Shown in pieces: positions 1 to 64,000 of a stretch of 64,000 nt of DNA. The notes under the pieces are model-generated. The model was given only the letters and a program-made list of their open reading frames with translations. It had not been told where the DNA came from and made no database searches. Every line of letters starts with the position of its first letter. Position 1 is the first letter of the stretch. Source of the DNA: Deltaproteobacteria bacterium (lineage in GTDB: Bacteria > Desulfobacterota > Syntrophobacteria > Syntrophobacterales > Syntrophobacteraceae); the NCBI GenBank assembly GCA_012517315.1, contig JAAYVE010000042.1:62001-126000 (forward strand), read 5' to 3'. A program made the position numbers and the translations under genes.

Positions 1-758
1 CCGTCAGGAGGGCATAGAGGAATCCAGCCAGCGAAAGGATCGTGCCGGCGAAAAGGCTGATTTTAAGGGGGAAAGAACTGAATGAAATCAGCGCATCAAC
101 AGCCAGCTTCATCATCCGCCCGAACGAATACTTGGTGCTTCCTGCGTACCGCGGAGCTGCGACATACTCCAGCCCTCTCTGCCGGAAACCGACCCAACTG
201 ACCAATCCCCTCATGAACATGTTGCGTTCGCGGATCTGATGGCGGAAAACCCTGGCGACTTTCTCTGTGATCAACCGGAAGTCGGCCGTATTTTCCTGGA
301 TCACGCCCCCCGACAAGCGATCCATCAGCCAGTAAAAGAGCTTTCCGCAGGCTTTGCGCAGCACTCCTTGATCGTTGCTGGATTTCCTAATGGAATAAAC
401 AACATCGCAGCCTTCCTCGTAGGCTTTCAACATTTCTTTGATGACCCGGGGAGGGTGTTGCAGGTCGCTGTCCATCATCACGTAAACGTCGCCGTCCGCG
501 TAATCGATGCCTGCGAGTAGGCACATCTGGTGTCCGAAACGGGAGGACATGACCATGCAACTCACGGACGGATCTCGTTGGGCAATCCCCTTAAGAATGT
601 CCAAGGTGCCATCGGTACAACGATCCAACACGAAGAGAATCCTCGTCTTGTAAGCTGGCTCCAGCTCGATGAGGCATTCCTTCAGCTCACGATAGAAGGC
701 CCCGATGACCGCCTCTTCGTTGAAAACGGGTGAAATGATCGTCAGTCTTCGTTCCAAA
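1..758 (-). CDS. GT2 family polyprenyl-phosphate glycosyltransferase (DPM1/GtrB-like), 3' end cut by window edge
   Basis: The reading frame begins at a TTG (758-756) preceded by AGGA and runs off the left edge, giving 252 residues. The GT-A fold signatures of the DPM1/GtrB/ArnC branch are visible: ISPVFNEE near residues 8-15, the metal-binding DSDLQHPP at 97-104, ADFRL at 158-162 and RYAGSTKY at 203-210. Hydrophobic stretches begin near residues 220-250, where GtrB-type enzymes start their two C-terminal membrane helices; the rest lies outside the window. Family members move a sugar from a nucleotide donor to polyprenyl phosphate at the cytoplasmic membrane face. The start lies 8 bases after the stop of the epimerase gene, so it is the promoter-distal gene of a glycan operon. 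Donor sugar unknown. Confidence 0.85.
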
Positions 759-766
759 GTGAGTTC

Positions 767-1612
767 CTACTGTAGCGACTGCAGTTTCCTGATGTCCGCA
801 TAGATCGTGTCCACATCGACCCCCGTTGGATTGCGCCTTTCTACTTCCTGGACAATGGACCAGTCAAGTCCAACTTCTTGCAGCAAGTGGTCGAGCAATT
901 CCCGCATCTGGATGGGAAAACCGCTTCCCACATTGTATATTTCCCCGCTCTTTCCCCTCTCCAGAACCCGCATGAGCAATCGAGCGGCCTCGTCCACAGA
1001 GAGATAGTCCCTGAAGGCATCCAGATTGCCCACCCGTATCGATGCGATCCGTCCTGCCCTGAAAGCCGAGAACTGCCTCTCTACATTCCCCACAAAAAGC
1101 CTCTCCGACGCACCCGGTCCGCAAAGGTTGAAAACTCTTGCAACAACGACTCTGATGGACCTGGCCCTTGCGTAGAACTGGCTCAGGTGAGTCTGATAGA
1201 GCTTCGTCAGACCATAAAAGCTGACGGGCCGTGGAGGGTGATTTTCGTCGATGGGGTTGTCTCCGGGGGCCACCCACCCATATTCAGCGGCACTTCCAAT
1301 GACGAGAAGGCGGGCATCGGAACCTGTATTCGCCAGGTGGTCAAGAATGTTTTTCGCCGCCAGCACATTGTTGGCCCAATCCGTTTCAAAGACATTGGAG
1401 TAAGAACCTGCCAGGTGGTAAATATGCCTGGGTTGCAACAAGTCGAGCAGTTCAGCCACTGCGCTGGCATCCCTCAGATCACACTGGTGCTCCCGTGGGT
1501 GGCTGGGTGTGCCTGTGGTGACCCCATGCACCTGCTCCCCCCAGTGAGAACTCAGCGTTGAGAGTAAACGCCTGCCGAGGAACCCTCGTGAGCCCGTCAC
1601 CAAGACACTCAT
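767..1612 (-). CDS. NAD(P)-dependent sugar-nucleotide epimerase/reductase (extended SDR, RMD-like)
   Basis: A 281-residue extended short-chain dehydrogenase. The Rossmann motif GSRGFLG is at residues 7-13, and the likely catalytic triad is S107, Y133 and K137 (SFYGLTK). The overall look, including SAAEYG and the FNLCGPG segment, is closest to GDP-4-dehydro-6-deoxymannose reductases and related 4-epimerases, so reduction or epimerisation of a nucleotide-bound 4-keto sugar is likely; the exact substrate cannot be read from sequence. Its ATG overlaps the stop of the upstream nucleotidyltransferase as ATGA (1609-1612), which implies translational coupling. Together with the LegB-like dehydratase upstream it could complete a deoxysugar route. 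Confidence 0.85.
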   Translation of the reverse strand: MSVLVTGSRGFLGRRLLSTLSSHWGEQVHGVTTGTPSHPREHQCDLRDASAVAELLDLLQPRHIYHLAGSYSNVFETDWANNVLAAKNILDHLANTGSDARLLVIGSAAEYGWVAPGDNPIDENHPPRPVSFYGLTKLYQTHLSQFYARARSIRVVVARVFNLCGPGASERLFVGNVERQFSAFRAGRIASIRVGNLDAFRDYLSVDEAARLLMRVLERGKSGEIYNVGSGFPIQMRELLDHLLQEVGLDWSIVQEVERRNPTGVDVDTIYADIRKLQSLQ

Positions 1613-2322
1613 TCGGGGATCCCCAAAAGGTCTCTTATCGTTTCGAAGTCCTCATTGGCTTTTTGGTAGTCATCCTGGCGGCCGATATCCAACCAATAAC
1701 CTGAGAACTTCTTCACCCAGATCTTTCGCCTCTCTTTAAGCCCATCGATCATGAGTTGATCAAACCCGTATGGTTCTCCACGCGCAAGGCGCTCCACCGA
1801 ACGACGATTCAGACAATAGATCCCCATGCTGACATCAAAATCGTAGACCGGTTTCTCCGCAAAATCAGTCAGATAACCCGATTCATCGTATTCCAGCACG
1901 CCGAAGTCCGTATTCACCGACCGCCGATATGCCGCAACGGAGATCTCCACCCCCCTCGAACAGTGCTCTTCATAAAAGGCAGAATAGTTAAGATTACAAA
2001 GAATATCTCCGTTCATGACCAGAAAGTCCTCGGGCAAATCATCAATGAGCGTCAACGGCCCGATAGTGCTCAATGGACGGTCTTCCAAGGAATAGTCCAG
2101 CTTAACCCCCCACTTTGATCCGTCCCCGAAGTAGGCCATGATGAGATTTGCCAGATGGTTGACGGCGAGAGTGATATGCCTGAAGCCTGCAGCCTCCAGC
2201 TGCATGATGACGATCTCAAGAATCGAGTACTTTCCCCCGACTGGCACAAGGGGCTTGGGAACGAGCACTGTATAGGGCTTTAACCTCGTCCCCTTTCCAC
2301 CAGCAAGAATGACTGCGCGCAT
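1609..2322 (-). CDS. Sugar-1-phosphate nucleotidyltransferase
   Basis: A 237-residue NTP_transferase domain protein with almost nothing beyond the catalytic core. The nucleotide-binding loop LAGGKGTRLKPYT is at residues 6-18, PKPLVPV follows with K23, and the metal-binding VMNGDIL has D106. The C-terminal GYWLDIG is typical of this family. It should join a sugar 1-phosphate to an NTP to give the activated sugar used by the adjacent SDR enzymes. The single-domain length resembles HddC-type guanylyltransferases and MurNAc-1-P uridylyltransferase-like enzymes more than bifunctional GlmU or CBS-linked PtmE. Coupled by ATGA overlap to the downstream epimerase gene; 20 bases separate it from the upstream dehydratase. 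Confidence 0.85.
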   Translation of the reverse strand: MRAVILAGGKGTRLKPYTVLVPKPLVPVGGKYSILEIVIMQLEAAGFRHITLAVNHLANLIMAYFGDGSKWGVKLDYSLEDRPLSTIGPLTLIDDLPEDFLVMNGDILCNLNYSAFYEEHCSRGVEISVAAYRRSVNTDFGVLEYDESGYLTDFAEKPVYDFDVSMGIYCLNRRSVERLARGEPYGFDQLMIDGLKERRKIWVKKFSGYWLDIGRQDDYQKANEDFETIRDLLGIPE

Positions 2323-2342
2323 GAGTCTATCCCGAAAATGCG

Positions 2343-3341
2343 TTAGAGGTTATAGAGCCAGGCTTTATACTTGGCCAAGTTCTGTGGCGTTTGAAACCAA
2401 TCTATCGTTCGGTCAAGCCCTTCGGCGAAGGAAATCTCCTGTCTCCACTCCGTCATTGCAAGAATTTTCGCGTTTGAACCCAGAAGCCGCCGCACTTCCG
2501 ATTTGTCGGGTCTGATCCGTTGTTCATCCACCACGATTCTGGCGGAAGGCTTCAGGCGGCCGATAAGAGACCTGGCGATTTCGCCTATGGAGATCTCCTC
2601 ACCTGATGCAATATTGATTTCTTCTCCGACAGTCTGCTCCGACTCCGCGATGGCGAGGAACCCCCTGACCGTGTCATCCACATAGTTGAAATCGCGCGTG
2701 GGTTCCAGGCTCCCCAAGTGCAGCTCTTCCGCCCCGCTGAGCAGTTGCGTGATGATCGTTGGAATGACGGCGCGAGCGGATTGGCGAGGGCCGAAAGTGT
2801 TGAAGGGACGGACGATGGAGACGGGCAAGTCGAATGAGCGATAAAAGGACTCCGCCAGTTTGTCCGCCGCAATTTTGGTGGCACTGTAAGGCGACTGCCC
2901 CTGCAAGGGATGCTCTTCGTCAATGGGAACATACTTGGCGGTACCGTAAACCTCAGAGGTCGACGTCACAAGCAGTCTGTCGACGCCCCCCTTGCGGCAA
3001 GCCTGAAGGACGTTTAAGGTTCCACGTACGTTGGTATCCACGTACGAATCAGGAGAATGATAGGAGTAAGGTATGGCGATGAGAGCCGCAAGATGAAAGA
3101 CTGCACGGCAGCCTGTCACGGCCAGAGCAACCCCGTTGGGGTCTCGGATGTCCCCCGAAAAGATTTCCATCTCCTTCAAGACGTCCCTCGGCAGTGTATC
3201 GAGCCACCCCCATCCCCCTAGCGAATTATAGAATACAAACGCCTTCACCTTGCAGCCGTGTTTGACCAATGCTTCCGCTAAATGGCTTCCAATGAAACCA
3301 TCAGCACCAGTGACCAGCACTGGCTTTCCAGCAATTCTCAT
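2343..3341 (-). CDS. legB: NAD-dependent 4,6-dehydratase, LegB-like
   Basis: The start is ATG at 3341, 9 bases downstream of a strong GGGGAGG; upstream in-frame sequence to 3650 lies over another gene and is discounted. The 332-residue product has the Rossmann motif TGADGFIG at 11-18, SYHSPD near 93-98, the catalytic Y152 and K156 (SPYSATK) and NTFGPRQSARAVIP further on. These segments match the LegB family, which dehydrates nucleotide-activated GlcNAc to the 4-keto-6-deoxy sugar in legionaminic acid synthesis. No legionaminic acid synthase, aminotransferase or CMP transferase is visible in this window, so use in another 6-deoxy-amino-sugar route is equally possible. Symbol assigned by similarity. 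Confidence 0.8.
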   Translation of the reverse strand: MRIAGKPVLVTGADGFIGSHLAEALVKHGCKVKAFVFYNSLGGWGWLDTLPRDVLKEMEIFSGDIRDPNGVALAVTGCRAVFHLAALIAIPYSYHSPDSYVDTNVRGTLNVLQACRKGGVDRLLVTSTSEVYGTAKYVPIDEEHPLQGQSPYSATKIAADKLAESFYRSFDLPVSIVRPFNTFGPRQSARAVIPTIITQLLSGAEELHLGSLEPTRDFNYVDDTVRGFLAIAESEQTVGEEINIASGEEISIGEIARSLIGRLKPSARIVVDEQRIRPDKSEVRRLLGSNAKILAMTEWRQEISFAEGLDRTIDWFQTPQNLAKYKAWLYNL

Positions 3342-3423
3342 CAAAATCACCTCCCCGGATTCCGTGAAGTAAAGCTCCCAGGATGCTTCGCACTCAAAAG
3401 GACTCGCAAAACAGGGCTGGACA

Positions 3424-6400
3424 TTATGAAACACCCACAACTGCAGGCCGGAGCATCGCCCGAAAAACGAATTGAGACCTGCCAAAATGCCCGTACCTTG
3501 GGCTCCATGCAAGCATCGCTTCCGCGAAATCAAAGCCGACACCGCGCATCCATTCCAGCACATCCCAACCGAAATCCGTAAACACAAGCGAACCTTCCGG
3601 CGAAATGGGATTTGAATGCCATTGCGGCTCCAGATGATGCTTGATCTCACCGTTCAACACGGATGCCCGGCGAACGCTCGTAGCCCTCGCCTCATGGAAT
3701 GGAATGGTCAGAACGAGCATCCCCCCTGGGCGCAGAACTCTTGCACATTCGGCCAAGACCGCCATCGGTTCGTTCACGTGTTCCAGTACATCGTTACTGA
3801 GGATCACATCGACTGAACTGTCTAAAAAACTCAGTCTCTCGGCATCCTCGTGCCGAATTCCATCCACAATCCTCCCACCAGGCAGGGAAGGATTGAGGAA
3901 CTCGCTGCCGATCACCCTGACTCCCGGAAATCTCTCCCTGAAGAAGGCATACAACGGAGTCACTTGTTCCATCATGTACACGCAGCTATCAGATCCAATC
4001 ACTGCCGACAGCCAATCCATGGTCAAGGCGGCCACCAGTCGCTGACGATTATTCAACCCGCACGAACCGCAGACCAGACGTTCGCGCCAATTTGGAATCC
4101 AGACGCCCTCTTCCTGGACAGCGCCATATCGCCGGTCGACAAGAAATTTGGAGTGCCTTCCGCACGGATAGCATTGACCGGACACAACAAAAGTCGATTC
4201 GTGGGCCTTCAGGGATGCGAAGCGCCTTTCATATTTCTCTCTTGCCTTGCAAGGCCCATTTTCCAGCCATCTCGAATACTCCTCCTGGTTGCGGAAATAG
4301 ACCAGTCCCAATTGTTCGTCCAACCGAGGCATGTCGTGATCCAACCTCTTGGAAGCTAAAATTTCCGTAACACCAAACCGTTGCCCTCCATTGGGCGGTT
4401 CCGGAATCGTTAAATCCAGGCGAGAAAACGCCTCCTTGAGAATCTCCCGGATGCGATGGAATGAATAGTGGCGTCGAACGAAATCCAACCCTTTTTTTGA
4501 TAGGGATGCCCATAACTCGGATCGGGTATACAGTTCAACAACCCGCTCTGCGAAAGTTTCCGGATCGTCAGCGACGAGGATCTCTTCGCCCTCTAGAAGA
4601 CCCATGCCTTCAACAGCAACACGGGTAGCCACCGTTGGAACCCCATAACTGAGAGCCGTGCCGATTTTCCCCTTGATACCGGCCCCGTACCGGATGGGGG
4701 CAACCGAGAGTCGCATGCGATCAAGCAGTGGGCCCAGGTCCGGAACGTAACCGGTCACGATGATGTGGTCATTCTGAAGGCTCCTGATTTCATCAGGGGG
4801 ATCGCTTCCGACGACGAAAAACCGGATTTCCGGAATCTTGGCACGAATGAGAGGCAGAATGTTCTCGGCGAAGTAATGGACCGCATCGATGTTAGGAGGA
4901 TGCTGAAACCCCCCGATGAAGGCAATTCCGGATCTCTCGGTAAATCCACAGGACCCCGGCTTGGGTTCCATGATCAGAGGCAGTACAAGGGTATTAAGAA
5001 CCCCGTAATCTTGGCGCAGGATCGCCTCTTCCGCAGAACTCACAACGATGACCAGATCGCTCTTTGCCATCGCGTCCAGTTCTGATCGCTTCGTTTGCTG
5101 TGCCTTTGCGAGGATCGAATCGCTACCCAGCAACCGTCCCTCCCGTTCCTCCCGCAGAAAGTGAAGATCCTGGGTATGAAAAATGATCTTTGCACGGGGA
5201 CAATAACGCTTCACGTGATCCAGGTGTTGCTCGGCGACACCCACTCGAAAGATCAGGACGGCATCATAGAGATGACCATGCGATTTCAAATGCTCTTCCA
5301 CAGACACAACATAGGGGGCATAGAGCGCTTCGATCCCCATCCGCTGAAGGTCTGCCGTGTAAGGTTCCACGTAGTGGAAGTTGTTCTCGGGAATGAAAGT
5401 GATTTTGCTCGGAATCGCACGCAGCAGCCGCAGCATGTTGAAGGCGATCAAGGAACCCGCATCCCTATCGGGAGTCGGCGTACAGTGGTCCAGAACCAAT
5501 ATCCGCAGGCTGACACCCCGGTCTGCGGCAAGATGAAGTTTCATGCCGGGAATGTGATGAGAGGAAAGGGTGCCACTCCATTTTTCATAGAACTTCAAAA
5601 GGTTTCTTGCCTGATAGGCTTTCACTCCTGCCTTGGTGTCCGTGCCCGAAGTGACTCCTTCGAAATGCACGACTCTGGCCATCGGCTGCACGTAGACCTT
5701 GTACCCCGCCTCCCGCACCTTGAAGGCGAGATCCGTGTCCTCGGCGTATGCCGGGACGTAGCGTTCATCAAAAGCGCCCACTTCGAAAAAAAGCTTCTTG
5801 GGAATAGCGATTGCGGCACCGGAGCAGTAGTCCGCCTCCCTCAAGTAGTTGTAATCGGGTTTAAACGGGTCGTCGTTTCGCCCGTAGTTCCAAGCGGAAC
5901 CATCTCGCCACACGATACAGCCGGATTCTTGGAGTCTTCCGTCCGGGTAAACCAGCATGGAACCCACGAGCCCTGCATCCGGCACCTTCTGAAACGTCCC
6001 CACTAGCTCCTCAAGCCAGTTCCGGTCTACCTCCGTGTCGTTGTTGAGGAAAACCAGCAGGTCGCCGCGTGCTTCCTGTGCCCCCCGATTGCAGGAAAGC
6101 ACGAATCCCTTATTAGTCTCATTGGAAACGAGCACCAGCCCCGGCACTGCGTTCAGGCTTTCATGCGTGTCGTCAGGCGAGGCATCATCTACCACGATGA
6201 CTTCGTAGGTGAAACGGGTCATACTGCGCTGGAGTGCCTGGAGGCAACGGCGGGTGTATTCGATCTGCCCATGAACGGGGATGATGATGGATACCTGTGG
6301 ATCTGAGACATCCGGAAAGTATGGGGGGGCTTCCTCTTCGAACCCGGTGGCTGGGACCGGTATCGAGGGCAAGGGTTGATCAGACCGGGGACGGGAAATG

Positions 6401-6876
6401 ACGGTGTTGATAACCTGCTGTGGGCTCTTGAGAGCTGTTTTGTCCAAAAAGGACCGAACACGGGATGTTGCTGACTCCCCTAGCTTCAGGAGTTCACATG
6501 CTCTGAGCAAGGCTTTTCCCAATGAATCGTTCTTGCCCAGAACCTGCAACATCCATTCATTGAGGTAGTCGTAGAACAACCGGAGCGGCTTCGTGATGCG
6601 CCACGACCAGCTCCCCGTGAGCATTTGGATCGTTTCATTCGCCCTCCTGTTTTCATCCCGCAGACTTGCTATGAGCGAATCAGAGTCGGCCAGCCTTGCT
6701 TTGAGGGAGAGGACCTGAGCCTCTCGCCCGGCAAGGCTTTGCAGAAGACCTGCGATCTCTTGATTCTTTTCTATTAGCACCTGGCTGAGCGCCGCGACAC
6801 GGGCATCCTTTTCTTCATTCGAATTGCTATCGGATGAGGACTTCAGCGATTGTCCTTTCTGTCCTTTTTTGCTCAT
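3424..6876 (-). CDS. Giant multidomain glycosyltransferase (coiled coil, GT2, GT4-like, methyltransferase)
   Basis: A 1150-residue soluble protein. Domains in order: a coiled coil (about 25-85) ending in the SWSWRITKPLR motif common in O-antigen GTs; a GT2 domain (about 193-430) with VVDDAS at 228-233, FLNNDTEV at 276-283 and an acidic ED pair at 379-380; a GT4/GT1-like domain (about 456-830) containing a KGKIGTALSYGVPTVATR loop; and a class I methyltransferase domain (about 955-1110) with VILSNDVLEHV and LRPGGMLVLTIP. Two CxxC pairs (C902/C905 and C936/C939) between GT and methyltransferase could bind zinc. Such proteins assemble repetitive surface polysaccharides, the methyltransferase possibly capping the chain. 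First gene of the minus-strand glycan operon; gap to the next gene is 82 bases. Confidence 0.88.
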   Translation of the reverse strand: MSKKGQKGQSLKSSSDSNSNEEKDARVAALSQVLIEKNQEIAGLLQSLAGREAQVLSLKARLADSDSLIASLRDENRRANETIQMLTGSWSWRITKPLRLFYDYLNEWMLQVLGKNDSLGKALLRACELLKLGESATSRVRSFLDKTALKSPQQVINTVISRPRSDQPLPSIPVPATGFEEEAPPYFPDVSDPQVSIIIPVHGQIEYTRRCLQALQRSMTRFTYEVIVVDDASPDDTHESLNAVPGLVLVSNETNKGFVLSCNRGAQEARGDLLVFLNNDTEVDRNWLEELVGTFQKVPDAGLVGSMLVYPDGRLQESGCIVWRDGSAWNYGRNDDPFKPDYNYLREADYCSGAAIAIPKKLFFEVGAFDERYVPAYAEDTDLAFKVREAGYKVYVQPMARVVHFEGVTSGTDTKAGVKAYQARNLLKFYEKWSGTLSSHHIPGMKLHLAADRGVSLRILVLDHCTPTPDRDAGSLIAFNMLRLLRAIPSKITFIPENNFHYVEPYTADLQRMGIEALYAPYVVSVEEHLKSHGHLYDAVLIFRVGVAEQHLDHVKRYCPRAKIIFHTQDLHFLREEREGRLLGSDSILAKAQQTKRSELDAMAKSDLVIVVSSAEEAILRQDYGVLNTLVLPLIMEPKPGSCGFTERSGIAFIGGFQHPPNIDAVHYFAENILPLIRAKIPEIRFFVVGSDPPDEIRSLQNDHIIVTGYVPDLGPLLDRMRLSVAPIRYGAGIKGKIGTALSYGVPTVATRVAVEGMGLLEGEEILVADDPETFAERVVELYTRSELWASLSKKGLDFVRRHYSFHRIREILKEAFSRLDLTIPEPPNGGQRFGVTEILASKRLDHDMPRLDEQLGLVYFRNQEEYSRWLENGPCKAREKYERRFASLKAHESTFVVSGQCYPCGRHSKFLVDRRYGAVQEEGVWIPNWRERLVCGSCGLNNRQRLVAALTMDWLSAVIGSDSCVYMMEQVTPLYAFFRERFPGVRVIGSEFLNPSLPGGRIVDGIRHEDAERLSFLDSSVDVILSNDVLEHVNEPMAVLAECARVLRPGGMLVLTIPFHEARATSVRRASVLNGEIKHHLEPQWHSNPISPEGSLVFTDFGWDVLEWMRGVGFDFAEAMLAWSPRYGHFGRSQFVFRAMLRPAVVGVS

Positions 6877-7739
6877 CTGAAAGCTTGCCGGTTTTCAATA
6901 TTCACTCACACGAGAGTTGGGGAGACCTTTGCCTGGTGAATAACCCCCTCCTCTCCCGAGGCATGTGCGTGGCCGAGCAGTGTGCAATGGTGAGTCCCTC
7001 GAGATGGGGTGAAATGATCTCGCATTCCTCAGCGTAGCTGGGTAATTGTGCGAGGGTGCAAACATGATGACAACGGCGATTTCAAATCCCCTCAAGCTCT
7101 TCTGGCGTTTTGGTGAAGCCAGCGGAGACTCCGGTTCCAACTGACGATCATGGCGTGATGTTCCCCAGGCCCCCGTGAGGATGAAGGTTGCGAGCAGGGG
7201 AGGCTGACGATGACAAGGTCGCTACATGGACGCACTCAGTCAGCCGACCCTTGTTGGTAATAGAATCAAAGACCACCTTCCTGATCCGTGGAGCTGCCAA
7301 TCGAAGCTTGTTCCTTAGCAGCTTTTCAATCGGGTGTCGATATTCTTTGAGGGGGAATGGGGAATCAGATGTCTGGAAATGGCATCAGCGGATCACGATG
7401 AAAACTGGGTCCAATCTGTCAGCTTGGTGTGCTTCTTGCCATCCTGCCCAAATAGGGCCTCGGATTGGCGATTCAGAAGGGGAAGAACGAACGGCGTGAG
7501 TCAGGGCTCTCTTCAGACATCACTGAGGTCCCATTGACAACGGGAGAGCACAAGAGAGCGGGGAGTTACTCTTCCTCAGGTGCTTCCACTGGGCAGGAAC
7601 TGTTTCTCCCAAACGGCATGCAATCCTGAGTGGGCAGCCGAACCAGAAGTGCTTCTTCCGCTTCGCGCCACACTCCTTGCAAGCTGGCCATCAACCCACT
7701 CAGGATTTCAACGTCCACACACGATCTACCGTGAGGGCT
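6877..7739 (-). other. Gene-free stretch of 863 bases with a 13-base perfect inverted repeat
   Basis: No frame here has convincing protein character. It separates the start of the glycan operon from the 3' end of the secreted protease gene, so it should hold the glycan operon promoter, but I could not pick one convincingly. A perfect 13-base inverted repeat (AATCCTGAGTGGG at 7622-7634 and its complement at 7695-7707) flanks about 60 bases. On the minus strand across this repeat a short frame reads like a Cys-x2-Cys ribbon (CKECGAKRKK, then FGCP) and is closed by stops on both sides, which may be a scrap of a decayed gene. Confidence 0.5.
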
Positions 7740-10082
7740 CTATCGCACCACGATCTGCCATTGGGTGTCCGGCACTTGGGCAGGGGTGAGAGGCAATCCG
7801 ACTGTGGCGGTCAGGCCGTTCATGAGCCACACATAGAGATAGCCTGCTGACTTGTGGTACCAGAGGATATCGGTATTTCCGTCGCCGTTGAAATCCCTGG
7901 CACCGCGGATCTGCCACTGAGTGTCCGCAACCTGGTTCGGCGCCAGCGGTACCCCGCTCATGGCAACCACGCCGTTCATGAGCCACACATAGAGATGTCC
8001 CGTCGTCGCGTTCTGCCACAGGATATCCACTGCTCCGTCGCCGTTGAAGTCTCCGGCGGCGCGAATCTGCCATTGGGTGTCCGGCACCTGGCTCGGCGCC
8101 AGGTATGAGCCCCCTCTCAGATAGAGGCCGTCCATGTGCCAGACGGCGAGGTGCCCCGTCCCTGTGTGCTGCCAGAGGAAGTCATTGTTGCCATCCTTGT
8201 CGAAATCAGCCACGGCCGCGATCTTCCATAGCTTATCAGACACCAAGGGCGGCCAAAGCGATGTTCCAACGATTGCCTGGACGCCGTTCATGAGCCAGGC
8301 ATAAAGGGAACCCGAAGGCTCATGGTACCAAAGGAGGTCCGAATTCCCGTCCCGGTTCAAATCCACAATTCCCCTGACCTGCCACCCCGTATCGCTGACC
8401 TGGGCAGGAGCGAGAAAAGAGTCTCCCGCAATGGTCAGGCCATTCATGAACCAGGCAACCAGACTCCCACTTCCTTGATGGTGCCAGAGGATATCTGCGA
8501 TGGTGTCACCGTTCAGATCATTCATTGCACCGGCAGTGACCGCAGACGTGACAAGGAACTGGGAATCGGAAAGATCCTGTGCCTCACATGTGCTGCCGTT
8601 GCTGGAACAAACCCGGATTCTGCCGGTGGCGCCGGGAGTGTGGGGGACCGTCCAGACACAAGAGGTGGTGGTCGGGGACACTTCGGCTACGAGGGAGAGA
8701 TCCGTTCCACTGGCATCGGTATAGTAAACCTTCGTTGTGGATGAGGAACTGAGGTCAGAAGCCGTCCATGCAATGACTTGCTGGGAACCCGCTGGCAAGG
8801 ATTCTCCCCCGTTGGGATAGGTGACCGTGACCCGGGGTGTCGCTCCCACCCGCCAGTTTGCTACCGTGACCCGGGTATTGTTGAGACTGAGGGCGTTGTT
8901 GGCAGAATTCACTGCGGTCTCGGAAACCCCAGTCGGCTTGCCGGCATACGTCACGTTGGGATTGGAGAAATTCAGAATGCGGGGACATCCGCCGGGGCAG
9001 TCGTATGCCATGATAGTCCTAAAGGCATTGTTGGGATCCTTGTATCCATAGGAGTAGGAATACGCCCCGTCTCCTACAGGGTCGGTCCGCGCGTGGTTCA
9101 GCCCCATGTTGTGACCCAGTTCATGGGCAAAGGTGTAGTTGGGGCTGATGCACACCTCCTCCACCACACTATAGGCATAGGGGGCAAAACCGGGGTTGTT
9201 GCCAGACATGAGCCAGGCAACCCCGCAGTACTGGGTATTAGGTGTTGCGGTGACGAGGGAGACCAAATCCGCCTTGTAGTTGTTCCGCAGGGTCGGCACC
9301 GTGTCCAAAAACCCGTCGGAAGGGGCTGTGACCCGGTTGAGATCGGTGACGATGTCTCCTGATTCCGAATAGCTCACTTCAATTGCTCCCACCAGTCTCA
9401 GCCTCTGGATGACGCCGCTGTTGGCGTAACCGGCGTTCGATTCCGCCACGCCGAGTTGAATCCTGGACTGGATGGCGCTTGTGCCTCCCGCTGAGACGCG
9501 GGCCGCCGGAGTGTAGACGACCAGGACATCGATCGTTGACCCATCATCCACAGTGGCCTGCGGGTCTGTCGTCTCTTCAAGCTGTGGCGGCTGCAGGTCG
9601 ATGAAATTATCGTCCGCATCGGGCAACGCTGATCGGTCCACCTCCTCCACCACGTGACTGTACCCGTCGTACCGGATGGAATAGGCCGCCTCAGGTGAGG
9701 TGATGCTCCCCGCCACCACTCCATCCCTTGCGACAATGACGACATCACCGGCAGGGAAGCCGTCGAGCTTACCCACCCAGGCCAGTCCATCGGCCTCCCG
9801 TTCAACGCGATGCAACCTTGCGGGAAGCACCACATCATCAAATAAATTCAACAGCAGTTCATGCTGTTTCAAATCAGCCGACCGCCTCTCGGCAGGGAGC
9901 CCGGGCAGTACGGGCAGGCTCACATCCACAGATCGGGCTCTGACGACGCCTTTCCTATTGTGAAAGGACCGGTCAGCCTCATAGCCCTTGGGCGTGAAGA
10001 GAACCTCCGGCTGCGCTGCCGCATAAAAAGCCGAGGACAGAAGCAAGACCATAACGGTGATGACACGTGCCACAATTTTCAC
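7740..10082 (-). CDS. Secreted metzincin metalloprotease with C-terminal VCBS/FG-GAP repeats
   Basis: 780 residues starting at GTG (10082) after GGGAG. Residues 1-23 form a signal peptide ending AAA. The catalytic zinc site HELGHNMGLNH is at 320-330 and the Met-turn TIMAY at 356-360, the pattern of metzincins of the reprolysin/M12-like group. A linker with an Ig-like flavour (about 415-510) leads into five repeats of about 50 residues (about 520-780), each with a calcium-binding-like DxNxDGxxD core and ending WLMNG. The protein should be exported and hydrolyse extracellular protein, the repeats forming a propeller-like or adhesion module. The same repeat family appears in the gene at 12295-14361. 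No membrane anchor at the C terminus. Confidence 0.9.
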   Translation of the reverse strand: MKIVARVITVMVLLLSSAFYAAAQPEVLFTPKGYEADRSFHNRKGVVRARSVDVSLPVLPGLPAERRSADLKQHELLLNLFDDVVLPARLHRVEREADGLAWVGKLDGFPAGDVVIVARDGVVAGSITSPEAAYSIRYDGYSHVVEEVDRSALPDADDNFIDLQPPQLEETTDPQATVDDGSTIDVLVVYTPAARVSAGGTSAIQSRIQLGVAESNAGYANSGVIQRLRLVGAIEVSYSESGDIVTDLNRVTAPSDGFLDTVPTLRNNYKADLVSLVTATPNTQYCGVAWLMSGNNPGFAPYAYSVVEEVCISPNYTFAHELGHNMGLNHARTDPVGDGAYSYSYGYKDPNNAFRTIMAYDCPGGCPRILNFSNPNVTYAGKPTGVSETAVNSANNALSLNNTRVTVANWRVGATPRVTVTYPNGGESLPAGSQQVIAWTASDLSSSSTTKVYYTDASGTDLSLVAEVSPTTTSCVWTVPHTPGATGRIRVCSSNGSTCEAQDLSDSQFLVTSAVTAGAMNDLNGDTIADILWHHQGSGSLVAWFMNGLTIAGDSFLAPAQVSDTGWQVRGIVDLNRDGNSDLLWYHEPSGSLYAWLMNGVQAIVGTSLWPPLVSDKLWKIAAVADFDKDGNNDFLWQHTGTGHLAVWHMDGLYLRGGSYLAPSQVPDTQWQIRAAGDFNGDGAVDILWQNATTGHLYVWLMNGVVAMSGVPLAPNQVADTQWQIRGARDFNGDGNTDILWYHKSAGYLYVWLMNGLTATVGLPLTPAQVPDTQWQIVVR

Positions 10083-10422
10083 GACAATCTCCCTGCTTAC
10101 ATGAAACCTTATTCATCCGAACCCTGCGAGCCAAGTACGTCCGGACAGCGCTTGGACAGCACCTGAATCATATCGCCCGGAGCAGCATACAAGGCAACAT
10201 GCAATCCGCACACCAAGACCCACCCGTACCTTTGTTTCCCGGCGCGATTGAACGGCCCACCCTTTTGTAGCCGCTCCCCAGCGGGTGCCGGGCGCACATT
10301 TCGAGCACCGTGCTTTCTCGAATTCGCAGAAATCCACGAGAAGTTCTGGGCATCGCGTCAAGAATCCGTCGAGAAATCCCCAAGACTTCGCTCTGTGATT
10401 CCTTTTGAACAACAGAATAGAA
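10083..10422. other. Divergent intergenic region, no gene seen
   Basis: Together with the bases up to 10536 this forms a 454-base divergent spacer between the secreted protease (minus) and the anchored coiled-coil protein (plus). I see no open frame with protein character here. The plus-strand promoter candidate is annotated separately; no clear promoter for the protease was found. Confidence 0.5.
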
Positions 10423-10451
10423 TTGACATTGATTCAACGGTCCTTCAAAAT
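10423..10451 (+). promoter_or_regulatory. Sigma70-type promoter candidate for the 10537 gene
   Basis: A consensus TTGACA (10423-10428) is followed after exactly 17 bases by CAAAAT (10446-10451, four of six matches to TATAAT). Transcription would start near 10458, about 80 bases before the coding start. Supported by pattern only. Confidence 0.5.
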
Positions 10452-10536
10452 CATTTGCGGTCGGTTGGCACCGGCAACGCAATCCCCCACCTCCAACGTT
10501 AGAAGATCCGCTCAATTCAATGAGGCAAGAAGCTCC

Positions 10537-11190
10537 ATGACGGACTGGAAGGCGATTTCACTTCAGGCAGCCATCATCCTCCTCCTCACCAGCGCCGGGA
10601 TCAGGTTTCTCTCCCCTGACATTTCCAAGGAAGACGTCGCGGCCATAAAGTCCCTGGCTGCAAAGCAAAATGATCTGGAGAACAGAATGGGTAAGGTGGA
10701 GGAATCCCTCGCCTCCATTTCCAGGAATCTGGATCAAACACTCAAACGGGTCGAACGCAACCTGTCGGGACCAGCGCCGGGTCCTGTGCCCCGGACACAG
10801 GCCGGGATTCAACCTCCTGGGCGTCCATCGGCCCTTCCGGAAAGCCCTCCACCGCGATTGCCGGCGGTGGCGGGTGAACCCGGCAAGCCGCCGGGCTTGC
10901 CCATGCCTCCAGCTCCCCTTTCTTGGATGGAAAATTTGTCTGAAGAAAAGCGAGGAAAAGTTGCCGAAGTCTTCAAGAGGCACGCCGATTCACTTCGCCA
11001 GGCAAAAAGGGCGGCTTCGGAGGGGACCCCTCCCAGTCCTGAAAGCCTGAAACAGTTGGCAGAAGCGAGTGAGGAAGCCATAAAGCAGGACCTCAGGGGT
11101 ATTCTCACCGAAGAGGAGTATCATCAGTTTGAGAAGTCTCTGCCTCCGAAACCCGCGCTTGCCCAGCCATCGACGACCGGTCCCAACTGA
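10537..11190 (+). CDS. Membrane-anchored periplasmic coiled-coil protein, function unknown
   Basis: The start is placed at ATG 10537, after GAGG and directly before a hydrophobic N-terminal segment (AIILLLTSAGI), because in-frame codons further upstream encode no recognisable structure and would hide it. The 217-residue product has one N-terminal membrane helix or uncleaved signal (about 8-25), a coiled coil (about 30-75), a proline-rich linker (about 80-120) and a helical C-terminal part with LSEEKRGKVAEVFKRH and LTEEEYHQFEKSL, loosely resembling the LTxxQ pattern of Spy/CpxP periplasmic proteins. It lies between a secreted protease (divergent) and a tyrosine-rich secreted protein (downstream). 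I do not recognise a named family; a periplasmic chaperone-like role is only a suggestion. Confidence 0.75.
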   Translation: MTDWKAISLQAAIILLLTSAGIRFLSPDISKEDVAAIKSLAAKQNDLENRMGKVEESLASISRNLDQTLKRVERNLSGPAPGPVPRTQAGIQPPGRPSALPESPPPRLPAVAGEPGKPPGLPMPPAPLSWMENLSEEKRGKVAEVFKRHADSLRQAKRAASEGTPPSPESLKQLAEASEEAIKQDLRGILTEEEYHQFEKSLPPKPALAQPSTTGPN

Positions 11191-11647
11191 ATTTCGGGGA
11201 AGCGATAGTGCATTTTTCTCGATGAGCCTCAAGGTTGTCATGCCGTACCCCTTCCCATCACTATCCAAGAACTTCCTTGGGCATTGCGGGGACTTTGGGG
11301 AACGGGCGGGAACGCAGCAGGGGGCAAAGCCACCTCGATCCGCCTTGATCCGGGGACGTCTGATGGCTGTTCTCGGAAGAGAGGCAGATTTGCATCCAAG
11401 CTCTGCGACGTTCAGTCCAATGGTCGCGGTCCTTCATTGCGGCGAAAGCAGCAGTCCAGTGAATCCGACCAGCCAACTGAATGCCAACATCCGGCTTGAA
11501 ACATCTCGGGTCACGGTTCGCTCCAATGGCCTGATGTTGGCTCCGAGGCCGCTCAGTTTGGGTTTCAGATAGTATCGTTTGTGATTCGAGGCAGATGTCG
11601 AGGGAGGAACTGCAGACAGCATTTTTCACCAAGGAAAGGAAACCGCC
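11191..11647 (+). other. Spacer upstream of the tyrosine-rich gene, no gene seen
   Basis: 457 bases without a credible reading frame. The downstream gene must be transcribed from here or from the promoter before 10537. A good ribosome-binding site (AGGAAAGGA, about 11633-11641) precedes the next ATG. I did not find a hexamer pair with proper spacing. Confidence 0.4.
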
Positions 11648-12154
11648 ATGATTGAACAGATCAAGATACAACTCAAGAAGATTGCATTTGTCTGGTGTTT
11701 TTGTGTGCTGGCATTGAGTTCCAGTGCTGCAAATGCCGGCTATTTTGCGAACGCATCCTATTACGCATGGTGCAGCAACTATTATCATGCCTACGCAACC
11801 TACTATGCAGAATACGCTCTGTACTTTGATTCATGGGGTTATTACAGCACCGCAAACACTTATACTTATTATGCCATGACCTATGCCGACTACGCGGAAA
11901 TCTATGCCGATTACGCAGAGCAGGACGCCCTAAACGGATATTATTACGGCACATTGACCTCATATTCGTATAGCGCATGGGAAAATGCGTATTATGACTG
12001 GCTGTATAAATATTACACCTGGTACTACCTGTACTACACCTATTACGGATATGATTACACCACAGATGCAATTGATAGTTCGTTTTGGGCCGCCTATTAT
12101 AATGGATTGAGCCTTTATTATTCAGGGCTTGCCAGTCTCGGTGGGGTCAATTAA
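11648..12154 (+). CDS. Extremely tyrosine-rich secreted protein, unknown family
   Basis: 168 residues with a signal peptide (about 1-30, cleavage predicted after SSAANA). I count 41 tyrosines in the mature part of about 138 residues (close to 30 percent) plus six tryptophans, mostly as YY pairs spaced 3-4 residues apart alongside Ala, Asp and Glu (for example TYADYAEIYADYAEQ). Lysine and arginine are almost absent from the mature protein, which is therefore acidic; there is one Cys after the signal. The low-complexity frame is clearly coding: codons vary between TAT and TAC, a signal peptide and a good ribosome-binding site are present, and a hairpin follows the stop. Possible roles, all inferred, are a self-assembling fibre or coat, a dityrosine-crosslinked matrix, or an aromatic conductive material. 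Confidence 0.8.
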   Translation: MIEQIKIQLKKIAFVWCFCVLALSSSAANAGYFANASYYAWCSNYYHAYATYYAEYALYFDSWGYYSTANTYTYYAMTYADYAEIYADYAEQDALNGYYYGTLTSYSYSAWENAYYDWLYKYYTWYYLYYTYYGYDYTTDAIDSSFWAAYYNGLSLYYSGLASLGGVN

Positions 12155-12232
12155 CAGATTTTCGAAACGGGGTCGGTGCTCTTCCGTCTCGCCCGATCCA
12201 AGGGCGCATCAGGCTTTATCCTGAAACCATGA

Positions 12233-12261
12233 AGGGGATGGCAACTCCTGTTCCATCCCCT
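12233..12261. terminator. Hairpin between convergent genes, probable bidirectional terminator
   Basis: A 9-base perfect stem (AGGGGATGG at 12233-12241 with CCATCCCCT at 12253-12261, 11-base loop) lies between the tyrosine-rich gene (plus) and the repeat protein gene (minus). The U-tract is weak on both sides, so termination strength is uncertain. Confidence 0.45.
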
Positions 12262-12294
12262 CCCTTGTCTTCAATCCCTTATCAATAGCAGCGG

Positions 12295-14361
12295 CTAGTT
12301 CCTGATGACCCAGTTGGGGTCAGGAACTGTCGCCACCAAATCAGCAGCGGTCACAGAAGGACCGTTCATTCTCCACAGGTAAAGCTGACCACTCGGACCG
12401 TGCCTCCAGAAAATGTCGGCCTTGTTGTCCGCATCGAGGTCCGCGACCTCGGCGATGATCCAGTCGGGGTCGGGAACCGTGGCTACCAACGCCGCGGAGG
12501 TGAGTACCGGTCCGTTCATGGTCCAGAGCCAGACCTGACCGCTCGGACCATGCCTCCAAAGAATGTCCCCTCGACCATCGGCATTGAAATCGCCCGTTTT
12601 CTCTATCACCCAGTTCGGATCGGGAAGGGTTGTCACCAAATCGGATGCAGTGATGACAGGCCCGTTCATCGTCCAAAGGTAAATCTGTCCGGTAGGACCG
12701 TGTCTCCACAAGATGTCCGCCCGATTGTCACCCGTGAAATCCCCCACCTTGTCAATGACCCAGTTGGGGTCGGGCACCGTCGCCACCAGGTCGGCAGCGG
12801 TGATGGCATGCCCGTTCATCGTCCAAAGGTAAATCTGTCCGGTAGGACCGTGCCTCCACAAGATGTCCGCCCGATTGTCACCCGTGAAATCTGCCACCTT
12901 CTCGATCGTCCAGGCCGGGTCGGGCAGTGTGGCGACAAGAGTGGCGGAGGCAATGGCCGTTCCGTTCATGGCCCAAAGGTAGATCTGTCCCGTAGGGCCA
13001 TGTCTCCAGAGAATATCCGCGTCATTGTCGCCGTCGAAGTCGGCGTTCCCAGCGATCGCCCAACTGAGATCTCCAACGGTGGCCACCAATCCATCCGTTG
13101 CAATGCTCGAACCGTTCATCAACCACAGGACAACGCTCGCGTCACCGAGATACTGCCAAAAAATGTCCGATTTCCCATTGGCATTGAAATCTGACTTGCG
13201 ATTCTTGACACTGTTGACGTGGTTGGCCGTGCCGGCGACGGCGTCATGGTAACTGATGTGCACGTGATCCCCCGAGTCGACGGCAATGGACGAATAGAGA
13301 CCCGGGTCACTCGTGACACCATCCCCCTCCACGACGAAACTCGTCTCGAATGAACCGGTGGTGTTGTTCGCATACTTTAGGGCGGCGTTGCTGAAATCGT
13401 AATAGCTGATGTGCACGAAGCCCCCCGAATCAAGAGCCAGGGAAGTGTATTGCCCCACATCGTCGTTGTTTATCCCGCCGTCATCCAGGGTGACAACGGC
13501 GAAGGCACCTGCAGTCCCCGATGCGTACTTCAAATCAAAGTCGAAGAAGTCGTAGTAGCTGATATGCACTGTTCCAAGGGAGTCCACGGCAATGGAACTG
13601 TCCCAACCCGTGAAACCGCCCGCCGCATCAACGACCTCCACGGTGAAAGGCCCTGGAGAGGTCCCCGTGGCGTACTTGAGGGCTCCGTTGGTGACGTCAT
13701 GGTAACTGATGTGCACAACATCACCAACGACAGCAATGGAGGTATACTGACCAACATTGTCGTCGGCTATCCCCCCGTCATCCACCACCACGGTAGTGAA
13801 ACCTGCAGGGCCGCCAAAGGCGTACTTCAGATCCCCGTTGGCCACGTCATAGTAGCTGATGTGGACGGTCCCGTTGGCATCAACGAAAATGGAGGTATCC
13901 TGGCCCGCGTCCAAACCTCCCCCAATGCCGCCGTCGATTGCCGGGAACACGACAAACGCACCGGAGGCGTTGGTGGCGTAATTGAGTGCGCCGTTGGTGG
14001 CATCATAGTAGCTGATGTGCACATTTCCGAGGTTATCCAAGGCAATGGATGAAAACTCTCCCACATTAGGTCCCCCTGCACCCCCGCCATCCACCGTCAC
14101 AGCCACAAACGCCCCAGATTTATTGTTGGCGTATTTGAGGTCGCCGTTTGTGACATCGTAGTAGCTGATGTGGACATTGTTTGCCGCATCCCTGGCAATG
14201 GAAGTATCGAGCCCGGTATTGGCTCCATCCACTTGCACCGGGTTCCAGATGATGGGAGGGCTCTGTGCCCATGCCCCATTGGTCATGAAGGCACCAAGCG
14301 TCAGATACGCCATGGTCCCAAGAAGTACCAGCCAGAATATTTGATTGCGCCACTTGCTCAT
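12295..14361 (-). CDS. Secreted repeat protein: sialidase-like N repeats and VCBS/FG-GAP C repeats
   Basis: 688 residues, ATG after GGAAGGAGA. Residues 1-32 are a signal peptide ending GAWA. Roughly residues 40-385 are about seven repeats of 45-50 residues built on SSIALDxxGxVHISYYDxxNGxLKYA, reminiscent of sialidase or beta-propeller blades. Residues 390-688 hold about six 50-residue repeats built on DFTGDNRADILWRHGPTG ending in WTMNG, the same family as the C-terminal repeats of the protease at 7740-10082. No catalytic domain is visible, so a calcium-stabilised surface or extracellular adhesin or binding protein is likely. At the DNA level two repeats are nearly identical (see repeat entry), pointing to recent duplication. 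Confidence 0.88.
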   Translation of the reverse strand: MSKWRNQIFWLVLLGTMAYLTLGAFMTNGAWAQSPPIIWNPVQVDGANTGLDTSIARDAANNVHISYYDVTNGDLKYANNKSGAFVAVTVDGGGAGGPNVGEFSSIALDNLGNVHISYYDATNGALNYATNASGAFVVFPAIDGGIGGGLDAGQDTSIFVDANGTVHISYYDVANGDLKYAFGGPAGFTTVVVDDGGIADDNVGQYTSIAVVGDVVHISYHDVTNGALKYATGTSPGPFTVEVVDAAGGFTGWDSSIAVDSLGTVHISYYDFFDFDLKYASGTAGAFAVVTLDDGGINNDDVGQYTSLALDSGGFVHISYYDFSNAALKYANNTTGSFETSFVVEGDGVTSDPGLYSSIAVDSGDHVHISYHDAVAGTANHVNSVKNRKSDFNANGKSDIFWQYLGDASVVLWLMNGSSIATDGLVATVGDLSWAIAGNADFDGDNDADILWRHGPTGQIYLWAMNGTAIASATLVATLPDPAWTIEKVADFTGDNRADILWRHGPTGQIYLWTMNGHAITAADLVATVPDPNWVIDKVGDFTGDNRADILWRHGPTGQIYLWTMNGPVITASDLVTTLPDPNWVIEKTGDFNADGRGDILWRHGPSGQVWLWTMNGPVLTSAALVATVPDPDWIIAEVADLDADNKADIFWRHGPSGQLYLWRMNGPSVTAADLVATVPDPNWVIRN
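12661..12891 (-). repeat. Near-identical tandem copies inside the VCBS region, period 150 bases
   Basis: The 81-base block 12661-12741 recurs at 12811-12891 with one mismatch that I can see (a T/C difference in the run after GGACCGTG). The spacing is exactly 150 bases, which equals one 50-residue repeat, so gain or loss of a unit keeps the reading frame. The other repeats are more diverged. Confidence 0.85.
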
Positions 14362-14794
14362 TATTTTCTCCTTCCGTGATCCATGTGTGAAAACAACCGA
14401 GTAAATCTCCCGGAATGGTTGAATGAAATCGGATCTATTGCAGTGATTATCTCAACTTTAAGCAAGGCACCCACGATGTAAATAGGTAGAAGTACCCATT
14501 TCCCATCCAGTAAGTATGCTTTTCTACGCGCAATTCCAAGTTTCGGATGGTATGAACCTCGATATCTGCCTTGACCACTATTTTTGCGGATTCGGTTGTT
14601 CCCACAGAGTGTGAGCAAAGGTTGCTGAGGTTCCAGTCCTCTTCTTGACAGTATTCGTCCAAATAGTTTCATTCCTTGAGCATGCTCTTCAGATTTCTCC
14701 CCCGGAAGGTTCATGAGCGGGATGGGAAAGGAAGGGTTGGGCGGGAAGCGCGGCCGGCTTGCTGCCTTAGGATTCGAAAGGCTCCTCTCGGCCG
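14362..14794 (-). other. Intergenic stretch, no gene supported
   Basis: 433 bases between two minus-strand genes. A 71-codon frame on the minus strand (14447-14662) exists but has no ribosome-binding site and no family signature that I recognise. The ribosome-binding site of the repeat protein gene lies just after 14361. The stretch is visibly richer in A+T around 14440-14600 than its neighbours, which would fit a promoter region. Confidence 0.4.
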
Positions 14795-16957
14795 TCATTG
14801 AGCGGTCACAAACAGGACGGATGATCCCCCGTCGTGCAAGAGTTGGAAGTCTCCGGTGCCCTTGCCGCAGGGAAGGAGAGCACAAGGGTCGAAGGTGACC
14901 TCCATCTCGTCTTCCCCTGGCACCCTGCTTTTCAGAATCAATCGGGCTTTTTGCCTCCAAGGCCAGTTGAGGGGATCCTCCCCGAACACAACGCCCCCTA
15001 TGGAGTACCTGTCCAGTCCACTGGTCGGCACGAGTCGGAAACTTTTGGAATTGTCGTCATTCTCTCTATTTCTTGTGGGCATTTCAAGCCATCCCGTCCA
15101 GTTTTGGTGAATCACCACCCTTGCGACTTCGTCTGACCATGTCTCTTTTTTTTCGTTTGAACTTCTTGAAACAAGGGAGAGTTCCCCGGCGCCCCCTGGA
15201 TTCCGAATGAGAACGCGGAGGGACGCGGATCGGGGTTGTTCTGTCGCTTCCAACTGGATCCAGCGATATTCCCAAGCGGGAATCCACCCTTCCCGGGCGA
15301 CCGGGTGGTGTTTTCGGCGCCTCCCCAAGGGCGAGTACCGAAATTCGGGAAGGGAAATGCACCTGTCCTTTTCGTCGAGCCCTTCGTAGGCGGGGTGATA
15401 GACCGTCGGATTGTAGCCGACGGCGAACTTAAGTTTCGGCCGCCTGAGCCATTCCATTTCCACGGAAGTCCCCTCGAAGGCGGGGTGGTAATACACCGCT
15501 CCCCGCTGCATGGCACCGTGGATGAAATAGAAGGCCATGGAAATGGTGCTCGTGTAGAGCACGCGGTCACCCGGTTTTGATTCGGCAAGCATGCGTTCCA
15601 CCTGTTTGCGGTCGAGGCTCAGGGGCTGCCGGTCCTGCATGTACTGCCGGGTTGCCTCCACGATTTCCGCGCCCGAAAGAGCTGTTTCCATCCCATACCC
15701 CACGAGTGCGGCACAGACAAAGAGAGGCCAGAGTCGTTCCACGTTCCGGGAAAGCCCCTGGACGGCAGTCCCGGCAAAGGACTTCAAGCGCCGGACGCTC
15801 TCCGAAAGGGTGAACACGAAGGCGTGCCCCGTCGCGCCGACGAGGACCACGACCATGGGAATCCACAGGCGGAAGAAAAGGTCCCCTTCGGGCGAAACCG
15901 GATGCGTGTGATAAAGGGAGGCAATGAGCACCAGGACCGAGATGATGAGAAAGCGCATCAACCCTCGGCGGTCCCGGGAGGGCATGAGAAGGATCCCGAG
16001 GACAACGGCCGGAAGGAAAACAAAGAATGGGCCGAAGAGCCCCTCTTTCAGGTTCACCATGGCTGCCGCCGCACCCACCACATTGAAGCCGTAAGCCTCG
16101 GCAACCTGCTTCAAAGACGGCAGGGCAGCCATGCCTGAAAAAACGTTTAAGATCTGGGGCCTCCCCACAAAGGACAGGACATAGGCTCCCACGAGACCGA
16201 CCCCGCCTATGCCGATCGCAACTCTCCAGACTCTCCCTCTTTTTTGCGGTTCAGCTATGGAGAGGGCCAGCAGCATGGCGATGACGAGATGAACCGCGCC
16301 CACAGGGTGGATGGGCGGAAGCAGCAGGGCACCAATCAGGAGGGCCCAGAGAGCGTCTCCCTGGCGTTGGAGAATGCGGGCCCACAAGAGCACCGCCATT
16401 CCTGTCGCCAGGTTCGACGGGGTCAAATAGTGCAGTCCCGTGCATGGAAAGACTTTGAACGCGAGCAGGGCGAGGGTGGCTCCCGCCACGGTCCGGTCCC
16501 AGAAGACGGACAGAAGGAAGGCGAAGGCTACCCCAAAAAAGGGTGGAGCCAGACTCCACAGCACTTTGTACGACCAGATGAGGTCCGGTCCCAGCCGTTT
16601 CAACCCCAGGAGGACTGCGGAAAAAAGAGGGTGGTAGAAGGGAAAGGGAAAAGTGGCCAGGGCCCGCTGCCGGATGACCCTGGGATCGGTCGTTTGTTCC
16701 TGGAACTGCTGTCGCAAGTCTTCTAGCGCGGGGCAGTCCTGGAAGAAACACTCCTCCATCTCCTGGGTGCGAACAAGGAAAGCCAGGCTGTCGTCCACCT
16801 CCGGTGGGAGGTCCCTGGTCCACAGGGGGCCCCACACGAGATATCCCTGAACCGCTATGTACACGGCGAGGCCGAGAGCCAGGACAAGCCATCCCCCGAT
16901 TCCATCGCGTCTTGAAGGGATTGGGGAAGACTGCATCGCAGGGGGAGACTCCGGCAT
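14795..16957 (-). CDS. Polytopic membrane protein, GT-C glycosyltransferase-like
   Basis: 720 residues. A cytoplasmic N-terminal tail (1-22) leads to about ten to twelve hydrophobic helices (to about residue 420), then a large soluble C-terminal domain (about 450-720). The first extracytoplasmic loop carries acidic PPEVDDS followed by Cys-containing MEECFFQDCPALEDLRQQ; an acidic motif in this loop is where GT-C enzymes hold their catalytic base, and the helix pattern after it (FYHPLFSAVL) fits. No closer family was recognised. Inference: transfer of a sugar from a polyprenyl-phosphate donor in the periplasmic leaflet. Divergent from the serine-palmitoyltransferase-like gene, with a 317-base spacer, so both may serve the same envelope lipid, but that is only context. 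Confidence 0.7.
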   Translation of the reverse strand: MPESPPAMQSSPIPSRRDGIGGWLVLALGLAVYIAVQGYLVWGPLWTRDLPPEVDDSLAFLVRTQEMEECFFQDCPALEDLRQQFQEQTTDPRVIRQRALATFPFPFYHPLFSAVLLGLKRLGPDLIWSYKVLWSLAPPFFGVAFAFLLSVFWDRTVAGATLALLAFKVFPCTGLHYLTPSNLATGMAVLLWARILQRQGDALWALLIGALLLPPIHPVGAVHLVIAMLLALSIAEPQKRGRVWRVAIGIGGVGLVGAYVLSFVGRPQILNVFSGMAALPSLKQVAEAYGFNVVGAAAAMVNLKEGLFGPFFVFLPAVVLGILLMPSRDRRGLMRFLIISVLVLIASLYHTHPVSPEGDLFFRLWIPMVVVLVGATGHAFVFTLSESVRRLKSFAGTAVQGLSRNVERLWPLFVCAALVGYGMETALSGAEIVEATRQYMQDRQPLSLDRKQVERMLAESKPGDRVLYTSTISMAFYFIHGAMQRGAVYYHPAFEGTSVEMEWLRRPKLKFAVGYNPTVYHPAYEGLDEKDRCISLPEFRYSPLGRRRKHHPVAREGWIPAWEYRWIQLEATEQPRSASLRVLIRNPGGAGELSLVSRSSNEKKETWSDEVARVVIHQNWTGWLEMPTRNRENDDNSKSFRLVPTSGLDRYSIGGVVFGEDPLNWPWRQKARLILKSRVPGEDEMEVTFDPCALLPCGKGTGDFQLLHDGGSSVLFVTAQ

Positions 16958-17274
16958 CTTTTAAACCAATTGTTGATGGCAAAACCGCAACATTTGCGAT
17001 CCGGCCTTGACATGGGAAAACGTTTTTCGGAGAATGCCGCCCGCTTCATGGGGGCCTTTTCTTCCGTCGAGGCAGCGTGGCGCGACTATATTGAAGCATG
17101 GTCCGCGTGTCAATGAATTCGCCCGGAAGATTTTCCAGAAACTTGACACGATGCATATGAGTATCGGATGTTTCGGTTTGACTTTGCTCAGTGGGAAGTA
17201 TAATAGGGTTTTAATTATAGTTTTTGTGAGGGGCTCAAAAACTATTTCACGATGCTCACCAGGGAGACATCCAC
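16958..17274 (+). other. Divergent spacer between membrane protein and spt-like gene
   Basis: 317 bases with no gene. It contains the promoter annotated at 17178-17204 and an A+T-rich patch around 17195-17250. A ribosome-binding site (AGGGAG, about 17261-17266) precedes the spt-like ATG. The promoter for the divergent membrane protein is not obvious. Confidence 0.6.
17178..17204 (+). promoter_or_regulatory. Sigma70-type promoter for the spt-exporter operon
   Basis: TTGACT (17178-17183) and a perfect TATAAT (17199-17204) are separated by 15 bases, or 16 if TTTGAC is taken as the -35. The start point would fall near 17211, giving a leader of about 64 bases. This is the best -10 box in the window, so strong constitutive expression is plausible. 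Confidence 0.65.
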
Positions 17275-18573
17275 ATGATTCTCAAGACGCGCTATAAACC
17301 TTTCGCGGAATACGTGCGATCCGTGAAGGAAAATGGGTTTTATCCTTACTTTCACCCCATCTCGCGATCATATGGGCCGGAGGTGGAAGTGGGAAGCCGT
17401 CGCCTTGTCATGGTTGGATCCAACGACTACCTGGGTTTTACCCACGATCCGCGCGTCATCGAAGCAACCATCCAATCCCTCCATCGTTGGGGGACCGGCC
17501 CCGGCGGCTCCCGATTCCTTTGTGGGAACATGACTCTCCATGAAATCCTCGAGGAGCGTCTGGCCGCCTTTGTGGGGAAAAAGAGGGCTCTTGTCCACAC
17601 AACCGGTTTCAGTGCCAATCTTGGGGCCATCGCATCTCTTGCCACCGCCGACGATGTCATTCTTTGCGACAAGGAGATCCATGCCAGTATTTACGCCGGC
17701 TGTCGTCTTTCCCAGGCGAGAATCGTTCCCTTTGTCCACAACAACGTGGAGGCGGCCGCCCGGAAGGTTCGCTGGGCAAGAGAGAGATCTCCCGAGAGTT
17801 GCATCTTTCTCATCACCGAGGGCGTGTTCAGCATGTCCGGCGATGTTTCGCCCCTTCCCGGGTTGATTCGCCTGAAGGAGGAATTTCCCGACCTGATCAT
17901 CTACGTGGATGACGCCCACGGACTGGGCGTCATGGGGCGCAGGGGCGCGGGCACTCCAGAGCATTACGGGACGGTGGAAGGCGTCGACTACATCATGGGC
18001 ACCTTCAGCAAGGCCCTTGCATCCATCGGCGGCTTCATCGCGGCTGACGACGAGGATGTGTTGGAGCATGTGAAACACAATTCCAAGACGCTCATTTTCT
18101 CCGCCGCTCTTCCCGCAAGCAACGTGGCGACGGTTCTGGCTTGCCTGGATATCTTGGAGAAAGAGCCTTCCCGGCTCGATCGCTTAAGGGAGAACACCCA
18201 CAAAGCCCGGGCGGGCTACCGGGAAATCGGGCTCAAAACCAAGGATACGGAAACCCCCATTATCCCCATCCACGTAGGTCCTGAAGAGAAAGCTTACCGC
18301 CTCTCCCTTGAGCTTTTTGATAGGGGAGTATTCGCCCTCCCCGCTGTATACCCCGCCGTCCCCAAGGGCCAGGCCATCATTCGGACTGCCTACATGAGCA
18401 CTCACGAACCTCGGCACATTGATTTTGTGTTGAATGTCCTCGATGGTTTGGCCAAGAAATACCGCATTCGTCTGGATGACCTGGAATTGCCGCGCATTGG
18501 GCCTGAGGAGGAAGAGGCCGAGCCGGCTTCGAAACCAGCGCAGGGGAGCCGGTGCTCTGTCCAGGGGGGGTGA
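17275..18573 (+). CDS. spt: Alpha-oxoamine synthase, serine palmitoyltransferase-like
   Basis: 432-residue fold-type I PLP enzyme. The PLP lysine is K246 in MGTFSKALAS, and VDDAHG (211-216) supplies the cofactor-binding Asp and His. The family condenses an acyl thioester with an amino acid, releasing CO2. Several segments match bacterial serine palmitoyltransferases rather than BioF or KBL: GSNDYLGF near 48-55, GSRFLCGN near 78-85, DDAHGLGVMGRRGAG, the FSKALASIGGF active-site block and HNSKTLIFSA. A 3-ketosphinganine-type long-chain base is thus the likely product. The last 20-odd residues are low complexity. First gene of a plus-strand run continuing with an ABC permease 207 bases on. Alternatives: autoinducer synthase of the CqsA type, or KBL. 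Confidence 0.82.
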   Translation: MILKTRYKPFAEYVRSVKENGFYPYFHPISRSYGPEVEVGSRRLVMVGSNDYLGFTHDPRVIEATIQSLHRWGTGPGGSRFLCGNMTLHEILEERLAAFVGKKRALVHTTGFSANLGAIASLATADDVILCDKEIHASIYAGCRLSQARIVPFVHNNVEAAARKVRWARERSPESCIFLITEGVFSMSGDVSPLPGLIRLKEEFPDLIIYVDDAHGLGVMGRRGAGTPEHYGTVEGVDYIMGTFSKALASIGGFIAADDEDVLEHVKHNSKTLIFSAALPASNVATVLACLDILEKEPSRLDRLRENTHKARAGYREIGLKTKDTETPIIPIHVGPEEKAYRLSLELFDRGVFALPAVYPAVPKGQAIIRTAYMSTHEPRHIDFVLNVLDGLAKKYRIRLDDLELPRIGPEEEEAEPASKPAQGSRCSVQGG

Positions 18574-18780
18574 AGGGGTCGTATAAGAAGCTATAGAAGA
18601 ACGCCGGGTGAGCGCCCGGTTCCAGCGAAGCCGCCGGCAGGCAGGTTCATTTTCACATTCTCTTCATCAGGCCCGCCACGGATGTTGGCTGGGCCCTCAG
18701 ATTCTCATCGCCGCAGCACGCTGAAGAAGTCTTGGTGCACCCGTTCCCGCAAAGGGTGTGCATATGCATGATCGAGTTCC
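18574..18780 (+). other. Spacer between spt-like gene and ABC permease
   Basis: 207 bases with a small CCGGG/CCCGG hairpin (18604-18619, 6-base loop) that lacks a U-tract, so it does not look like a real terminator. Read-through into the exporter genes is plausible. No open frame of interest. Confidence 0.4.
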
Positions 18781-19977
18781 ATGACAAAACTCTTTGACAT
18801 TCTCAGGGTGAGTTCCCGCCAGGTGGTTCGTCAACGGAGACGCTACTTCGGGGTCATCCTTTCCATCGCCTTGGGGACGGCCGGTCTCATTGCGGTCAGC
18901 ACCATGAGTCGGGACGTGAAGAAGAACCTGAACCAGGACCTTGAACTCCTGGGCGGGTGTACTCTCATCAAGGCGTATTTCGAAGAATTTCTCCCCGATC
19001 GGCACCAATCGTCCAGAGTTCAAAGCTTTGAAGACCGTACGGTTGAAGCGGTGCGCGGGTATCCCGGTGTGGACCTGGCCAGTCTGTCCGGAGTGAAGCG
19101 AGGTGCTGCCGCTTCTGTCTGGCGCAATAGGACGGAGCACTACACGCTTTTCGGCGTAGACGAATACTTCTGGGACGTGAACAGCTTTTATCCCGCTGCC
19201 GGGACCCTTTTCGGACAAGGGGAGGTCCAGGGGAGGCAGAAGGTTTGCGTTCTCGGTGCGGAGTTGGCCAGGAGGATCTTCGGAGAACACGATGCGGTCG
19301 GGTCTTTCATCTCCATCGACCGGGACATATTCCGGGTTGTGGGAATTCTTGGGGGGCTGGGCGTTGGAGACCGGACCCAATTTGCGTTCATTCCCCTCAC
19401 CACAGCACTGGATCGGATCGCGGGCATGACCCGTGATCGCCTTTACATCCGCTGCGCCACATGGGACGATGTGGAGGGCGTCGCCGATCACATGGAAAGC
19501 CTTGTCTCCTCCCACCAGTCTTCCGACAGGCTCCGTGTGGTCTTCGCGAAGGAGCAACTCAAGCGGGTGAAGCGCATCGTGTGGTGGGTCGAGTGGTTCA
19601 TTTACCTCTCGGTGCTCGCCACCCTCGTCCTGGGGGGGTTTGGCATCTGGAACGGAATGATGTCTGCGGTGCAGGCACGAACCCGTGAGATCGGCCTCAA
19701 GAAAGCCATGGGGGCCGAAGACGGGGACATCCTGGCACAGTTCCTCACGGAAGCCCTCTGCCTGAGCCTTGGATCGGCGGTGATCGGCATCGGTTTCGGG
19801 AGGACGATCATGGAGGTCATCGGCAAGCTCCTTTCCAGTCCTCCCCAGGAAGACCTTTTCCTCCGCTTCATGATGGTCGGCCTTCTGTTTGCCCTCATCC
19901 TCGGGATCGGGGCCGGATTCTATCCGGCTTTGCGTGCGAGCCGGATGGAGGTGGTGAAGGCAATCCGCTATGAGTAG
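18781..19977 (+). CDS. FtsX/MacB-type ABC transporter permease
   Basis: 398 residues with one N-terminal membrane helix (about 22-44), a large periplasmic core (about 45-270, MacB_PCD type) and three C-terminal helices with the FtsX domain (about 275-390). VQARTREIGLKKAMGA, the coupling segment typical of the family, is present before the third helix. Such Type VII ABC permeases do not transport through the membrane like a pump but use mechanotransmission to drive lipid, lipoprotein or small-molecule extrusion from the periplasm. The ATPase gene overlaps its 3' end by 8 bases, and TolC-like and HlyD-like genes follow. Confidence 0.88.
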   Translation: MTKLFDILRVSSRQVVRQRRRYFGVILSIALGTAGLIAVSTMSRDVKKNLNQDLELLGGCTLIKAYFEEFLPDRHQSSRVQSFEDRTVEAVRGYPGVDLASLSGVKRGAAASVWRNRTEHYTLFGVDEYFWDVNSFYPAAGTLFGQGEVQGRQKVCVLGAELARRIFGEHDAVGSFISIDRDIFRVVGILGGLGVGDRTQFAFIPLTTALDRIAGMTRDRLYIRCATWDDVEGVADHMESLVSSHQSSDRLRVVFAKEQLKRVKRIVWWVEWFIYLSVLATLVLGGFGIWNGMMSAVQARTREIGLKKAMGAEDGDILAQFLTEALCLSLGSAVIGIGFGRTIMEVIGKLLSSPPQEDLFLRFMMVGLLFALILGIGAGFYPALRASRMEVVKAIRYE

Positions 19978-20728
19978 CCCCCCTTCAGCCCCTTCCCTTG
20001 CAAAATCTCCCCTTATCGAGGTCAGCGAGGTCAGCCACGAATACCACAACGGCGCAGGAGCCATTCCCGTCCTGAAGGGGGTGAGTCTCACCGTCGGCTA
20101 CAATGAGATGGCGGCGGTGATGGGCCCCTCGGGTTGCGGCAAGTCGACCCTTTTGAGCATTCTCGGCCTCCTTCTCGTGCCGTCCCGTGGAAGCTACCGT
20201 GCCCTGGGAAGGGACCTTCTCACCTTGAATCGTTCCCAGCAGGCGGAATTCCGAAGGAAATGCATCGGTTTCGTGTTTCAGAGCTGCAACCTCATCGAGA
20301 ACACCACAGTCTATGAAAATCTTGAATTTCCACTGATTTATGCCGGGGTCCGCCGCAGTGAGCGCGCCCCCAGGATCAGGGAAACCCTCTCCAGGGTCAA
20401 CTTGCTCCACCGACTGCACCATCCCTCCAACCTCCTCTCAGGGGGAGAACAACAAAGAGTGGCGGTCGCCAGGGCCCTGGTCAACCGGCCACAGATCATC
20501 CTTGCCGATGAGCCCACCGGCCAACTGGACCGTGAACACAGTCAGCTGGTGATGGACCATTTCCAACAATTGGTGGAAGAAGAAAACATCGCCGTGGTCC
20601 TGGTGACCCACGACCCCCAGGTGGCCGCCCGATGCCACCGGGTCTACTTCCTGGAAGACGGGCTCCTCACCAGCGAGCGGACCCTCAATCCATTGCCGCC
20701 CCACTCAAGCCTGAGGTGCAATCCATGA
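19970..20728 (+). CDS. MacB/LolD-type ABC transporter ATP-binding protein
   Basis: 252 residues. Walker A GPSGCGKST is at 52-60, the signature LSGGE at 156-160, Walker B IILADE at 176-181 and the switch His in VTHD. A Q-loop (FVFQSCNLI) and the D-loop QLDREH are intact, so it should be an active ATPase. It pairs with the preceding FtsX-type permease (8-base gene overlap) and its stop overlaps the TolC-like start by 4 bases (ATGA), so the stoichiometry of the parts is likely set by translational coupling. Confidence 0.92.
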   Translation: MSSPPSAPSLAKSPLIEVSEVSHEYHNGAGAIPVLKGVSLTVGYNEMAAVMGPSGCGKSTLLSILGLLLVPSRGSYRALGRDLLTLNRSQQAEFRRKCIGFVFQSCNLIENTTVYENLEFPLIYAGVRRSERAPRIRETLSRVNLLHRLHHPSNLLSGGEQQRVAVARALVNRPQIILADEPTGQLDREHSQLVMDHFQQLVEEENIAVVLVTHDPQVAARCHRVYFLEDGLLTSERTLNPLPPHSSLRCNP

Positions 20729-22095
20729 AACACCCCTCGAATCTCCTCCTCATGCTGGTTTTCTGGGTGGGGGTCACCTTCGCCCCTGCATCGGACTGCT
20801 TTTCGGGTGAAACGCAGCCGCGAAATCCTCTGACCGTTTCCGGCGCCATGGGTTATTCTACGGCGGTGGGGCAGCTGCTGCGATATTCCCCATTTCTCGC
20901 CAACACCTCCCTGGAAGTGCAAGTGCGCCGCCTAGACGAATCCGACAGCCGCTTCGCCTTCGTCCCCGGCGTGACCTTCCGCACTCGGTACTATCCCCAG
21001 CAGCCTTCCGACGCCAGCGGCAACGATCCGTATTCTCTCGAATTCGCCGTGGACTCTTACAATCCCGTGGAAGTGTATGTGACGTTGCAGGCTCGAAAAG
21101 TTGTCACGCGCATCGCGGTGCTCGCCCACGTGCAGGCCATCTCCGACGCCCTGCAGCGATTGGCGATCGGCTATCTCGACCTGGACAAAATGCAGCGGCT
21201 TGAAGCGCTCCAGAATGAATGGATCGATCTCGCGGAACAGAGCGTTCTCTTCCACCAGAACCGAATCGCCACGGGAGGGTCGAGTCTGCTGGAACTGCGG
21301 ATGGCGGAACAGGAGGTGGAAATGGGAAAGGCGGAGTTGGAAAAGGTGGTGTCCGCCCGCATGACGGTCCTGGACGGAATGAAACACCTCCTTGGTCTTC
21401 AACCGGACCAGATGCCCGACTTGGACCTCCAAAACGCCAAAGCACAAGTAATCGAGGGGTTCGACCCCGACGGGGTTTCTCTTCAGGAAGCCAAGAGCAA
21501 CTCCGTGGAACTGAAAATCCAAAAACTGAAACTGGAACTTCAAAAACGTAATGTGACCGTCGCTTATGCCCGGTTCATGCCCAACCTGCTCTTCGGCCTG
21601 AGTACCACCGATCCTCTCGGCACCACAACGGATAAAGGCCTTTTCTTTTCAGTGGGTTTTGAACTGCCGGTATGGGACGGGCTAAAACGTTACCACAACA
21701 TCAGCCGCCAGAAGACCATCCTCCAGCAGTTCAACGCGGAAAGCGGGATGAAGGAAACAGACCTGGAAACGAAGTGGAAAAACGCCCTGGAGAAGCTGAG
21801 AGACGCAAGGACCCAGTTGAAGCTGGCAGGCTCCCAGGAGGAGCTGGCTTCTCTTCTGGAAAGGCAGTCCCGGATCGCGTACGACTCCGGGAGGGAGAAT
21901 CTTGCAACCGTCCTGACCCAACGACGGAGACACCTCGACGCCCGCAAGAACTCACTTGCCAAGGAACTGGAATATGAAAAATCGGTCCTGGCCCTGAGAA
22001 CCCTCTCAGGAAACCTGCTCAAGCGCTATGTGAACCCCGACTCTTATGAAAAGGCGGATCATGACTCCATCGTGCAGGGTCAAGACAAATCTTAG
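20725..22095 (+). CDS. TolC-family outer-membrane efflux protein
   Basis: The start is ATG 20725, overlapping the ATPase stop and preceded by GAGGT; the in-frame codons upstream to 20632 lie inside the ATPase gene. The 456-residue product starts with a signal peptide (about 1-28). The rest shows the long alternating helical and strand segments of OEP proteins, with coiled-coil helices around 150-230 and 330-440 and a barrel-like stretch (LLFGLSTTDP, LFFSVGFELPVWDG) between. It should form the outer-membrane trimeric duct of a tripartite exporter with the ABC pair and the HlyD-like gene that overlaps its 3' end. Confidence 0.85.
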   Translation: MKHPSNLLLMLVFWVGVTFAPASDCFSGETQPRNPLTVSGAMGYSTAVGQLLRYSPFLANTSLEVQVRRLDESDSRFAFVPGVTFRTRYYPQQPSDASGNDPYSLEFAVDSYNPVEVYVTLQARKVVTRIAVLAHVQAISDALQRLAIGYLDLDKMQRLEALQNEWIDLAEQSVLFHQNRIATGGSSLLELRMAEQEVEMGKAELEKVVSARMTVLDGMKHLLGLQPDQMPDLDLQNAKAQVIEGFDPDGVSLQEAKSNSVELKIQKLKLELQKRNVTVAYARFMPNLLFGLSTTDPLGTTTDKGLFFSVGFELPVWDGLKRYHNISRQKTILQQFNAESGMKETDLETKWKNALEKLRDARTQLKLAGSQEELASLLERQSRIAYDSGRENLATVLTQRRRHLDARKNSLAKELEYEKSVLALRTLSGNLLKRYVNPDSYEKADHDSIVQGQDKS

Positions 22096-23146
22096 CGAGG
22101 CCGTTTCCTGCGGGTTGCCCCAGGTCCCCGGCGAGGTCGCATCGAACCTGGGTAAGAAACGCGGTTCCCCGTGCGCTTTTCTTTCCGTGGCAGCCGCATT
22201 CGCTGTTTCCCTGGTCTTTTGGGCACTCTTGATTCTTCAGGGACCAGTCGTCACGCATGCATGGGCGCTGGAGGCACAGCAGACCCAGTCGCCCCCTTCC
22301 CAAGGGAAGCCTGACGACATCATCGTCCAGGGCAAGCTTTTCTGTTCTCTCAAGCGCAATGTGATCATGCCCTTCCGAGGGATCGTTTCCTCCATGCAGG
22401 TCCAACCCGGTCAGCGGGTGAAAGAAGGGGATTTGCTCCTCCGCTATCGCCTCCCCCCAGACATGATGCAACTCATCCGAAGACGGCTCGAGCCCCCTCA
22501 GATCCCAGACTTGCAGGCCCGACTCACGGAACTGGACAGGAGCATCACCACCATCGACACCAAGCTCAAGGAAGCACGCAAACTTGCAGAGGCCAGCATG
22601 GCCTCGCCGCAGAGCGTTGAGAACCTCGAACAGGAGCGGCAATTCCTCCTAAAAAACCGCGCCGCCCTCCAGGAGCGCATCGCGCTGGAGCGCACCATCG
22701 CCAAGGACGATTTGGCGCTGTTGAAAGAGCAGTTGGGAAAACAAGTCAAATCCGACGCTGTTCCCCAGGAGGCCTCCCTGGTGTCTCCCATCTCGGGACA
22801 CGTCATTGGAATCCATACGGAAGTGAGAGAAGGGGCCGAACTGGGGCCTGGCACCCCTGCCCTCGTGGTTGGAGTCCTGGATCCCATGCTCATGAAGACC
22901 CAGATCCACGAGTTCGAAGCAGTAAAGATCCGCTCGGGGGAAAAGGCCGAGGTCACCCTCGAGTCCATGCCCGGCCGGACCTTCGAGGCGACGGTGACCC
23001 GTTTGTCGTGGGCCCCCATCACACCGGGAGTGGACCAGCCCTCATACTACGAAATCGAACTGAGCCTCCCCAACCCCGACCTTTCCCTGAGAGAAGGATT
23101 GAAAGGATTTGCAAGGTTCCACAGCCATGGGGGCGAGGGAGGGTGA
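22061..23146 (+). CDS. HlyD/MacA-type periplasmic adaptor (membrane fusion) protein
   Basis: ATG 22061 is favoured because AAGGCGG lies just upstream; ATG 22046 is possible. The 361-residue product overlaps the TolC-like gene by 35 bases. A hydrophobic N-terminal segment (about 38-62) is a signal or anchor. It then has a lipoyl half (NVIMPFRGIVSSMQVQPGQ), a coiled-coil hairpin (about 130-225), the second lipoyl half (SPISGHVIGIHTEVREG) and a beta-barrel part. This is the adaptor that joins an ABC exporter to a TolC duct. Gene order permease, ATPase, TolC, adaptor differs from classical macA-macB. It ends 19 bases from the convergent ispH-ubiA gene. Confidence 0.83.
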   Translation: MTPSCRVKTNLSEAVSCGLPQVPGEVASNLGKKRGSPCAFLSVAAAFAVSLVFWALLILQGPVVTHAWALEAQQTQSPPSQGKPDDIIVQGKLFCSLKRNVIMPFRGIVSSMQVQPGQRVKEGDLLLRYRLPPDMMQLIRRRLEPPQIPDLQARLTELDRSITTIDTKLKEARKLAEASMASPQSVENLEQERQFLLKNRAALQERIALERTIAKDDLALLKEQLGKQVKSDAVPQEASLVSPISGHVIGIHTEVREGAELGPGTPALVVGVLDPMLMKTQIHEFEAVKIRSGEKAEVTLESMPGRTFEATVTRLSWAPITPGVDQPSYYEIELSLPNPDLSLREGLKGFARFHSHGGEGG

Positions 23147-23165
23147 AGGGGCTGCCTTCCACTGT

Positions 23166-24899
23166 TCAAGCGACCGCATTCCAGCCGAGTGCGATCATGC
23201 CTACGGCTATGAGCACCGATTCCACCATGGCCTCGAAAGTGGACGCCCCCATGAATTGCTTGCGCACGCAGAGGCTGAGCAATCCCCCGTATGCGACCGT
23301 CACCGGCAGCGCCAGGCAGGCGAAACCGCTGCTCGCACCAGTCATGGGCCCTGCGATAAGGGATATGGCCAAGAGTACCAGAATACCCACCACGTACCGA
23401 GCCGCTCTCTTCTCGCCCACCATGACAACCAGGGTTTCTTTCCCCACGAGGCGATCCCCCTGCACCGCCAGGAAGTCCATCAGGGCCGTCCGGATGACCA
23501 CCATGAGAAAAACGACCCAAAACGCATAAAGCATTCGCCCGAAGCCCACGGGCAGATGGGGAAGAATAGGCACCAGAGTGGTCACCGCGGCCCAGGCCAG
23601 AGGAATGAGCAGTGTCTTGGAGGTGGGAATGTCTTTGATCTTGATCGCCTGCAGGCTCTTGAGCCAGGAGGGAAGGGGAATGGCGTAGAGGCTCCCTGCA
23701 GCCACCAGGAAGGCCATGGCCGCAAAAGTCATGAATCCCTTGCCGAGGGCGAGTGCCAGCAGGCCGACGACAGCCAGAACACCCGCCCAGGTGAACAAAG
23801 TCTGTCTCTGGAAGTAGAAAACGGCTCTCCCGGGATTGTTCAACTGGATGGCGTTGCGGTCCAGGTAAATGTTGAGGGAGTGCATGGCGAAGACGTACAG
23901 GGCCGCGATGAGACCGCTCTTGACCGAAACGGGCAAGCCCGTGAGCGCCTGGACGGCCCCGCTGAGCAGCGCGGCGCCGAGGGCGGCGAGGACGTTACCG
24001 TAGACGAGGTGTTCCAGGGTTCTCTTGAACCTCAGGGTGCCGTCTTGAGTCTCCGGTCTCACGGATTCGAGAAAATGGACCACATCCTGGATGATCCAGT
24101 TGGGAGTGGAGGCACCCGCCGAGACACCGACCGTTTCGTACCTGGCCATCTCCTGGGGGATCAGGTCCGCCTCCGTTTCCACGTGATAGGTGGGAATTCC
24201 GCATTCCCGGGCCACTTCGGCCAGCCTCACCGTGTTGCCGCTATGAAACCCTCCTACCACCACCATGGCGTCGACCATGGAGCACAACCTTCTCACTTCC
24301 GCCTGCCTCTCGTGCGTGGAATCGCAAATGGTTTTCTTGACGATCCCCAGCGGATATCGAGCCTCGAACGCCTTCCGGATCTGTTCGAATATTTCTTCAT
24401 TCTGGGTTGTCTGGGCAACCAGGAGCACTTTGTCCCAGGACACGGGAAGTTCCATCACCTGTTCCGGCCTGTTGATGACGACTCCCAGTCCTTCCGTGTA
24501 GCCCATCAACCCGATGACTTCGGCATGATCGGCATCCCCGACGATCACTGTGTGGTAGCCTCTCCGGGCATGGCGCTTGATCACGGCGTGGACCCGTGCA
24601 ACCCGCTTGCAAGTGGCGTCCAGCAGCGTCGCATCGATTTCCCGCAGTCGCTGCCTTTCGCTGGGAGGAATCCCGTGCGCCCGGATGACCACCTTCTTCC
24701 CTGCGCAGTTCTCCAGCCGGCTTTCCTCCTTGATCCCCTTGGATTCGAGCATCTCCAGCACTTGGCGATTGTGTATCAGGGGCCCGTAGGTACAGATCTT
24801 CTCCCCGTCTTCCCTTGCCTGGATCGCTTCCAGGGTGATTTCCATGGCGTCCTTCACCCCTTTGCAGAAACCCGCGGTGCTTGCCACGATGACCTTCAT
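23166..24899 (-). CDS. ispH: IspH fused to a UbiA-family prenyltransferase domain
   Basis: ATG 24899 overlaps the dusB stop as ATGA and has GAAGAAGG upstream, giving 577 residues. Residues 1-285 are a complete IspH: iron-sulfur cysteines C12, C97 and C192, histidines H43, H75 and H125, E127, and SGNT at 220-223. It makes IPP and DMAPP from HMBPP in the MEP pathway. Residues 290-577 have about eight membrane helices of a UbiA prenyltransferase; the second Asp motif D475...D482 (QGDRLVGKETL) is kept but the first reads NIYLDRNAI (343-351), so one of its usual acidic residues is missing. The fusion and the neighbouring mqnB and mqnD suggest a link to quinone prenylation, which is inference. The symbol covers the N-terminal half only. 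Confidence 0.87.
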   Translation of the reverse strand: MKVIVASTAGFCKGVKDAMEITLEAIQAREDGEKICTYGPLIHNRQVLEMLESKGIKEESRLENCAGKKVVIRAHGIPPSERQRLREIDATLLDATCKRVARVHAVIKRHARRGYHTVIVGDADHAEVIGLMGYTEGLGVVINRPEQVMELPVSWDKVLLVAQTTQNEEIFEQIRKAFEARYPLGIVKKTICDSTHERQAEVRRLCSMVDAMVVVGGFHSGNTVRLAEVARECGIPTYHVETEADLIPQEMARYETVGVSAGASTPNWIIQDVVHFLESVRPETQDGTLRFKRTLEHLVYGNVLAALGAALLSGAVQALTGLPVSVKSGLIAALYVFAMHSLNIYLDRNAIQLNNPGRAVFYFQRQTLFTWAGVLAVVGLLALALGKGFMTFAAMAFLVAAGSLYAIPLPSWLKSLQAIKIKDIPTSKTLLIPLAWAAVTTLVPILPHLPVGFGRMLYAFWVVFLMVVIRTALMDFLAVQGDRLVGKETLVVMVGEKRAARYVVGILVLLAISLIAGPMTGASSGFACLALPVTVAYGGLLSLCVRKQFMGASTFEAMVESVLIAVGMIALGWNAVA

Positions 24900-26074
24900 G
24901 GACCTTCTTCCTCGCTGTTTGCCGCCTGTCCACACCAGCCTTCGAAAGAGGAGCTGGGCGCTCGGTCCTTTGAGACCATGCCCTCAGGGGAGAGAACCAA
25001 ATCCGGTGATCCGGCCCGTCCCGCCGCACAGCTTAACTCCCGAACTTTCGTTTCCAGGAAGGGAAGTCCCGTTGCGGCAAAGCTGTCGACCCAATCCCGA
25101 AACGCATCCGTCATCCCACGGAGGCTATTCAGAGCGGCGAGGCGCGCTCGAAATGCGGCTCCACCGGGACAGCCCTTGGAATACCACATGAGGATCATCC
25201 TGCAATGACCCAGGGCCGCGGGCTTCCTCCGATGGAACAGCTTCACGTGGCGCATGGCGGTCTGGAGATAGTCACTCCAGCCCACTTGCCCATGATGGGT
25301 CTGCCCGGTGCTCCAGATGTCAGCGATCGCCCTCAGGAGCCAAGGATTCCCCTGCGCGGCCCGCCCCACCATGATCCCATCGCAGCCGGTTTCCCGGAGC
25401 ATTCTGAGGGCCGAGGCCGGACCCGTGATATCCCCGTTTCCTATGACGGGCATACCCACTTGTTCCTTCACCTTGCGGATCCACGTCCAGTCGGCCCGGC
25501 CGCTGTACTTTTGGACCGCCGTGCGACCGTGGACGGAGATGGCGTCCACTCCTGCGGAAACGAGCATTTGCGCCACCCCCACAACGTTCTGCGACCCCCC
25601 ATCCCAGCCCGTTCGAAGCTTCACCGTAACGGGAATCGACACCGCTTTGCGCACCGCCTCGGCCATTTGCGCAAGACGATGGGGGTCCCTCAGCAGGGAT
25701 GCGCCGGCTCCCTGTTTCACCACCTTTTTCACCGGGCACCCCGCGTTGAGGTCGATGATCTGCACCCCTCTTGACTCGAGTTTTTTGGCCGCTTCAGCCG
25801 CAACGGCAGGGGACGATGAAAAGAGCTGCACGGCCAGTGGCACCCCGAGGGCGAGGTTCTGAGTGCAAAGGCGCCAGGTTTCCGGCTGGTCCGTGACAAT
25901 GCCCCGGGCACTCACCATTTCCGTCATCACCATTCCCACCCCGTATGGGGCCATGAGGTGACGGTACTCCTGGTCCGTCACGCCGGCCATGGGCGCAAGA
26001 ATCAACGGAGGATCCACGGAAATCCCACCGATCCGAACGGGTGCAGGCAGGGTGAGGGTTTGGGCTGTGTTCAC
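24896..26074 (-). CDS. dusB: tRNA-dihydrouridine synthase DusB
   Basis: The GTG at 26074 has AGGAAG 8 bases upstream and is preferred over an ATG at 26137. The 392-residue product shows the Dus TIM-barrel signatures: APMAGVTDQEYRHL at the N terminus, NAGCPVKKVVKQGAG with the catalytic Cys, VTVKLRTGWD, VHGRTAVQKYSG and GIMVGRAAQGNPW for FMN binding. It reduces uridines in the tRNA D-arm using NAD(P)H. It exceeds the usual 320-335 residues by about 55, and the extra C-terminal tail looks unstructured. The stop is coupled to the ispH-ubiA start (ATGA), and the gene is divergent from mqnB. Confidence 0.92.
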   Translation of the reverse strand: MNTAQTLTLPAPVRIGGISVDPPLILAPMAGVTDQEYRHLMAPYGVGMVMTEMVSARGIVTDQPETWRLCTQNLALGVPLAVQLFSSSPAVAAEAAKKLESRGVQIIDLNAGCPVKKVVKQGAGASLLRDPHRLAQMAEAVRKAVSIPVTVKLRTGWDGGSQNVVGVAQMLVSAGVDAISVHGRTAVQKYSGRADWTWIRKVKEQVGMPVIGNGDITGPASALRMLRETGCDGIMVGRAAQGNPWLLRAIADIWSTGQTHHGQVGWSDYLQTAMRHVKLFHRRKPAALGHCRMILMWYSKGCPGGAAFRARLAALNSLRGMTDAFRDWVDSFAATGLPFLETKVRELSCAAGRAGSPDLVLSPEGMVSKDRAPSSSFEGWCGQAANSEEEGP

Positions 26075-26143
26075 GATCCAATCTTCCTGTAGAAACGTGA
26101 AAATTTGGAATGAAGGTTGGCATCCTAGCAATTTCATTCCCTG

Positions 26144-26172
26144 TTGACAACCTCACGACACATCCGCACAAT
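26144..26172 (+). promoter_or_regulatory. Promoter candidate for mqnB-mqnD
   Basis: A perfect TTGACA (26144-26149), 17 bases, then CACAAT (26167-26172, four of six). A second TTGACA at 26189-26194 lacks a clear -10. Both lie in the divergent spacer between dusB and mqnB. The leader to the mqnB ATG would be about 150 bases. Confidence 0.45.
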
Positions 26173-26329
26173 CCAGTCCCATCCCTGATTGACACCTTCC
26201 AACCCCTTTGCTACCGTACGTTTTTTGCGAACTCCGGTTGTTATTGGTTGGAAACGACGCAGACGGCAATTGATTCAGGGAGCTTCTTGTAAAAGGATCG
26301 ACACGCACGGGGGGAGGAAACAACGGAAG

Positions 26330-27301
26330 ATGAAACCCGGCAAACGCGTCGACATGGCGGTCCTGGGGGCCGTCCCCTTTGAAGTGGAAGCGCTTTGCCA
26401 CCTGCTCGAAGAGCCCCATTCCGTCCTTCTCACGGGACAGACCCTCTGGGTCGGCTCCTATGGGAAACTGCAGCTCCTCGTTGGCACGACCGGTCTCGGC
26501 AAGGTGAACGCCGCCGCAGTCACGTCGGTATTGTTACAGAGGTTTTCGGTGGGCCGGATGTGGAACACCGGTTCCGCCGGTGCTTATGAGGAGAGCCCAC
26601 TGAGGGTGGGAGACGTACTCATGGCTCAGAGGGCCATCTGCGGCGACGAGGGGATCCTGACCACGGAAGGGATCGCCCCTACCTCCCGGATGGGCATTCC
26701 CATCGCCCGTCGCGGTTCCGAAGTATACTATGATGCAATCCCCCTCTACCCGGAAGAAAACCCGGGAGCGTTCAGCGCCAGCGTTCCACCCGGCTGGTAC
26801 TGCCTGGAGAGGGAGGGCCGACTCCGTAAGGCGGTCTTGCAGTCAACCCTTCCGCAGGGGGGACGCTGCAGATTGGGATCCATTCCCGTCGAATGCCCGG
26901 AAATGGCGGTTTCGGCTGCCGGGTTTGAGAGACCCTCTTTTTCCAATGGAGTTCGTGCGGACTTTCAGCTGGTTTACGGCCCCAGTCTCACTGTGGGCAT
27001 GACGAGCGGAGATCGGCAGACGGCCCGTGGGCGTTTTCATCGATACGGCGCTTTTGCCGAGAACATGGAAGGAAGCGCTGTGGCACAGACCTGTCTCCTC
27101 TATGGAGTTCCTGTCGTGGAGTGCCGCGGGATCAGCAACATGGCCGGCGATCGAAGGAAAGAAAACTGGAAGAGCGAATTGGCCGTTGCGCACTGCCAGG
27201 GGATTCTTCTCCGTTTCCTGGAAACCCTTTCCGCAAAGATCCCTCTGAACCGAGGCCGAAAGCGCATTGCGGGTCAAACCTTGCCGAAAGGCGAACCATG
27301 A
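26330..27301 (+). CDS. mqnB: Futalosine hydrolase MqnB
   Basis: ATG 26330 has GGGGGAGG upstream and begins the conserved domain. The 323-residue protein belongs to the nucleoside phosphorylase/MTAN fold: TTGLGKVNAAAVTSVL, NTGSAGAY, the base-binding AENMEGSAVAQTC and CRGISNMAGDR are all present. It cleaves hypoxanthine from futalosine (or adenine from aminofutalosine) in the chorismate-futalosine menaquinone route. It is longer than the usual 220-260 residues because of an insertion between about residues 130 and 210. The last codons overlap mqnD as ATGA (27298-27301). Confidence 0.88.
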   Translation: MKPGKRVDMAVLGAVPFEVEALCHLLEEPHSVLLTGQTLWVGSYGKLQLLVGTTGLGKVNAAAVTSVLLQRFSVGRMWNTGSAGAYEESPLRVGDVLMAQRAICGDEGILTTEGIAPTSRMGIPIARRGSEVYYDAIPLYPEENPGAFSASVPPGWYCLEREGRLRKAVLQSTLPQGGRCRLGSIPVECPEMAVSAAGFERPSFSNGVRADFQLVYGPSLTVGMTSGDRQTARGRFHRYGAFAENMEGSAVAQTCLLYGVPVVECRGISNMAGDRRKENWKSELAVAHCQGILLRFLETLSAKIPLNRGRKRIAGQTLPKGEP

Positions 27302-28140
27302 ACTCCATATTGCACCTGGGCTATTCCCCCTGCCCCAACGACACTTTCATCTTTTTCGCCCTTGCTGAAGCGCGCATCCCGACACATCCCCTTTCTTTCA
27401 GGATCCACCTTGCCGACGTTGAAGTCCTCAATCAATCCGCAGCAAGGGGCACTCTCGATGTGACGAAGGTTTCCATCCACGCGGTCACGAATGTGCTTCA
27501 GGACTACTGGATGCTTGCCGCAGGGGGGGCCATGGGAAGGGGGTGCGGCCCCCTGGTGGTTGCCAGAAAGGAAATGACCCTCCCAGACTTAAGGGACGCC
27601 TGTGTCGCCGTGCCCGGGCGGATGACCACCGCCCACCTGCTCCTCCAGCTCCAGGGAAACCATCGCGGCCCTTTGGTGGAAATGCCCTTCGATCGGATCA
27701 TGGCGGCGGTGGTTCAAGGCGAGGTGGATGCAGGGGTCATCATCCATGAGAGCCGCTTCACCTATCCCCAGCTGGGACTCAGACTCGTCCTGGATCTCGG
27801 GGCATGGTGGGAGGAAGAAACGGGGCTGCCCCTGCCCCTGGGCGGGATCGTCATGAAGCGCGGCCTGGAAAGAGAAACGGCGCGCATGATGGAGGACAGC
27901 ATCCGGCGAAGCATATTGTACGCCCACGACCATCGTGAGGAGGCCTGGCCTTACATCCGATCCCACGCCCAGGAGATGGACCCTCTGGTGATGCAGCAGC
28001 ACATCGACATGTTCGTGAACGAGTTCAGCTTGGATCTGGGTTCCGAGGGAAGGAAGTCCGTGCGATTCCTTCTCGGGGCGGCGGCTGAGGTCCACCGCAT
28101 CCCTTTGCCCCCAAAACCCGTTTTCTGGGACGAAGAATGA
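27298..28140 (+). CDS. mqnD: 1,4-dihydroxy-6-naphthoate synthase MqnD
   Basis: Start at ATG 27298 in the ATGA overlap with mqnB; 280 residues, the normal size. It has the periplasmic-binding-protein-like fold of MqnA/MqnD with GYSPCPNDTFIFFAL near the N terminus, TKVSIHAV, and the GVIIHESRFTY block that lines the active site. It converts cyclic dehypoxanthinyl futalosine to 1,4-dihydroxy-6-naphthoate. No mqnA, mqnC or mqnE is in this window. Its stop overlaps the next gene's start, again as ATGA (28137-28140). Confidence 0.92.
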   Translation: MNSILHLGYSPCPNDTFIFFALAEARIPTHPLSFRIHLADVEVLNQSAARGTLDVTKVSIHAVTNVLQDYWMLAAGGAMGRGCGPLVVARKEMTLPDLRDACVAVPGRMTTAHLLLQLQGNHRGPLVEMPFDRIMAAVVQGEVDAGVIIHESRFTYPQLGLRLVLDLGAWWEEETGLPLPLGGIVMKRGLERETARMMEDSIRRSILYAHDHREEAWPYIRSHAQEMDPLVMQQHIDMFVNEFSLDLGSEGRKSVRFLLGAAAEVHRIPLPPKPVFWDEE

Positions 28141-29285
28141 GAAACGAGGAGAAATCCGTGAGCAGCGACGCCCTCCGCTATTTCCTGTTTCCCCAGACCA
28201 TCGCGTGTGAACGGAACCTGAGGCTGTTTGCGCGGCTGTTCCCCGCCTTCACTCTTCTCCGGGTTCTGCGGCTCCCCTGTCTTCCGGATTGGGGAGGTGA
28301 CCCGTTGCGTACATGGCCCGCCATTACAAACGCGGAACTGCTGGAAGCCGTGCGTGGCAGCTACAGGGCTTATCAAGATTATGCGGCCCTCCATGGAGAG
28401 GAAAGCGGGCTCGCCGCCATCAGCCATGAACGGATCGCCGGGGAATTGGAAGAGAGCCGATTCCGGATCCAGAGCATCCTGCGAGGCAGGGAGGCCGCCA
28501 CCTCCCCTCAGGAGGATGCCGGAAGAATGCTCGTGGAAGCCGCTGTTTTTCTGGAAATGGCCCGCGACTTGGACGAACGGCAGATGGAATTGGAGGCGGG
28601 AATTTCCCAGGTGGATCGGCTGGAGCATGAATTCAGGGAAATCCTCGGCATCTCCGGGGAGGAGGAACTGCAGGAGATCGTGGAAACCGTCACGCCCCCT
28701 CTGGTTCCCTCCGAAATGGCTTCCTTCAGGCTGCCCCTGCGCATGGCATACTGGCTGCGCCTTTTCCACGGGAATCTCCCGGAAGGATTCCCCATTTTTG
28801 TCACAGAGTCAAAGGATGTGCCGGAGGAGGCCCTGGATGCGCTCAACCGGGAATTCAAGCGGGAACAAAGGGCCTTTGAACTGCTGCAGGTGGAGTTGGG
28901 AAGCATTCCGCCCACCGGCCACACGGGCCCCACTCACAAAGGGGGACTGGATTCTCCGTACCGTCCCCATGATCCGGCCGCAGCTTTCTCAAGGGTCCTG
29001 GAAGACTTCCTCCGGAACCCGCAGGAGGCGCCTGTAAAGGAAAACGTCCAGTCCGCCTGGCACGACCTCACGGAAGCGGCTTTCGGTAAGGAGACCGATG
29101 GCCCTGGAGAATTTCATGAGGGCAGGCTGTTTTCGTGGGTGCTGGTAGCAGGGGCAACCGTCGGAGACCTATGGAGATCCCTCGACCACCCCGGAACTTC
29201 AGCCCTTTCGGCGACCGCCGCCCCCCATCCGGCACCCCTCGCCTTTCTCGTGGCAGGTCGGCTGGAAGTTCATGATACCATTTGA
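28137..29285 (+). CDS. Unknown protein translationally coupled to mqnD
   Basis: 382 residues, start ATG 28137 overlapping the mqnD stop. No signal peptide or membrane helix. It is mostly helical and Glu/Arg rich, with a possible coiled coil near 140-185 (ARDLDERQMELEAGISQ) and a proline-containing linker around 265-290. Two cysteines sit near the N terminus (C24 and C48, as counted from the start). I do not recognise the family. The tight overlap suggests a job linked to menaquinone synthesis or its enzyme complex, but nothing in the sequence proves it. It ends 4 bases before the convergent ubiB-like gene. Confidence 0.8.
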   Translation: MRNEEKSVSSDALRYFLFPQTIACERNLRLFARLFPAFTLLRVLRLPCLPDWGGDPLRTWPAITNAELLEAVRGSYRAYQDYAALHGEESGLAAISHERIAGELEESRFRIQSILRGREAATSPQEDAGRMLVEAAVFLEMARDLDERQMELEAGISQVDRLEHEFREILGISGEEELQEIVETVTPPLVPSEMASFRLPLRMAYWLRLFHGNLPEGFPIFVTESKDVPEEALDALNREFKREQRAFELLQVELGSIPPTGHTGPTHKGGLDSPYRPHDPAAAFSRVLEDFLRNPQEAPVKENVQSAWHDLTEAAFGKETDGPGEFHEGRLFSWVLVAGATVGDLWRSLDHPGTSALSATAAPHPAPLAFLVAGRLEVHDTI

Positions 29286-29289
29286 GCAA

Positions 29290-31002
29290 TCAGAGCTTGC
29301 CGGATTTGAGGATGGAGATGATGAGTCGGACACCTAGGATCGTGGCGATGACATAGCCCGTCACTCCGAGGACGGCCGTCAAGGCCACCTTGTTCATGCC
29401 CAGGAAATTCAGGGAAAAGTGCATCACCTCCTGGGGGGAATGCAAGACCAGGGACCCGGCGATGATGGAAGCGGAAATGACGAGACCCACCGTCAGCCGG
29501 TTGGCGCCTTTTTCGAGCTGCGCATCGAGCTCTTCGAAGCCCGAATGACGCAGTTCCAGCCGCTGCCGACCTTCCGCCGCGGCTTTCAGGATGGCGTTGA
29601 TGGACTTGGGGATGGTCTTGCTGTAGACGCCCATGAGATTCGCATCCCGGCGGATATTCTTCATCATGCTTCGGGCATCGTAGCCCTTCTGCAGCAGCTC
29701 TCTCGCGTACGGCTTCGTCACCTCCAGGATGCTTGCGTCGCTCCCCAGGATTTTCCCCAGGGCCTCCGTCTGGATGAAGGTCTTGAGAAGCAGCAGAAGG
29801 TTGCGGGGCAGGCGGATCCGGTGCTTGAGGACCAGGTGCATGACCTGGTCGTACACGTCCTTGACCGAAATGTGCCGCAGGGACCTCCCATAAAAGGCCT
29901 CGCTCACATCCTTCAAGTCCGTGCGGAAGGCAGCCACATCCATGGTCTCCTCGTTGACCAGCCCCGCATCGGTCAGGGCGTCCATCACCAGGTCGTAGTC
30001 GTGTTCCGCGTACCCGAGGAAAAGATTCGCGATCTCCCGCATCATCTCCTCGTCAAGGTACCCCGTGATCCCAAAATCCACCAGGCTGACCCGCCCGTCG
30101 GGCAGGACGAGGGTGTTTCCCGGATGGGGGTCCGCGTGGAAAAAGCCGAACTTCATGAGTTGCCTGGAAAAAGACCGCAGACCCACGAGGGCGATTTCTT
30201 TCGGGTCGATCCCGTGTGCCTTGATGGCCTCCACGTCGTCCAGCTTGATCCCGTCGATGTGCTCCATGACGAGGACGGAACGAGTCGTGTAATCCCAATG
30301 GACCTTGGGAATGTGGATCTCCCGGTCACCCTTGAAATTGTGCCCGAACTTTTCGATGCTCCCCGCCTCGATCAGCATGTCCAGTTCCCGGAAAATCACA
30401 CGCTCAAACTCCTCCACGAGGCTCACCAAACCCATGACACGACCCAGTTCGAAGCTCTGCTCCAACCTGCGGGCGAGAAAATACATGAGACGGATGTCAT
30501 CGCGGATCGTCTTGGCAATACCCGGTCGGATCACCTTCACCGCCACCTTTTCACCCGTGAAGAGCCTCGCGGTGTGCACCTGGGCAACGGATGCCGCAGC
30601 GACGGACTCCTGGGAGAACTCGGCGAAAATCGCTCCCAGGGGTCGCCCCACTTCTTTTTCGATGACTCCTTTCACATCCCGAAAGGGAATGGGGGGTACC
30701 CGATCCTGGAGTTTCTTGAATTCCTCGATGTATTCGGGGGGAAAGAGATCCGCCCGGGTGCTCATGAGCTGGCCGAGTTTCACGAAACTGGGGCCCAGTT
30801 CTTCCAGGGAGAGCCGAATGCGCCTGGGGGATGGGAAGCCTGTTTTTGAGAACACCTCCTCCCCGCCTTCTCTTTCCACGGCGATTCTGGGGCCCAGGAG
30901 CCGCTCCCGCACATCACCCATTCCATGCTTGAACAGGACTGCGCTGATCGCCCCGAATCTGCGGAGACTTCTCACTCCCTTCGCACCTCGATGCAGCTTC
31001 AT
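29290..31002 (-). CDS. ubiB: UbiB/ABC1-family atypical kinase
   Basis: 570 residues, ATG 31002 with GGAGG 9 bases upstream. The ABC1 hallmarks are present: KLGQ at 75-78, the Ala-rich loop AAASVAQVH at 135-143 replacing a P-loop, VAVKVIRPG with the ATP-binding Lys, HADPHPGN in the catalytic loop and DFGITG. Two C-terminal helices anchor it to the membrane, as in UbiB. The family supports quinone lipid synthesis, probably by ATPase-driven lipid handling. In a menaquinone organism it could act on menaquinone or its precursors; the convergent mqnB-mqnD operon next door fits this. Last gene of a minus-strand run that starts near 33113. Confidence 0.88.
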   Translation of the reverse strand: MKLHRGAKGVRSLRRFGAISAVLFKHGMGDVRERLLGPRIAVEREGGEEVFSKTGFPSPRRIRLSLEELGPSFVKLGQLMSTRADLFPPEYIEEFKKLQDRVPPIPFRDVKGVIEKEVGRPLGAIFAEFSQESVAAASVAQVHTARLFTGEKVAVKVIRPGIAKTIRDDIRLMYFLARRLEQSFELGRVMGLVSLVEEFERVIFRELDMLIEAGSIEKFGHNFKGDREIHIPKVHWDYTTRSVLVMEHIDGIKLDDVEAIKAHGIDPKEIALVGLRSFSRQLMKFGFFHADPHPGNTLVLPDGRVSLVDFGITGYLDEEMMREIANLFLGYAEHDYDLVMDALTDAGLVNEETMDVAAFRTDLKDVSEAFYGRSLRHISVKDVYDQVMHLVLKHRIRLPRNLLLLLKTFIQTEALGKILGSDASILEVTKPYARELLQKGYDARSMMKNIRRDANLMGVYSKTIPKSINAILKAAAEGRQRLELRHSGFEELDAQLEKGANRLTVGLVISASIIAGSLVLHSPQEVMHFSLNFLGMNKVALTAVLGVTGYVIATILGVRLIISILKSGKL

Positions 31003-31023
31003 ATGCGATCGTCCTCCCGCGAC

Positions 31024-31749
31024 CTAGCTGCGCTGGATGGCGATCGTCCGGGAAAAGAACCCGGCGGCAGTGATCTCATCGGCCAACAAAGCCACATCCG
31101 GTTGGCTGGACGCAACAGGTTCCTGCATTCCCCTGACCCTTCCGGCCATGGTGATTGGACGTTCCGCCGATGCGGAAAGGTCCCGATGCTTGGAACGGAG
31201 CGCCTGGATTTCCCTGAGAACTTCCCCGGCCAGGTTCGGCTTCTTTTCCTTGGCGGACACGGCGTAGTCCCCCAGAAGTTCCTCCAAACGGACCATCCGT
31301 TCCGTCCCCACAAGCAAAAAGATGTTCTCTTCGCCGGCACCCTCCCCGAGTGCCAGCCAGGCATCCCCTCCAGGAAGGTAATAGCTTTGCCCTCTTCGAG
31401 GCTCACTGTCAGGTCCGTAGAAACGGAGTGGAAAAAGCAGGTTCAGTTCCCCAGCCGCATTCTGATGGATGACGTAAACGAAGGCCTTCTTCTCCAAGCG
31501 GAAGTACATCTTGATCTGGGCCCCCGCCTCCAGGGTTGCACCACGGGTGATCTTCTCCCAGTGGAGTTCTCCGCCCTTGTTGTTCATGGCCACGCAAGCC
31601 CACTGCAATTGAATGTCGCCGTCACGCTGAGAACGGGCCCCGCAGACCCCCTCTTTCCCCCCCACCGTCCAAGGCAGCAGCAGGATGGCGATAAAGACGC
31701 GTGCCAGACAAAACCGTTCATTTCTTCTGCGAACCAAAGGTCCATCCAT
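31024..31749 (-). CDS. DUF4384-like secreted protein
   Basis: 241 residues, ATG 31749 after AGGAGG. A signal segment (about 13-38, hydrophobic AIILLP-like) precedes a domain with LEAGAQIKMYFRLEKKAFVYVIHQNAAGELNLLFP and RRGQSYYLPGG, the pattern of DUF4384 domains found in secreted or kinase-linked envelope proteins. The C-terminal part contains a Lys/Arg-rich helix and is variable. It lies 21 bases upstream of ubiB and 83 bases downstream of the DJ-1 gene, so it is probably cotranscribed with both. Function unknown. Confidence 0.75.
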   Translation of the reverse strand: MDGPLVRRRNERFCLARVFIAILLLPWTVGGKEGVCGARSQRDGDIQLQWACVAMNNKGGELHWEKITRGATLEAGAQIKMYFRLEKKAFVYVIHQNAAGELNLLFPLRFYGPDSEPRRGQSYYLPGGDAWLALGEGAGEENIFLLVGTERMVRLEELLGDYAVSAKEKKPNLAGEVLREIQALRSKHRDLSASAERPITMAGRVRGMQEPVASSQPDVALLADEITAAGFFSRTIAIQRS

Positions 31750-31832
31750 GCATGCCTCCTGGTAGTGAGATGGCCATCCCCACCCCAGCGGGAGGCACCT
31801 TCCCGCCGGGGTTCTCCCCTTCCACGCTTCTC

Positions 31833-32420
31833 CTAGGTCCCGGCAAGCGCCTCAATAATCTCCCGGCAGAATTCCGGCAAGTCGTTGGGAACTCGTCCCG
31901 TGATGATGTTTCCATCCCGAACGGCAGGGGCATCCATATACTCGGCCCCCGCGTTGATCAAATCGTCGCGGACGGCCACCACCCCCGTGACACGCCTTCC
32001 CCGCAGCACGCCAGCCGAGATGAGCACCCACGGGCCATGGCAGATGGCCGCCAGGATTTTTCCCTTTTCGTGGCACTTGCGCACGAGATGAAGCACATCC
32101 TCATGACGGCGCAGATAGTCCGGCGAAAATCCCCCCGGAAAAAACAGGGCGTCGATCTCTCCCGCCTGGATCTCCTCCAGGGGCTGGGTCCGATAACGTC
32201 TGCCCTCCGGCATAACGGGGATGGGGACAGGATGGCCGAATCGGCCGGTCACCGGCTTTGTCTCGAGGTAGGGACGGGGGTGGTGGCCCATCCGCACAGG
32301 AACGACGAGGATTTCCGCCCCCTCCTCGCTGAGCCTGAGGATGGGGTAAAGGAGTTCGATGTCTTCGTATTCCTGGGCCACCACCATGAACACTTTCTTC
32401 CCCCGCAGGATTTCCGTCAT
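31833..32420 (-). CDS. DJ-1/PfpI family protein
   Basis: ATG 32420 with GGGGGAAG upstream is preferred; an upstream in-frame start at 32453 would add 11 residues. The 195-residue product is a flavodoxin-like class I glutamine amidotransferase fold. The nucleophile elbow AAICHGPW has C127 and H128, and GIDALFFPGGFSPDYLR and IITGRVPNDLP are the usual flanks. Family members act as deglycases, glyoxalases or general stress proteins; the exact activity is unknown. Located between a lipoprotein gene and the DUF4384 gene in a minus-strand run. Confidence 0.87.
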   Translation of the reverse strand: MTEILRGKKVFMVVAQEYEDIELLYPILRLSEEGAEILVVPVRMGHHPRPYLETKPVTGRFGHPVPIPVMPEGRRYRTQPLEEIQAGEIDALFFPGGFSPDYLRRHEDVLHLVRKCHEKGKILAAICHGPWVLISAGVLRGRRVTGVVAVRDDLINAGAEYMDAPAVRDGNIITGRVPNDLPEFCREIIEALAGT

Positions 32421-32480
32421 GGCTTCCCCCCGTTTCGAATCAGTGCGTTCCACCCCGCCGACTCACCGCCGCGAGATCTT

Positions 32481-33113
32481 TTATGGCTGTGGGAGCTTTT
32501 CCTCCACTTTCCTGCAGATCAGGAAAAGTTGGAAAAATCCCCTGTGGTTTTCTCTCTCGAAGAATTGCAACAGATTTTCTGTGCTTTCAGTGATGACGAT
32601 GTCCTTCGTGTACTCGTCCTTCCTCACTTCTCCCTTGATTCTCCCCTGCTGGATCGCTTCACCGATGTCCTCGTTGAGGAGCCAGATCTTGAGGATTCCT
32701 TCGGAAGTGATTTCATATTTGCACAGGAGGTAGCCTTCCGGTTTGGGGTATTTCAAATCTTCCCCCACCTTCAGGGAGAGGAGGTTCGTGGGAACGAACG
32801 ATCGGACGTTCATGTAGGAATGCCGCACGGTCAAGGTGGGGTGCATGACGTAGAAGGAGGTGTCTGCCCCTTTACCGGCCTCGGGGCAAACCATGACGAT
32901 TTCTGTTGCGAACTTCTCCCCTTCGACGAAATGAAGCCATACCGGCCCCTCTCCATCAACGTTCCTGCCGATCCAGGTCCCCAGAAGGCGTGGATCCGGA
33001 CGGGCCGTCGCTGGGTCCGACAGGGGCCGCTCCGACCGGGGGACACATGCGGAAATGATGCAAAGCAAAAAGCACCAGGCGACGGCAGATTGTCTCACGG
33101 GCATCCTATTCAT
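32481..33113 (-). CDS. Predicted outer-membrane or periplasmic lipoprotein, unknown family
   Basis: Start at ATG 33113, chosen because it gives a lipoprotein signal: hydrophobic residues 10-22 then the lipobox IISAC with lipidated C23. Frame upstream to 33416 lacks features and is discounted. The 210-residue mature protein begins with a Pro/Asp-rich linker and has a beta-rich core (LLGTWIGRNVDGEGPVW, LHFVEGEKFATEIVM) of the kind seen in lipocalin-like or DUF-type lipoproteins. Ribosome-binding site is weak. Likely first gene of the minus-strand run down to ubiB, divergent from rubrerythrin. Confidence 0.7.
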   Translation of the reverse strand: MNRMPVRQSAVAWCFLLCIISACVPRSERPLSDPATARPDPRLLGTWIGRNVDGEGPVWLHFVEGEKFATEIVMVCPEAGKGADTSFYVMHPTLTVRHSYMNVRSFVPTNLLSLKVGEDLKYPKPEGYLLCKYEITSEGILKIWLLNEDIGEAIQQGRIKGEVRKDEYTKDIVITESTENLLQFFERENHRGFFQLFLICRKVEEKLPQP

Positions 33114-33546
33114 TGGATGAACTTCAGAACCATTGCAGAGGCTGCAACAGATGCGCCTCATTTCGCTGGGGCACCCTTGAGGAAGCATAATCCCCGGCCT
33201 TGTCCCCTTGTCAACGAAAATCCTTTCCTTTGGAAAAGGTGTGGGAAACGTTTGGATTCCGGCTTTCCGAAACGCTTCTCGGGAAGGTGCAGTAAAAGAG
33301 CAAGCTTTGCCTTTTTTGATTTGAAAAACTTCCTCCTTTTTGATAATTGTTCTCTCCAGGTGTTCGTCTGTCCTGTGGCAACGTCGGCTACCATCGGCAA
33401 ACCTTTGATTCACCAAAAGACCGTCGAACGGCGAGGAGGGTTTTCAGAGTTCCTTTGTTTAGAGCGTCTGAGAAACCTCCGAACCCGGCCATGAAAGAAA
33501 CGGCTGAGCATCGATAATCATCGAACAAGGAGAACGAAGAAGCTGT
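33114..33546 (+). other. Divergent spacer before rubrerythrin, no gene
   Basis: 433 bases between the lipoprotein (minus) and rubrerythrin (plus). It contains T-rich tracts at 33305-33345, a weak promoter candidate given separately, and a small inverted repeat TCGAT-AATC-ATCGA at 33511-33524 directly before the rubrerythrin ribosome-binding site (AAGGAG). The repeat could be an operator, but it is short. Confidence 0.45.
33321..33347 (+). promoter_or_regulatory. Weak promoter candidate for rubrerythrin
   Basis: TTGAAA (33321-33326) and GATAAT (33342-33347) each match consensus at five of six positions, but the spacer is 15 bases. Leader would be about 190 bases. No clear PerR box was seen. 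Confidence 0.35.
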
Positions 33547-34125
33547 ATGAAGACGATCAGGGGAACCAAGACGGAACGTAACCTGCTCAAGTCATTCGCT
33601 GGTGAAAGTCAGGCCAGAAACCGCTACACCTATTTTTCGTCCGTTGCACGAAAAGAGGGCTACGTCCAGATCGCTCACATATTCGAAGAGACGGCTGATC
33701 AGGAGAAAGAACACGCCAAGAGATTTTTCAAGTTCCTGGAGGGGGGCGATGTGGAGATCACCGCCCGGTTCCCAGCCAGCCGAATCGGCAACACCGCGGA
33801 AAACCCTCTTGCAGCCGCCATGGGAGAACATGAGGAACATGCCGAACTCTATCCCGCTTTTGCCGCAGCAGCCAGTGAAGAGGGGTTTACGGAGATCGCA
33901 GCCGTGTGGGATGCCGTTTCCGTAGCGGAAAAGCAACATGAAAAGCGGTATCGCGACCTCCTGGCCAACCTTCAAAACGGCAGAGTTTTCAAACGGGACA
34001 ACGAAGTGATCTGGCGGTGCCGCAACTGCGGATATCTCCACAAAGGCACGGAAGCCCCCATGAATGCCCCGCCTGTGCCCACCCACCCCCAGGCTCACTT
34101 CGAACTCCTGGGAGAAAACTGGTAG
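33547..34125 (+). CDS. rbr: Rubrerythrin with a disrupted rubredoxin-like domain
   Basis: 192 residues. The ferritin-like diiron domain (1-140) is intact: E20, E53, H56, E97 and the second ExxH (EKQH, near 128-131). It reduces hydrogen peroxide in the cytoplasm. The C-terminal rubredoxin domain has its first pair C158/C161 (WRCRNCGY) but not the second CPxC: residues 172-179 read MNAPPVPT. The expected ECPACAH is present in another frame at 34062-34082. A one-base loss before it and a CCAC tandem duplication after it (about 34078-34086) explain this exactly, and the normal HPQAHFELLG tail resumes. So the rubredoxin iron site should be lost if the sequence is correct. Next gene is a peroxiredoxin, a fitting partner. 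Confidence 0.9.
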   Translation: MKTIRGTKTERNLLKSFAGESQARNRYTYFSSVARKEGYVQIAHIFEETADQEKEHAKRFFKFLEGGDVEITARFPASRIGNTAENPLAAAMGEHEEHAELYPAFAAAASEEGFTEIAAVWDAVSVAEKQHEKRYRDLLANLQNGRVFKRDNEVIWRCRNCGYLHKGTEAPMNAPPVPTHPQAHFELLGENW

Positions 34126-34359
34126 GCAGAGCGACTCCTGATGACCATGAACTTTCTTGCCTATCAGACAACACACGAAAGCATCGATTCGGTCGCCGGC
34201 AGTCGCACGCGATTTTTCCCGTTCACATCATCGCACACCGGGATGGAAGGGAGGAAGCCGCGACTGCCGTGCGACGCCGCAAAGTCCACATTGGGGGATG
34301 GTCCTGAGAAGGAACTGTTCCATGGTGCATCTCGAACATTCACGAGAAAGGAGAAAGAC

Positions 34360-35043
34360 ATGACCGAAACGTTGAATCGTATGCCGCTGATCGGCGAGAA
34401 GGCACCCGCCTTTGAAGCCGAGACGACGCAGGGTCCCATCAGCTTTCCCAAGGACTACGAAGGCAAGTGGGTGATTTTCTTTTCCCATCCGGCCGATTTC
34501 ACCCCCGTCTGCACAACGGAGTTCATGACATTCGCCAGCATGGCCGACGAATTCAAAGCCCTCAACTGTGAACTCCTCGGGCTGTCCATCGACAGCACAT
34601 ACAGTCACATCGCATGGCTCAGGACCATCAAGGAGAAAATCGTCTTCAAGGGGATGAAGGGAATCGAAGTGAAGTTCCCTGTCATCAGCGACCTCACGAT
34701 GGAAATATCTAAAAAATTCGGAATGTTGCAACCAGAAGCGAGCAAGACGCAGGCAGTCCGTGCCGTATTCATCATTGATCCTCAGGCCATCGTGCGGGCA
34801 ATCCTCTATTATCCAATGGCCAACGGGAGGAACATGCAGGAGATCAAGCGGCTCCTCATCGCCATGCAGCATTCTGACGAGCACAAGATCGCCACCCCGG
34901 CAAACTGGCAGTTGGGCGAGGACGTCATCGTTCCTCCCCCCGGTTCCTGCGGTGCGGCTCAGGAGAGGGTGGAGCAGACCGGGCCCGACTATGAATGCCT
35001 GGATTGGTTCCTGACTTTGAAAAAATGCCCACACGGTAAGTAA
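34360..35043 (+). CDS. Peroxiredoxin, Prx6-like (archaeal-type AhpC/TSA)
   Basis: ATG 34360 has AAGGAG upstream, so 34360 is used rather than in-frame ATGs in the preceding 220 bases. The 227-residue protein has the peroxidatic FTPVCTTE with C51, and C-terminal cysteines C197, C213 and C223, the arrangement seen in archaeal-type Prx6 enzymes where C213-type residues serve as resolving Cys. It reduces peroxides using a thiol donor. The 234 bases between rubrerythrin and this gene hold no gene. The pair may be a peroxide-defence unit. Confidence 0.92.
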   Translation: MTETLNRMPLIGEKAPAFEAETTQGPISFPKDYEGKWVIFFSHPADFTPVCTTEFMTFASMADEFKALNCELLGLSIDSTYSHIAWLRTIKEKIVFKGMKGIEVKFPVISDLTMEISKKFGMLQPEASKTQAVRAVFIIDPQAIVRAILYYPMANGRNMQEIKRLLIAMQHSDEHKIATPANWQLGEDVIVPPPGSCGAAQERVEQTGPDYECLDWFLTLKKCPHGK

Positions 35044-35072
35044 AGCAAGGAAATCAGGATTTCACTGCCCAC

Positions 35073-35103
35073 CGACGGACCGGCCTTTGTGGCGGGTCCG
35101 TCG
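35073..35103. terminator. Strong hairpin between convergent prx and tamB, probable bidirectional terminator
   Basis: A 9-base perfect stem CGACGGACC (35073-35081) with GGTCCGTCG (35095-35103), extended by GCC/GGC around a TTTGT loop after one G-G mismatch. It sits 30 bases after the peroxiredoxin stop and 25 bases before the tamB stop. No U-tract follows on either strand. Confidence 0.55.
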
Positions 35104-35127
35104 AAAGTCATCAGGAGTGGCCCGTCA

Positions 35128-38100
35128 TCAGTAATCGTGTTTCCACTGGATCCCCAGGCCCGTCGACGCATCGGAACCTGCCTGCCCCTCCAGGCTGATG
35201 TTGGGAGTCAGTTCCACTTCCACCCTCACTCTTCCCGCCTGCCCTCTGATGTCCTTCTGCACGTCCAGGTAAACGTCTTCTGTGAGGTATTTCCCGATTC
35301 CCACGGCCCCCTTGGAATCCTTGGCCTCCCCTTCGCGAAAGCCGAGCTGATCCAGTCCCAGGAGTCTTCTCGGCCGATCGACGATACCTGGACCTCCGCC
35401 TCCCCCCGAGAGGGCATGCACTGCCTGAGCGAGTCTCACCGCCTGCAGGGGATTGATTTCTGAGGTCTTGCGGCCGAACAGCAAACCCGCCAGGATCTCA
35501 TCCTGGGGAAGCTCCGGCTCGGACTCCAGCTTGATGTCCGGGGAGGTAGCCGGCCCGACGATTCTCGCTCGGGCAAGGAGTTCTTTCCCCTTGCTTTCGG
35601 CAACAATCTCAAGGTTTGGCGTAGGGGGAAAGCTTCCATCGAATTGAACGCTCCCCTTCATGATCCTGAACCTTTTGTCCAGGAAGTTGAAATGTCCACG
35701 AACACAGGCCAGGCTGCCCATGACGACCGGGGCACGCTCCGTGCCCTCGATCTTGAGATCGCCGCTCCATTCGGAATCGAGCCCGCCCCCCACCACGGAA
35801 AGCCGCCGAGGAACGGACACGGCTAAATCCAAAGCCATCCAAGCCCCTCCGTCTGCCTGCCTCCGGACCGGTTCACCCACTACAGACCCTTTTTTGTTGA
35901 TTTCGATCACTTCAAGTTTAGCCACGGCAGGAGGGGGCGTTCTGGCCAAGTTCACTTCCGATGGGTCCACAGTGAGATCGCCCTTCATTGACACACCGTT
36001 CAAGGACCCGTTCAAAGCCAGGCCCCCACGGATCCTGGCGGTGAAGTTGTCCCTGCGCACCAGTTGGGCATCCGAGATCGTAGCGGAGAAATCGAAGGGA
36101 AAGCTCTTCTCCCGGTCCAAATGGACCCGACCGACCGCCTCAACTCGGCCCTTTCCTCCGTCCGTCCCTCGGAAGACATCCATCTCCAGCCGTTTTCCCA
36201 CCGCGGTGAGACGCATGTGGATCTGATTGAGCACCATGCCGTATTCCCAGTTTTCGTAATGTCCCTCATCCACCGCCAGTTTGCCGTAGATTTCCGGTGC
36301 GGACAGGGAACCCGCCGCAGTGAAACCGACCTGGAAATACCCGTTGAGCTTGTGTTCCTCCTGTGGGAAAAGCGCGACAAGGGACTGGAGATCGCCTTCG
36401 GCGTCAAGACGTCCCCGCAGAGGGCCTTTGTCATGGATGGAAAAGCCCATGGGTCGAAGAGACAATACGGCGGGAACAGAAAGTTCCAATCGCGCGGGAT
36501 GGGGAGTCCATCCCAGAAGTTCCGCCCGAACGGAGAGGCGGCCGCCCTCCATCTTACCATCCGCCTGAACGGTAAACGGGGGCACATGACCCCATTCGGA
36601 AACGCTTGACCTCACATCGGTCAGTTGGACGTGGGATTCCCCACTCGGTCGCGAGATGTCTCCCACGATGCGCAGGGTCGCGCTTCCCCTGCCCGTCTTG
36701 TGAGGAACCCCAAAGAGCGTGAGCATCTCCAGGGGAAATCCTTCCATCTTCCCAGAAAGGTTGATCTTTTCCGCATCCAGATTTCCTTCCAATCGCGCCC
36801 GTGCCTCTCCGAACTGCATTTCCAGGGAAGCAGCCTGGAACCGATCCCCTTTTCGGCTGATCACCCAAGGTTTCTTCATCACAAGGGGGTACTTCCCCAA
36901 CCGGCCGTTGACCTTCTTCAGGGTCAACAGGGTTTCGTCCCGGCCTGGGACCACCGTTCCATCCCCTTGGAACTCAAAGGGATGTCCCGCGGTTCCGCGG
37001 GCTTTCGCCGCCAGGGTGACGCCCCTTCCATCTCCCGAAGAATCCAGGGAGAGGGCGTCAATGGACAAGCCTTCCCTCTTGAAGCCTCCCACAGCCAATT
37101 GCGCCTTTCCCCGAGGATTCTCTCCAGGGTCCAGTACATCCGCGGACAGGGAGAGATTCTCCATTTTTCCAAAGGAACCCCCAAAATTTCTGAAAAGTGC
37201 CTGCACCACAACCTTTTGCCTCCCCTCCGGTTCCAGGAAACGAACCTCGAAACGGCTGGCGCCTTTGAGATCGATTCCTGCGAATCTGCCCGCAGCCATG
37301 AGATCCGTGAATTGCCCGTGGAGATTGCCTGTCAGGATGGAACTGGAAAAACGGTATTCGATATCCCCTGCCAGAGATAATCCTGGAGCCTCTGCTTTCA
37401 GCCCACTGATCCGCAGCAGGTTTTCCTCCACGCCGCAATGTGCAGACAGGGTGAGTCTCTCCTTTTCCCTTTCCACGTCCAGGGAAATCAGACCGACGGG
37501 TGATGCGGGAAGGCTGCCTCCTTCCGCCCATGCCCTAACCCGGGTGAATTTCTCACCGTCTACACGCACGTCCGCCCCTTCCACGCCGGCTGTGCAATGC
37601 ATCTCGCTTGTAGACCCTTCCAACTGAAGGCGCATCTCCATGCGTCCGGAAAGGGGTCTCCCCGCAGATTGGGAAAGGAGAGCCAAATCGGGCAGAAGGA
37701 GTTGCAGATCTCCTTTCAGGGTACGGTCGGGCAGATTGTACCTGCCCTGAATCTGTGCGGAAAAGCCGCCCCCCCGCACACGGAAATCAGAAACGGAAAA
37801 GAGGCTTCTGTCTCTAAGGGAAAGATGGGCCTCCATGCTGACGATTGCACCTGCCAGGGGTTTCACATGAGAGGGAAGTCCCTTGAGATGATGCAAATCT
37901 CCCGTCATGTGTGCGGAGATCTCCCTGGGCGCCTCCTGGAAATCCGCCGCCAGCCGGATGACTGCACGCCCTGAATCATCCCTCCGGGTGATGACCCATT
38001 CCATCTCAGGACGCTTCGACGTGCCGGAGAGACCAATCTCAAGAGAGACAGGCCCCTGCAGGGGAAGTGACCTCAGCCAGGGGAGAGCCTCGGTGCTGCG

Positions 38101-38537
38101 ATCTCCCCTCTTTCCACAATCACCCTCTGCATCCAGGAGGGAAGAAGGGGAAAGCCGAAACTTCCGTCTCCCCGATCCGTTTTGGCGTCTGGGGATCGAT
38201 TCACACGCACCGTGGATACGGACACCTCATTCATATGGACTCTGCCGGCCAGAAGGGCCAGGGGAGACCACCGAAGGAGAAGATCTTCCCCGGTCAGCCA
38301 GACTCCCCCCGAATCGCCGATCTCCAGCCGTTTGAGCTTCGCTTCGAACGGGACGAAACCGTGGAGCCCGTTGATCACAACGCGGCGTTCACTACCCGAA
38401 CTCAAAAGGGATTCCATTCCTCGGGCAAGGACTCCTCGCCCCCATTCTGACTGGAAAAAAACCAGGGCGGCCGCAAGGAACAGGCCCACAGCGGCTGTAA
38501 CCATGCCCATCCCCCAGTAAAGCCAAGGTGATCTCAT
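35128..38537 (-). pseudogene. tamB: TamB (DUF490) broken by a frameshift near the N terminus
   Basis: Two open frames together make one TamB. The N-terminal part starts at ATG 38537 with a membrane anchor (WGMGMVTAAVGLFLAAALVFF), runs as AsmA-like beta sequence to MQRVIVERGEIAAPRL and meets a stop at 38075-38073. The rest is in another frame that is open across 38130-38090 and continues LRSLPLQGPVSLEIGL to the end at 35128, finishing in the typical TamB C terminus (GIQWKHDY). The two frames overlap for at least 40 bases, so a single-base change, perhaps in the CCCC run near 38088, is enough. TamB is a periplasm-spanning beta-groove protein that moves lipids or assembles outer-membrane proteins with TamA. 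Full length would be about 1130 residues. Sequencing error remains possible. Confidence 0.8.
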
Positions 38538-38700
38538 GGAAGCATCCCGCCGTAAACAGTCCCGGCTGTGTCCCACAGCATGCGTGGCACCTCCTTTTGC
38601 TCTTGCCGCGTTTCGCGCCCTTCGGCCGAGTGTGGCCAAAGGCTCCCTGGACCGTTCACCTGCACCCCGAATCGCAGGGTTTCAACGAAAATTCATCGCC

Positions 38701-40262
38701 TCAGAAGACCTGGCCAATGCTGACGTAAATCTGCACCCAGTCGTCGATCCCCTCCCTCCTGTTGATGGGGACTCCCATATCCAATCTCAACGGGCCGATG
38801 GGCGTGTAGTAGCGCACTCCGGCCCCTGCGCCCCAGCGGAAAGTGGAGCTGAAGTCAGGAAAAGACGGTTCAAATGCACCACCTCCGTCAATGAACGTCA
38901 CGATTCCAAGGGAGTCCGCTATCTTCCAGCGCAGCTCGGCCGAGACCTCCACCAGTGAACGTCCCCCGATGGGCTTGTCCTTGCTTCTCAGGGGACTCAC
39001 AGATTGGTACGGGAACCCCTGGACGGATCCACCACCCCCGGCATAAAACCGGAGATCCGGTGCAACGGAGTCTCTCTCTGCGCCCCAGAGGCCCCCTATA
39101 GCGCCACGGGTTGCCAGCATCAAAGACGGTTTCGGGAATAAGGGCAAATAGTGGCTGCAAGTCGCCGAAGCCTTCAAGAAAGTCGTGTCCATGTCCAGCA
39201 GCTCCCAGTAGGGTCCCAGGAACAGTTTCAGCCTGAAACCTCTCGTAGGATCCAGCAGGTCATCGCTCATGTCCAGTTCCAGTTGGGCTGGAAATGACAG
39301 TGTGGCGAATTCCTCCCAGCCCAGGCCCACGTCATCCACCTCAGAGAATCGAAATCCCGGCCCTGCGCTCACTTTCAAACCGTGCCCCAACTCCCGGTGC
39401 ACCACGACATTGCTTTCCACGTTGCGGCTCCGGTAGGCCTCTGTGTCGTCATCGGCCAATTCGAGGATCGGTCGACGCGAATGACCGAAAAAAGCCGGGG
39501 CTCGCTCAGCCTTTTCCGCAACTCATCAAGAAGTGCCTCGTTGTATGGATCTCCCCTTTTCCAGGGCAGTTTGCCATAAACATACGATCTTTCGACGGAT
39601 ACCAGGTCCACCACGGCGATATCCCCAAAGCGGGCGAAAGGCCCCGTCTCCAGGGTTAACGTCACGGCCACATCCTGCGTGAGATGGTCCGCAATCACCC
39701 TGGTTTCCCCCACCGACGCAAATGGGTAGCCTCTCTCCCGGGCTCGCCGCGCGATGGCGCTGCCCGCATCGACAATGCCCCGGGCTTTGGCCGGTGTCCC
39801 CGGATTCAAGCCCATTTGCACGGGCGACGGCATGGATCGCTTCAGTTCCGGCGCACGGGGTTGTACCTCCACGTCAACGGACCGGATGGGGTAGATGTCT
39901 CCTGGGGTCACGCGAAACACGACCTGAACCGGCTCTTGCCTCTCTCGGATCTCGAACTCGACCGTGGCCCCGTAATAGGCCAAGGACCTCAGCGCATCGA
40001 TGAATTCCTTCCTGTCCCTCAGCGCTCTGCTTCGCAGAAGACCCACCGACGGCGTCGATTCGTCCTTGCGCAGTTCCGTGCGGGATCGTTCTCTCAGGCT
40101 TTTCAGCAGGCCTTCATCCTCAACGCCCTCAAAGTGCACATCTTAGGTGGAGATAAGGCCCGGGACAGATTGCTGGACTTCCGCGGAAAGCGCACCGGGC
40201 ACCCAGAGATTGCATGCCGTAAACAAAAGAAAAACCTGCAGGAATATCCGTGAGAAGCGCAA
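38701..40262 (-). pseudogene. tamA: TamA/BamA-family outer-membrane protein with a stop codon and an internal deletion/frameshift
   Basis: A TTG start (40262, after GAGGTGG) begins a signal peptide and 39 residues, then TAA at 40145-40143. The same frame continues as DVHFEGVEDEGLLKSL, the first POTRA motif, where an aromatic residue normally precedes the DVHFEGV strand, so a Tyr-to-stop change is likely. POTRA domains run to FSVIRVD near 39485, then the frame ends. The barrel resumes in another frame as RRPILELADDDTEAYRSRN (about 39480) and runs to the C-terminal VSIGQVF with its terminal Phe. The barrel lacks roughly the first quarter, judged by family size. TamA partners TamB, encoded just downstream. 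Three independent lesions mean no functional product unless the sequence is wrong. Confidence 0.8.
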
Positions 40263-40914
40263 AACCACCTCGTTTCGTCGACATTGCGGATGGGGGTGAT
40301 TCCATCCTGTGCATCGCTTTCGTCGACGGGCTTCAGAGTTTTGCCTGCGCAGCAGGGAATAGCAGCGATCATGGAATGGACCCCGCCGGCACAGAATCTA
40401 CGTTCGGGCCGGCATCGCCTCGAAACGCCTCCCTGCAGCGCAAAGGCACCACCCCTGCAGAACCCCCTAAACAGCTGACAAGAAAACCGACGGAGAAAGG
40501 GACTCTCACGCCGTGCACTCACCATCACAGCAATCATTTCCCAATTCCCAGAGGGGAATCCCGAAAGCCGCCTGTTGGAGGTTGGAACGGGGGGAATGGG
40601 GAATGTCCGGGCGGGATGGTTTTATAGCGGCTCCCGCGGTCCGGGCGAAACCCCTGACGCAAGGAGCGCTCATGCCGATAAAGGGTGCGGGACGGGAGAG
40701 TGATTCTTAAAGAAAACGCGGTGTGACAACGATTCCCCCATCCCAGGGGAATTTTCCGGCGGGGAGCGGCGACATCCGCTGCCCTGTTCATTCCATGCCG
40801 GGGGATGGGCACGCTGCCTTCATGGTCCCACGTATGTCGCGAAAGAATGCAATGATGGCGTTTGGAAAACCCGTGCGCCTATTTTCCCGGAGAGTTGAGC
40901 AGCTATTCGCCATA
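40263..40914. other. Gene-free region of 652 bases
   Basis: No credible open frame on either strand between the tamA start and the 3' end of the cNMP/PilZ gene. Several short GGGAAT and ATTCCCC inverted motifs occur (for example ATTCCC-AGAG-GGGAAT near 40543-40558), but no strong promoter, terminator or repeat was identified. Confidence 0.45.
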
Positions 40915-41982
40915 TTAGTGGAGGGTAACCGATCGTGTCTGGTTTGCCGCCATTTCGGCGAGACCCGCCAGGTTTTCTATCAGTTGATTCTGCAATCGCT
41001 TATCGAATTTCACATGGACCGTGTAGTCATCGAAAGGGTGTGCGCGGACGGCGACCACCAGGGCTGCCTGTTGAATCTGAAGCTTGTATTTTCCCACCGA
41101 AACGACAAACTTGAGGATCAATCTCCGCCCCAGGAGCAGTCGGGCCGTCTCCTTTCTCGAAAGCTTCACGTAGAAGCAGCAGCCGTTGGCGGAGATATCG
41201 GCAAGTTCCCCTTTGAAAGCGGAACTCACGGGTACCCCTTCCTGGTTGATGACCTGGATGACACCCCTGCCGGGCAGCCCGTAGCGCTTCTCCGACCTCC
41301 TGTCCAGACCTTTGCGCTCAAGAAGATCGTTCACCTTCTCGAGCCTGGCGCAATAATCCCGCAGCTTCCCCTCGAGGGCTGGAAACGAATCTTTCCACTT
41401 GGCCAGAACATCCCTTTCCAGGTAATTGAACCGGGCGTGTGTAAAGGTTCTCAAGGTGGCCGTGCACAGGGAATCGTAGAAGAAGGTGTCTTCTCCAGCG
41501 ATTTCACCTGGCCGCACCATCTTCAGAGCCACTTCCTTCCCTCCCTGATTGCAGAGGAGAATCAGCTGCCCTTCGTTGAGGAAGTAGAGATTGGAGTTCC
41601 GCCCCCCCTGCCTGAAGAGCGTGTCCGTCCCAAGGCCCTCCCCATCTTTCAGGGAGTAGTAGAGGGCGTTGGACTCCTCCCTGGTGAGCATCCCGTAGAG
41701 ATTTTCCCATGTTTTCAAATGATCCTTTGGCTTGGATCTGTTCTTTTCCTCTTCGATGATCTCCGCTGTCGTGACAATTTCGCTGAGAGCCATGGAGTCT
41801 ACGGCGATGAGCTTCTCCCTGAGGGATTCCGCTTTTTCAAACTCCCTTCGCTTTGCATATTCCACGATGAGTTGATAGAGCGCCTGCACGGCGGCCTTCG
41901 TCTCATTGTTCTTCAGATGCTGATCCATCTCGCGCTCAAGTTGTGAAAGATCATCCACTGCACCCACCTTCAATTGCTTCAT
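40915..41982 (-). CDS. Cyclic nucleotide-binding (CRP-like) plus PilZ domain protein
   Basis: 355 residues. Residues 1-85 are helical and may form a coiled coil; 95-200 is a cNMP-binding-like beta barrel with the phosphate-binding cassette replaced by PGEIAGEDTFF; 225-350 is a PilZ domain with the c-di-GMP motifs RRSEKR (228-233) and DISANG (262-267, D262, S264, G267). No DNA-binding domain. It may join c-di-GMP and another ligand signal to a target, for example motility or exopolysaccharide output. Divergent from trkH by 346 bases. The start has no strong ribosome-binding site that I could identify. Confidence 0.8.
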   Translation of the reverse strand: MKQLKVGAVDDLSQLEREMDQHLKNNETKAAVQALYQLIVEYAKRREFEKAESLREKLIAVDSMALSEIVTTAEIIEEEKNRSKPKDHLKTWENLYGMLTREESNALYYSLKDGEGLGTDTLFRQGGRNSNLYFLNEGQLILLCNQGGKEVALKMVRPGEIAGEDTFFYDSLCTATLRTFTHARFNYLERDVLAKWKDSFPALEGKLRDYCARLEKVNDLLERKGLDRRSEKRYGLPGRGVIQVINQEGVPVSSAFKGELADISANGCCFYVKLSRKETARLLLGRRLILKFVVSVGKYKLQIQQAALVVAVRAHPFDDYTVHVKFDKRLQNQLIENLAGLAEMAANQTRSVTLH

Positions 41983-42328
41983 TCCGGGCTCTTACCCGAC
42001 AGGCTTGTCCAACCTTCTTCAACGACCATTCCCAGCACGGACAGTTTCCGCAACCGCCCCCCTTTGCCCTGTAATTCGGCAGGAACTGCAATGAACTCAA
42101 GTCCCTTTCGTGCTCCTCCTTCGCCACCAACCCGCCTTCTCCACGGCAAGATCCGTCTTCAAGGCGGGGAGAGTCCATGCCGAAGCCTGCCATGGAAGGT
42201 CGGCGGAAGCTTTAGCCAACGCGTCTTGCCGGTCGCGGTTCTTTCATTTTTCCATGGAAATGATCGTGATCTGAAGTATGATTGGCACCGCACCGTTCAT
42301 CCATGAAGGAGGTTGAAGGCATTCTGCA
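41983..42328 (+). other. Divergent spacer before trkH
   Basis: 346 bases with no gene. A TATGAT (42279-42284, five of six to TATAAT) lies 45 bases upstream of the trkH start, but no -35 box is at proper spacing. An AAGGAGG (about 42306-42312) is the likely ribosome-binding site although its distance to ATG 42329 is a little long. Confidence 0.4.
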
Positions 42329-43726
42329 ATGGTGGCCGACCGTTCTATGAAAATGGAGTGGATGAGAAAGCTGTTGCCGGCAGCACAGATGCCCCAGATT
42401 CTGCTTCTATTGGGATTTGCCGGTGTCATCTTTGCCGGCGCCCTGCTCCTTCTCATTCCGGCATGCCAGAGGGATGGACGGGTGGGTTTTGTGGACGCCC
42501 TTTTCACTGCAACCTCGGCTGTTTGTGTCACCGGCCTTATCGTGGTGGACACGCCGACGGCCTATACCGTCACGGGACAGACGGTCATCCTGGCCCTCAT
42601 CCAGGTAGGCGGCCTGGGGATCATGACCTTTGCCGCCCTCGCTTTCCTCGTTTTGGGAAGACGCCTCTCCCTCGCTTCCCAGGCGGCACTGCACGATTCC
42701 TTTTTTCAGAGAGACCTGGGAATCCAGTTCAAGAAAAGGTTTTTCCAGATTCTCGCCACCACCGCTGTCATCGAGGCACTTGGGGCTCTGCTTCTTTTCG
42801 AGGCCCTCCTCGCGAGGAGGCAGAACCCGTTGGAAGCCCTCTTCGCAAGCATTTTTCACTCAGTATCCGCCTTCTGCAACGCGGGCTTTTCCACTTTTTC
42901 GGATAACTTGATCGGCTTGAGAGACAGTCCGTTGGCCATGGGAGTCGTCATGGCGCTGATCGTTTTGGGGGGATTGGGCCACTCGGTGAACCAGGAGCTG
43001 TGGAACCGAATTCGGGACCGGGTCCTTGCCGGGACGCAATCCGCCACTTCAAGCCGGTTTTCCGTCCATTGCCGGACGGTTCTCACCGTGACGGCCATCC
43101 TCATTTTCGGGGGAGCGGTCGCCATCCTCTTCATGGGCCAGACCCCTTCCGAAGCGTCCCCTGGAATAAAGCTCTCCTGTGCTCTTTTCCAGTCCGTGAC
43201 GTCCCGCACGGCCGGCTTCAATACGGTGGACATCGGAAGACTGCCCATGAGCACGCTCATGTTTATCGCCCTTCTCATGTTCATCGGAGGCTCTCCCGGT
43301 TCCTGCGCAGGGGGAATCAAGACCACGGCGGCGGCCATCTCCCTTGCCGAGCTTAGGGCCAGGCTTCTCGGCGAGGAGGAGGTGAGGCTGTTTGATCGCC
43401 GCATCCCGAAAGAGACCCTCTGGCGCACCATCAGTCTCATTCGACTTGCGCTCCTCTGGAACCTCATCGGTATCCTGCTGCTCAGCATCACGGAAGGGGG
43501 CCTTCCCGGAGTCGGTCTCCATGATATCGTCTTCGAGCAGATCTCCGCATTCGGAACCGTCGGCCTCTCCACCGGCCTCACCTTCAGGCTCTCCACTCCG
43601 GGGAAGCTTTGGATCATAGCGACCATGTTCATCGGTCGACTGGGCCCTCTCACCATCGCCGTGTGGATGTTTCCCGGAAAACACGTGCATGTCCGATACC
43701 CTGAAGCAAGGATCATGATCGGATGA
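42329..43726 (+). CDS. trkH: Potassium uptake channel TrkH/KtrB
   Basis: 465 residues, eight to ten hydrophobic helices with four pore loops: AVCVTGL, AFCNAGF, SRTAGFNT and FGTVGLSTG. Each has the selectivity glycine. The gate-forming intramembrane loop (IGGSPGSCAGGIKTT) lies in the third repeat. It forms the dimeric cation channel of a Trk/Ktr system. The stop overlaps the trkA start as ATGA (43723-43726). In-frame ATGs at 42347 and 42353 are alternative starts; the first one keeps the ribosome-binding site. Confidence 0.93.
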   Translation: MVADRSMKMEWMRKLLPAAQMPQILLLLGFAGVIFAGALLLLIPACQRDGRVGFVDALFTATSAVCVTGLIVVDTPTAYTVTGQTVILALIQVGGLGIMTFAALAFLVLGRRLSLASQAALHDSFFQRDLGIQFKKRFFQILATTAVIEALGALLLFEALLARRQNPLEALFASIFHSVSAFCNAGFSTFSDNLIGLRDSPLAMGVVMALIVLGGLGHSVNQELWNRIRDRVLAGTQSATSSRFSVHCRTVLTVTAILIFGGAVAILFMGQTPSEASPGIKLSCALFQSVTSRTAGFNTVDIGRLPMSTLMFIALLMFIGGSPGSCAGGIKTTAAAISLAELRARLLGEEEVRLFDRRIPKETLWRTISLIRLALLWNLIGILLLSITEGGLPGVGLHDIVFEQISAFGTVGLSTGLTFRLSTPGKLWIIATMFIGRLGPLTIAVWMFPGKHVHVRYPEARIMIG

Positions 43727-44391
43727 AAGGAAAGAAGCAAATCTGCGTTATCGGACTGGGGGAATTCGGCAGGGAACTGTCACGACAACTGGCAAAGGAA
43801 TGCGAGGTCTTGGCGATAGACCGGGATGAGTCTGCGGTCGCCGCCATCCTCGACGATGTTCAACGGGCGGTCATGCTCGATGTGCGGGACTTCTCCAGTT
43901 TCAGCAGCATCGTGACCGCCGATTTCGACGAGGCGGTGGTGAGCATGGGGGAAACCCTGGAGGCCGCCATCCTGGCGACGCTCCATCTGAAAAAGATTGG
44001 AGTGAAGCGCATTTGGGCCAAGGCCAACCACGATGACCACGCGGCCATTCTCAAGGCGGTGGGCGCCTCCGAAATTGTCTTTCCGGAGCGGGAAACGGCC
44101 CGGCGGCTGGCCGCCCAGATCGTCAACCCCAATCTCCTCGATTTCATTCCCCTGGAGGGGGACTACCGGGTGATGGACGCGGCGCCGCCGGACGCGTTTT
44201 ACGGAAAATCACTCCTGGAACTGGATCTCCGAAGAAAGTACGGTGTGTTCGTCCTGGCCGTGAAGGAATTGGTTCCCGAACGCTTCACCTTTCTGCCCAA
44301 GCCGAACTTCGTCATCAAACCGAGTGACATTCTCGTCATGATTGGGCGGGAAGTGGATCTTCTGAACATGCTCGGCACGCAAAAGACGTGA
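43723..44391 (+). CDS. trkA: Trk/Ktr potassium uptake regulatory subunit
   Basis: 222 residues: an RCK-N Rossmann domain with GLGEFG at 11-16 and the adenine-binding acidic residue in VLAIDRDES, then a RCK-C domain (about 140-222). It is a single RCK unit like KtrA rather than the doubled TrkA. Nucleotide binding (ATP/ADP or NADH) should gate the TrkH-like channel encoded immediately upstream, with which it is translationally coupled. Confidence 0.93.
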   Translation: MKGKKQICVIGLGEFGRELSRQLAKECEVLAIDRDESAVAAILDDVQRAVMLDVRDFSSFSSIVTADFDEAVVSMGETLEAAILATLHLKKIGVKRIWAKANHDDHAAILKAVGASEIVFPERETARRLAAQIVNPNLLDFIPLEGDYRVMDAAPPDAFYGKSLLELDLRRKYGVFVLAVKELVPERFTFLPKPNFVIKPSDILVMIGREVDLLNMLGTQKT

Positions 44392-44452
44392 ATCTCACCT
44401 TTTCCGGTGTTCGCCAGGCTGGACGCCTCCGGCTTTCTTCCAGGTGGGATTT

Positions 44453-47317
44453 TCAGGAGCGAGGTCTACCCTTGAGCACCTGGACCAGGATAAAGAGAGA
44501 CCCCAGCAGCGTCAGCACGGAAAATGCGAACAATCGCCATCCCCCACAGATGAAAGCGGCTGTCGCCATCCCCGAAAGCACCCCCACCACCAGATACGAA
44601 CCCCCCAGTGCAAACGGTCTTTCACGGCGCATGTTGACGAAGACAAAATGAGCGAAGAGGGCCGGAATGCGAAAGATCAACCGCACCGACCACCTCTCCA
44701 GGATCCCTGCAGCCCGTTCCTTCAAGGTCTTGCGCAACAGGCCCCACGCAGCCAGGTAGACCAGCGTCGCGTACTCTCCCACCACGCTCCCCGGCAGCTG
44801 CCCGTTAGGACCCACGGCAGACTGAGACCCCATGCCCATCTTGGAGAACCGCTCCCATTTCTCATCGAGGGAGAGATCTTTCAGATCCTCCAGGGCCTGT
44901 GTTTCCGCTTCGGATTCAATGAGTGCGTCCGCTGTTTCCCCCAAGGCACCCCGCGGTCCCAGTTTCTTCCCGAATTTCACCTCCTGGTAGTGCATGTCCC
45001 TGTAGATGGACTGAATCTCCTCCTGGAACGCGTCCTCCTGACCCGCAAGAATCAGTTCCTCGCGGAACGACTGTGCAGCGCCCCTCACGGCCTCGTTCCA
45101 TCCCATACCCGGATCGCGCTCGTCCCAGGCTTTTCGGAGCTTTTCCCAGCTCGCCAGGAGACTCTCCCGCCGCGTTTCCGTAAGAAACATGGGGCTCACG
45201 GGAGAACCCCTCCCTGCAAGCACCTCCCCCAGCTTGAGCTGCCGGTTGAGGATGCGCTCCAGCGCCTTTTCGTCCACGAGAGAGCGAATGATCTGGCAGA
45301 TGCCGTCCAGCCTGCCGTAGAGAATGTCGTTGGAACGCCAGTCACGCCGGAGAAATGCGGAAAAGTGGGCCAGTTCATCCCCTGCGACCTTTCCCCTGGG
45401 GTCGCCCTCCCGCCTGGAGAGGCCGATTTGCGCGTCGGCCGGACTGATGCGCACGAACTCGACGGCGTCCAGCTCGTAAACCCCCGAAGCAAACTCCGCT
45501 GCATACAGCTGCGCATCGATGACCCCAAGCGCCCTCATTCGCCGTGTGCTGCCGTCCACTCCGCGGCAGATAGCCGCCAGGAGCTCCGCAAGACGGTCGA
45601 GTACGGTCGTCTCCGAAAAGCCCTTGACGGGACCCCACCCCCCGCCCTTCCAGATGGAGTCCACCAAGCGGCTGAGGTCTTCCTTGGCAAAGAAACGATG
45701 TTCCTCCTGAGCATGACGCTTAAGATCCAGGGAATCGACATGGAGGAAATAAGGTTTCAGCATCTCCCAGACGGGCTGATCGGCATGGAGAAAAGCCCTG
45801 AAATCCCCTTCCAATTTCTTCGCGGCGACTGCCGCATTCGCTTCCGCTCCCTTCAGGTAGTCACCCATGAAACGGTCTCGCAGAAAGAGCATGGCTTCCA
45901 GGATGATCTTCAGGACCTTGATGACCCTGCCCGTAAGGCGCATGGCCGTGATGTGGGTTGAGGATGCCACGCCCGCTTCCAGTTCACGGTGGAAGGAGTA
46001 GAGCAGGTGGAAAGCCCGACGCAGATGGAAGACGACATCGTAACGATTCAAGCCCTCCAGATATTCTGCACGGGCTCTGTGTTCCCTCTCCTCCTCGTCC
46101 CCTTTCAGGATCCTTCGGACCTCCGCCAGCAGAGCGGTTCGTTTTGCGTCCCTGGGATAGTCGAGGGCGGAAGGGGGCGAGTCCACATCCAAAACCATCA
46201 TTCGGGCGAGACATTCCAGCCGGGCGTCCATATAGGCCGCCGGCAGCCGGCGCTCTTCCTCATCCCCCTCTGTATGCCTCTTCCGCAGCATTTCCTGAAC
46301 GGAGGACAGCCAATCGATCCGTTGGTTGTGTTCCAGCAGTTTCTCCAGATCCTCCGTGATGCTCTCATGACTGGGGATGGGCCCAGCACAGGCCATGCCC
46401 ACCTCCAGAGGGGAACGGCGCTCCTTGGGACCCCCTGCCAGTGGAACCGGGTCGGGCTCCACGTAAAAGAGGCGGCGATCGACAATTCCACCTGGCATTC
46501 GGAAAAAAATCGCCCTCAGAGCCGGTCCAAAAGGCTTGTTGTCCAGAACGCCACCGTCCACAAATGAGTGGCCGGTGGAAAATGGGCGCACCTCCTCTGG
46601 CACCCCTAGAAGGGAGTTATCCAGTCGTCGGCGCAGTTCCTCCCCGAGGGATGTTCCCTTGACGGGTGCAAAAGCCACAGGAAAACACGCCGTGATTCGC
46701 CCGATGGTTCCCAGGATCTCAGCCTGGATCTTGACATCCACCTCGTTCTTGGGCGCCCGGATCCCCAGTGATTTTCTTCCCGGGCGATGCTGCAGATGAA
46801 AAACGGTTCGATGGAGCTTGTCCTGGATTTCCCTTCCAAGGCCGTCCTGGTAATGGCGCATCTGGCCGTCCAAATCCGTTCCCGTGATGAAGACGTCCAT
46901 TTCCCCGGGACTTCGGTAGTCGGCCTGCTTCATGCTGCAAAGTCCTTGAAACGCTTTGATGAGTTCCGCGTGAAAATACGCCCCCTTCAGCAGGGCATCG
47001 GTGTGCCCCGTGTCTCTCACGTCGCACAGGAGGGCCCCCATGTCCCCCAACTTGCGCCAGAGCTCGGCAACGGCGGAAAAATCGGAACCGGATTCCAACG
47101 CCGCTGCGAGAAACAAGCCGTTCAGCCCCCCCGCCGATGTCCCCGAAATGACGTCGACCGTTGCCGACGCCTCCAGCATGTCCAGGACCAAACCGAAGAC
47201 CCCTCTTCCCCGCACCAAGTCATGAAAACAGCGGGTGACGCCGTTCTCGTAGACGGCCAAAGAAACACCGCCGTAGAGAACAAGGGCCACCCTGATTTCA
47301 CGAAGACGTTCCGCCAT
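44453..47317 (-). CDS. Patatin-like phospholipase with DUF3376-type C-terminal region
   Basis: 954 residues. The patatin domain (about 5-300) has an oxyanion loop (LVLYGGVSLAVY, near 13-24), the nucleophile GTSAG with S61 and the catalytic Asp in VDGGVLDN. A long helical region rich in Glu and Arg follows (about 330-880) and two helices near the C terminus (AFICGGWRLFAFSVLTLLG) suggest membrane attachment. The length and order match DUF3376 patatin proteins of unknown function. Likely a lipid acyl hydrolase at the membrane or in the cytosol. Convergent with trkA (60-base gap). Confidence 0.85.
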   Translation of the reverse strand: MAERLREIRVALVLYGGVSLAVYENGVTRCFHDLVRGRGVFGLVLDMLEASATVDVISGTSAGGLNGLFLAAALESGSDFSAVAELWRKLGDMGALLCDVRDTGHTDALLKGAYFHAELIKAFQGLCSMKQADYRSPGEMDVFITGTDLDGQMRHYQDGLGREIQDKLHRTVFHLQHRPGRKSLGIRAPKNEVDVKIQAEILGTIGRITACFPVAFAPVKGTSLGEELRRRLDNSLLGVPEEVRPFSTGHSFVDGGVLDNKPFGPALRAIFFRMPGGIVDRRLFYVEPDPVPLAGGPKERRSPLEVGMACAGPIPSHESITEDLEKLLEHNQRIDWLSSVQEMLRKRHTEGDEEERRLPAAYMDARLECLARMMVLDVDSPPSALDYPRDAKRTALLAEVRRILKGDEEEREHRARAEYLEGLNRYDVVFHLRRAFHLLYSFHRELEAGVASSTHITAMRLTGRVIKVLKIILEAMLFLRDRFMGDYLKGAEANAAVAAKKLEGDFRAFLHADQPVWEMLKPYFLHVDSLDLKRHAQEEHRFFAKEDLSRLVDSIWKGGGWGPVKGFSETTVLDRLAELLAAICRGVDGSTRRMRALGVIDAQLYAAEFASGVYELDAVEFVRISPADAQIGLSRREGDPRGKVAGDELAHFSAFLRRDWRSNDILYGRLDGICQIIRSLVDEKALERILNRQLKLGEVLAGRGSPVSPMFLTETRRESLLASWEKLRKAWDERDPGMGWNEAVRGAAQSFREELILAGQEDAFQEEIQSIYRDMHYQEVKFGKKLGPRGALGETADALIESEAETQALEDLKDLSLDEKWERFSKMGMGSQSAVGPNGQLPGSVVGEYATLVYLAAWGLLRKTLKERAAGILERWSVRLIFRIPALFAHFVFVNMRRERPFALGGSYLVVGVLSGMATAAFICGGWRLFAFSVLTLLGSLFILVQVLKGRPRS

Positions 47318-47830
47318 GGTTCACCCTCATTTTCTAAAAGCGTTTGCCTCCAGGACATGTGGCCGACAAGCCTTGTCAAGAGACGAGAAGGGTTTGTCAG
47401 CTGAACACGCCCCGTACGATTGAACGTCTGCCCACTCGGAGGCTCCGCCGCAAGGAGCAGGCCGCAAGCCTGGAACTTTCCCTCCAGGGATTGAGCGGCC
47501 CAGAGAATGGCAATCGGGACGGCACAGATCGATTCCACCGGAATCGCAGCCATGGGATGTGAACGCTGGACTCTCCTCCATGGACACGAGGGACTGCACT
47601 GGATTATGCTTGTCCAACGACGCAAATGCAAGGAACACGTGGAGCCCCGCCCATCGGATGCTGAAGTCTTGCTTTCATCGGTCTGCACTGCGCTCGGGGA
47701 TTCGAGGGGCTCCCATCGCTTTTTTTTGCGCACGGGAACAGCCGCAACAAATCCTCCAGACATGGGCGGCACCTCTTGTGCCTTGACGTTCAGAAACGAT
47801 CGACCCCTCCTACGGATCAAAGGAGCCCCG
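47318..47830 (+). other. Divergent spacer, no gene
   Basis: 513 bases between the patatin gene (minus) and the small gene at 47831 (plus). An in-frame extension of the latter exists to 47507 but it has poor protein character. A ribosome-binding site AGGAG sits 6 bases before ATG 47831. No clear promoters seen. Confidence 0.4.
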
Positions 47831-48352
47831 ATGGCACACACTCAAGTGGAAAATAAAGGGATTGAAAAGTGCGGACAGGATCTCTTCAATTACGCCGTAG
47901 ACCGGGAGGATGCCAAGACCTTCGTTATGTGCCTTCCGCCGGACTCTCTTGCGGACAGGGGGCGAGTGGAATACGAGCTTCAGGTCTTGAGAATCATCAC
48001 CGTCGGATGGGGGATCGCCTACTGTCTCCGGAATTCCCCCCTGAAGACCCCCCTGTCCGAGTTCTACTGGACGGCCGTCAGGGAACTCTCCCAAAGTGTT
48101 TCCTCGGCGGCGGGACTGATGACCGGCAAGGACATCGACTATTTTCAGACCTTGAAGGATCGCCTGGATTTTTATGTGGCGGCCTTGAATCGGCAACCCG
48201 GAGCCACTGAACCAGCTGCCGTCATTGGACCTGAATTTGCGAAGGTCTGTGGCAGCGGGGACGATGTATACACGGTTGTGTCCGGATCCAAGATGTTCGC
48301 CGGGGTGATTTCCCGCGTGGAGGAATACCTGACCACATTAGGACTGAAATAG
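47831..48352 (+). CDS. Conserved-looking cytosolic protein of unknown function
   Basis: ATG 47831 follows AGGAGCCCC, a good ribosome-binding site; 173 residues. No signal peptide or membrane segments. The sequence is balanced in composition and helical (for example VEYELQVLRIITVGWGIAY), with two cysteines near the N terminus (C14, C34). Not a family that I can name. It is isolated: next to a divergent patatin gene and convergent with an ABC-2 exporter. Confidence 0.7.
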   Translation: MAHTQVENKGIEKCGQDLFNYAVDREDAKTFVMCLPPDSLADRGRVEYELQVLRIITVGWGIAYCLRNSPLKTPLSEFYWTAVRELSQSVSSAAGLMTGKDIDYFQTLKDRLDFYVAALNRQPGATEPAAVIGPEFAKVCGSGDDVYTVVSGSKMFAGVISRVEEYLTTLGLK

Positions 48353-48420
48353 GAACGGTGGAGACCCTTGAGAAGACAAAATCGGGGGACCATGGGCGGG
48401 AGCTTTGGGAACCGGTATTC

Positions 48421-49155
48421 TCATTCCTTTGCCCTGTTGACACACAGGAACGCCAGCACGAAAAGCAAAAGCCCCAGTCCCGTGAGGAGAAGGAGGGAAA
48501 AAGTCTCGAAGGGAAGCCCGAAGGCGGAACTCCTGATGGCCTTTGCAGCATGCGTCAGGGGAAGGAGTTGCAGCGTTTTCTGGACCCAGGGCGGCATGCG
48601 CTCCACGGGGAAGAACGTCCCCCCCAGGAACGCCATGGGGGTGATGAAGAAATTGGTGAGGAGGGCCTGGTCCGCGTGGGATTTCACCAGCATCGCCAGG
48701 CAGACGGCCAGGGACGCGAAAACGAAACTGTTGACGACCACAAAGAGCCAGAAGGCAAGAGAGTAGCGGAGGAAGATGCCCGAGGCAAGGCCGATGATGA
48801 GGATGATGCACACGGAAAGGAGGGCCCTCGTGATACCAGCCAGCACTTCTCCGGCCACGTAGGCGATATTGCGAATGGGCGCCGCCTGGAATTCCTCGAA
48901 AATGCGCCAGTAAAAGCGGGCTATATTGATTTCGCTGGCAATGGCGAAGGACTGGGTCATGCTGCTCATGGCCACCAACCCGGGAATGAGAAACTCCAGG
49001 TAGGAACGACCGCTCACTTGGACCCCCTCGCCCATCCCCAGTCCGAAGGCCACGAGGTAAAGGAGAGGGCCGACGGACATGGAAGCCACCTGCCGAAAGA
49101 GCTTCTTTCTCAGGATGAGGATTTCCCTGAGATATATGGCGAAAAAGCCTCTCAC
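48421..49155 (-). CDS. ABC-2 type transporter permease
   Basis: 244 residues with six hydrophobic segments and an ABC-2 signature (LIPGLVAMSSMTQSF). No periplasmic domain. The start overlaps the ATPase stop as ATGA (49152-49155). The pair resembles drug or lipid/polysaccharide exporters of the DrrAB or NodIJ type. The substrate is unknown. Confidence 0.88.
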   Translation of the reverse strand: MRGFFAIYLREILILRKKLFRQVASMSVGPLLYLVAFGLGMGEGVQVSGRSYLEFLIPGLVAMSSMTQSFAIASEINIARFYWRIFEEFQAAPIRNIAYVAGEVLAGITRALLSVCIILIIGLASGIFLRYSLAFWLFVVVNSFVFASLAVCLAMLVKSHADQALLTNFFITPMAFLGGTFFPVERMPPWVQKTLQLLPLTHAAKAIRSSAFGLPFETFSLLLLTGLGLLLFVLAFLCVNRAKE

Positions 49156-49994
49156 GCCGGCTTGACCCTCTTTCCCGTCATGGAAAGAAAGACATCCTCC
49201 AGGTTCACCCTCCGCAGGGCGAAGCCTCCCTTCTGTCTTTCGATGTGGCGATTGGCCTCATCGCGGCTTCGGAAATAGGTCGTCTCCATCTCACCGTCGG
49301 CAATCTCATCAAGGGCCCATGACCCTAGCTGAGCCATGAGGTCCTGAGGTTTGCCCACGGCGGCGACTCTTCCTTCGTCTAAAAAGGCAACCCGATCCGC
49401 GAGAAACTCCGCCTCCTCAATGTAATGAGTGGTTAGGAAGATAGTGGAGCCATTCTGTTGAATCTTCTTGATCAGGGACCAAATGCGCCGCCGGATGGTG
49501 GGATCCAGTCCAACAGTAGGTTCGTCCAAAAAGAGGATCCGTGGCTTGTGCATCAGGGCCCGGGCGACCATGACCCTGCGTTTCATCCCTCCTGAGAGAT
49601 GTTTGACGGGGCTGTTCCTTCGGTCAAAGATTTCCACGTATTCGAGCAGTTCAACGATTCTTGCCTTTCTTTCACCCGCAGACATGTGAAAAAGCCTTCC
49701 GTGGATGTCGAGGTTCTCATACACGGTGAGTTCATGGTCCAGATTGATGGTCTGGGTCACCAATCCGCACTGTTTCTTTGCCTTGAGGGTGTCCCTTTCG
49801 ATGTGGAACCCGTCCAGATAGGCGTCCCCGGAGGTGGGTCTCGCCAGGCCCGTCAGAATCTTGATGGTGGTCGTCTTGCCGGAACCGTTCGGACCGAGAT
49901 AAGCAAAGAGTTCCCCCTCCTTCACCCCGAGATTGATACCCTGGAGGGCCTGCAAGTTCCTGTAACGCTTGGTGAGATTCTCGATCCGTATCAT
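49152..49994 (-). CDS. ABC-2 transporter ATP-binding protein (DrrA-like)
   Basis: 280 residues. Walker A GPNGSGKTT, Q-loop VTQTINLD, signature LSGGMKRRV, Walker B ILFLDEPT and TTHY switch are intact. The C-terminal extension (about 225-280, ending EDVFLSMTGK) is common in DrrA-like ATPases. It energises the permease encoded downstream; the overlap couples their translation. Its upstream region includes the structured spacer at 50170-50400, which is read on the other strand. Confidence 0.92.
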   Translation of the reverse strand: MIRIENLTKRYRNLQALQGINLGVKEGELFAYLGPNGSGKTTTIKILTGLARPTSGDAYLDGFHIERDTLKAKKQCGLVTQTINLDHELTVYENLDIHGRLFHMSAGERKARIVELLEYVEIFDRRNSPVKHLSGGMKRRVMVARALMHKPRILFLDEPTVGLDPTIRRRIWSLIKKIQQNGSTIFLTTHYIEEAEFLADRVAFLDEGRVAAVGKPQDLMAQLGSWALDEIADGEMETTYFRSRDEANRHIERQKGGFALRRVNLEDVFLSMTGKRVKPA

Positions 49995-50169
49995 CAGGGC
50001 ATTTCCGGGAGCACACCCACGCAGTAGGCTGAAACCTTCGGTTCATGAAAACGATGCACTTTCGCGTGAAGGGAACCCATCTGTCAAGGCTCTTCCGCCT
50101 GCGGCATCCACCGGCGCCCCCGTGGGGCGATGGTACCCCGTCGGGCGGCCCACTCATGGCAATCTGAAG

Positions 50170-50198
50170 TTGAATAATGTGGGGGGACCATTTATATT
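50170..50198 (+). promoter_or_regulatory. Sigma70-type promoter in the divergent spacer
   Basis: TTGAAT (50170-50175, four to five of six matches), exactly 17 bases, then TATATT (50193-50198, five of six). The predicted start near 50205 gives a transcript reaching the hairpin and U-tract at 50248-50274 after about 70 bases. Confidence 0.6.
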
Positions 50199-50204
50199 AC
50201 GCAC

Positions 50205-50274
50205 ATTCTGGAAGACCGCCGGGAAGCGCGAGGCGCGGCTCCCGCATCCGCAACCCGTCGGCGTGCGGTTTTTT
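50205..50274 (+). ncRNA. Candidate short RNA or attenuated leader of about 70 nucleotides
   Basis: Bounded by the promoter at 50170-50198 and the terminator at 50248-50274. The transcript can form a first hairpin (GGGA...TCCC closing GCGC/GCGC, about 50221-50243) followed by the terminator hairpin. No small open frame with a ribosome-binding site lies inside. It could be a trans-acting small RNA or a premature-termination leader of the activase operon 280 bases downstream. No match to a known RNA family was recognised. Confidence 0.45.
50248..50274 (+). terminator. Intrinsic terminator with six U residues
   Basis: Stem CCGCA (50248-50252) with TGCGG (50264-50268), inner CCG/CGG pairs around a T, followed directly by TTTTTT (50269-50274). 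No plus-strand protein gene ends upstream of it for almost 1.9 kb, so it must end an untranslated transcript. Confidence 0.65.
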
Positions 50275-50365
50275 CATGATGCTTGCTGGGGAAACGGAAG
50301 GTGTGGATGGTTTCTGCATTCTTTTTTCCCCGTTTCTCCAACGCGGACAACATGTGCACTGTCCC

Positions 50366-50389
50366 AACTGCTCCCCAAGGGGAGCAGTT
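50366..50389. promoter_or_regulatory. 22-base near-perfect palindrome upstream of the activase operon
   Basis: AACTGCTCCCC (50366-50376), AA, then GGGGAGCAGTT (50379-50389): an 11-base perfect arm on each side with a 2-base centre. Downstream bases are TCTGTTGCC, a poor U-tract. Being so symmetrical it could be a dimeric regulator's operator or a second terminator-like hairpin in the leader. Confidence 0.5.
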
Positions 50390-50553
50390 TCTGTTGCCAG
50401 GGTCTGACGCCAGAGGGCTTGTATCGGTTTGCACGCTTCGGGTCCTACGGACCGTCGAGGGGTACGGCACGTGACTGCGGCTGGAAATGCCCGTCGAAAA
50501 TTGCAAGGTCCTGTTTCACGACACTTTTGAGCTGAACTGGAAGGAAGCATTTG

Positions 50554-53500
50554 ATGGAATATGATGTGGGTATCGATGTCGGCTCGGTAAGCATCAACTG
50601 CGTCATTATCAATGACAGTGGCCATGTGGTATTCGAGACGCCCTACATTCGACACTTCGGATTGGTCCACGAGGAGACCCGCAGACTGCTCGATGGAATC
50701 CTTCGTCCTGAAAACAACGACCTCCAGGTCCCGTGGGATCCCGCCTCCATCCGGTCCATCTCTTTCACGGGCGTTCACGGGCAGCTTTTGGCCGAAATCC
50801 TTTCCGCCCCGTTTGAAGTGGAAACCATAGCCCAGGTGGTGGGGGTCACTCGAGTGGTGCCGGGCGCCCGCACGATCATCAGCATCGGCGGTCAGGATGC
50901 CGCCCTCTTCCAGTTGGGATACAACGGCGATCGTTGGCACCTTGAGGCGTTCAACATGAACGGCCCTTGTGCGTCCGGAACGGGGTCCTTCATCGATCAG
51001 CAGGCGGAGCGTTTGGCGCTCTCCATGTATGGTGCTCAATTCCACATGGACCAGAACAAGCTGCAGCAAACGCTCGAGGACTTCATCGCTCTGGGGCTCA
51101 AGAGCAGCTATCCGGCCCCGGTTGCCTGCAGATGCACCGTTTTCACCAAGTCGGACATGATCCACCTTCAAAACAAGGGGGAACCGCTTTCCAACATCAT
51201 CGCCGGCCTGCACTTCGGAAATGCCGCCAATTACGTGAGCACAATCGTCGGAAACCGGGAACTGTCGGAGCCCATCGTGTTCATTGGAGGAATGGCTTCC
51301 AACCGGCTCCAGGTTCAGGCATTCCGCAGTTATTTCCCCGGGCTGCAGGTGCCTCCCCACCATACCTCCCTTGGGGCGTTGGGAGCGGCCCTGCGGGCTC
51401 AGGAGCAGAATCGGAACAACCGTGTGGATACGACAAAACTCCTGACGGCGGACTCTCAGGCATCCTGTCAGTTCCCCCAAGCGGAGCGGCTGGAACTGAA
51501 GATGACCTCCTTCGACCCGGACAACACTCTCTCACCTTGGGCCACCCGGCGCAAACAGCCAGCGCAGGCCTATCTCGGTGTCGATATTGGCTCCACATCC
51601 ACCAAGTACGCCCTCATCGACGATGGAGGGCAGCTCCTCCACAAGTCTTACGTGCCGACCCAGGGAAAGCCCATTGAGGTGACCCAGAAACTGCTACAGG
51701 TTCTCAACCAGGAGGTGGGCAGGCGCATCCGTCTCACGGCCATTGCCACGACGGGTTCCGGCCGCAACGTGGTGGGGGATTTTCTGAGTGCAGACCTCAT
51801 TATCGATGAGATCACCGCCCATGCCCGTGGCGCCGTGGCCGTGGACCCCGAGATCGACACCATTTTCGAGATCGGAGGCCAGGATTCCAAGTACATCCGC
51901 ATCGAGAACACGCACCCCTTGGATTTTGACATGAACAAAGTCTGTGCGGCGGGTACGGGGAGTTTTCTCCACGAACTGGCCAACAAGATGAAAATCAACA
52001 TCGTGGGGGAATTCCAGGAGGTTGCCCTGGCGTCCGAGTCCCCCATTCATCTGGCTGAACGTTGTACGGTTTTTATGGAGTCGGACCTGGTGAGCTATGC
52101 CCAGAAGGGCGCCCGCCGCGAAGACCTCATTGCCGGTCTGTGCTACGCCATCGTGTACAATTACCTCAATCGCGTTGTGGAAAAGCGCTTCGTGGGGCAG
52201 CGGATCATGTTCCTCGGGGGCCCCTCCCTCAACCGTGGCATTGTGGCCGCCTTCGAGAAGGTGTTGGGAAAGCCCATTCTGGTCCCCAAGCACAGAGAAG
52301 TGATGGGTGCTTTCGGCGCGGCCCTGGCAGTGAGGGAACTTTACCGGAAGGGCCAAATCCCCCGCCAGTCCCGGGACCTGGAAGGGCTGGCACGGATGGA
52401 GGTGAGCTACATCGAAAAGATCTGCCGGGCGGACAAGAAGTGCCACAACGAGTGCAAGCTGAAGGTATACGACTTCGGAGGAAAGAAGAGCATTTGGGGT
52501 GGAGACTGCGGCCGTTACGAAGTGGGACGACATGACGGGGCCTCTGAAGTCAATCACTTCCTGGAACAGCAGCTTTTTTTCCAGGAAGCCTTGGAGGAAA
52601 AGAGCATTTCATCCCTGGAACTGGTCCGGAAGGAAAACTCTTCCAAACCGACCGTCGGCATCCCACTGGCTTTGCACACCATGGGCTTCGGCGTTTTCTG
52701 GACCCACCTCTTTTCTGAACTCGGCTTCACGGTTCTTCTCAGTCCCAAGACGAACAATAAGGTCGCCTTGATGGGGGTGGAGAGCATGACATCGGAAACC
52801 TGCTTTCCCGTCAAGGTGTTTCACGGCCATGTGCGCCATCTCATGGACCTGGCGGACTTCCTCTTCTTACCCAACGTGATCGACATGCCCACACCCGAAG
52901 CCCACGAGACCGGCTTTTTCTGCCCTCTGGTGGAAAGTTCCCAGTACATGGTGCGGGCAGCTCTGAACATTCCCTCCCATCGAATGATCCGTCCGACTCT
53001 TCACCTGAAGGACGGACCCGACCAGTTGGTGGAACCCATCCGCAATGCTTTGCCCGAAAACCTGCGACCGGGGTGGCTGGCGGTTGAAAAGGCCGTCCAC
53101 AAAGCCTGGGCCGGCCAGGAGGCATACAGGGAAAGACTGCTCCGGCGGGGGTTCGAGGTCCTTCAGCAGACCCCGGGCACTCAACCCATATGGGTGGTGA
53201 CGGGAAGGCCCTATAATCTTTACGATGAACGCCTCAATCTGCAGTTGGGCCGGCAGCTGGCGAAACTCGGGATCAAGGCCCTTCCCATGGACTTTCTCGA
53301 CGTGGACGGGGAGGATCTGAGCGACTTTCCCAGCATGTACTGGGGGTTGGGAGCCAGAATCCTGAGGACGGCGAAACGAATCGCGGCGAACCCCAACTGG
53401 TACGGCGTGCACCTCACTAACTTCAGCTGCGGGGCGGACTCTTTCATCGAACACTTCTACAGGCACATCCTGAAAGGGAAGCCTTATCTCATCCTGGAAC

Positions 53501-53619
53501 TGGATGAACACAGCGCCGTCGCAGGACTTCTCACACGGATCGAGGCGTACCGCAACGTGGTGAGCAATCTTCAGGAAAGGCTCTGGTTCAAGAGGCACAA
53601 CCTGGAAGCCATCGGCTAG
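50554..53619 (+). CDS. Acyl-CoA dehydratase activase-like protein with two ATPase domains and C-terminal DUF2229-like region
   Basis: ATG 50554 with AAGGAAG upstream gives 1021 residues. Two BadF/BadG/HgdC-type ATPase domains are in tandem: the first begins YDVGIDVGSVS (3-13) and has CASGTGSF and ACRCTVF; the second begins LGVDIGSTSTK near 345 and has CAAGTGSF and AERCTVF. The Cys in each pair are those that hold the dimer-bridging [4Fe-4S] cluster in HgdC. The last third (about 630-1021) has further cysteines (SETCFP, FFCP) and resembles the dehydratase/DUF2229 type. HgdC uses ATP to push an electron to 2-hydroxyacyl-CoA dehydratases. This long version has unknown substrate. Followed after 20 bases by a partner gene; in many anaerobes the two are one fused polypeptide. 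Confidence 0.88.
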   Translation: MEYDVGIDVGSVSINCVIINDSGHVVFETPYIRHFGLVHEETRRLLDGILRPENNDLQVPWDPASIRSISFTGVHGQLLAEILSAPFEVETIAQVVGVTRVVPGARTIISIGGQDAALFQLGYNGDRWHLEAFNMNGPCASGTGSFIDQQAERLALSMYGAQFHMDQNKLQQTLEDFIALGLKSSYPAPVACRCTVFTKSDMIHLQNKGEPLSNIIAGLHFGNAANYVSTIVGNRELSEPIVFIGGMASNRLQVQAFRSYFPGLQVPPHHTSLGALGAALRAQEQNRNNRVDTTKLLTADSQASCQFPQAERLELKMTSFDPDNTLSPWATRRKQPAQAYLGVDIGSTSTKYALIDDGGQLLHKSYVPTQGKPIEVTQKLLQVLNQEVGRRIRLTAIATTGSGRNVVGDFLSADLIIDEITAHARGAVAVDPEIDTIFEIGGQDSKYIRIENTHPLDFDMNKVCAAGTGSFLHELANKMKINIVGEFQEVALASESPIHLAERCTVFMESDLVSYAQKGARREDLIAGLCYAIVYNYLNRVVEKRFVGQRIMFLGGPSLNRGIVAAFEKVLGKPILVPKHREVMGAFGAALAVRELYRKGQIPRQSRDLEGLARMEVSYIEKICRADKKCHNECKLKVYDFGGKKSIWGGDCGRYEVGRHDGASEVNHFLEQQLFFQEALEEKSISSLELVRKENSSKPTVGIPLALHTMGFGVFWTHLFSELGFTVLLSPKTNNKVALMGVESMTSETCFPVKVFHGHVRHLMDLADFLFLPNVIDMPTPEAHETGFFCPLVESSQYMVRAALNIPSHRMIRPTLHLKDGPDQLVEPIRNALPENLRPGWLAVEKAVHKAWAGQEAYRERLLRRGFEVLQQTPGTQPIWVVTGRPYNLYDERLNLQLGRQLAKLGIKALPMDFLDVDGEDLSDFPSMYWGLGARILRTAKRIAANPNWYGVHLTNFSCGADSFIEHFYRHILKGKPYLILELDEHSAVAGLLTRIEAYRNVVSNLQERLWFKRHNLEAIG

Positions 53620-53639
53620 GGCGGGAGGTGGAATCGCAG

Positions 53640-55028
53640 ATGTCCTCGGAAACGGGATCCCATTCCTTCGATCGTTTTCAGTCCAGTGTCGGTCGCTTCG
53701 ACATATCGGGAAAGACCCTTCTCATCCCCGATATGGCTCCAATCGGGGCGAGATTGCTTGCAGCCTGCTTCCGCGCCTTCGGGGTCGATGCCGTCTTGAT
53801 GAAGACCTACGAAGGTTTGGCGCTGGGAAAGGAGTACACATCGGGCAAGGAATGCTTCCCCTGCCAGGTGACCCTAGGGGACATTCTCCACCACCTGAAA
53901 AAGGAGCAGGAGCGGCTGGGATCGGACTTTTCAACGAAAAAATACGTGTATTTCATGCCCGAAGCCGACGGCCCCTGCAGGTTCGGCATGTACAACAAGA
54001 TGCAGAGGCTCATCCTGGATCGGTTTCCCCAGTTCAGGGAAGTTCCCATCGTCTCCCTCTCTACGGGTGACGCCTACGGGGCTGGAGGTCTGCTTCCGCC
54101 CCACCAGGCCTCGATTTTCAGGAAGCTGAGCTACGTTGCGGTGATCATCGCCGATGTCCTGGACCGCATCGTGTGGCGGGTGCGCCCCTATGAGCGGCGG
54201 GCGGGCATGACCGACAACCACATGGAGGAGGCCGTCCAGATGCTCGCCTCCATGATCGAATCCACGGGGGCGACCCTTGATTTCAACCTGTTGCACCAGA
54301 AAGTAGAAGAGATCGCCCTTCAAGCCTCCTCCTTCATCGACCGCCGAAAGCCACGTCGCCCCCGCATCGGTATCGTGGGCGAGATTTATCTGCGCAGTCA
54401 CCCTGATTCCAACCAGAACATCATTCGCTGTCTTGAGGCATTCGGAGGGGAAGTGGTGGACGCTTCCCTGGGAGAATGGGTGAATTTCGTCACCTTTGAA
54501 CGGATCAAGAAGACCCGCAGGCGATGGAAGCTGGCCTGGCGCCGGAAAGACCATGCCCAACTGAGGTTGATCCTCCGCCAGTTGCTGGATCTCGAAATCG
54601 AGCGGGGCTATCAGTTTTGGAGACAGAGTCAGGTGTATCGGCGTGCCATGAGGCACTTGGACATCCAGCCCGACCATACCATCGGGTCCATCGAAAGGCG
54701 CCTCCAAAGGGACCATCTCTTCACGTTCGACATAGGAACCGAAGCGGCCCTGAGTATCGGTGGAGCACTGGCGTACGTCCATGAGGGGTTCGACGGCATT
54801 GTCAACGTGTTCCCGTTCACCTGCATGCCGAGCACCATTTGTGCCGCAGTGTTGAAGCCCCTCCTGCACCGGGAAGGGATCCCATACCTGGACGCCCCGT
54901 ACGACGGGACCACACAGCCCAACCGGGAAGTGGCACTGCGGACATTCATGTACCAGGCGAAACAGCATCTGGAGTCCCGCAAGGCGGAAGAAAACGGTAG
55001 GGCAACTCTATGGCGAGTCAAACACTGA
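53640..55028 (+). CDS. Activase-associated dehydratase-like protein (COG3581 type)
   Basis: ATG 53640 is favoured by GGGAGG 11 bases upstream; a GTG at 53628 would add four residues. 462 residues with GKECFPCQVTLGD (near 60-72), GPCRFGMYNKMQ, and a late CMPSTICAA segment, cysteines that fit [4Fe-4S] ligands of the 2-hydroxyacyl-CoA dehydratase D component. With the preceding gene it would recreate the long fused activase of unknown function found in strict anaerobes. Its 3' end overlaps the RNase G gene by 19 bases. Confidence 0.85.
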   Translation: MSSETGSHSFDRFQSSVGRFDISGKTLLIPDMAPIGARLLAACFRAFGVDAVLMKTYEGLALGKEYTSGKECFPCQVTLGDILHHLKKEQERLGSDFSTKKYVYFMPEADGPCRFGMYNKMQRLILDRFPQFREVPIVSLSTGDAYGAGGLLPPHQASIFRKLSYVAVIIADVLDRIVWRVRPYERRAGMTDNHMEEAVQMLASMIESTGATLDFNLLHQKVEEIALQASSFIDRRKPRRPRIGIVGEIYLRSHPDSNQNIIRCLEAFGGEVVDASLGEWVNFVTFERIKKTRRRWKLAWRRKDHAQLRLILRQLLDLEIERGYQFWRQSQVYRRAMRHLDIQPDHTIGSIERRLQRDHLFTFDIGTEAALSIGGALAYVHEGFDGIVNVFPFTCMPSTICAAVLKPLLHREGIPYLDAPYDGTTQPNREVALRTFMYQAKQHLESRKAEENGRATLWRVKH

Positions 55029-56494
55029 TCATCAATGCCGTCCACCCCGAGGAGTTTCGCGTGGCCATGGTGGAAGGGCAAACCCTGGAAGGCTTCTTCA
55101 TCGAAACGGCCACGCGGGGCAAGGTCGTCGGAAATCTGTACAAAGGCATCATCACCCATGTTCAGACCAGTCTTCAAGCAGCTTTCGTGGACTATGGAAC
55201 GGGACGGAACGGTTTTCTCCCTTTCCATGAAATCCATCCAGAGTATTATCGAACAGAGGCTCGCGAGAATGTCCGAATCCAGGACGTCATCGAAGTGGGG
55301 CAGGAAGTGCTGGTCCAGGTGGAGAAAGAGGAGGTGGGCAACAAGGGAGCACTCCTGACCACTTACATCTCTCTGGCCGGTAGGGACTTGGTCCTCATGC
55401 CCGGCCAGTCTCAGCGGGGAGTGTCCCGGAAGATCGAGGACGAGGAGCAGCGGGGCCGATTGAAGGAACTGGCCAACAGCCTGAAAATCCCCGAGGATTT
55501 CGGCATCATCATCCGTACGGCGGCCGAAACGTGCAGCAAGCGCGAAGTGGCCAAGGACCTCAACCACCTGGTCATGATCTGGGAAGACATCAAGAAAAAG
55601 GTCCAGGAAACACCCGCCCCGGCCCTCATCCACAAGGAGCAGGACTTGGCCATCCGGGTGATTCGGGACTACTTCAACCCCAATATCAAGACCATCCTCG
55701 TGGATGACAAGGAAGTGCATCGCCGGGTTAAGGACTTCATGGGCATCATCAGCCCCAGGCACCAGCGCAATGTGAAGCTCTATAAAGAGGATGGGCCTAT
55801 TTATAATAAATATCACCTGGAAGACCAAATCGAACAGATCTTTCGAAACAAGGTTCCCCTGAAGTCGGGAGGCTATCTCCTCATCGACCAGACGGAAGCC
55901 CTGGTGGCCATCGACGTCAACTCGGGGCGAACCAACGGGGATTCGGCGCTGGAGGAGATGGTCTATAAGGTCAACATGGAAGCCGCTGCGGAAATCCCCC
56001 GCCAGTTGCGCCTGAGAGATCTAGGGGGCTTGATCGTCATCGATTTCATCGATATGCGGGACAACCGCCATTCCAGGGAGGTGGAGCGGCGCCTCAAGGA
56101 GGAGTTGAAAAAGGACAAGGCGAAGATCACGGTGGGGCGGATCTCCCGGTTCGGCCTTCTTGAGCTATCCCGGCAGCACCTGGGACTCAATATCATGCGG
56201 GGATCCTACAGGGAATGCCCCGTATGCAAAGGGGCCGGGATCACCAAGTCTGCAGAGGCGACGGCCATTGCGTACTTCAGAAAAATCTGGCTCATGCTGG
56301 CTCAGAAAAAGCCGGCCGTCGTTCGGGGCACATTCTCCGTTCCTGTTGCCAATTATCTTCTCAACAAGAAGCGGTCGGACCTCACGAAACTCGAGACGCA
56401 ATACGATGCTAGAATCGTCATCGAGGCCTCCCCAACTTTGCACCCACACGAAGGACATCTTGAATACTCTCCCCGGGAGGTGCATGCACAGTGA
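55010..56494 (+). CDS. rng: Ribonuclease G/E family endoribonuclease
   Basis: 494 residues, ATG 55010, 19 bases inside the previous gene. An S1-like RNA-binding domain (about 35-130) precedes the RNase H-like and DNase I-like catalytic parts with VAIDVNSGR (metal-binding Asp) and VIDFIDMRD, and the Zn-link CPVCKGAG. The C-terminal small domain is present and there is no long RNase E scaffold tail, so the RNase G type is likely. It matures rRNA 5' ends and degrades mRNA. Linked to the activase genes by overlap. Confidence 0.92.
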   Translation: MASQTLIINAVHPEEFRVAMVEGQTLEGFFIETATRGKVVGNLYKGIITHVQTSLQAAFVDYGTGRNGFLPFHEIHPEYYRTEARENVRIQDVIEVGQEVLVQVEKEEVGNKGALLTTYISLAGRDLVLMPGQSQRGVSRKIEDEEQRGRLKELANSLKIPEDFGIIIRTAAETCSKREVAKDLNHLVMIWEDIKKKVQETPAPALIHKEQDLAIRVIRDYFNPNIKTILVDDKEVHRRVKDFMGIISPRHQRNVKLYKEDGPIYNKYHLEDQIEQIFRNKVPLKSGGYLLIDQTEALVAIDVNSGRTNGDSALEEMVYKVNMEAAAEIPRQLRLRDLGGLIVIDFIDMRDNRHSREVERRLKEELKKDKAKITVGRISRFGLLELSRQHLGLNIMRGSYRECPVCKGAGITKSAEATAIAYFRKIWLMLAQKKPAVVRGTFSVPVANYLLNKKRSDLTKLETQYDARIVIEASPTLHPHEGHLEYSPREVHAQ

Positions 56495-56715
56495 AGCCCC
56501 GGTTGGGACTTCCCACTAGCTCTTTGGCGAAGAGGGACTTCAATGTGGCTGCCGCCCCCTATCCCACAGGCCTGAATCTTCTCACCACCATGAATTCTCT
56601 CAGCAGAACGCACAGGGGGATCAAGGGGACCATCGGCGCAACGGCCAAGTTCACCGGTTTCGAACTCGAACCGGTCGTCCAGGCCATTTACAAAGAAAGG
56701 CCTTTCGTGGTGTGA
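56491..56715 (+). CDS. Possible small protein of 74 residues after rng
   Basis: A GTG at 56491 overlaps the rng stop as GTGA and opens a 74-codon frame. Composition is moderately protein-like (TIGATAKFTGFELEPVVQAIY) with no signal or known motif. There is no strong ribosome-binding site beyond coupling. It may be a chance frame in a coupled position. Confidence 0.35.
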   Translation: MKPRLGLPTSSLAKRDFNVAAAPYPTGLNLLTTMNSLSRTHRGIKGTIGATAKFTGFELEPVVQAIYKERPFVV

Positions 56716-56756
56716 CCCCGAACGGCCCGCTTCCCCAGCTGAAAGCTCTCTCCTAT

Positions 56757-56788
56757 GGCCTCTCCCCGTCCTCCGGAGAGGGCCGTTT
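56757..56788. terminator. Terminator-like hairpin between convergent rng and kinase genes
   Basis: GGCCTCTCC (56757-56765) pairs with GGAGAGGGCC (56775-56784) with one bulged base, followed by GTTT. It lies between convergent genes (rng side and kinase at 56791), so a bidirectional role is likely. Confidence 0.55.
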
Positions 56789-56790
56789 CG

Positions 56791-58713
56791 TCACTGCTGC
56801 CTCACACGCTCCAGTTCTTTTTCCAGATCGCTCATTTGATAGGGTTTTTCCAGGAGCCCTTTGAACCCCCAGGATGCGTAATCGGACATGATGGGATCGT
56901 TGGAATACCCGCTGGAGACGATCACTCTGGCTTCCGGATCCATGTGGAGCAGCTTTTCCATCGCCTCTTTGCCCCCCATTCCGGCCGGGACCGTCAGATC
57001 CAGGATCACCACATGGAACGGCCTTCCCTCCTCGCTCGCCTTTTCATAGAGTGTGAGGGCCTCCCCTCCCTCCCTTGCCAACTCGACGGAGTAACCCAGG
57101 TGCTGGATCATCTGCGCCGCGATCCCGCGAATCAGTTCCTCGTCATCCATCAGGAGAACTCGAATCCCCTGTCGGCTTTGAATCTCCGGTTTCCCCCCAT
57201 CTCCATTGTTCAATTCGCCCACGGCGGGAAGGTAGAGGTGAAAAACCGTGCCTCGGTTGGGCCTGCTTTCCAGGGTGACCCCTCCCTGGTGGCGTTCCAT
57301 GATGGTGTAGACCATGGCCAGACCCAGTCCCTTCCCGGTCTTCTTGGTGGTGAAGTAGGGATCGAAAACCCTTGCCAGGTTGGCATCCGGAATGCCGACG
57401 CCATCATCCGCCACTGAAATCTTCACGTAGGTGCCCTTCCTCATGTGCGCCCCATTTTCGGTGCGGGCAAAGAAATTGGCCGCATTGATCCGCACCGTTC
57501 CCCCTTCCGGCATGGCCTCGAATGCGTTTGTGACCAAGTGCGTGATGGCCTGCTGAATTTGAAACGGATCCACTTCCACGTCCCAGAGATCATCCGAGAG
57601 GAAGAGACGCGTCTGCCATTTCCGGTCGCCATCCCAGTCAAGGGGCACATGCTGAAGCAGAGAGGGGACGGAAACGCGCTTCTTGATAGGGGTTCCGCCC
57701 CTGGAAAAGGGCAGCAACTGGCGGGAGAGGTCCTTTGCCTTCCACGAGGCCCTCTCCACTTCCTCCAGGCGTTCTGCAACAGGACTTCCAGGAGATACAT
57801 CCGCTTGGGCAAGGGAAAGGTTCCCGAAGATGGCTGTGAGGATGTTGTTGAAATCGTGCGCAATCCCCCCCGCGAGAGTGCCGATGGCCTCCATTTTCTC
57901 GGCCCGGATCAGCTGTGCCTCCATGCGCTTCCTCTCCGTCAGATCCTCCAGGATGACGATGGATCCACGCGCACTGTTTTCCAGGGGGATCAATTTCACA
58001 GAGACGGGCTTTCCATCCATGACGAATTCCAGGGGCTTTCCGAAAGCATCGCGGTCTTCTTCCTCTCCGTGCACCAGCTTCTCCATCCTTGTGCGCTCGG
58101 TATCCCCGAAAAGATCCACCAGGCTGGAGGCGACCAGCAGTTCCTCAGGACGACCGATGATCGACAGAGCCATCCGGTTGGCATAGACGATCCTTGCGTC
58201 GGGTGTGATCTCCAGGACCCCTTCTTTCATGCTTTCCAAAACGATTTCGAAATGCCGCTTTACCGTGAGGAGTTCCCTGGTGATCTGTCGCGGTTGCATG
58301 GTCTCGGTTCCGAGCGTCCTGCTCCCCCCCGACGGAGTCGGGCCCGCACCCGCCTGCTTGAGCACCGCCAAGACGTGTTGCCTCATCTGGTCAAAGGGGG
58401 CTTTTGCGATGCACGCATTGGCACCGAAGCGGAGAAAGTCGATTTCCTCGTCTGCGGCGATGGCGGACAGAATCACCACGAATGCGTCCTTCAGCCTGGG
58501 ATTCTTGCGAATGATGCGGCAGAGCCTTTCGCCATTCACGTGGGGCATGATGAGGTCGACAAAAAGCACTCCGGGAGTGAACCCTTTGAGAATGTCCAGT
58601 GCCGCAAGACCGTCCCTTGCCGTCATGACGTGATGCCCTTCTTTGCGGAGAAGGTCCGTCATGAACTTCAACATGACGGGATGGTTGTCCACTACAAGAA
58701 TACTCATGCTCAT
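56791..58713 (-). CDS. Hybrid sensor kinase: REC-PAS-HisKA-HATPase-REC
   Basis: ATG 58713 overlaps the Hpt stop (ATGA); 640 residues. N-terminal receiver (1-125) with D53 and K104; PAS (about 155-255); dimerisation helix with the phosphoacceptor H286 in AHDFNN; HATPase (about 375-498) with DDGVGIPD and GKGLGLAM; C-terminal receiver (about 515-640) with D571 and the Lys in LEKP. No membrane segment, so it is soluble. The N-terminal receiver can accept phosphate from the neighbouring Hpt and the C-terminal one may act as sink or output. Last gene of a three-gene phosphorelay operon. No DNA-binding output domain here. Confidence 0.9.
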   Translation of the reverse strand: MSMSILVVDNHPVMLKFMTDLLRKEGHHVMTARDGLAALDILKGFTPGVLFVDLIMPHVNGERLCRIIRKNPRLKDAFVVILSAIAADEEIDFLRFGANACIAKAPFDQMRQHVLAVLKQAGAGPTPSGGSRTLGTETMQPRQITRELLTVKRHFEIVLESMKEGVLEITPDARIVYANRMALSIIGRPEELLVASSLVDLFGDTERTRMEKLVHGEEEDRDAFGKPLEFVMDGKPVSVKLIPLENSARGSIVILEDLTERKRMEAQLIRAEKMEAIGTLAGGIAHDFNNILTAIFGNLSLAQADVSPGSPVAERLEEVERASWKAKDLSRQLLPFSRGGTPIKKRVSVPSLLQHVPLDWDGDRKWQTRLFLSDDLWDVEVDPFQIQQAITHLVTNAFEAMPEGGTVRINAANFFARTENGAHMRKGTYVKISVADDGVGIPDANLARVFDPYFTTKKTGKGLGLAMVYTIMERHQGGVTLESRPNRGTVFHLYLPAVGELNNGDGGKPEIQSRQGIRVLLMDDEELIRGIAAQMIQHLGYSVELAREGGEALTLYEKASEEGRPFHVVILDLTVPAGMGGKEAMEKLLHMDPEARVIVSSGYSNDPIMSDYASWGFKGLLEKPYQMSDLEKELERVRQQ

Positions 58714-59096
58714 CGGGACTCCACCCCCCTGAACTCTTCCCCAGGACAAGACCGCTCCTGTCGCTGGCACAGTCCCGAATATCGGTAGATCATCGATGCA
58801 ACCTCCTTAATGCTTTCACGAAGGAGTCGTGTCTGCTCACGGACCCCTGCGAGGTTCCCTTTTTTCGCTTCGCGTTCAATCCCCTCGGCCTGTTCCGCCA
58901 CCTTGACGAATTCGAGGTTGATGGCGGATCCCTTGATGGAGTGGGCAGCCTCGGCCACTCTGCCGGGGTCGTTGTCGTCAAGGCCTGCCTGGATCCCAGC
59001 AACATCCGCATGGGAGGCTTCCAGAAAGATCTCCCAAAGCTCCAGCAGTTCCCTTGGAGAGAGTCCCAAGCGGTTTTCCATGTCCTCCCGATTCAT
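58710..59096 (-). CDS. Histidine phosphotransfer (Hpt) protein
   Basis: 128 residues, helical, with the Hpt active site AHSIKGSA and H52. The rest of the four-helix bundle is covered by residues 15-115. It relays phosphate between the receivers of the two flanking hybrid kinases. Overlaps both neighbours by ATGA (59093-59096 and 58710-58713), so the three proteins are made in a coupled fashion. Confidence 0.9.
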   Translation of the reverse strand: MNREDMENRLGLSPRELLELWEIFLEASHADVAGIQAGLDDNDPGRVAEAAHSIKGSAINLEFVKVAEQAEGIEREAKKGNLAGVREQTRLLRESIKEVASMIYRYSGLCQRQERSCPGEEFRGVESR

Positions 59097-62000
59097 TCTT
59101 CATTTCCTCCCAAAAGCCATTTTTGGATGACCTCATAGACCTTTTCCCTCCGTATGGGCTTGGGGATGTAATCATCCATCCCCGATCGAAGACACCTCTC
59201 CCGATCCTCTTTCAAGGCGTTGGCCGTCATGGCGATGACGGGAAGCCGTTTGAACCCGCGAGCCCTGATGGCCTTTGTTGCTTCGAATCCGTCCATATCA
59301 GGCATCTGGACGTCCATGAGCACCAAATCGTAGAGTCCAGGATGAGCAGTCACCAAGTGGACGGCTTCGCGACCGGTTCTGGCCGCAGATACCTGGTAGC
59401 CCCCCTTGTTGAGCATGATCGTGGCCAGTTTGAGGTTGGCCGGATTGTCTTCGGCCAGGAGGATGTGCACCGTCTGTTTGAGGTTCTCCGCCAGGGTGTG
59501 TTGGGTGAGAATGGGCATCGGCTTGCCGCCCGAAGTGGAGACCGGTTGATCCCCTATCAACCGCGCCATCATTCGGAGCAGTTTCTCCCGGGCCACCGGC
59601 TTGGTGAGAAAGCCATTGAACCCCGCCTCCTGGCTCAGGTAAGCCCCCCGTTCCGTAGAAGAAGAGAAGGCCAGAAGGGGAACTCTCGAAACGGGAGAAG
59701 CCAGGGTCCGGATCGCCCTCGCCACTTCGAACCCACTCAAGCCCGGCATCTGGAGATCCAGGATCACCAAATTGAAAGGGTCTCCCAAGGCGTCCTCTTT
59801 CACCAACTCCGTGATGACCTGATGCCCTCCGGACAAAGGGCTGACCCGAACGCCGGCGCGTGTCAAGGTATGTTTCATGATGTCCAGGTTGGTCTTGTTG
59901 TCATCCACCACCAGCACCTTGGCATCCTCCAGGGAAACCGGTGAATGGGCCGGCAATCGGTCCGTCCTTCCCCTGCCGAACCAGGCGGTGAAATGGAACA
60001 AACTCCCTTTCTCCGGCCTGCTGTCAGCCCAAATCTCGCCCTGCATCAAGCCGGCCAGCATCCGGCAGATGGTCAACCCGAGGCCGCTTCCTCCGTGTCT
60101 TCGCGTGGTGAAAGCATCCGCCTGTTGAAACGCTTCGAAGATCACCCTGAGTTTCTCCAGGGGAATGCCTGGACCCGTGTCTCTCACCGTGGTGTGCAGC
60201 ATGAGTCGGTCCTCTTCCTCCTCGTCCACCTTCAGAGTCATTTCGATTTCCCCCGACTCCGTGAATTTCGCCGCATTCCCCAGGAGATTCACCAGGACCT
60301 GTCTGTATCGTCCGGGATCACCCATGAGCCGGGCGGGTACGTTTTCCTCGATGCGGCACAGCAGCTCCACGGGTCTTCCCGCCAGCGCCGGACGGATGAG
60401 CTCGCAGACATCATAGGCGATGACTTCCGGATCGAACTCGATGCACTCCAGTTCCATTCTGCCTGCTTCAATCTTGGAAAAGTCCAGGATATCGTTGATC
60501 AACTGCAACAGGTTCTCACCACTGCGCTTGATGATCCGGGTGTATTCCGCCTGCTCCTCGCTGATAGAGCTGTCCAGGAGCATGTCCGCAAAACCGATGA
60601 TGCCGTTCATGGGTGTGCGTATCTCATGGCTCATGCGCGCGAGGAATTCGCTTTTGGCGATGGTGGCCACCTGTGCTTTCAATGCGAGATCTTGGGCCTT
60701 TTCGATGGCCTTTTCCAGTTCCAAGTTGGTGGCTTCGAGTTCATGATTTGCCTCTGCCAGCTGCTTTTCGATGCGCCTGCGTTCGGAAATGTCCACGAAA
60801 CTCTCAAGGAGGTAGGGGTGACCATGAAGATGGATCAAGGCAACGGTCTTGAGGATGGGGATTCGAGTCCCTGAAGCCGTGAGAAGTGTGCGCTCGGAAC
60901 TGTCCCCAAGTTGGCCGAGATCGATGATCGGGCAACGCCCAGCCTCCGATGGACATACAACCTGATGACAAATCCGTCCCAGCACGGCCTCCCTTTCGAT
61001 TCCGATCATCCGGGCTGCGGCCCGGTTCATGTCCTGGATCTTCCGAGTGGCCGCATCGATGAGGAGAATTCCCATGGGAACCCCGTCGAAAAGCGCACGC
61101 ATCAACGCCTCCCGCTCTCTGGCCGCTCTCTGTTTTTCCCGCTGAGAGCTTTCGAGCACATCGAGCATTCCGTTGAGGGTTCCCGCAAACGCAGCCAGCT
61201 CATCGTTGCCGGGAATCCGGATCCGTCTGTACGTCTCCGAATGGACATCCATTTCCCGAACCTGGACGGTCAGACTGTCCAGCCTTGCCAGGACAAGCCT
61301 ATCCAGGAGCAGGACGGCTAAGGCCCCAAAAACGAGGCCGAGGGACACAAAGCAAATGACGGTGTAGCGCAGAGTGGTCCCACCAAGGGCATAGACGGTT
61401 CTCGGATCCTCCACGCGCAAAAGGAGAGCCGGCTTCCCCAGGAGATCCCGAAGGAGTGCGTGGATCGCAATGATCTCCGTGCCTGCGGTAACGATGAAAG
61501 GGGCATCATCCTCTTTTTCCATCTGTAAAGCGATCTCGTGCAGGGCCGGCGGGCATGCGCCCGTCCCCAGCGGGTACAAGGCGATGGATAGATGCGTCAC
61601 CTTTTTTATGATCTCCATCTCCTTTACATCCAACAAGCGGCCCATGGCAAGCACACCACGAGGAGGTCCCTCTCCGTTTCCCCTGAGAACGGGGTGCAAG
61701 GCGACGAGCATCGGCCCTGCCGTGGAGGAGACAATCCCTGCCGCCCCCCTTGTCCCTTCTTCACTCTCCGGGAGTTCCAGATGCTTCAAGGCGGTCTCCA
61801 GAGGAAAACCCCCCGGGAGACCCGTATGCAACTCCCTGCCCGATCTTCTCTCCCGGTCGAAGAGCCTCCCGAATTTCAATTTGCCGCTCGTGTCCACGAG
61901 GAGGATCATATCCAGTCTCAAGCGCATGAACGTCGAATCGGGAAGATGTCTGTCAATGAATTCCGGTTTGACGTCCACCATGAAATCGTAGGTATCATCC

Positions 62001-62209
62001 CATTCCGCCCAGTCACTGGCCTCGGAGCGGAGCGTGCTCAATTCCTGGGATAGGGCGTCCATAACCCTTTGCAGGTTCTTGCGGCTCGTTTCGTTCTCGA
62101 GTTTGGAAAAACTGCTGAAAAGGATCGAGGAAAGGGCTCCGAGAAGCAGAGCGGCAAATATCGCGAAGGCTATGGCATTGATGCAAAGTATTTTGCGTCT
62201 CAGGGTCAT
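59093..62209 (-). CDS. Membrane hybrid kinase: CHASE4-HAMP-PAS-HisKA-HATPase-REC-REC
   Basis: Start at ATG 62209 (AGGGA 5 bases upstream) chosen; in-frame starts up to 62332 are possible. 1038 residues. Two helices (about 8-32 and 281-303) enclose a periplasmic CHASE4-like sensor with SDWAEWDDTYDF. A HAMP segment (to about 355), PAS (about 365-480), HisKA with H528 in MSHEIRTP, HATPase (about 630-745), then two receivers with D818 and D966. It has no Hpt of its own and should use the separate Hpt encoded next. A periplasmic signal is thus sent to a two-kinase relay. The stop overlaps the Hpt start (ATGA). Confidence 0.9.
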   Translation of the reverse strand: MTLRRKILCINAIAFAIFAALLLGALSSILFSSFSKLENETSRKNLQRVMDALSQELSTLRSEASDWAEWDDTYDFMVDVKPEFIDRHLPDSTFMRLRLDMILLVDTSGKLKFGRLFDRERRSGRELHTGLPGGFPLETALKHLELPESEEGTRGAAGIVSSTAGPMLVALHPVLRGNGEGPPRGVLAMGRLLDVKEMEIIKKVTHLSIALYPLGTGACPPALHEIALQMEKEDDAPFIVTAGTEIIAIHALLRDLLGKPALLLRVEDPRTVYALGGTTLRYTVICFVSLGLVFGALAVLLLDRLVLARLDSLTVQVREMDVHSETYRRIRIPGNDELAAFAGTLNGMLDVLESSQREKQRAAREREALMRALFDGVPMGILLIDAATRKIQDMNRAAARMIGIEREAVLGRICHQVVCPSEAGRCPIIDLGQLGDSSERTLLTASGTRIPILKTVALIHLHGHPYLLESFVDISERRRIEKQLAEANHELEATNLELEKAIEKAQDLALKAQVATIAKSEFLARMSHEIRTPMNGIIGFADMLLDSSISEEQAEYTRIIKRSGENLLQLINDILDFSKIEAGRMELECIEFDPEVIAYDVCELIRPALAGRPVELLCRIEENVPARLMGDPGRYRQVLVNLLGNAAKFTESGEIEMTLKVDEEEEDRLMLHTTVRDTGPGIPLEKLRVIFEAFQQADAFTTRRHGGSGLGLTICRMLAGLMQGEIWADSRPEKGSLFHFTAWFGRGRTDRLPAHSPVSLEDAKVLVVDDNKTNLDIMKHTLTRAGVRVSPLSGGHQVITELVKEDALGDPFNLVILDLQMPGLSGFEVARAIRTLASPVSRVPLLAFSSSTERGAYLSQEAGFNGFLTKPVAREKLLRMMARLIGDQPVSTSGGKPMPILTQHTLAENLKQTVHILLAEDNPANLKLATIMLNKGGYQVSAARTGREAVHLVTAHPGLYDLVLMDVQMPDMDGFEATKAIRARGFKRLPVIAMTANALKEDRERCLRSGMDDYIPKPIRREKVYEVIQKWLLGGNEE

Positions 62210-62612
62210 TGAAATCCCTAGGCTCATCCGCCATGAAGCGGCATCGCCCTTGTGCTTTCCTTTTTCGATTCCCTCCCAGACTCTCGGGCAGACGCGAAGG
62301 CCCTCTGTTGCCGGTACCCCTGCCTGTTTCATGACACGGCGCGCCGCGTGTCTCGGCGATGTGGATGGGAGCCGCTAAGCATCCGTTCAAAGGGCTGGTC
62401 GTCCACAGTCATGAATCGGAAAAAGGATTCTCTTGTATGAAAGACTTTTTGGACTCACCGGGTGCCTCACTTCCGGCAAGCTCAGGGGATCGGCAAGGAC
62501 GGGGAGCTTTTCGCGGCGGAAGAGGCCCGTCACGGTTCGGTTGGGGAAATCAAATCCCAGGGATTGACGGATCGGTCGAATCGTCCTTCAGGCGGGAGAA
62601 AAGAGGTTCTTG
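62210..62612 (-). other. Intergenic stretch between kinase and LOG gene, no gene
   Basis: 403 bases between two minus-strand genes. If the kinase used the upstream in-frame start at 62332 the spacer would shrink to 280 bases. I see no credible promoter, but the region must contain either the operon promoter of the phosphorelay or a read-through from the LOG gene. Confidence 0.4.
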
Positions 62613-63290
62613 TCACACGATGACGTACTTCCGGATCGTGTTGACCACTTCGTCCGGGTCGTCCAGGAGGGTGAGAAAATTCAAGTCATCCGGTGAGATA
62701 TAGCCTCTCCCCATGAGCTGATTGCAAATCCAATCCAGAAGGCCCGTCCAGTACTCCTTTCCCACCAGTATGACCGGGAAGGGCTTGATCCGCCTGGTTT
62801 GAATGAGCGTCAGAGCCTCAAAGATTTCGTCCATTGTCCCGAAGCCGCCGGGCATGCCGATATAGGCTTGGGCATACTTCACGAACATCACCTTGCGCAC
62901 GAAGAAATACTGGAAATCCAGCTTGAGATTGGCGTACGGGTTCGGTTCCTGCTCCAGGGGCAGCACGATGTTCAATCCCACAGACTTGGCCCCCCCCTCT
63001 CGCGCGCCCTTGTTGCCCGCCTCCATGATTCCCGGTCCCCCACCGGTGATGATGTGATAACCGCTTTCGGCGAGCTTTCGGGCGATGACCACCGCCTTTT
63101 CATAGTTTTCATCCCCAGGCCGAACCCTTGCGGAGCCGAAGATGGAAACCGCGGGATACAATTCGGACATGGTCTCGAAACCATCCACGAATTCCGCAAG
63201 GATTTTGAACAGACGCCACGAGTCATTCACGGTCATGGCATCGATGACGTACTGCTTTTCGGGCTTTTCGTTGGTCCGCTTGAGTATCAT
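62613..63290 (-). CDS. LOG-family phosphoribohydrolase-like protein (TIGR00730)
   Basis: ATG 63290 with GAGG 9 bases upstream; an ATG at 63323 would add 11 residues. 225 residues with FGSAR near the N terminus, GGGPGIMEA and the motif PGGFGTMDE with its catalytic Arg and Glu region. LOG proteins release free bases from nucleoside 5'-monophosphates, producing cytokinins in plants; in bacteria they are also pyrimidine/purine nucleotide 5'-monophosphate nucleosidases. Unlinked by distance to the phosphorelay downstream. Confidence 0.9.
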   Translation of the reverse strand: MILKRTNEKPEKQYVIDAMTVNDSWRLFKILAEFVDGFETMSELYPAVSIFGSARVRPGDENYEKAVVIARKLAESGYHIITGGGPGIMEAGNKGAREGGAKSVGLNIVLPLEQEPNPYANLKLDFQYFFVRKVMFVKYAQAYIGMPGGFGTMDEIFEALTLIQTRRIKPFPVILVGKEYWTGLLDWICNQLMGRGYISPDDLNFLTLLDDPDEVVNTIRKYVIV

Positions 63291-63914
63291 GGATGTTTCC
63301 CTCGAATGAATCCAGTTGCCCACTCGCCAAGAAAAAACGGCAGGCCGTGAGAAGAACGACTGACCCTGTGTTCGTTGCTTTGGGGAACGTGTCGCTCGAC
63401 GAATCCCCCGCAGTCCTCGTCTCCCGTGGGTCCGGGAAAAAGGGAGGTGCGGGTTCCCGCAGACAAAGGACTTTAATAGTACGGGCAGGGCGCGGGGAAA
63501 TCAAGGGAGTTCCAGGTCACAGCCCACGCCGGGTCGGTTGTCGGCAAGAGAATAGTGGTAAAGCGTTTGACACGCCGGGTGCGGAATGCAATGCGACGGG
63601 CATCCGGGGATGATAGGATGTTCTTGCCGCGCCGGTTGCAGGTTCATTGCCCCGATGCGGATGACGGTCCCGGGGACTCCGCCGCAACTTTTTCCACAAA
63701 TATCGCGTGAACCAGTCCTGACCCGGCATTCCCCTGGGCGATTTTTCCTTTAAAGTCGGGACAATTGAATTGAATCCCCCTAAGAAATAGGCTATGTAGC
63801 CCTTGCACGAACATGGGCCCCGGTACTGACCTGCTTGGGACACGGCCGTTAATTGTTCACTTGATTGCTGCGCGGCCGGGGTTGAGTTCACCAAATAGAG
63901 GGAGGCCACGACCA
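63291..63914. other. Divergent spacer with promoter candidate, no gene
   Basis: 624 bases between the LOG gene (minus) and the truncated plus-strand gene. Contains the minus-strand promoter annotated at 63476-63504, a small GCGGG-TT-CCCGC palindrome near 63449-63460 and, before the right-hand gene, a good GGAGG at 63900-63904. No credible protein. Confidence 0.45.
63476..63504 (-). promoter_or_regulatory. Promoter candidate for the LOG-family gene
   Basis: On the minus strand, TTGATT (63504-63499) is followed after 17 bases by TACTAT (63481-63476). Distance to the LOG gene ATG is about 185 bases, a long leader. Confidence 0.4.
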
Positions 63915-64000
63915 ATGGAGATGAAGGAATTTGTGAGAACCTCGCTCAAGAAAGTCTCGCAGAAGGTGAGGGATGGGTCTCTGGATAAGCATGAGGAAGG
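63915..64000 (+). CDS. N-terminal fragment of an unknown protein cut by window edge
   Basis: ATG 63915 follows GGAGG at 9 bases and reads 28 codons (MEMKEFVRTSLKKVSQKV...) before the window ends. A second ATG two codons on is an alternative start. Basic, helical-looking N terminus without a signal peptide. Too short to place in a family. Confidence 0.6.
   Translation, partial: MEMKEFVRTSLKKVSQKVRDGSLDKHEE

Follow-up and report, generated by a model that had tools for sequence, protein, structure and literature searches.

The tyrosine-rich exported protein which we have studied in the window (the whole stretch of 64,000 nucleotides that was analysed) is, as judged from sequence comparison, one half of a two-gene system that has not been described before, and no accident of one genome: its rare, diverged relatives are always found just after the same membrane-anchored gene. 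The evidence comes from four loci in all: the window and the genomes G014, G305 and G469. What seemed an oddity of a single genome has become a testable system, an exported family with an extreme Tyr content and a conserved membrane partner. The features of the window are the following:

10537–11190, + strand: conserved partner gene of 217 aa; its product runs from a membrane helix at the N-terminus through a coiled coil and a Pro-rich linker to a helical domain at the C-terminus, which ends in LTEEEY.
10921–11157, + strand: conserved helical domain at the C-terminus of the partner, resembling CnrX/Spy/CpxP on weak fold evidence.
11648–12154, + strand: Tyr-rich exported protein, 168 aa from an ATG start (mature part 138 aa, 29.7% Tyr).
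11648–11737, + strand: Sec signal peptide of the Tyr-rich protein, read by eye, with predicted cleavage between SSAANA and GYF.
11759–11842, + strand: first Tyr heptad block, YYAWCSN YYHAYAT YYAEYAL YFDSWGY, from Tyr periodicity and helical moment.
11990–12052, + strand: second Tyr heptad block, YYDWLYK YYTWYYL YYTYYGY, from the same two measures.
12232–12261, + strand: hairpin GGGGATGG...CCATCCCC, on the 3' side of the Tyr-rich gene, without a proper T-run.

We will start with the Tyr-rich gene itself. The initial annotation had described an exported protein with 41 Tyr and 6 Trp in its mature part and hardly any Lys or Arg, and the frame is exactly as it was given there. The 138 mature residues also contain 3 Phe and 20 Ala, with an aromatic share of 36%. 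Charged residues are limited to 12 Asp plus Glu and one Lys, with no Arg, and the net charge is −11. There are 9 Gly, no Pro and a single residue each of His, Cys and Met. Over the whole frame Tyr amounts to 22%; the contig stretches examined contain 364 stop-to-stop segments of 120 aa or more, and the runner-up among them reaches only 6%. The Tyr codons are mixed (25 TAT and 16 TAC) and a tandem-repeat search gave a single trivial match (9-bp / 21-bp), so that the gene is not a DNA repeat or a microsatellite.

Membrane helices and signal peptides were assigned by eye. Cleavage of the window protein is predicted after Ala30, and A-x-A cleavage sites are present in all four Tyr-rich members. 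The other gene signals proposed in the initial annotation stand in part: the ribosome-binding site (AAGGAAAGGAAACCGCC-ATG) is plausible and the 3' hairpin is present, with arms GGGGAUGG/CCAUCCCC and a fold z of −2.45, but it lacks a proper T-run and a terminator scan downstream of the gene found none. This hairpin may also serve the convergent gene 12295–14361.

A feature absent from the earlier description is the 7-residue periodicity of Tyr. The Tyr–Tyr spacing in the window protein has its peak at 7 residues, with 24 pairs observed against 11.4 expected (z 5.2), and both blocks follow the register YYxxYxx or YYxWYYx. At 100 degrees per residue, the value for an alpha-helix, the aromatic moment has a z of 4.6 against permutations; the strand-type moment (170 degrees) is not above them. 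The same holds for the Tyr-rich protein of G469, where the 100-degree moment is significant and the 170-degree moment is not. In permutations the aromatic helical moment of the G305 and G014 proteins is not significant. The spacing of 7 and the single aromatic face indicate a helical protein and not a fibre of the YYPP or YGGY type; it is probably a rod or bundle of helices with an aromatic stripe. An AlphaFold model from three sequences is almost entirely helical, with low confidence (pLDDT 54). A structure search with this model gave only generic helical bundles, which we have discarded. The mature protein is strongly interface-active, with a Wimley-White mean of −0.22; the reference from 138-aa windows of 16 genes in the window is +0.19, with a standard deviation of 0.10 and a minimum of −0.08.

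Direct searches with the Tyr-rich protein gave no homolog in its own genome and 40 relatives, and no relative in genome contigs, viral contigs and phages. The family has no match in Pfam, NCBIfam, PHROGs or the PDB, and no description of such a bacterial Tyr-rich protein was found in the open-access literature. DNA patterns of the Tyr heptads, applied to 26 genomes of the family and 395 of the phylum, retrieved mainly Pro/Gly-Tyr proteins, Tyr tails of large proteins and DNA repeats, which were judged unrelated by their composition. Other Tyr-rich families were observed as well. Locus L048 (genome G134) has two adjacent Tyr/Cys-rich lipoprotein-like frames, 536–856 and 1246–1614, with the common end SNYVNYSDYVD; they form another, unexplained family. 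Loci L013, L015, L017 and L022 contain short exported proteins rich in Tyr, Arg and Pro, whose Phe-rich ends resemble each other (PGFxxxFGF and the like); this type occurs in several genomes belonging to the same taxonomic family.

The key to the relatives is the partner gene 10537–11190, which the initial annotation did not mention. In G014, from the same family but a different genus, a weak match of the partner is followed after 10 bp by a 314-aa protein with a signal peptide; the two partners align by BLASTP over their full length (E 3e-8). The two-sequence profile A1 then detected the partner in G305, from another taxonomic family (HMM E 3.5e-12), and a three-sequence profile detected the one in G469 (E 5e-24). 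The latter corresponds, by a public genome scan with a single short peptide pattern, to the record JAERTK010000155.1, a Desulfobacteraceae MAG, from which the phylum is identified as Desulfobacterota. In all three homologs a Tyr-rich protein with a signal peptide (14–23% Tyr) is found just 3' of the partner on the same strand. The annotation had made its case depend on homologs in relatives: none appears by direct search, but three other genomes provide Tyr-rich proteins through the upstream gene.

Gene order and strand are identical in the four loci. Their common features are a partner with a membrane helix and a LTEEEY-type domain, directly upstream, and an exported protein with a signal peptide and at least 15% Tyr in its mature part: 29.7% in the window, 28.5% in G469 (154 aa), 20.3% in G305 (160 aa) and 15.5% in the longer protein of G014 (314 aa). 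The gap between the two genes is 457 bp in the window, 10 bp in G014, and 227 and 120 bp in the two remaining loci. Three members have neither Pro nor Arg in the mature part; G014 has 3 Pro and 4 Arg. As a control, we inspected 28 loci from chance-level matches of the partner profile, and none has a frame of 120 aa or longer in which Tyr reaches 12%. Weak matches of the profile (E > 0.001) were taken as chance, because they have no Tyr-rich neighbours. The G014 protein (L088, 8839–9783) seems to be built of two halves related to each other, and contains the motifs YYAGC and YAGC.

The relationship among the Tyr-rich proteins is uneven. Those of G469 and G305 align nearly without gaps over 121 residues, with a z of 12 against composition-preserving shuffles and a score 7.9 standard deviations above shuffles of 7-residue blocks. 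Judging from these alignments, they are true homologs. The link of the window protein to them is modest: p is 0.005 with G469 and 0.002 with G305 in composition-preserving shuffles, 0.008 and 0.03 in block shuffles. The G014 protein does not score convincingly above shuffles with any of the others, so it may be a positional analogue. Protein constraint, which the initial annotation had proposed to look for in relatives, is visible between the Tyr-rich genes of G469 and G305: their codon positions 1/2/3 differ by 0.44/0.38/0.63, similar to the 0.40/0.30/0.60 of the partner genes. From this codon pattern we consider the gene to be under constraint at the protein level, and its reading as a real gene with a signal peptide is confirmed, the export signal by eye.

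The pair has a patchy distribution. It occurs in 2 of the 26 genomes of the family and, in the order to which G305 belongs, in 2 of 85; it was not found in G001, a genome of the same genus, nor in plasmids, phages and viral contigs. The flanking gene 14795–16957 was used to locate the same region in G001 and other genomes, and different genes are found there: in G001 the match is followed by glycosyltransferases, an ABC transporter and a methyltransferase. For this reason a stretch of about 7 kb, approximately 7100–14400 in the window, looks like a lineage-specific insertion or replacement. The GC content of the Tyr-rich gene is below that of its surroundings at all four loci, in part due to its TAY codons, and in three of them (the window, G305 and G469) the GC3 of the whole pair is below that of most neighbours. 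Such values, together with the patchy spread, would suit horizontal transfer or fast turnover, but do not prove it.

Some neighbours deserve mention in their own right. On both sides of the pair there are exported proteins, 7740–10082 (− strand) and 12295–14361 (− strand), both with five FG-GAP-like repeats (DILWRH...YLWxMNG) at their end; the former has an M12B reprolysin-like metallopeptidase domain. The gene 14795–16957 (− strand) codes for a 720-aa protein with multiple membrane helices and no Pfam match, 40–59% identical to proteins of five relatives.

The four members of the partner share one layout: a membrane helix at the N-terminus, then a stretch that is coiled-coil or of low complexity, a Pro-rich linker, and the C-terminal helical domain. 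In the latter L, K, F, R, G and P residues are invariant, as well as the final L-[TS]-x-[EQ]-E-Y. AlphaFold models this domain as a helical hairpin (pLDDT about 60–85). Its best structural neighbours include STV, CnrX, Spy and CpxP, proteins of one superfamily, at Z 5.5–7.5; unrelated helical chains, such as RNA polymerase helices, score alike, so that the match does not exceed what helical hairpins give by chance. Spidroin N-terminal domains also appeared and were treated as a common helical bundle. Pfam Metal_resist (PF13801) matches only the window member of the four, with E 0.011 and 16.3 bits, below the cutoff of 29.2. With fold scores equalled by unrelated helices and a Pfam match under the cutoff, we have not filed the partner as a member of this family, and hhalign found no match between its domain and a nearby ZraP-like protein in L124. 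We say only that it may act in the manner of a tethered Spy/CnrX-type protein.

Our preferred interpretation, plausible although somewhat short of probable, is a two-gene envelope module in which a membrane-tethered, chaperone-like partner attends an exported helical protein which is interface-active and prone to aggregation. The partner would be anchored in the inner membrane by its N-terminal helix, with the CnrX/Spy/CpxP-like domain held out in the periplasm on the coiled coil and the flexible Pro-rich linker. This domain would bind the Tyr-rich chain on its exit from the Sec channel, so that the aromatic helices, sticky and surface-active, neither aggregate nor enter the wrong membrane. 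Once released, the helices could pack against one another by their Tyr faces, or against a membrane or some other surface, and build up an assembly or layer that is acidic and aromatic, either in the outer envelope or outside the cell. Its chemical crosslinking is possible, but nothing that we have seen requires it. The analogy is with Spy, an ATP-independent holdase with outer membrane proteins among its clients (PMC7870927, PMC8546600); it is known to hold unfolded proteins as well (PMC7870927, PMC8546600, PMC8144458). Spy has a basic cradle (PMC8144458). The partner domain has none and is slightly acidic (charge −2 to −5), which weakens the analogy; the Tyr-rich proteins are acidic as well.

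A more far-reaching version is possible but doubtful: the pair would make a new envelope or extracellular polymer of Tyr-faced alpha-helices, a "tyrosine zipper", each with its own tethered chaperone, and the two genes would travel as a cassette from one member of the Desulfobacterota to another. Should the partner prove to be a dedicated chaperone, the pair would show how bacteria export a very sticky aromatic helix, and it would offer materials science a genetically encoded Tyr-faced helical polymer.

Other functions are less supported, since no oxidase, cytochrome, metal-efflux or immunity-type gene was seen to be common to the four loci and typical metal ligands are few. Metal handling is unlikely, although phenolate and carboxylate groups can bind Fe(III). 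The partner would then be a tethered sensor or binder like CnrX and the Tyr/Asp/Glu-rich protein a chelator of Fe(III) or other hard metals, in keeping with CnrX among the better structural matches and Metal_resist as the best Pfam match of the window partner. However, the partner domains have 1–3 His and no Cys, the His common to three members is a Tyr in G469, and the Tyr-rich protein offers only its single His, Cys and Met; the four loci were not seen to share a sigma factor, sensor kinase or efflux gene.

The initial annotation had proposed a dityrosine-crosslinked coat or fibre, which we now find distinctly unlikely. The protein is exported, and its Tyr content exceeds that of mussel foot proteins (>10 mol% Tyr; PMC4220933). 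Nevertheless it has a helical register instead of the Lys, Gly or Pro repeats typical of known crosslinked materials, no peroxidase, oxidase or tyrosinase was noticed among the neighbours profiled at the four loci, and oxidative crosslinking would be less expected in low-oxygen life. It is quite improbable that the Tyr/Trp helices relay electrons over a short range in the envelope of this anaerobe, or act there as an antioxidant, sacrificial or hole-hopping: the aromatic share and the single aromatic face would agree with such a role, but the four loci were not seen to have any linked cytochrome or redox gene in common.

An antagonism pair, with the tethered protein as immunity and the Sec-exported aromatic helical protein as a membrane-active, bacteriocin-like product, is very improbable. 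The patchy occurrence, the interface activity and the fast divergence of the Tyr-rich protein would fit it, whereas export or processing genes were not seen alongside, the partner appears as a folded periplasmic domain and not an integral membrane bundle, and phages, plasmids and viral contigs contain nothing of the kind. Finally, a chance frame or decaying gene without function, as might be suspected from the failure of direct searches in 40 relatives and the other genes at this place in G001, is scarcely credible and in the main refuted by the signal peptide, mixed Tyr codons, heptads, synteny with the partner in three genomes and codon-position constraint.

We may now compare the module with known systems. 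Exported proteins of the YYPP, YGGY and YYRP types, common in the same family of Desulfobacterota, are also short, with a signal peptide and many YY pairs. Their richness in Pro, Gly, Arg or His means that they are not expected to be helical, whereas the window protein has no Pro- or Gly-rich Tyr repeats; most genomes with such proteins have no partner homolog by profile. Adhesive and coat proteins, such as mussel foot proteins and diatom AC3362 (PMC4220933), are likewise secreted, Tyr-rich and of low complexity, but they are Lys-rich, often Pro-rich and repetitive, while the window protein has about twice their Tyr, arranged in helical heptads, with one Lys and no Pro or Arg. The helical hairpins of Spy, CpxP, CnrX and ZraP (PF13801 and relatives) come closest to the partner, whose all-helical domain of about 85 aa aligns with STV, CnrX, Spy and CpxP; CnrX is also membrane-tethered. 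The partner differs from them by the lack of a sequence match above the cutoff, by few possible metal ligands and a slightly acidic character, and by LTEEEY in the place of their LTxxQ motif. It also stands apart in that a coiled coil and a Pro-rich linker carry this domain, and in that its gene is paired with a Tyr-rich one.
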